DNA of 23,005 nt from a virus. A program made the position numbers and the translations under genes. Shown in pieces: positions 1-23,005 of the stretch (positions within the stretch are counted from its first letter, which is position 1; each line of letters opens with the position of its first letter). Where the stretch lies: the IMG/VR virus record IMGVR_UViG_3300030419_000862, positions 1 to 23,005 of that record; one strand, given 5' to 3'. Below the pieces are notes generated by a model that did not search any database, was not told the DNA's origin, and saw only the letters and a list, made by a program, of their open reading frames with translations.

Positions 1-207
1 GCCAATAACTAAGTCAATCTTTGGCAGATCACTTCCCTTTATTTTATTAACATCTCCTAACTGAATAGTGTCAGGGTAATTTTTGTTTGTGATAGAAATT
101 GCATATTTATCGATTTCCCCACTAAAGTATTTGTCTATCTTAAACCCTGCTCTTTCTAAGGCTACTCTTGCCCCTGATATACCGTCAAACAAACTTAAAA
201 CATTCAT
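1..207 (-). CDS. C5 cytosine DNA methyltransferase, N-terminal part (runs off the left edge)
   Basis: The visible 69 codons begin MNVLSLFDGISGARVALERAG, the S-adenosylmethionine-binding motif I of C5 cytosine methyltransferases (FDGISGxR), and continue with an acidic residue in FSGEIDKYA and the GDVNKI segment. The last visible residues, DLVIG, sit just before where the catalytic PC motif is expected, so catalytic competence cannot be judged here. The enzyme should transfer a methyl group to C5 of cytosine at an unknown target. The ATG is preceded by GAGAGGAAAT, a good ribosome binding site. The start overlaps the stop of the upstream 76-aa gene by ATGA, which suggests translational coupling in one leftward operon. 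In phages such enzymes usually protect DNA from host restriction or pair with a phage nuclease; that role is inference. Family assignment is confident; only the N-terminus is present. Confidence 0.88.
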   Translation of the reverse strand, partial: MNVLSLFDGISGARVALERAGFKIDKYFSGEIDKYAISITNKNYPDTIQLGDVNKIKGSDLPKIDLVIG

Positions 208-434
208 ATTTCCTCTCTTTCTAGCCATGTTTTAACATAAAATTTAAAGTTGTGTATTATTTTGTTTTGGTGTGTTGCCGCCTCTGTTTTGTCTATCATA
301 CCATTTCTCATAACAAAGTTGTTTGCAGTTTTGTCTATTGCAGTTAAAAACAACTGAAGTTGTATGTGTTCAGGGACATCATCTAAGTCTACATCTAATT
401 TAATAATTGATTTTTTTCTTTTTTGAAATGTCAC
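204..434 (-). CDS. Hypothetical protein, 76 aa, GTG start
   Basis: This small protein has no family I recognise. It begins with a basic stretch (TFQKRKKSIIK), has an acidic segment (DVDLDDVPEH) and ends in a probably helical region. No cysteines, signal peptide or membrane segment are visible. The start is GTG rather than ATG, supported by AGGGAGG about eight bases upstream. Its stop overlaps the methyltransferase start by ATGA, so the two are probably translated together and it may be a partner or regulator of that enzyme (inference). Its first 35 bases overlap the 3' end of the 52-aa ORF read in another frame. Confidence 0.7.
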   Translation of the reverse strand: MTFQKRKKSIIKLDVDLDDVPEHIQLQLFLTAIDKTANNFVMRNGMIDKTEAATHQNKIIHNFKFYVKTWLEREEI

Positions 435-558
435 TTTCTTTTTCCTCCCTGTTTTTAACTTCCCAAAAATGTAATACCCATTTGTCAGTACAAATTTTCT
501 TTTGTCCTTCTAGGTTGTGTCTGTACCCGTTGTAAAATTGTTTAGGATTTAGTTTCAT
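400..558 (-). CDS. Hypothetical small protein, 52 aa, overlapping both neighbours
   Basis: An ATG at 558 opens a 52-codon frame starting MKLNPKQFYNGYRHNLEG and ending in a lysine-rich tail (KKKKINY). It fills the only non-coding gap in the leftward operon. It overlaps the end of the nuclease gene by 17 bases and the start of the 76-aa gene by 35 bases. The residue mix (several W, Y, H, and one C) is like that of a real protein rather than a chance frame. The ribosome binding site is only a purine-rich GAAGAAAG-type stretch, so it may depend on coupling to the preceding gene. Function unknown. The alternative is a chance open frame with the 434-542 gap simply non-coding. Confidence 0.5.
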   Translation of the reverse strand: MKLNPKQFYNGYRHNLEGQKKICTDKWVLHFWEVKNREEKESDISKKKKINY

Positions 559-1069
559 TTTCTTCTCTTTCTTCTTTGAATTTGTCTAATTGGTTTTGAA
601 ATATGTTGTAATGATCTACAGGGGAGACAAATCCGTTTGAATGTTGTGTTCCTTTCTTGTAAAACACCGCCTTGTCCCAAAAATCTTTGTGACTTATGTA
701 CCCTGCTAGGTAAACATCCTGTATGTCTCTCAAATTGTTTTCGTTACAATGTACAGAAACAAAGAAATAATAATCGGGTTTTTGGTGTTTACTTGTTTTT
801 GCAATAGACCATTCGTAATCGTCTCTTAATTCAAACTTGTGTAGTTTAGATTTGACTTCTACTTTGTATTTACCTATGGTCAGGTCATTGTTGTAAAAGT
901 TTTCTGTGTCTTTTAATAAATTTTTAAAATGATTCTTGACTGCGTATTCTCCTAAAAGTCCTGCCCATTGTCTCTGTCCTTCTGTAAAAGAATCTTTTAG
1001 TGCTCCTATTTTTTCCGAATCAATAATTGCCTGCCTAAGCATACTGTCATCATGGTATAAAGTAATCAT
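542..1069 (-). CDS. PD-(D/E)XK-superfamily nuclease, 175 aa
   Basis: The frame can be extended upstream to 1135, but the ATG at 1069 is preferred. It follows GGAGGGGATT, an almost perfect Shine-Dalgarno site, and overlaps the stop of the upstream membrane-protein gene by ATGA. From this start the protein shows a PD-(D/E)XK core: E41 in GLLGEYAV on a helix, D62 in NNDLTIG, then E71-V-K73 in YKVEVKSK, followed by a strand KPDYYFFVSVHC. This is the arrangement of Mg2+-dependent DNA endonucleases, which include restriction enzymes, recombination nucleases and resolvases. The substrate cannot be told from the sequence. The operon also carries a C5 methyltransferase, so a restriction-modification-like pairing or a DNA-metabolism role are both possible. 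The fold call is fairly firm; the role is open. Confidence 0.72.
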   Translation of the reverse strand: MITLYHDDSMLRQAIIDSEKIGALKDSFTEGQRQWAGLLGEYAVKNHFKNLLKDTENFYNNDLTIGKYKVEVKSKLHKFELRDDYEWSIAKTSKHQKPDYYFFVSVHCNENNLRDIQDVYLAGYISHKDFWDKAVFYKKGTQHSNGFVSPVDHYNIFQNQLDKFKEEREENETKS

Positions 1070-1191
1070 AATCCCCTCCAATGATTTATAGCCATAGTGA
1101 CTATATATCCTACCCAAACTAAAAGTCCAATCCACAATGTAATCCTTGGATAGAAAGAATTAAATTTTTTTCTTTTTTTTCTTTTTTTCAT
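1066..1191 (-). CDS. Small single-pass membrane protein, 41 aa
   Basis: An ATG at 1191 with AAGGG about eight bases upstream opens a 41-codon frame. The N-terminus is extremely basic (MKKRKKRKKF). It is followed by one hydrophobic helix around residues 18-34 (TLWIGLLVWVGYIVTMA) and a short tail NHWRGL. Positive-inside topology predicts the lysine-rich end in the cytoplasm. The stop codon overlaps the nuclease start by ATGA, strong evidence that it is translated and coupled to it. It is the first gene of the leftward operon. Phage proteins of this size and shape include small lysis accessories, superinfection-exclusion proteins and toxin-like peptides; I cannot choose among them. No family recognised. 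Confidence 0.72.
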   Translation of the reverse strand: MKKRKKRKKFNSFYPRITLWIGLLVWVGYIVTMAINHWRGL

Positions 1192-1208
1192 CTGTTGCCC
1201 TTTTTGTC

Positions 1209-1240
1209 GGGACTACCAAGATTTGACCCTTAGTAGCCCC
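1209..1240 (-). promoter_or_regulatory. Imperfect hairpin upstream of the membrane-protein gene
   Basis: GGGACTAC (1209-1216) can pair with GTAGCCCC (1233-1240) at seven of eight positions around a 16-base loop. On the leftward transcript it ends 17 bases before the start codon, with the ribosome binding site between. There is no T-run after it on either strand, so it does not look like an intrinsic terminator. A 5'-leader structure affecting translation or mRNA stability is possible. Confidence 0.35.
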
Positions 1241-1289
1241 TGAATAGTTAATCAGCGGTAAGTATCGCCTGCCTCATACTTTCTACCTG

Positions 1290-1308
1290 AGTGTTAGAAA
1301 CTAACACT
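1290..1308. promoter_or_regulatory. 19-bp operator-like palindrome
   Basis: AGTGTTAGAAACTAACACT is a perfect inverted repeat of 8 bp around AAA. Symmetric sites of this size are typical binding sites for dimeric repressors. The half-site GTGTTA recurs at 1345, 1590 and, inverted, 1614. It lies about 100 bp upstream of the leftward operon and could control it. No repressor gene is visible in the window. Confidence 0.45.
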
Positions 1309-1394
1309 AGTACCATAGACTTGTTAGACAAAGCTTACTTAAGCGTGTTAAGCTAGGAAAAGGCTAATTAACTAAATTAATATTTTTGCTATAA

Positions 1395-1414
1395 GCCCCC
1401 CTACCCCCCGCAGG
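1395..1414. other. Isolated C-rich tract
   Basis: GCCCCCCTACCCCCCGCAGG is a GC-rich block with two runs of six C separated by TA, set in very AT-rich DNA about 250 bp before the small terminase gene. A candidate landmark for a packaging (cos/pac) site, or an element able to form G-rich structures on the other strand. No function can be shown from sequence alone. Confidence 0.3.
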
Positions 1415-1589
1415 AGATAAAAAGTTTTTGCTATTGAGTATGCCCGTTCTCTGCTGACTCTTCTAAGACAGAGATTAATAATTATTTTGTAAGTTTGGGC
1501 TATTACTTTACAGATACTCTACCGTCCCTGCCCGTTTTTTCTAAGACTTACCGCAAAATAGTTCTACGACATAATCGCTATTGGTCAAG

Positions 1590-1628
1590 GTGTTAGGTCT
1601 TGTAAAAAGAAGCTTAACACACTATGAT
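1590..1628 (+). promoter_or_regulatory. Candidate rightward promoter flanked by operator-like half-sites
   Basis: TTGTAA (1600-1605) and TATGAT (1623-1628) are separated by 17 bp and match the sigma70 -35 and -10 boxes at four and five of six positions. Transcription would start near 1635, leaving a leader of about 30 bases before the small terminase ATG. GTGTTAG (1590-1596) abuts the -35 box and the inverted TTAACAC (1614-1620) lies in the spacer. A factor binding these, as at 1290-1308, would block the promoter. Confidence 0.42.
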
Positions 1629-1663
1629 AAGTATCGTACATTATTTAAAAACCTTTGTCAAAC

Positions 1664-2131
1664 ATGGTTCAAAAAAAGACAACAATAGAAAGGCAAAAAG
1701 AATTTTTACAGGCTTACGCTGAGATAGGAACTATTATGGGAGCATGTAATTCTATAGGACTTGCAAGAAGTACTTTACAAGGGTGGAGAGACAATAATAT
1801 TTCATTTAAAGAACAATTTGAAACTGCAAGAAGTCAGTTTGTAGAATTACTTGAAGGGTACGCACACACTTTGGTTTCAGAAATGGCAAAAAACAAAGAT
1901 TACAAGGCAAATCCCACTTTGTTGTTGGCACTTCTTAACGCAAACAACCCAAGTAAATACAGAAGATTTGACTCAGGAGGAGGAGACCCCGCAAAAGAAT
2001 TAATGCAGGAGTTCAGACAACAAGTCAGAGACGCAGCTAAAGAAAAACAAAAACCAAAAAAAACTCAATCTTTTGAAAACGAAGTAGAAAATTTATTGAA
2101 GGATAAAGGAATTGTTAGAGACTCAGAATAA
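1664..2131 (+). CDS. terS: Terminase small subunit, 155 aa
   Basis: The small terminase recognises the packaging site and recruits the large subunit. Residues from about 8 to 55 form a helix-turn-helix-type region (ERQKEFLQAYAEIGTIMGAC, then IGLARSTLQGWRD) like that in many TerS proteins. A central helical region for oligomerisation follows, then a lysine/glutamine-rich C-terminal tail that usually contacts the large subunit. The ATG at 1664 is chosen over an in-frame TTG at 1655; neither has a convincing Shine-Dalgarno site, which is unusual in this window. The gene overlaps the large subunit by 20 bases. The assignment rests on the HTH, the size and the position immediately before the large terminase. 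Confidence 0.8.
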   Translation: MVQKKTTIERQKEFLQAYAEIGTIMGACNSIGLARSTLQGWRDNNISFKEQFETARSQFVELLEGYAHTLVSEMAKNKDYKANPTLLLALLNANNPSKYRRFDSGGGDPAKELMQEFRQQVRDAAKEKQKPKKTQSFENEVENLLKDKGIVRDSE

Positions 2132-3467
2132 ACAAAGACTAACTAAGATTAAAGAATTTATTTGGAACAAAGTAGATTTTAAACCTACTGAATTACAGAA
2201 ACCTATTTTATATTCTGACAAACGATATATCCTTGTAGCAGGAGGAGAACAGGCAGGTAAAAGTATGATTGCAAGTAAGTATTTACTTTCAAGAGTGTTT
2301 GATACTGAAGGAGCAGGGTTATATTGGTTGGTAGCTGCTGATTACAATAGAACAAGAGCAGAATACGAATATTTAGTACAGGACTTTGCGACTCTTGGAG
2401 TTTTGAAAAAAGCTTCAAAAAGAGTAGACCCTGCAAGAATAGAGCTTGCAGACGGTACTGTTATAGAAACCAAATCTGCAAAAGACCCCCGTACACTTGC
2501 TATGAAAGCCCCTGACGGTATTATTGGGTGTGAGGCAAGTCAGTTAGACTTAGATACTTTTTTCAGACTAAGAGGTAGAACGGCCCCTAAAAAAGGGTGG
2601 TTATTTTTATCAGGAACTTTTGAAGGGTCACTAGGTTGGTATCCACAGACTTATCTTGCATGGCAACACGGGTCTAGTGATGAACAATCTTATTCTCTCC
2701 CTTCTTATTCTAACACTCACTTATATAAAGGTGGTAAAGACGACCCTGAAATTATAAAACTTAAAAACGCTTCTTCAGATGATTTCTTTATGGAAAGAAT
2801 AGAAGGTATACCCTCTCCTCCTATTGGACAGGTATTCCCTGAATTTAGAGCAGATATTCATGTTAGAGAATTAGAATATGTAGAAGGACACCCTGTTCAT
2901 ATATGGATAGATCATGGTTATGCTTCAGCTTATGCCTGCATGATAGTACAAATATTTGACGATCATGTTTTGGTAATTGACGAAATATACGAACAACAAC
3001 TTATCACAGAAGAGATAATAGAGATAGCAAAACACAGACCTTGGTGGAAAGATGTACAATACGGAGTAACAGACATAGCAGGGTATCAACATCAGGCAAT
3101 GCCTGCGGTTGCAGAACTGTGGTTAGATCAGGCGGGGTTGTATATGACAGGAGAAAAGATTAAAATAAATGACGGTACTGAACGATTGAAGTCGGCATTA
3201 AAAATCGACCCTGTTACAAAAGAACCAAGATTGGTAGTAGACCCTAGATGTAAAGGATTACTTTCAGAGTTCGGAGCAGGGCCAAATCCGTTTGACGGAC
3301 AGACCAAAGTTTACAAATGGAAAACGGACAGAGACGGTAACATAGTTGGAAGTCAACCTGAAGATAAATACAATCACGGTGTAAAAGCTTTAATTTATGG
3401 GTTGATTAATCAATTCGGTTATGGTCATATTGAAAATAGAAATACTATCAGAGTTAAAAGGTGGTAA
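2112..3467 (+). CDS. terL: Terminase large subunit (packaging ATPase and nuclease), 451 aa
   Basis: The motor that pumps phage DNA into the prohead and cuts it. The ATPase domain has a Walker A loop GGEQAGKS (residues 44-51), a Walker B-like strand DGIIGCEAS with the catalytic glutamate at about 141, and a coupling motif LFLSGTF (164-170). The C-terminal RNase H-fold nuclease has acidic residues at D267 (IWIDHGY), D290/E291 (VIDEIYE) and D321 (GVTDIAG), with NHGVKAL near residue 421 as the last conserved motif. The start is TTG at 2112, inside the end of the small-subunit gene, with AAGGAT upstream. The next methionine lies beyond the Walker A loop, so the TTG start or one very near it must be used. 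Length is typical of the family and all motifs appear intact. Confidence 0.95.
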   Translation: MLETQNKQRLTKIKEFIWNKVDFKPTELQKPILYSDKRYILVAGGEQAGKSMIASKYLLSRVFDTEGAGLYWLVAADYNRTRAEYEYLVQDFATLGVLKKASKRVDPARIELADGTVIETKSAKDPRTLAMKAPDGIIGCEASQLDLDTFFRLRGRTAPKKGWLFLSGTFEGSLGWYPQTYLAWQHGSSDEQSYSLPSYSNTHLYKGGKDDPEIIKLKNASSDDFFMERIEGIPSPPIGQVFPEFRADIHVRELEYVEGHPVHIWIDHGYASAYACMIVQIFDDHVLVIDEIYEQQLITEEIIEIAKHRPWWKDVQYGVTDIAGYQHQAMPAVAELWLDQAGLYMTGEKIKINDGTERLKSALKIDPVTKEPRLVVDPRCKGLLSEFGAGPNPFDGQTKVYKWKTDRDGNIVGSQPEDKYNHGVKALIYGLINQFGYGHIENRNTIRVKRW

Positions 3468-3471
3468 ATAA

Positions 3472-5253
3472 ATGGCTCGTAAAAAAAGACTTACAGCTAA
3501 CAGTATTATAGACAAAGTAGAAGCTCATCATGAATCAACAGAGCCTTTAAGAAGGCGAATGGAAGAAGACTTTCAACTTTACACTCTTGAGCCTTATGAC
3601 GCAGGAGACGGATTTCAGTCTTACACATCCAACGAACCAAGCACATTTGCTGACAAAGTTATAGATTATTTGGTGGGAAGTGAAATGGTAATTAGAGTAC
3701 CTAACACATCTGCTGACCAAGAACAAAGAGAAGCTAATAACATGAAAGAAAAATTCATGTTAGGAGTTTTAAAGTCTGCAAACGAAAGACAAAAAATGTC
3801 GTTAAAACCCTCTATCAAAGATGTTCTTTCTTGGCAAATTGCAATAAGAGGTTGGTTCGCAGGAAGAAGTCTGTTGACAAAAGACCCTAATGGAAAAACT
3901 GTTGTAGACATTACACCTTGGGACGCACTTCATACTTATTGGGGCACTTCAGACAACGGACTTGAATGGGCGTGTTACAGAATTAGAAAATCAAAAACTG
4001 ACATTGAACAATCTTATAATGTCAGACTAGACGGAAGTATGCACCCAAACGAAGATTATATTAATATTTACGACTATTACGACAGAGAAGTAAACATGGT
4101 TGTTCTTGAAAACGGAAGAGTAGTTAAGAAGGCCACACCTCACGGGTCTCCAAGAGTTCCCGTATTTATAGCCCCTGTAGGGTCAACACCTTTGGTTCAG
4201 GCATTAAACGAACAAGGTGTTACTATTACTGACACCATTGCAGACATGGGCGAAAGCGTGTTTAAACACAATCGCGAAGGTTACGAAAAACATAACTTTA
4301 TGATGAGTGTTATGTTAGAACTTACAGCTCGTGCTAGAAAACAAGGAATGAAAATTATATCAAGAGACGGTAGCAAGACACTAGACGAAGACCCTTACAA
4401 AGAAGGTACTGAAATATCTCTTGCACAGGGAGAAGATGTACAACCACTAGGCATGTTAGAAGCGGCTAGGGAAACAGGTGCGTATATGTCAATGATTTCG
4501 GGAGAAATGCAAAGAGGAGGGTTTCCTCATAGTATTTACGGAGATTTACCGTTTCAGTTATCAGGGTTTGCAATCAACACATTAAGACAGGGAATAACAG
4601 GAGTTATACAACCTAGGCTTAGTTCGTTGGAAGAAGCATTTAAACAAGCCCTTATGTTAATATGCGATCAATATGTCACAGGAGCTTTTGCTTCTATGGA
4701 GTTGTCAGGACAAGATATGAACAGACAATACTTTAAAGAAGAAATAACTCCCGAAACTGTAGAAATGGCAGGGGACATGGATTTAAGTTTGGTAGGACAA
4801 CTACCACAAGACGATATGTCAAAGATGAGCATGGCTCAAATAGCAAGAGACGGACAGACTCCGTTGTTGCCTGACATATATATTAGAGACAGAATCCTCG
4901 GACTACAAGATACTGATGAAATTGACGCCGCTATTAAAGAACAACAAGGAGAAAGAGTTTTACCTGAAGCAACCCTACTTGGAATGGTACAGGCTGCTGA
5001 AAGAAGAGGTAGAGACGACTTGGCTCAAATTTATTTAGGAGAATTGATGTTTGTGTTGCAATCAAAATTAATGCAAAGACAACAGGCAATGCAGCAAATG
5101 CAACCACAACCTCCGCAACCAAACGGAACTAGAGGAATAGACCCAAGAGCTATGCCTAACGCTATGACGGGAGCTCCACCACCAACACCTACACCACCAC
5201 AAGGAATGGTAGCCCCAAACACGCCTAGACCAAACGCTAGAAATAACAGATAA
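3472..5253 (+). CDS. Portal protein, 593 aa
   Basis: The portal forms the dodecameric ring at one capsid vertex through which DNA enters and leaves. The call rests on its place directly after the large terminase, the length, and portal-like sequence: a helical N-terminal wing (ADKVIDYLVGSEMVIRVPN), a beta-rich middle (ITPWDALHTYWG, LEWACYRIRKS), and a long helical region with the SGFAINTLRQGI stretch. The last 60 residues are a proline/glutamine-rich low-complexity tail, probably disordered. The ATG follows AAGGTGG and lies four bases after the terminase stop. Confidence 0.85.
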   Translation: MARKKRLTANSIIDKVEAHHESTEPLRRRMEEDFQLYTLEPYDAGDGFQSYTSNEPSTFADKVIDYLVGSEMVIRVPNTSADQEQREANNMKEKFMLGVLKSANERQKMSLKPSIKDVLSWQIAIRGWFAGRSLLTKDPNGKTVVDITPWDALHTYWGTSDNGLEWACYRIRKSKTDIEQSYNVRLDGSMHPNEDYINIYDYYDREVNMVVLENGRVVKKATPHGSPRVPVFIAPVGSTPLVQALNEQGVTITDTIADMGESVFKHNREGYEKHNFMMSVMLELTARARKQGMKIISRDGSKTLDEDPYKEGTEISLAQGEDVQPLGMLEAARETGAYMSMISGEMQRGGFPHSIYGDLPFQLSGFAINTLRQGITGVIQPRLSSLEEAFKQALMLICDQYVTGAFASMELSGQDMNRQYFKEEITPETVEMAGDMDLSLVGQLPQDDMSKMSMAQIARDGQTPLLPDIYIRDRILGLQDTDEIDAAIKEQQGERVLPEATLLGMVQAAERRGRDDLAQIYLGELMFVLQSKLMQRQQAMQQMQPQPPQPNGTRGIDPRAMPNAMTGAPPPTPTPPQGMVAPNTPRPNARNNR

Positions 5254-5264
5254 GGAGATTTATT

Positions 5265-6587
5265 ATGGCACTTATAACATACACAGTAACCAATGCTGAC
5301 GGGACAAAGGAACAAAAATCTTTTGAGTACACCCCAAAAACTTTGGAACAAATATTTGCAGAAGCTGCAAAGCTTGCAGACGGAGAAACTTCAGGCAGAA
5401 AATTTGAAGACCGACTGTACACAGTTGCCAGCAATGAAGGTAAAGAAAAAGCAAAGTTTGATCGAATAAAAGCAGAGCTGTCGGGACAAGACGCAAATGT
5501 AACAACCACAGATGTAAGTAATTTGTTAAAAGAAGCAGAACAAAGTAACGCTTCAGGTATTAACAGAGATAAAATTATGATTAGTGTAGACGAAAAAGTT
5601 GCTAATGATAACTTTATGAGGGACATGCCTACTTTGGGTTACCCTGCGTCAGCTTGGGAAGCAAAAAATCTAGCGTCTCAAAACAAGCAAGCTGAGCTCG
5701 CAAACTTAAACGCCGCTGAAAGCAACTTGATGTCGACAGGTAATTTATTTAACACAGGCGGAGCTGCGAACATGGACATGGCTAATCTTGCAATGACTAC
5801 GAATACAGGGGGTACGAATATAGGGGGCACTAATATAGGAGAGCTAGCAATGACCACAGGTGGTGGTAATGTTGAACCTTCCGCAAACCCAACAGGGCCA
5901 CTTGGATTAGGCGATATGACAGGTGGAGGGTTGGCTTTTGACCCTACAAGTATAGCGTTACGAGACATAGGCCCTTATGATGTGTTTCAGCAATATTTAG
6001 CAACTTCTCCGTATTCTGTAGGGGCGTTGAGAAGAGCAGCGGGTTCTCAATTTGACCCGTTATATACTCAGTATGTGTTACAAGGAGCAATGCCTCAACA
6101 ACCTAATGTAGGCGAAAATCCGTTTTTAACTTTCTTGGGAGAAAGCAGACAAGTAAATCCTTACGCATACGCACAATCAATAAGAAGAGCAGGAGACATA
6201 GCAGGAATGACAGACGACCAATTTTATGACGCAGGGTTAGATCAAGATTTGAGGGCTATGGCATTAAGAAATTTCTTTACGGGAGAAAACCAAAGGGCTT
6301 ACGAATTGGCGGCAGCTAATTTACCATTCCAACAAATGGTTGGTTCTCCGTTGGCAAGAGGAGCAATAAGTAATGTTATTCAAAATATGTACGACAGATT
6401 TAGAGCTAACTATCCATTAACAACTGACGCAGGACAACCTGCAAGTTTCTTAAACTATATTAGGTCTAGGAATTTGGGAGGACTTTTTGGAACAACAGCA
6501 GACCAAGCGCTAAACCCACAATTTTCAGGTGCAGGTGGAGGAGCCCCTGCTTTGAACTTGAGTGGAATCGCAAGTGGAAATGTTTAA
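5265..6587 (+). CDS. Putative virion protein of unknown function, 440 aa
   Basis: I do not recognise a family. Residues 1 to about 140 are charged and mostly helical. A central linker (about 150-220) is rich in Gly, Thr, Asn and Met and holds short repeats such as GGTNI and LAMTT. The C-terminal 200 residues form a more ordered helical domain rich in aromatic residues and Gln (YDVFQQYLATSPYSVGALRR). No membrane helix or signal peptide is seen. The ATG follows AAGGAG, one of the strongest sites in the window, suggesting high expression. Its position between portal and giant protein in a morphogenesis operon suggests a head-neck or ejected virion component. That is an inference from context. 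Confidence 0.72.
   Translation: MALITYTVTNADGTKEQKSFEYTPKTLEQIFAEAAKLADGETSGRKFEDRLYTVASNEGKEKAKFDRIKAELSGQDANVTTTDVSNLLKEAEQSNASGINRDKIMISVDEKVANDNFMRDMPTLGYPASAWEAKNLASQNKQAELANLNAAESNLMSTGNLFNTGGAANMDMANLAMTTNTGGTNIGGTNIGELAMTTGGGNVEPSANPTGPLGLGDMTGGGLAFDPTSIALRDIGPYDVFQQYLATSPYSVGALRRAAGSQFDPLYTQYVLQGAMPQQPNVGENPFLTFLGESRQVNPYAYAQSIRRAGDIAGMTDDQFYDAGLDQDLRAMALRNFFTGENQRAYELAAANLPFQQMVGSPLARGAISNVIQNMYDRFRANYPLTTDAGQPASFLNYIRSRNLGGLFGTTADQALNPQFSGAGGGAPALNLSGIASGNV
5808..5837 (+). repeat. Tandem 15-bp repeat coding for Gly/Thr/Asn linker
   Basis: GGGGGTACGAATATA (5808-5822) is followed by GGGGGCACTAATATA (5823-5837), 13 of 15 bases identical. They encode consecutive GGTNI units in the low-complexity linker of the 440-aa protein. 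Likely arose by slippage. Confidence 0.6.
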
Positions 6588-6596
6588 GGAGTAATT

Positions 6597-6965
6597 ATGG
6601 CAACACCGTTTATGTCTACTAACACATTTGATATAACAAATCCATTTTCAAATATATTGGAAGAACTTCCACAGGCGGCTTATTACTCAAGCCCTGCAGG
6701 ACAATCTTTTGCAAGACAATCTCCGAAGCAAAGAAGTTTTTTTGAAAATCAATTTCAAAATATATACAACTCATACTTAGGGGCACTAGGAGCTCAGATA
6801 AGAGAAGGTGGTTTACCAACTTTAAGATTACAAGATTACTTGGAAACTACGAATCCTTATACGGGAACAGACTTGTTTAGTTCTAGGTATCAAGCACAAA
6901 CCCCTGCACAAAGGGGAGATTACACTTCATATATCGCACCTAGAACAAGGTTTATGTATTACTGA
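6597..6965 (+). CDS. Hypothetical structural-operon protein, 122 aa
   Basis: A short protein without a recognised family. It is rich in Ser, Tyr, Gln and Phe (YYSSPAGQSFARQSPKQRSFF) and has no charged clusters, membrane segment or metal site. The composition resembles the C-terminal half of the preceding 440-aa protein (YNSYLGALGAQ, LRLQDYL), so the two may be distant relatives or interact. The ATG follows AAGGAG. Its TGA stop shares one base with the giant gene's ATG (TGATG), so the giant protein is probably translated by re-initiation. Likely a virion protein, from context only. Confidence 0.68.
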   Translation: MATPFMSTNTFDITNPFSNILEELPQAAYYSSPAGQSFARQSPKQRSFFENQFQNIYNSYLGALGAQIREGGLPTLRLQDYLETTNPYTGTDLFSSRYQAQTPAQRGDYTSYIAPRTRFMYY

Positions 6966-9900
6966 TGACTCAACCTAATTACATACAGGATTTTTTAAGA
7001 AGAGCAAGACAACAAATTGACAGAGAAAACCCTGTCTTTCCTTCTACAAATGTGCCTATGGCTTTCCCTGTACCTCAAGTAATTAAAGACAGAAATATAC
7101 AATACCCAAGGCAATATCCAACAACTCCAAAAGACCCTACTATGTATCAACAGCCTCCGACACAAGCTGTAACAAGACAAGTTCCCTTACCTCCTTTTTC
7201 TGAGATAATAGGAAACATTCAAGCGCAAGACCCTAGCACGGGACTTATGAAATTCGGGTCGGGAGTAACTGAAGACAGTGCTGAAACAAAACGATTAAAA
7301 GCTCAGGCACAATCATTTGTGGGAGGAAATTTAGATGATTTAAAAGTTCAGTTAAACCTTCCTGTAAACTATGACAAATATAAATTAGATTTTGATTATG
7401 ACCCTAATAAGTTTACTCCTGATAGTGTGACTACTGCGGAAGTAAATGAAGTTACACAAAAAGCTTATGATGTAATTATGACTACAAACGAAAGAGTACA
7501 AGACTTGGTTGGTAAAGTAAATAACGCAAAAAAATTACCTATGGCTCAATTATCTAAAGGAGGATTTGTAGTTGCAGGACAAAACGATTTGTATAATTTA
7601 CAAACTACTTCTGAAAAAGATTTGGAATTATATGCAAACTCTATATTTTACGAAGAAAACGAAAAAGCAGGAAGACCTATAGACAGATTAACTATGTTAG
7701 GTAAAGCATTGTACGATCAGGAAAACATAAGCGACAAAGAAGATGTAGGAAGAATTGCAGAAAACATAAAGTATAATCAAAGTACGATAAACGCAGTATT
7801 AAACCCCGCTATATCTCCCGTTGATTGGTTTGATGTAAATTATTGGGACATGGCTTTATGGCCTGTTACAGAGTTTGCTGCGGCTAAAGTAATTGCAAAA
7901 ACATATGGGTCAGCAGTTAAACCCGCAATGGGGGCTGTTGCCAAAACAAATGCTTATCAGGCGTTAGCTACTCAAACAAGTAAAGTAATAGATGACATAA
8001 TACCTTCTGCAGTAAAATCTTCTGTGGCCGCGGTAATTAACAAAGCAAAAGGTTCAACACCACAAGAATTAAAGTTTGGAGGTAATCAGTTTAAATATTG
8101 GGCAGGAGGGCCACCCGCTTTTCTTGCAACAGAAGGAGCTGTAAAAACACAAACAGACAATCCTTGGTTAATTTATCCTGCCGCAGTAGCAGCGGGTATA
8201 GCAGCCCCTGCAGCAGCAACCCCTGCTATTGGTAAAGCAATAACCGCAGGCGGAAAAAAAGTTTATAAAACCGCGGGAGAAAAAGCATTTGACCAAATTT
8301 TTAAAACTAAAAAAATAGATGTAGATGTAGGGATAACTTCCTCGGTAACTGAAAAACAAGGATATACTCCGTTTTTTGACAAGAATAAAGAAATAACTTT
8401 AAAACAAATAAACAACGAACTTTTAAATGGTACTATAACAGAACAAAGAAATGCTCAGAAAAAAGCAGGAGAAATTTTAAAACCAACTGTTACAGACTTA
8501 CAAGAAAAAGTAACAGAGTTGGGATTAGATACTATAACCAAAGCACAAGCCAATATAGGAATGTATGGAAATTATGTAGAGCATTCAGTAGAACTAACTA
8601 TTCCAACAACTTTAAACAGATTAGATGAAGTGTTGTTTCTTGCTGCAGACAGAGGTAAGGCATATAACCAAGACTCTACATTGTTAATACTAGAAGGAAT
8701 AGACGCAGATTCTAATTTAATTAAAACCGCACAAAAATTATTTCCTAATGTGTTAGGAGAAACACCTTTTGTAAATTCTCCAATATTGAAATTAGAATTT
8801 CCTAAACCTCTTACAGGGCAAGAGTTTCAAGAAGTACAACAAGCACTTATAAACAACTCTCCCGTAACTTTAAATAAAATAACAGGAGAAGCGGGAGAAG
8901 CTATTATTAGTGGACTAAAGTTGTCTGCTGATAAGAAAGGTGTTACAATAGCTTTTGTAGATGAATTTCTACCTGAAGGAGTATTAGTAAATAAGGCTAA
9001 AGATGACTTTAAACAATTCGGAAGACAACTCATTGATGACCCCGCAACAGCAGGACTCTCAATCCTTGGAAGATTGGGTGCAAGAATTACGCCAACTAGC
9101 GGCGTTACGAGGGGTATTGGGCGAAGGGAATACGACAGCGTCAGCAATCGTTTTCTCAACACCTCGAGCGGTAAACGCTTCGTTGACTCGCTCCCTGCAA
9201 AAAGACAAAAACAACTCTTAGACGAATACGACATAGATTACAGTTGGTATGAAGCAAGACCTGTTTTTGCTGCTACGGGAGACGAACTTGAAAACGACCC
9301 TTTTGTAAAATTTGCTACAGCTTATGCTAAGGCGGCGTCAGACACTCCTTTACCTAAAGATACAAACACCATACCTTCTGATAATAATCCAAGTATACAA
9401 TGGATTAAAAACGCGTCTATAACAACTCCTCCTATAAAAGCAGGAGAACCTAGAGGAAACACATTTAGTAGAAATTATACACATCTCATGCAACAATTAT
9501 GGGACAACACTTTTCTTTTGAGAAGAATAGCGGGTAAATACGGAGATAAACAATACGGAGAACTTGAAGATATGTTAAGTTCTAACAACGGTGTTTCTGC
9601 TGCTGTACAACAACGATTTGACAATATATATAAAGAACTAAATGAAGTGTTACCTGATGTTGATGTAAGTGATTTAGACTTACTAACAAGAATGGAACTA
9701 ACATTAAACTTGGCTTTTCAATGGACTAGAATAAATCCAAAAACAATGAAACCTCAAGGTAACATGAAAAAATTACCTATTCCAATAGATGAGATCTTAG
9801 GAATAGAACCACAAGCTGTAACTATGGCAAATGTAAATTCGGTTATAGAAGAAGTTAGAAACGAACTTCAAAAAAAATACGGGCCTACTGCTTACAAAAA

Positions 9901-12900
9901 ATTAAAACAACAAGTAAAAATTATCAACAATGTTTACAGAGAAGAAAGACGAAGACTGTATAACGAAGGGTTTTTAACTAAAGAACAATTTGAAGGACTA
10001 CAAAGAAACTACCCTGACTATGTTCCAACTAAATTTGTTAATCAAATGGCAGGAGAAGGGAATGTAAGTGGAGATTGGGGAGACATGGGAGCTTACAATA
10101 TCGTAAGACAATTTAGTGAATTTGGAGACAAAAACAACACTCTTCCATTATTAGAAACATTGTTAGTTCAACTTAAAACAAACGAACACAGAATGAGACA
10201 AAACAAACTTGTTAAATTTACAATGACTTTGTTAAGCAGTAATGAATACAAAGAATTGTTTAAAAGAACAAGAGCATTTCAAATAGGTAAACTAGGAATA
10301 GGTCGGGGAAGAGCAGGTCTTGACGAAGATATTATTACTGTAGAAAAAATAAACAGAAGCACTTATAACAGACTAGTAAAAAACAAAGAAGCTGTTGCTT
10401 TTTATGACAAAGGTAAACCACAATATTATAGAGTATCAAAAGAACTTTATAACGAGTTGGTAGGATTCAGAGAAGAATTAGCACAAGTTAGGGAAAGATT
10501 ACCTGCGTGGGTAAACGGGCCTAACACCATGTTTAAACTTGCTCATACAAGTTCTTTAGAATTTGCTGTAAAAAACTTATTTCTTGACCAAACCACGGCA
10601 ACAATGATGGCGTCTAAAGGAACTATTCCTAACTCAGCTAAGATAGCATTTAGAGACGCGGCTGCAAAGTTAGGAAAAAAAGATTTAATGAACGACTCTT
10701 TAGAACAAATATATTTGGCTAGTGGTGCTAGTCAAAAAAGATACAGCGGAGACTTTGGAGATCAGGCGTTTTTAAACACGGCTACAGAAAACGGATATCT
10801 AAAAGAAGTAGGCGGTGGGGCGTTTGGAGATTTTAAGTTGTCAAAAAAACACATGGAAAAATCTAAAAAAGCAGGAGCCACTTTTATAGACTTTGATAAA
10901 AATGGAAATATGATTAGTGTAGACAGTCCTACTATGGATAATGTAAAAGAAAGATTGTTTTCTGATTTATATGACAAATACGGAATAGACAAAACTACAA
11001 AAAAAGAATTACTTAAAACTCTTTCAGGAGCCAAGTTGTTTTCTAAAGCGTTGAGTAAATATATGTCTGTTTCAGAATACACAGAACAACTTACTAGAAG
11101 AGCTGTATTTGTAGCAGAGTTAAAAAAACAAAACCCGTATACATACAAAAGATTAGAAAAAGCAATTAAGGCAGTTAAATTACACTTGCCTGACGGAGAC
11201 CCTGCTAAAATGACTGTTGACCACAAAAAGAAATTAGCGGCAGCAAGAAAAGGATTGGCAAATGTTATCCATGAATTTTCACAAAGTGCAGCAGCAGCAA
11301 AAGCTGCTACTAGGTCTGTTCAGGCAACCATTGACTTTGCTCGCGGAGGACAAGCTATTAAAAAATTAAATTATTGGATTCCATTTCTTAATGCAGCGGC
11401 AGAAGGTACTAAGATACCTGTAAGAGCTATGTTTACACAAAGATCGGGTAAAACTGCAGCTGCAGCTAAAGCGGCCATACTAGCAGGAGGAGTTAGTGGT
11501 TTAACATGGTACAACTCTACATTTAAAGAATATTGGGATGTTGACCCTGTAGACAGACATACATCTTTAATACTTATGTTACCCTCAACAGAAAAGAAAC
11601 AACCTTTGGAAAAAGACGAGAATGGCGATTTTAGAATGAAACCTAGATATCTTAAGTTACTTCCAAGGTTAAGAGAGTGGGCTATAATTCATGGAAGTAT
11701 GATTAAATTAACAGAAGAATTAGTACGAAGTGACGAAGTTACAGAAGGACAACCTTGGTCAGACTTTTTCTTCAATGATGTTATTCCTGAAACAAGTCCT
11801 ATTGCAATAACAGGAAGGAATTTTTCAGCACTTGGAGCAATAAGTGGTGTAATTCCACCAATATTTCAAACTGCTACAGAACTTATGATGAATAAAAGTT
11901 TTTATTTTAATAAACAAATATATGATACTACTTTACCAAAAGATGACAGGTTCGGGTACAGTACAGGAACAAACCCCACATACAGATTGCTTGCAGAAAA
12001 ACTTAACATTCCTGATATTGGGGGAAGAGAAATAGGGTCTGCTGATGTACTTAGACACGGGATTAGAACATTCACAGGAAACTTGGGAGAAGAAATCGTA
12101 TTAAGTACAAGTGATTGGATTATTGAAAATTACTTTTTAGAATATCTTTTAGACCCTGAAGTAATTGAACCTTACAAAATGATTATTGGAATGTCAGACG
12201 AAGTAGCTCAACAGAAAGCATTGTCAGAACTTGACCCTATTATTAGACAAAAAGTTTTAATAGAATTAAAAAGAAGAAAAACTAAAGTTCCTGTGTTTAA
12301 TAAATTAACTCAAACTTTTTACGGAGAAGACAACGCGTACGGAGCTGAACGAGAAATATTCCCTTCAGTACAAAGAGACCTTGGAATTAACATAGGTAAA
12401 GCAGACGAACTTGACGAGAAAATGCAAATCCATGTAAACAAAGTACAAATAGATCTTTATGAAATTTCAGAACAATATGAAAAAAATCAAATAACCCCTG
12501 TTCAATGGAGAGAAGAAAGGTCTAAATTGTTTGCAGACTTTCAAACAATACAAGAAGGCGAATTGTTAAAACTTGAAGGGGCAGTAGTATTTCAAACTTT
12601 AACAGACGAACAACAAAAAGAATATTGGCAAAGAGTTAATGACGCTATGGCTTCAAGAGGTTATACAAATAAAAAAGAATATATTTACCAACAATATCAA
12701 TCAATAAAAATAAACTCAGAGCTGCAGGAAATAAATGAAGATTTAGCTTTTGAAGAATTTTTTGCAAAAAGAAAATCTTATTTGGATTCATTAACAGAAT
12801 CAGAATTAAAAGATTTTAAAGAAATGAGAGACGCTAGGTTAAATAAAGTAGAAAGAGAATGGATAAAAGAAAGTGAAGAAATACAAGTACTGTGGGATTG

Positions 12901-13522
12901 GACTTCAAGAAGTACTATTGAAAAAGCATTGGAAACAGGAAAGGAACTAGAATTTTCAACCAAAACATTAAAGTCAGAAAAAGATTTAAAAGAAATAAAA
13001 CTATCTGATGTTAAAAAACAATTAGCAATAAACCCTAAAATTAGAAAATCAAGAAGAGAAATATTTCAAGACTACTTACTTTATTTAAACCTTGAATCTA
13101 AATGGCAACAAGACTATCGAAACCCATTAGTAGAACAAGCAATAAAAGAGCAATACGAAAAACTAGGGTATGATTATGACGACAGACAAGAAACAGACGA
13201 CCTTGGCAGAACTGTATCTGTGTCACATAATGCTTGGATAGCAAGTATAAGGACTATGATTAATGAACGAAATGTGTACAAAACAGCTTTGAAATACAAC
13301 AATCCTAATATAGACAAGTATTACTCTAAGTGGTTTGGGTATTCCCCTTTGTCTTGGTCTACTGCGGTTAGAAACTTAAAAAATACTTCTTCAGGAAAGG
13401 ATGTAGAAAGAGCTGCTCCAAGCAGGGACAGAGAAATGCCTGTACACGATACAACACAAGAAATGTTAGAACAATATTATCCTAATGTTATACAACAAGG
13501 ATTAGAATTAGGTTTTAAGTAA
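6965..13522 (+). CDS. Giant virion-associated (large polyvalent-type) protein, 2185 aa
   Basis: The largest gene here, a single frame of 2185 codons. The N-terminus is proline-rich and probably extended. A hydrophobic Ala-rich segment lies at 401-426 (WLIYPAAVAAGIAAPAA). Residues about 985-1025 hold the YNEGFLTKEQFEGLQRNYPD pattern followed by YVPTKF, which I know from phage polyvalent proteins. DFARGGQAIKKLNYWIPFLN at 1457-1476 and the 300 residues after it look like the LPD38 domain of large polyvalent proteins. A second hydrophobic stretch lies near 1504-1516. From about 1830 the protein is charged and helical, with coiled-coil character. I see no lysozyme, protease or RNA polymerase motif. 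Such proteins are thought to be packaged and ejected with the DNA. No tape measure is visible, so this is the best candidate for the internal ejection protein (inference). Start overlaps the previous stop. Confidence 0.8.
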   Translation: MTQPNYIQDFLRRARQQIDRENPVFPSTNVPMAFPVPQVIKDRNIQYPRQYPTTPKDPTMYQQPPTQAVTRQVPLPPFSEIIGNIQAQDPSTGLMKFGSGVTEDSAETKRLKAQAQSFVGGNLDDLKVQLNLPVNYDKYKLDFDYDPNKFTPDSVTTAEVNEVTQKAYDVIMTTNERVQDLVGKVNNAKKLPMAQLSKGGFVVAGQNDLYNLQTTSEKDLELYANSIFYEENEKAGRPIDRLTMLGKALYDQENISDKEDVGRIAENIKYNQSTINAVLNPAISPVDWFDVNYWDMALWPVTEFAAAKVIAKTYGSAVKPAMGAVAKTNAYQALATQTSKVIDDIIPSAVKSSVAAVINKAKGSTPQELKFGGNQFKYWAGGPPAFLATEGAVKTQTDNPWLIYPAAVAAGIAAPAAATPAIGKAITAGGKKVYKTAGEKAFDQIFKTKKIDVDVGITSSVTEKQGYTPFFDKNKEITLKQINNELLNGTITEQRNAQKKAGEILKPTVTDLQEKVTELGLDTITKAQANIGMYGNYVEHSVELTIPTTLNRLDEVLFLAADRGKAYNQDSTLLILEGIDADSNLIKTAQKLFPNVLGETPFVNSPILKLEFPKPLTGQEFQEVQQALINNSPVTLNKITGEAGEAIISGLKLSADKKGVTIAFVDEFLPEGVLVNKAKDDFKQFGRQLIDDPATAGLSILGRLGARITPTSGVTRGIGRREYDSVSNRFLNTSSGKRFVDSLPAKRQKQLLDEYDIDYSWYEARPVFAATGDELENDPFVKFATAYAKAASDTPLPKDTNTIPSDNNPSIQWIKNASITTPPIKAGEPRGNTFSRNYTHLMQQLWDNTFLLRRIAGKYGDKQYGELEDMLSSNNGVSAAVQQRFDNIYKELNEVLPDVDVSDLDLLTRMELTLNLAFQWTRINPKTMKPQGNMKKLPIPIDEILGIEPQAVTMANVNSVIEEVRNELQKKYGPTAYKKLKQQVKIINNVYREERRRLYNEGFLTKEQFEGLQRNYPDYVPTKFVNQMAGEGNVSGDWGDMGAYNIVRQFSEFGDKNNTLPLLETLLVQLKTNEHRMRQNKLVKFTMTLLSSNEYKELFKRTRAFQIGKLGIGRGRAGLDEDIITVEKINRSTYNRLVKNKEAVAFYDKGKPQYYRVSKELYNELVGFREELAQVRERLPAWVNGPNTMFKLAHTSSLEFAVKNLFLDQTTATMMASKGTIPNSAKIAFRDAAAKLGKKDLMNDSLEQIYLASGASQKRYSGDFGDQAFLNTATENGYLKEVGGGAFGDFKLSKKHMEKSKKAGATFIDFDKNGNMISVDSPTMDNVKERLFSDLYDKYGIDKTTKKELLKTLSGAKLFSKALSKYMSVSEYTEQLTRRAVFVAELKKQNPYTYKRLEKAIKAVKLHLPDGDPAKMTVDHKKKLAAARKGLANVIHEFSQSAAAAKAATRSVQATIDFARGGQAIKKLNYWIPFLNAAAEGTKIPVRAMFTQRSGKTAAAAKAAILAGGVSGLTWYNSTFKEYWDVDPVDRHTSLILMLPSTEKKQPLEKDENGDFRMKPRYLKLLPRLREWAIIHGSMIKLTEELVRSDEVTEGQPWSDFFFNDVIPETSPIAITGRNFSALGAISGVIPPIFQTATELMMNKSFYFNKQIYDTTLPKDDRFGYSTGTNPTYRLLAEKLNIPDIGGREIGSADVLRHGIRTFTGNLGEEIVLSTSDWIIENYFLEYLLDPEVIEPYKMIIGMSDEVAQQKALSELDPIIRQKVLIELKRRKTKVPVFNKLTQTFYGEDNAYGAEREIFPSVQRDLGINIGKADELDEKMQIHVNKVQIDLYEISEQYEKNQITPVQWREERSKLFADFQTIQEGELLKLEGAVVFQTLTDEQQKEYWQRVNDAMASRGYTNKKEYIYQQYQSIKINSELQEINEDLAFEEFFAKRKSYLDSLTESELKDFKEMRDARLNKVEREWIKESEEIQVLWDWTSRSTIEKALETGKELEFSTKTLKSEKDLKEIKLSDVKKQLAINPKIRKSRREIFQDYLLYLNLESKWQQDYRNPLVEQAIKEQYEKLGYDYDDRQETDDLGRTVSVSHNAWIASIRTMINERNVYKTALKYNNPNIDKYYSKWFGYSPLSWSTAVRNLKNTSSGKDVERAAPSRDREMPVHDTTQEMLEQYYPNVIQQGLELGFK
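9089..9199 (+). other. CpG-rich patch of atypical codon use inside the giant gene
   Basis: Thirty-seven codons (residues 709-745 of the giant protein) have about 56% GC and 13 CpG dinucleotides, while flanking DNA is AT-rich with very few CpGs. The arginine codons in the patch are AGG, CGA, CGT and CGC with no AGA, leucine is CTC, and serine is mostly AGC or TCG. The rest of the gene favours AGA, TTA and TCT/AGT. The reading frame is unbroken. The edges are sharp on both sides. Possible causes are recombination with a donor of different composition, or selection on the DNA or RNA itself. Confidence 0.7.
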
Positions 13523-13551
13523 TTGACATATAAGGGAAATAAATGTATTTT
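13523..13551 (+). promoter_or_regulatory. Candidate promoter for the scaffold-capsid genes
   Basis: A consensus -35 box TTGACA (13523-13528) begins right after the giant gene's stop. It is followed, 17 bp later, by TATTTT (13546-13551), a weak -10 box matching four of six positions, in an AT-rich stretch. A promoter here would raise expression of scaffold and capsid above the upstream genes. The small ORF starting at 13543 would not be carried by its transcript. Confidence 0.42.
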
Positions 13552-13602
13552 AATATAAATAAAGCGAGTTTAAACACACTAAAGGAGTGTAAAGAATGGT
13601 AA
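13543..13602 (+). CDS. Candidate 19-aa leader peptide overlapping the scaffold start
   Basis: AAGGG (13532-13536), six bases and an ATG at 13543 open a 19-codon frame encoding MYFNINKASLNTLKECKEW. It ends at a TAA that overlaps the scaffold gene's start (ATGGTAA). Site spacing is ideal and the overlap would couple its translation to the scaffold. The scaffold's own site AAAGGAG sits in a small hairpin ACACT/AGTGT (13576-13590) that a ribosome on the leader would melt. It may equally be chance; there is no independent evidence of translation. Confidence 0.3.
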   Translation: MYFNINKASLNTLKECKEW

Positions 13603-14456
13603 ATGAAAATGCTGAATCACAGGCAGAACAACCTCAGTCTCAACCACAACCACAACCTGAGATAACTGATACTACCCCTGAAGGACAAGATTTATTTAAT
13701 CCTGCCTTAAATTTTGTATCTCCTACAGAGGAGACTCAAAGTGAAAGTACTTCTGAACAAGGAGCGGAAAATGTGCAAGCCCCGCCTGCAGTACCGCAAC
13801 AAGAAACAGAAGAAACAGGTACACAATCTGTGCCAGCTACTGAAGGAGATCAACCTGCAGAACAGGTTGCTCCAACTGAAGAGACTGTAGTTCCACCACA
13901 AACAACATTAAAGACTCCACCTGAACAAGGAGGACTTGATAATAAAGTAAAGGAAATGGAACAACAACTCAGAGGGTTTGAAGCTGAAAAAGCTCAACAA
14001 CAATTTGTTCAGCAAAAACAACAAGTACAGGCACAGTACGAGCAACAGGGTTATGAGCCCGAAGTAGCTACATTATTAACTCAACAATGGGAAGCCAATG
14101 CTATTCAAATGCAACAAATGCAGCAAGCAGCACTTCGCAGAGAAAATCTTATGGCAGGAATGATGACAGAAGCGTTGTCTTTGTCTAAAGAATATAATGT
14201 AGACCCACAAGAGTTGCTGAAGTATACCGACCCTGCACAAATGCGAGAAGCTGCTGTTACTCAATCAAAGTTCAGTAAATTAGAAGAGGAGAACAAAAGG
14301 CTCAAAGAGCAATTAGCTCCTGCTCAGAAGTTTGATAACAATACAGCAAGCCCTACATCAGAAGATTCTGATGAGTATTGGCAGGAAAGATATATACAAG
14401 GAGATAATTCTCCAAAGGCACTAGCTGCAGGTCGAAGAGCTGCAGGTTTACAATAA
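13596..14456 (+). CDS. Putative capsid scaffolding protein, 286 aa
   Basis: The protein is acidic and low-complexity for its first 120 residues (runs of Q, P, E and T), then helical and coiled-coil (MEQQLRGFEAEKAQQQFVQQ onward, and KLEEENKRLKEQL near residue 230). It ends in a short basic tail (GRRAAGLQ) of the kind scaffolds use to bind coat protein. It lies immediately before the major capsid gene. No protease motif is visible. Scaffolds guide prohead assembly and are then lost. Start ATG 13596 follows AAAGGAG within a weak hairpin. The call rests on composition, size and position. Confidence 0.8.
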   Translation: MVNENAESQAEQPQSQPQPQPEITDTTPEGQDLFNPALNFVSPTEETQSESTSEQGAENVQAPPAVPQQETEETGTQSVPATEGDQPAEQVAPTEETVVPPQTTLKTPPEQGGLDNKVKEMEQQLRGFEAEKAQQQFVQQKQQVQAQYEQQGYEPEVATLLTQQWEANAIQMQQMQQAALRRENLMAGMMTEALSLSKEYNVDPQELLKYTDPAQMREAAVTQSKFSKLEEENKRLKEQLAPAQKFDNNTASPTSEDSDEYWQERYIQGDNSPKALAAGRRAAGLQ

Positions 14457-14458
14457 TC

Positions 14459-14472
14459 AGGTGGAAACACCT
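14459..14472 (+). promoter_or_regulatory. GNRA-capped hairpin between scaffold and capsid genes
   Basis: AGGTG-GAAA-CACCT is a perfect 5-bp stem with a GAAA tetraloop, just after the scaffold stop and before the capsid gene's GGAGG site. There is no T-run, so it is not a terminator. Such stems can protect the 3' side of a cleaved message or tune the relative expression of two adjacent genes. Confidence 0.4.
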
Positions 14473-14493
14473 ATTCAACGGTGGAGGAAATAA

Positions 14494-15363
14494 ATGGCTC
14501 AAACCGCTACAACAGGTAGTTTAGAGAACGCGAGCAGAACTATAATCGCGGCTGCTAGATATACCGAGGAGCATAATGCTCCCGCTATGGCTTTAATAGA
14601 GAAGTTCACACTTCCTAGAGGTTCAAAGCAAGTAACTGTGCCAAAAGTCTCACAAATGACCGTGTCTGACTTAACAGACGGACAGGACATTGTTGACGAA
14701 GAAGAGATAGGAATGACAACAGTCAGCCTTACTGCAAGTGAGGTAGGAGCTAAAGTTATTCTTACCGATAAACTTGTTCGTGAACAACAAAACAATGTGT
14801 TTACTATTATTGGTAAACAACTTGGAGACGCAATGGCAAGAAAAAAAGATACTGATGTTCACTCATTATATAGTTCATTAAATGGTGGCACTACACTTGG
14901 TGCAGCAGCAGCTACAGCAAGTCTAGCTAACATTGCAGGTGCAATAGCATACGCAAAAGCCAACAAGTTTGGAACAGAAATATATATTCTGCAACACCCA
15001 AATACTGTTTTTGATATTGCTAACACAGCAGTAACAGCTTCTTCAACTTACCCTGTACCGCATGGTTGGTCTGAAGATTTACTAGGGAATTTCTTTAGCG
15101 GTCTAAGACCTCTTAATGGAGTTCCAATTTTTGAAGACGGAAACTTATCAGTTGACTCAAATGATGACGCTGTTGGCGTTATTGCTGACAAATCAGCTTT
15201 AGCTGTACTACAGTCTGTTGACAGTAGAACAGAGAGGCAGCGGGATGCTTCAATGCGTGCGACTGAGGTGGTTATTACTGCGGATTACGGAGTTGCAGAG
15301 CTTGATGATTCAAGAGGTGCTCCTTTGACTTTTGACGCTTCCGCTCCTTCAACTAGTGCGTAA
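14494..15363 (+). CDS. Major capsid protein (HK97-type fold), 289 aa
   Basis: The main shell protein. It follows the scaffold gene and has the size and pattern of small HK97-fold coat proteins. An N-terminal helical segment (SLENASRTIIAAARYTEEHN) is followed by a beta stretch (KQVTVPKVSQMTVSDLTDGQ) that may form the extended loop. Then come the long spine-like helix (NVFTIIGKQLGDAMARKKDT), an Ala-rich peripheral domain and a final beta strand ATEVVITADYGVAELDD. No separate cleaved prodomain is evident. GGTGGAGGAAATAAATG gives a strong ribosome binding site. Identification is by position and general architecture. Confidence 0.85.
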   Translation: MAQTATTGSLENASRTIIAAARYTEEHNAPAMALIEKFTLPRGSKQVTVPKVSQMTVSDLTDGQDIVDEEEIGMTTVSLTASEVGAKVILTDKLVREQQNNVFTIIGKQLGDAMARKKDTDVHSLYSSLNGGTTLGAAAATASLANIAGAIAYAKANKFGTEIYILQHPNTVFDIANTAVTASSTYPVPHGWSEDLLGNFFSGLRPLNGVPIFEDGNLSVDSNDDAVGVIADKSALAVLQSVDSRTERQRDASMRATEVVITADYGVAELDDSRGAPLTFDASAPSTSA

Positions 15364-15392
15364 TTAAAAATTAAATAATAAATGGAGGCTTT

Positions 15393-15803
15393 ATGGGTAC
15401 AGGCATGCCGTCTGCACAGCGTAGAGAGTTGTTAGAAAGTTTAAATCAGTCTAACAGGGAGTTAGGTATGAACAAAGATTATGATTGGCAATTATTAGAA
15501 AGTTGGCAAGACAAAGTTACTTTATATCAACACCTCCCTTCTTATACGGTAGAAGGAAAGGTTTGGAAACCCTGCGGGACAAAACACCTTAATCAGGTAG
15601 GAGACCCGCAAAACCTAGCAAGGAAAGCTAAAGCTCCGTTAGCGTGGTTAATAACGCCATGGGACGGAGTTTGCAAAATGGAATTGCAAGGGAATGAGTG
15701 TGCTTGTAAAAAAGCAGGCTTTAATGAAGATAAAGACAAAGTTACTCAGGAGAAAACTGAAGTTAAGGTGGAAACATCTAAACAAAAAGTTACTCCTGAA
15801 TAA
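15393..15803 (+). CDS. Hypothetical protein, 136 aa
   Basis: Family not recognised. The N-terminal half is helical and polar (AQRRELLESLNQSNRELGMN). The middle contains KPCGTKHLNQVGDPQNLARK and WLITPWDGVC. The latter half carries two closely spaced cysteines (NECACKKAG) and a lysine/glutamate-rich tail. Four cysteines in all, which could bind a metal, although their spacing does not match a finger I know. The ATG follows GGAGG. It lies between major capsid and decoration genes, so a minor head protein is possible. Confidence 0.68.
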   Translation: MGTGMPSAQRRELLESLNQSNRELGMNKDYDWQLLESWQDKVTLYQHLPSYTVEGKVWKPCGTKHLNQVGDPQNLARKAKAPLAWLITPWDGVCKMELQGNECACKKAGFNEDKDKVTQEKTEVKVETSKQKVTPE

Positions 15804-15812
15804 CTTGTTTTA

Positions 15813-15866
15813 GTATAAGTGTAATCTTTGACCGAGCTTATACGACTTTTTAATAATCGGTTAAAG
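15813..15866 (+). promoter_or_regulatory. Predicted H-type pseudoknot or paired hairpins in the decoration-gene leader
   Basis: Stem 1 pairs GTATAAG (15813-15819) with CTTATAC (15837-15843). Stem 2 pairs CTTTGACCGA (15826-15835), inside stem 1's loop, with TCGGTTAAAG (15857-15866) downstream; ten pairs with one G-U. Loops of 6, 1 and 13 bases suit an H-type pseudoknot. Stem 1 alone is followed by C and TTTTT (15847-15851) and could act as a weak terminator, so the two forms might compete. A third small stem CGGG/CCCG (15868-15886) and a strong AAGGAGG site follow. A weak promoter reading (TTGACC at 15828, TAATAA at 15851) overlaps. Confidence 0.5.
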
Positions 15867-15908
15867 GCGGGGTATATAGAAACCCGTAAATAAATAAGGA
15901 GGAAAGCT

Positions 15909-16649
15909 ATGGCTTTTCCAAATACAATCGTAGGAAAATACGGGTGGGAGAAAAAAGAAACTTCTGCTCAGAAACTTCCTTTAGGTACTGAGATGATTCT
16001 TCGAGACGGAAGAAGATATCGGTACACACACAACGGTGGTACTGCAATAGGAGAGGGACTATTAGTAGCCTCAGAAGCTCCTGCAGGAAACCATGATGAA
16101 GACTTGGTTATCGCAACAGGTGCTTCAGCAGGAGGTACAACTCTTGGTGTAACTCTTGGAGGAACTGCGGCGGCTAAAGATTTATATGCAGAAGGATATA
16201 TATTCTTTAATTTACCGACTACAGACCCACATGAAATGTACAAAATTAAATCACACCCTGCTATTGATTCTTCAGGAACAGGTACTTTTACCATTGATGA
16301 AGAAGACGGTTTTATTACTGCAATAGTTGCAGGAACAGACACAGCAGGTTTAATTAAGAATCCTTACAAAGACATTGTAGTTGCCCCTGCGGCAGTTGCA
16401 GGTAGATTTGTTGGAGTTACTACAAGAAACTTCACAGCAGACTACTATGGTTGGGTTCAGGTTAGTGGTCTTGCTACAGCAAAGATTGACGGCACTCCTG
16501 CTGTTGGTACTTTGGTTGGTGCAAGCTCAAACCACGCAGGTCAATTATTAGCTATCGGTGCGGACACTACTCCTGCTATTGCAAGATTGCATGGTAAAGC
16601 AGGCGTGGACAACGAGTTCCATACTGTAATGTTAATGAACCTACAGTAA
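15909..16649 (+). CDS. Probable head decoration or minor capsid protein, 246 aa
   Basis: A beta-rich protein with many Gly, Thr, Ala and Val, typical of capsid decoration proteins that trimerise on the shell. The segment EMILRDGRRYRYTHNGGTAI, the repeated short strands (LLVASEAPAGN, LGVTLGGTAA, FVGVTTRNF) and the end HTVMLMNLQ are seen directly. There is no membrane or catalytic motif. A strong AAGGAGG site and a long structured leader suggest independent, high expression, which suits a protein present in hundreds of copies. It lies downstream of the major capsid gene, where decoration genes are usual. The specific family is not certain. Confidence 0.65.
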   Translation: MAFPNTIVGKYGWEKKETSAQKLPLGTEMILRDGRRYRYTHNGGTAIGEGLLVASEAPAGNHDEDLVIATGASAGGTTLGVTLGGTAAAKDLYAEGYIFFNLPTTDPHEMYKIKSHPAIDSSGTGTFTIDEEDGFITAIVAGTDTAGLIKNPYKDIVVAPAAVAGRFVGVTTRNFTADYYGWVQVSGLATAKIDGTPAVGTLVGASSNHAGQLLAIGADTTPAIARLHGKAGVDNEFHTVMLMNLQ

Positions 16650-16654
16650 GTTGA

Positions 16655-17083
16655 ATGTTTCAGCATACTGAGACATACGATAGACGGTTAGTGTTACCTG
16701 CAGGCGTTCTTCTTTTAGGAGAGTTACCTGCAGGTAATACCTTAAGCTCGCTTTCTTTTAGTTTTTACGATTCGGTTACAGAACGAAGGTCGGTTATTCA
16801 CAACATTCCTTATAACCCTAATGACCCTTATTCCCGTAATGGTATTGAAACCATGATAGGAGAAGCACACGAAACATGGCTTAAAAATGTAAGAGAACAA
16901 GGTAAAAAGAAACCAAAGATGACTGTAAAACAAAGAAAAGAATTTGGTAAAATACTAGAAGAAATAAGAGTAAATAAAAACAAACGAAAAGAAAGTACAA
17001 ACAATAAAATTTATTACGAGGGAACAAATAATGGAAGACAACAAAATCGTAGACAGTTTAGACGCAGTACTAGACTCTCCTGA
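16655..17083 (+). CDS. Hypothetical protein with basic C-terminus, 142 aa
   Basis: The N-terminal 60 residues are mixed (MFQHTETYDRRLVLPAGVLL). From about residue 85 the protein becomes very basic (REQGKKKPKMTVKQRKEFGK, then RRQFRRSTRLS). No known family. It starts five bases after the decoration gene with only a weak site (TAAGTTGA), so it may be translated by coupling. Its last 53 bases overlap the next gene in another frame, which makes its final basic residues partly a product of that overlap. Function unknown; nucleic-acid binding is suggested only by charge. Confidence 0.62.
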   Translation: MFQHTETYDRRLVLPAGVLLLGELPAGNTLSSLSFSFYDSVTERRSVIHNIPYNPNDPYSRNGIETMIGEAHETWLKNVREQGKKKPKMTVKQRKEFGKILEEIRVNKNKRKESTNNKIYYEGTNNGRQQNRRQFRRSTRLS

Positions 17084-17312
17084 AAACACTCAGGAAGTAA
17101 TAGACGATAGAGTATTAATAAAGCAGGAAGATATAACTGCAGTATTAAACGAAAATGAATTAATGAGAATAAAAGTAACCAATCAAGCTTTACAAAGAAC
17201 AGTAAAAGAATTAGCTGTTGAAGTTTCAAGACTTAAAGGTATACTTAAAATGCAAGGCGAAAATATTAACAAACCTAAAGCGAAGGAGAAAGCAAATGCC
17301 ACCAATGGGTAA
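17031..17312 (+). CDS. Hypothetical coiled-coil protein, 93 aa
   Basis: An acidic N-terminal half (MEDNKIVDSLDAVLDSPENT) is followed by a strongly helical, heptad-like segment from about residue 35 to 78 (NENELMRIKVTNQALQRTVK, VSRLKGILKMQ), then a lysine-rich end. This looks like an oligomerising coiled coil. GAGGGAAC precedes the ATG. The end of the gene overlaps the start of the AT-hook small protein by 17 bases. No family recognised. Chaperone-like or minor virion roles are possible. Confidence 0.65.
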   Translation: MEDNKIVDSLDAVLDSPENTQEVIDDRVLIKQEDITAVLNENELMRIKVTNQALQRTVKELAVEVSRLKGILKMQGENINKPKAKEKANATNG

Positions 17313-17397
17313 AGGAACATACGGAAGTAAAAGAGGAAGACCACCTAAAAAAGGTAAAAAGATGATGAAGAAAACCATGAGAAGAAAAAAGAAATAA
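17296..17397 (+). CDS. Tiny AT-hook-like basic protein, 33 aa
   Basis: An ideal AAGGAG site seven bases before the ATG opens a 33-codon frame in which more than a third of residues are K or R. It contains KRGRPPKKGKK, a textbook AT-hook (RGRP core with flanking lysines) that inserts in the minor groove of AT-rich DNA. The remainder is a lysine/methionine-rich tail. It overlaps the previous gene by 17 bases and ends two bases before the next start. Similar GTYGSKRGRPPKK peptides are familiar from aquatic phages. Likely to bind phage or host DNA, or to travel in the head; the role is inferred. Confidence 0.75.
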   Translation: MPPMGKGTYGSKRGRPPKKGKKMMKKTMRRKKK

Positions 17398-17399
17398 TC

Positions 17400-17678
17400 A
17401 TGGCGAGAGACCCTAGATTAAAAAGAGCAGGGGTTTCAGGGTTTAATAAACCTAAACGAACTCCTAGTCATAAAACTAAATCTCATGTAGTAGTTGCTAA
17501 GTCAGGAGACCAAGTAAAGACTATTAGATTTGGGCAACAAGGAGTTAGCGGTGCAGGAAAAAGTCCTAAAACTGCTAAAGGAAAAGCTAGAAGAAAGTCA
17601 TTTAAGGCTCGACACGCAAAAAATATAGCTCGTGGAAAAATGAGTGCTGCGTATTGGGCTAATAAAGTGAAGTGGTAA
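17400..17678 (+). CDS. Small basic phage protein, DUF6321-like, 92 aa
   Basis: The protein is very basic. It holds the stretches RLKRAGVSGFNKPKRTPSHK, IRFGQQGVSGAG and a C-terminal KARHAKNI...KMSAAYWANKVKW. This arrangement recurs in many environmental phages and I associate it with DUF6321, from memory. The GVSGAGK segment looks like a loop, but there is no full Walker A motif. Function is not established; DNA or RNA binding is likely from charge. It starts two bases after the previous stop without an obvious Shine-Dalgarno site, so translation probably depends on coupling. Confidence 0.8.
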   Translation: MARDPRLKRAGVSGFNKPKRTPSHKTKSHVVVAKSGDQVKTIRFGQQGVSGAGKSPKTAKGKARRKSFKARHAKNIARGKMSAAYWANKVKW

Positions 17679-17679
17679 T

Positions 17680-17832
17680 ATGCCTAAAAAGAAAGGACTG
17701 TATGCTAATATTCATGCTAAAAGAAAAAGAATAAAAGCAGGGTCTAAAGAAACTATGAGAAAAAAAGGACAGAAAGGTAGACCTACTGCCAAGGCGTTTA
17801 AACAGGCTAAACGAACAGCTAAGAAGAGGTAA
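17680..17832 (+). CDS. Tiny basic phage protein, DUF5872-like, 50 aa
   Basis: A 50-codon frame encoding GLYANIHAKRKRIKAGSKE, followed by the segment KGQKGRPTAKAFKQAKRTA. The GL(Y/W)xNIxAKRxRI...GxPTA pattern is what I recall for DUF5872, a small domain common in phages. It is about 40% lysine and arginine. The ATG follows AAGTGG closely and begins one base after the previous stop. It also has a GRP-type AT-hook-like core (KGRPTA). Probably a nucleic-acid-binding protein. Together with the two preceding genes it forms a cluster of three basic small proteins. Confidence 0.75.
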   Translation: MPKKKGLYANIHAKRKRIKAGSKETMRKKGQKGRPTAKAFKQAKRTAKKR

Positions 17833-17835
17833 CAC

Positions 17836-19116
17836 ATGGCAATAACACAAAGTAAAACTAGAGAAGATATAAGAAAAGCAATAGGTAGAAACCTAGGCAA
17901 AATGGTAACAGGTACTACTTCAGGTAGTGGTTCTACTACTACCGCTGTAGACACTACATTGTTTGGAGGAGATGACGAATACAATGGAAGTTACATTCGT
18001 TTTACTTCGGGAACTTATGACGGAACTACTAGAAGAATAACAGATTACGCGTCTTCTACAGGGACAATGACATTTGCAGCAGTAGCAGGTACTATTGCAG
18101 GTAGTGTGACTTATGAGTTATGGGATGACGGATTTGACCCACAAGTAGTAGATGAGTTTATCAATCAGTCTATCTTAGAAGTAACGGGAAATATATATGA
18201 CCCTGAAGAAAGTTTAGAAGTTCATACAGATAAAATTAATGCACGGTGGGAAATCCCTTCACAGTTTGCTGTAATTCAAGATATTTATTACAGGAATAAA
18301 TACACATCAAAAACACTTCATGCTTGCGGTACTACCTTTGACGAAACAACAGACAGCGATATAACACAAGCTGTAAGCACAGAAGATTACAAAAGAGACG
18401 GAAGTAGTTTAAAGCTTACTATAGCCTCAGGAGCTTCTGCGGGAGACAAAATAACAGACTCAATAACTTCCGTTGATTTAAGTAAATATGACTTTATAGA
18501 ATTTTGGATTAAATCTACAGTAGCAACAAGTGCAGGTAATTTAAAAATACATTTAGATAACGGAACAGTAACGGCTGACGGCAATGATTTAGAATCTTTA
18601 AATGTGCCCGCTTTAACTGCAGACACTTGGAAGTATTGTAGAGTAGCACTAAGTAACCCTGAGTCAGACACAGCTATAGTGTCAATAGGATTAGAATATG
18701 ATAGTGATTTAGGAGCTTGTACTGTTTTCCTAGATGATATTAAAGCAGTTAAGAACGATACTGCGGTATGGGAAAAACTAGATAGGAACACATGGAGAAT
18801 AGACAAACAAGGAAGTCAAGGAGCAAGTACTCAAGATTTAATATTAAATGACAGAGGTAGAACCTTAGCAGGAAACAATTTATTAAAAATAGTAGGCGGA
18901 GACGAGCCTGCTGAATTGTCTTCTGACTCTGACACAACAGAAGTCCCTGAAAGATTTGTAATAGCTTATGCTACTGCGTTGTCAGCACAAGCAGGGTCTG
19001 CCCGAACTGATATAGACATGGACGCCATGCGAAATTTGTCTGCGTTTTGGTTTGCTAAATCTGAACAAGCTAGACATAGTTTCCCGCTTTTAACTAATGT
19101 AAGAACAGTAAGGTAA
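17836..19116 (+). CDS. Adaptor/head-tail connector-like protein with inserted beta-sandwich, 426 aa
   Basis: The N- and C-terminal parts resemble podovirus adaptor (tail tubular A-like) proteins: a helical start (KTREDIRKAIGRNLGKM), the segment DPQVVDEFINQSILEVTGNI, a beta stretch and a helical end (RFVIAYATALSAQAGS, MRNLSAFWFAKSEQARHSF). This would join portal to tail. Two insertions stand out. Residues about 28-95 form a Gly/Thr/Ser-rich beta module. Residues about 187-305 look like a carbohydrate-binding-module-type jelly roll (KYDFIEFWIKS, DTWKYCRVALS, VFLDDIKAV). The second could let the tail base bind a surface sugar or simply decorate it. The assignment rests on architecture and on its place just before the large tail protein. 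Site GAGG before ATG. Confidence 0.62.
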   Translation: MAITQSKTREDIRKAIGRNLGKMVTGTTSGSGSTTTAVDTTLFGGDDEYNGSYIRFTSGTYDGTTRRITDYASSTGTMTFAAVAGTIAGSVTYELWDDGFDPQVVDEFINQSILEVTGNIYDPEESLEVHTDKINARWEIPSQFAVIQDIYYRNKYTSKTLHACGTTFDETTDSDITQAVSTEDYKRDGSSLKLTIASGASAGDKITDSITSVDLSKYDFIEFWIKSTVATSAGNLKIHLDNGTVTADGNDLESLNVPALTADTWKYCRVALSNPESDTAIVSIGLEYDSDLGACTVFLDDIKAVKNDTAVWEKLDRNTWRIDKQGSQGASTQDLILNDRGRTLAGNNLLKIVGGDEPAELSSDSDTTEVPERFVIAYATALSAQAGSARTDIDMDAMRNLSAFWFAKSEQARHSFPLLTNVRTVR

Positions 19117-20999
19117 TGGCTAACAAGGTTGTAAAAAAAAATGAAGTTTATCTTAATGGAGTTTATTACCCAATAAGTAGACCTGTGCAGAAAGTTTTAG
19201 CTTCCATATTTCCTGCAAAAGTTACTATTGGAGATACCACTCGTGACTCACAAACTAGGGCAAGTGTAATATCTTGGTCTGATTTCAGGGGTGGTATAGG
19301 TGTAGAGAGAATGGAATCATCAGTAGATGTGAATAGGGCGTGGTGGAGTACCTGTAGCCTTCGCTACAAAAGACACCTAGTATTACCTCCTCTAACAACT
19401 CAAGTTACTAATGACGACTCAACTGCTGCAGGGTCGTTAGATATTATTACTCAATTTAACAATGAAATATACGGTATATGGTCTGATAAAAAAGTGTATC
19501 AATTTAATCAAGGATATGCTTCTGCTTCAGACGCTTTTGGAGACGCCTTAGACACTTTACCTGACACTGCTACAGACGCAATAGAAGTAAGAATGGGCGG
19601 AACTTTATACATGGTTATAGCTACAGGTGGAGGATATACCTATACATCTAATGCTAGTAGTTTTACTGATGACACCAAAGACGCTAAGTTTCTTACTTTT
19701 TGGGATGACAAGTTATGGGGAATAGATAACTCAGGACAACTTTGGCATGCGGCTACTATAGGTTCAGAAACAGATGACGCCAAACTTCCTTTGCCTGACG
19801 GATATGTGACTGATTTATTTGTAGCTAGAAACGCTAGTGGTAATCCTGTTATATATGCTATGACTAAAGTAGGACTGTACGCACACGACTCTGCTAATTC
19901 TAAATTTGTAGAGACTCAACTGTCATTGCCGTTTCACGAAAACAACGGAGAAGGCTCTGTTAGGTGGAGAGATTCTGTATACATACCTGCAGGACTAGGC
20001 ATATACAAGTACATAAATGGGTCAAATTCAGCCGTTGTAACCTTGGTTGGACTAGACAGAGACCACGGACTCCCAACAGACCAAAGAGGTACAATTAAAC
20101 AACTTCTAGGCACACACAATGATTTACTTGCATTTGTAGACGGTACTATAGAACCAAACGAAACAGATATGTTTGACGGAACTAATATATCTACAAGTCC
20201 GTTACCTGCAGGTAATACAATAGAAGCTAGTACGGGTCTTAGTGCAATATTTGGTTGGAATGAAATGGGGTGGGAAACAAAATGGTTAGCAACAACAGCA
20301 GGAGAAAGTGTAACTTCTTCATTTGTTTCTAATGCTCAAGGTAACTATAGATTATATTGGGGTCATCAAGGTTATATGTATTATCAACAATTACAAACTG
20401 ATGTTATAAACCCCACTCAAGTAACAACATTTAATTACGCTTCTTCAGCAGAACATTATACCCCGTGGTTTAGTGCTGACCAAGTTGAAGTAGACAAACT
20501 AGCATTAAAACTTAAAGTAGAAACAGAAGGTTGTAGCTCCTCAGAAACAATAGCAGTTAGTTATGCTACTGATTATGGAAGTTCTTATACTTCTTTAGGC
20601 ACTATTACTTCTGACGGACTTACTACATACACATTTGGAAGCAATGCAGGAACTACTTTTAGGTCTATTCAATTTAAACTAGTTTTATCTAGGGGAGATA
20701 CTAATACAAACACCCCTGATGTTATTAGCACAACATTTGAATTTAGAAAAAAATTAGAAACTAAGTTTGCTTGGGCAGTTGATTTAGATTTAACTAAAGC
20801 TTACAAAAGTAATACTCCTAAATCATTGAGATCTAATTTGTTATCTGCAATAGAAAGTAACACATTACTTGAATTTACATTTAGAGATGACGCGTCTACC
20901 AATAGAAATTACTATGTTGATATAACTTCAGCTCAAGGTATGGAGCATACTGCTTATGACGAAAGAGGTTCAACAAGATTATTATTAGCAGAACCGTAA
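19116..20999 (+). CDS. Large beta-rich tail protein (nozzle/tail hub-like), 627 aa
   Basis: The protein is almost wholly beta, with repeated short blades of the type NEIYGIWSDKKVYQFNQG, DKLWGIDNSGQLWHA and NPVIYAMTKVGLYAHDS, which suggests a beta-propeller. A conserved opening is SWSDFRGGIGVERMESSVDV followed by RYKRHLVLPP. In short-tailed phages the tail nozzle (tail tubular B) contains a propeller and follows the adaptor gene, as here. The C-terminal 150 residues form a separate beta domain (WFSADQVEVDKLALKLKVE). It shares one base with the previous stop (TAATG), so translation is coupled. Propeller and nozzle are inferences from pattern and gene order; an alternative is a receptor-binding or hub protein of a longer tail. 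Confidence 0.7.
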   Translation: MANKVVKKNEVYLNGVYYPISRPVQKVLASIFPAKVTIGDTTRDSQTRASVISWSDFRGGIGVERMESSVDVNRAWWSTCSLRYKRHLVLPPLTTQVTNDDSTAAGSLDIITQFNNEIYGIWSDKKVYQFNQGYASASDAFGDALDTLPDTATDAIEVRMGGTLYMVIATGGGYTYTSNASSFTDDTKDAKFLTFWDDKLWGIDNSGQLWHAATIGSETDDAKLPLPDGYVTDLFVARNASGNPVIYAMTKVGLYAHDSANSKFVETQLSLPFHENNGEGSVRWRDSVYIPAGLGIYKYINGSNSAVVTLVGLDRDHGLPTDQRGTIKQLLGTHNDLLAFVDGTIEPNETDMFDGTNISTSPLPAGNTIEASTGLSAIFGWNEMGWETKWLATTAGESVTSSFVSNAQGNYRLYWGHQGYMYYQQLQTDVINPTQVTTFNYASSAEHYTPWFSADQVEVDKLALKLKVETEGCSSSETIAVSYATDYGSSYTSLGTITSDGLTTYTFGSNAGTTFRSIQFKLVLSRGDTNTNTPDVISTTFEFRKKLETKFAWAVDLDLTKAYKSNTPKSLRSNLLSAIESNTLLEFTFRDDASTNRNYYVDITSAQGMEHTAYDERGSTRLLLAEP

Positions 21000-21015
21000 A
21001 TAAGGGTGTATAAAC

Positions 21016-21423
21016 ATGGTTACAACTAATCAACAAAATGCAATAATACAAATCCCTTCTAGTTGGGAAGGAAGTATTCCTGAGTACATGGTACTTCAAG
21101 CTTTAAATAGACTAGGACTAAGAGACGGTTACGAGTTTACCTATCAGTCTCCTTTACTTGGGGGCAGAATAGAAAAAGGTGGATATGTTGTAGATTTCTT
21201 GTTTAACGAGCCCCCTGATTTGGCAATCAATGTACAAGGAGAATATTGGCATTATGCTCAGGGAATAACTAAAATAACAAGTGACGATATGTCAAGAGCA
21301 GTTTTGGCAGGACAAGGAATAACATTGATTTTAATTGACGAAAATGATATATATAAAGATGTGGACTTTTATGTAAGGGAAGCTTTACGATATAGAGACC
21401 ACTCCAAACAAGTCGGGAGATAA
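21016..21423 (+). CDS. Vsr/DUF559-like endonuclease-fold protein, 135 aa
   Basis: The layout matches very-short-patch-repair (Vsr) and DUF559 nucleases. A helix carries an early glutamate (IPEYMVLQALNRLG, E23), then YQSPLLGGR, then VVDFLF with the central acidic D60, then the strand DLAINVQGEYWHYAQG with W78-H79, and DDMSRAVLAGQGITLILIDE. In Vsr the equivalent strand reads HGCFWHH. In DUF559 it reads E-x-DG-x-x-H. Here the expected acid before VQGE is Asn72, so the metal site may be altered and activity is uncertain. It lies in the tail operon, right before a fibre gene, and has AAGGGTG before its ATG. Fold assignment is by recalled motif; a structural role is possible. Confidence 0.62.
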   Translation: MVTTNQQNAIIQIPSSWEGSIPEYMVLQALNRLGLRDGYEFTYQSPLLGGRIEKGGYVVDFLFNEPPDLAINVQGEYWHYAQGITKITSDDMSRAVLAGQGITLILIDENDIYKDVDFYVREALRYRDHSKQVGR

Positions 21424-21425
21424 GT

Positions 21426-23005
21426 ATGGCAATAAAATTACAAGGATATGTATTTAAAAATGACGGCACAGCATTGAGCGGTGCTACAGTACAGGTTTAT
21501 GACACCTCAGATTCCTCTACGGAAGGAAGTCCTGTAACCACAGATTCAAATGGATTGTGGACTTATGATGACATAACTGCAGACGCCCTATATGATGTAA
21601 AAATTTCTAGTGGTGGCTCAGTCAGGTGGAGAATGGGAGAAGATAAGATTCAGATTAAAGAAGCTTATATCAGAAACGACACTTCAGCTACACAAGCTCC
21701 TTTATATTTAGCAAATGCAACTAACGCTACGAGTGTTAAAGTCTTAGATTTATCTAATAAAAATTCTACTAGAGCAGACAATGATGAGATTTATATTTCA
21801 TTTAATTTGAATGATTACGGAGGAACTTCTGATGAATTTGCCCGTATAACAGCAGTAGCAACAGATGTTACAGCAGGAGAAGAAGACGGAGCTTTGGTTT
21901 TTTCTGTTGCCGATAATGACAATAGTGGAGATTTACAGGAAGCTTTCAGAATTACAAGCAGTACAGGTGGTACTGTTTCAGCAACTACTACTAGTGCAAG
22001 TCAGTTTAACAATACAATTACTGTAGGTGTTGATGACACAGGATATGATGTAAAGTTTTTTGGAGCTACAGCTAGTGCATATATGTTATGGGACGAATCT
22101 GAAGATGATTTAATATTAGCAGGAGCTGCTAGATTAGTAGTACCTGACGGACAACTTGTTCTTGGTAGCACAGCAGTTAGCTCAACTCCTGCAGAATTAA
22201 ATTTAATGGACGGAGGTTCTTCTATAGGAACTACAACTGTGGCAGACGGTCACGGAATAGTAATGAATCATGGGGGAACTATGGCTCAAACTACAGTGCA
22301 AACTCTTGCTGCTTATCTTGATGATGAGATAACAGGTATGCCAAACTTGGCTACAGTAGGAACAATTGGTACAGGCGTGTGGCAAGGAACTGCAATAGCT
22401 TCAGCTTATATAGCAGGAGATGCTATTACAGGAGCTAAGATTGCAGATGATGCAATAGGTAGTGAACATATAGCAGATGATGCAGTAGTTTCTGCAGCAA
22501 TTGCAGATGATGCAATAACATCTGCTTTAATAGCAGATGATGCTATTACCACAGCTTTAATAGCAGACGATGCTATTACTACAGCATTGATAGCTGATGA
22601 TGCTATTACTTCTGCATTAATTGCAGACGGAGCAATTACTACTGCTTTAATAGGAGCAGATGCAGTTACTTCAGCTAAGATTCCTGATGACGCTATAAGC
22701 GAAGAACATTTAGCTGATGATGTTATATCAGCACAAACAGAAATAACTTCAGGACTTGCAGCAGCAGACGAATTACTCTACTCTGACGGAGGTACTCTTA
22801 AGAAAGTAGGGTTAGATAATTTTGTAGAACTTTCTCCACAACTAGCTACAGAAGATACCATAGCAGTAGCAAGTGACTATGTTCTTTTCCTTGACGGAGG
22901 AGGAACAGGTAATATGAATAAAGAATCTGTTGCAGATTTTGTATCAGCAATAGCAGGTTCAGGGTTGTCGGCTTCAAGTGGACAACTGACAGCAAGTGGT
23001 GGAGT
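21426..23005 (+). CDS. Tail fibre / receptor-binding protein, N-terminal 526 aa (runs off the right edge)
   Basis: The start ATG is two bases after the previous stop, with GGGAGA upstream. Residues 1-60 look like a carboxypeptidase-regulatory or CNA-B-like beta-sandwich (LQGYVFKNDGTALSGATVQV, TTDSNGLWTYDDI). Beta-rich stretches and the phrase SSTPAELNLMDGGSS, familiar from aquatic phage fibres, follow. At residues 327-436 there are eleven decapeptide repeats with ADDAI cores. After these the sequence is again beta-rich and the gene continues beyond the window. It is low in Cys and rich in Thr, Ser, Ala and Gly, as fibres usually are. Probable host recognition or fibre shaft; the tip is not visible. 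Confidence 0.78.
   Translation, partial: MAIKLQGYVFKNDGTALSGATVQVYDTSDSSTEGSPVTTDSNGLWTYDDITADALYDVKISSGGSVRWRMGEDKIQIKEAYIRNDTSATQAPLYLANATNATSVKVLDLSNKNSTRADNDEIYISFNLNDYGGTSDEFARITAVATDVTAGEEDGALVFSVADNDNSGDLQEAFRITSSTGGTVSATTTSASQFNNTITVGVDDTGYDVKFFGATASAYMLWDESEDDLILAGAARLVVPDGQLVLGSTAVSSTPAELNLMDGGSSIGTTTVADGHGIVMNHGGTMAQTTVQTLAAYLDDEITGMPNLATVGTIGTGVWQGTAIASAYIAGDAITGAKIADDAIGSEHIADDAVVSAAIADDAITSALIADDAITTALIADDAITTALIADDAITSALIADGAITTALIGADAVTSAKIPDDAISEEHLADDVISAQTEITSGLAAADELLYSDGGTLKKVGLDNFVELSPQLATEDTIAVASDYVLFLDGGGTGNMNKESVADFVSAIAGSGLSASSGQLTASGG
22404..22733 (+). repeat. Eleven 30-bp repeats coding ADDAI decapeptides
   Basis: Eleven consecutive 10-residue units match the consensus A-L-I-A-D-D-A-I-T-S/T (variants AKIADDAIGS, EHIADDAVVS, AKIPDDAISE, EHLADDVISA). 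The central units are nearly identical in protein but differ at third codon positions, so the array is not a recent tandem duplication. The periodicity suggests a regular beta or coiled shaft in the fibre. Confidence 0.85.

Follow-up and report, generated by a model that had tools for sequence, protein, structure and literature searches.

Why would the tail of a phage need to cut DNA? The question is raised by an open reading frame (positions 21016–21423, + strand) in a 23,005-base virus record, the whole of which was analysed and is called the window here. The frame encodes 135 amino acids and lies between a tail gene for a 627-aa protein, whose stop precedes it by 16 nt, and a fibre gene that begins 2 nt beyond its end. 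A first-pass annotation, made from the letters of the DNA, had described a Vsr/DUF559-like nuclease fold with an altered active site, and had offered three readings: a tail-associated nuclease, a repurposed structural protein or a gene moved by homing-type transfer.

The presence of a large terminase gene (2112–3467, +; PHROG_2, E = 9.5e-18) places the window's structural genes in a tailed phage. The 627-aa protein (19116–20999, +) has the predicted fold of a beta-propeller tail hub, or nozzle, resembling P22 gp10 and Sf6 gp8. Foldseek, applied to its AlphaFold2 model (pLDDT 75), returned the Pa223 tail (E = 1.1e-11), P22 gp10 (6.3e-10) and Sf6 gp8 (2.1e-9) at the top, with SU10 and T7 tails also among the matches; VIA-align returned generic beta-propellers over about residues 71–448 and no phage hub among the best 50 listed, and no PHROG family matched the protein. 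Because the VIA-align result was generic whereas phage hubs came first in Foldseek, the assignment as a putative podoviral-type hub is based on Foldseek and gene order. The fibre gene (21426–23003, +), open at the end of the window, matches a PHROG tail fibre family (E = 6e-23) and has a CarboxypepD_reg-like N-terminal domain (PF13620, E = 5e-6, 27.2 bits, under the cut-off of 32.3). Upstream of the hub lies a 426-aa gene (17836–19116, +) whose position fits a head–tail adaptor, as judged by gene order; a gene of 420–489 aa likewise precedes the hub in related loci L066, L083, L082, L073, L045 and L041.

The protein encoded at 21016–21423 is, on its predicted structure, a member of the Vsr/EDxHD/DUF559 fold group of PD-(D/E)XK nucleases. 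An AlphaFold2 model built from 19 sequences (pLDDT 77, pTM 0.74) is structured over residues 21–124, corresponding to the nuclease domain only, and pLDDT falls below 50 at residues 78–82, H79 among them. The best Foldseek match was the I-Bth0305I domain (3R3P, E = 5.4e-4). VIA-align gave 3HRL (Z 10.1, rmsd 2.1 over 87 residues), 3R3P (Z 9.7, rmsd 3.2 over 93 residues) and the Vsr structures 1CW0 (Z 8.9, rmsd 3.9 over 109 residues) and 1VSR (Z 8.3, rmsd 2.9 over 102 residues), and most of the named entries among the top viral models are Vsr, DUF559 or homing endonucleases. Structure prediction, both structural searches and the viral models thus bear out the fold that the first-pass annotation had proposed.

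Sequence profiles reach the same group faintly. A profile of 29 sequences had 3R3P as its sole match among PDB sequences (E = 0.11), and hhalign paired the family with an endonuclease of Microcystis phage MaeS (probability 90) and one of a Campylobacter phage (probability 77). Searched singly against Pfam, the window's protein matched MTES_1575 (E = 0.044, 14.3 bits against a cut-off of 38.2) and neither DUF559 nor Vsr at E = 1; no MTES_1575, DUF559 or Vsr score for it exceeded the curated cut-off. Among 29 members, matches at E ≤ 0.1 were to MTES_1575 (5/29), DUF2726 (3/29) and DUF559 (2/29), with best values of 0.005 for MTES_1575, 0.029 for DUF559 and 0.054 for Vsr; those for MTES_1575, DUF2726 and DUF559 span 0.005–0.034. 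A PHROG family labelled ‘HNH endonuclease’ matched the single sequence (E = 0.0066) and 5 of 25 members (best E = 0.0011). Neither Pfam nor PHROG yielded a convincing family for the protein, and a single-sequence PDB search gave nothing credible, its galectin and RbcX matches being put down to chance.

The residues to which the first-pass annotation drew attention, E23, D60, N72 and Q74-G75-E76-Y77-W78-H79, are all present and correctly numbered. Aligned with E. coli Vsr, to which sequence similarity is very weak (hhalign probability 7), E23, D60 and H79 stand opposite E25, D51 and H69, which we take to be the catalytic residues of Vsr, and N72-V73-Q74 opposite F62-T63-H64. EDxHD enzymes carry E in the first helix, D in the second strand, H past the glycine of the next strand and D in the following helix, an order that E23, D60, H79 and D90 fit. 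The canonical half-motif of PD-(D/E)XK enzymes, (D/E)-x-K, is absent from the protein, which has N72-V73-Q74 instead. Vsr too is described as having FXH without (D/E)-x-K (excerpt of PMC1189080), and its D51–H69 pair is placed in the active site (excerpt of PMC11879112). As Vsr has no acid at the position of N72, a missing acid there is no evidence of a dead enzyme, and the ‘altered active site’ that had been read from N72 is not supported: Vsr has Phe at this position, and the Vsr-type E/D/H set is complete. We consider E23, D60, Q74, H79, D90 and R94 the candidate site, and N72 a family hallmark.

Conservation agrees with this assignment. Across 66 distinct relatives, E23, D60 and H79 are invariant (66/66, a circular figure because the set was retrieved with intact queries, including the window's protein), and N72, Q74 and D90 are each present in 65/66; E76, within QGEYWH, is variable (E in 22/66, V in 35/66). 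In a wider set of distinct hub–protein pairs, 88/101 have E, D and H at 23, 60 and 79 together with D or N at 90, and N72 and Q74 are retained in 86 of these 88 intact relatives, a class defined by positions 23, 60 and 79 themselves, so that its complete conservation there is circular. With further loci added, E23, D60 and H79 occur in 97 of 110 distinct cores, D90 being N in 2 of the 97. Together with a median pairwise dN/dS of about 0.18 for the family, the conservation of E23, D60 and H79 makes the residue pattern more than chance. At loci L158 and L160, S-x-L replaces N72-x-Q74, with E23, D60, H79 and D90 retained.

The place of the gene is equally constant. An alignment-based search of virus contigs with the family found 204 relatives, and in the best 80 of these the hub gene lies upstream in every case (80/80), immediately so in 38/80 and across a gap of 274–594 nt in 42/80. 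In the seven such gaps that were read (L041, at 5711–6004, L092, L094, L107, L120, L133 and L154), the space is filled by a gene of 95–97 aa without an assigned function. Whether the fibre gene is always a neighbour had been raised with the first-pass annotation; in the same 80 loci, its N-terminal domain follows wherever sequence remains (74/80, the other six having ≤160 nt left), the detected fibre start lying about 92 nt further downstream at L158 and L160. A query built on divergent members gave 75 loci, all with the hub upstream (75/75), in a set that overlaps the first, many contigs recurring between searches. The reverse search, with a hub profile, gave 230 loci; in the best 80, the nuclease-fold gene follows the hub in 73, though in two of these the contig breaks off within it; the remaining seven contigs are too short to show it, six of them ending within 500 nt of the hub. 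The contig of L228 ends 544 nt past the hub, after two small genes, and L120, with the same two small genes, has the nuclease-fold gene just beyond them. Across the three locus sets, no relative lacked the gene wherever the hub–fibre junction could be read.

A scan of bacterial and archaeal genomes added one relative, in a Chloroflexi MAG (L087, 1–7549), where a 267-aa gene, a 602-aa hub, the nuclease-fold protein, an extra 113-aa gene and a fibre-like gene follow one another. The contig thus carries a diverged version of the same tail module, and by eye a tyrosine-recombinase/integrase-like gene stands at its edge; it is probably a prophage.

Retrieval by the hub revealed relatives in which the site is gone. 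Of the 73 genes found in this way, 2 run off the contig; among the 71 loci that can be read, 60 carry the complete set and 11 are site-less. The share of site-less genes is 13/101 among distinct hub–protein pairs and 13/110 among distinct cores with further loci, proportions that depend on how the loci were retrieved. In these 13 sequences, a small number, Q74 and H79 are changed in all (13/13), D60 in 11/13, D90 in 7/13 and E23 in 3/13; with E23 retained in 10/13 and D90 in 6/13, the loss is not complete at all positions. N72 is kept in 11/13 and thus behaves as a family or structural residue. The most relaxed columns are Q44, H79, Q74, P22, D60, P67, D90 and parts of the GGR-KGG loop, and P14, W17, G19, G34, F41, F61, F63, P66, L69, G83, I105, A123 and L124 are nearly fixed in both classes. 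By eye, a gene with a similar fibre N-terminus begins 0–3 nt downstream in 13/13.

The site was lost in at least two lineages and probably in three, as judged from hub trees. A quick tree of 84 rows, 12 of them site-less once near-copies were removed, requires three changes, all forced by well-supported branches. A careful tree of 40 of these rows, chosen by us to hold 12 site-less and 28 intact members with the longest-branch rows omitted, again requires three changes throughout the bootstrap range, at least two of them forced. One site-less clade has diversified (7 rows). Median dN/dS is 0.187 for site-less pairs (12 of 27 usable) and 0.183 for intact pairs (302 of 2,749 usable), with many dS values near saturation and pairs that are not independent. 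The 12 records with a site-less gene hold one copy each and no second copy; these records may be fragments, so a nuclease elsewhere is possible.

The account that we favour, as a likely though by no means settled one, is that of a domesticated Vsr/EDxHD nuclease that has become a core tail-module protein, with a role in assembly that does not depend on catalysis and with most lineages probably still cutting. The protein would belong to the core of a short-tail (podoviral-type) module, and its gene stands with those of hub and fibre. Encoded between these two, it may act in assembly or as an adaptor at the tail; from gene position, the most likely site in the virion would be the hub–fibre junction or the hub exit, and the protein could also be an assembly factor that leaves the virion. 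Independence of the assembly role from catalysis is suggested by several lineages in which the site has gone but the gene persists, in place and under the same constraint, which points to a second role besides cleavage. That the same residues are lost jointly points to a single functional site, and that they hardly vary elsewhere speaks for its being functional in intact members. It is the joint loss that carries the weight here, the intact class being defined by the site residues. In most sampled lineages, and in the window, the metal/DNA site (E23, D60, Q74, H79 and D90) is intact, so that they probably retain nuclease activity and nick or cut DNA at the tail. Our preferred guess for this cutting, by analogy with T4 gp4, would be that the phage trims the end of its own DNA when the tail is attached. 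Decay of the site in a retained gene suggests an enzyme in transition to a structural component. A fuller history is conceivable and is offered tentatively: a nuclease captured into the tail of uncultured short-tailed phages may have become indispensable as part of the particle and shed its site lineage by lineage, intact members remaining active exit enzymes. A tail-associated nuclease and a repurposed structural protein, two of the readings first offered, are each supported, in different lineages of one family.

A purely enzymatic protein, morphogenetic or injected, would cut the packaged end or host DNA at entry, and site-less lineages would be in the course of being replaced or compensated. 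The 97 of 110 distinct sequences with E23, D60 and H79 speak for it, as does the loss of H79 and Q74 together in 13/13 site-less members, a pattern that an active site should show; yet after the loss the gene holds its place with an unchanged dN/dS, one site-less clade has diversified, and no second copy was found in the 12 site-less records, so that we regard this explanation as unlikely. Its precedent, T4 gp4, has another gene place and another tail type, and no sequence relation to it was found (hhalign probability 0.1, single gp4 sequence); later nuclease work on T4 gp4 is reportedly due to Benler et al. In an excerpt of PMC1189080, the head completion protein gp4 is described as small, needed in morphogenesis and predicted to have a PD-(D/E)XK fold. 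A purely structural or scaffolding Vsr fold, with the residues kept for folding or for a metal site and without nuclease activity, would accommodate the site-less relatives that stay in place, and has parallels in FASTKD4 and mitoribosomal proteins, which appear in the structure comparison. FASTKD4 (9gek, VIA-align Z 8.3) is reported to have a Vsr-like fold without nuclease activity (excerpt of PMC11879112) and offers a precedent for repurposing, although it and other RAP-domain proteins are eukaryotic and RNA-binding. Against such a structural role, the columns that relax jointly are mostly those of the site and the loop and hardly vary elsewhere; as they relax in site-less lineages, they are not needed for the shared fold, and we hold a purely structural use of the fold to be quite improbable.

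Homing-type transfer, the remaining reading of the first-pass annotation, did not hold up. A homing-type endonuclease gene moved into the tail operon might be suspected because the closest solved relative is the homing enzyme I-Bth0305I and because phage MaeS has an EDxHD-like endonuclease between two tail genes. The gene is nevertheless never absent where the contig is long enough, occupies one fixed site, encodes 135 aa without a DNA-binding extension and is retained after site loss; no present/absent polymorphism was seen at the hub–fibre junction where the place could be read. On the fixed synteny and the retention after site loss, we reject a homing insertion, which is left with a very slight chance of being correct. 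The domesticated nuclease remains the account that we prefer.

Each of the closest known systems shares part of these features. The I-Bth0305I domain is the best Foldseek match and the only PDB-sequence profile match; it resembles the window's protein in a strand motif (LAIxVxG) and in a D that aligns close to D90, but carries E-x-N where that protein has N-x-Q. EDxHD enzymes join the domain to extended DNA-binding regions (excerpt of PMC3943268), whereas here the domain stands by itself, in 135 aa, at a fixed place in a tail operon. E. coli Vsr shares the fold (Z 8.3–8.9) and the want of an acid at position 72, but has T63-H64 at V73-Q74, and the tail operon offers no mismatch-repair context. 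NGO0050 (3HRL) and the DUF559/MTES_1575/DUF2726 families are alike in fold (Z 10.1 to 3HRL) and in the weak Pfam matches; the half-motif N-x-Q sets the window's protein apart from these families.

Nuclease folds in phage morphogenesis (T4 gp4; excerpt of PMC1189080) and repurposed Vsr-like folds in eukaryotes (excerpt of PMC11879112) are already known. Word searches of the open-licence literature, covering listings and the starts of abstracts, found no description of a Vsr/DUF559 protein as a phage tail gene, and the available parts of PMC9958956, PMC9024508 and PMC10448857 hold nothing on one. For a group of uncultured phages, a core tail-module protein that had gone unannotated is thus brought to light. 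Because intact nucleases and site-less proteins form a natural series at a single gene position, the separation of catalytic from architectural role can be put to a direct test.

The tail gene set belongs to mostly uncultured phages. A tblastn search of 50,697 records with the hubs of the window, L087 and L066 turned up no isolated phage that carries this tail module, and the nuclease-fold protein itself gave only distant or doubtful matches (MaeS, E = 0.03; a Prevotella phage, E = 0.02). A match to Pseudomonas phage VCM (E = 0.4) was dismissed as not homologous, the annotated protein there showing no motif. In MaeS, by eye, the EDxHD-like endonuclease (L006, 7557–8348) splits an apparent single tape-measure gene, as if inserted.

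The major capsid protein (14494–15363, +; PHROG_267, E = 3.1e-10) is 28–31% identical to those of pelagiphages HTVC026P, HTVC111P, HTVC112P and HTVC202P and of phage DSL-LC06. Annotated tape measure genes occur in HTVC111P, HTVC026P and DSL-LC06; these three and a further capsid relative, Mae-JY09, have a tape measure or a major tail protein among their annotated genes, which indicates tails of another type: the capsid is shared and the tail swapped. Elsewhere in the window, a 197-aa frame (542–1135, −) with GEYAV, NND and EVKSK resembles, by eye, a canonical PD-(D/E)XK nuclease, and matched no Pfam family at E = 0.1 and no PHROG at 0.01. A 2,185-aa protein (6965–13522), encoded between portal-like and scaffold-like genes, matches the large polyvalent protein domain LPD38 above the cut-off (E = 4.7e-7).
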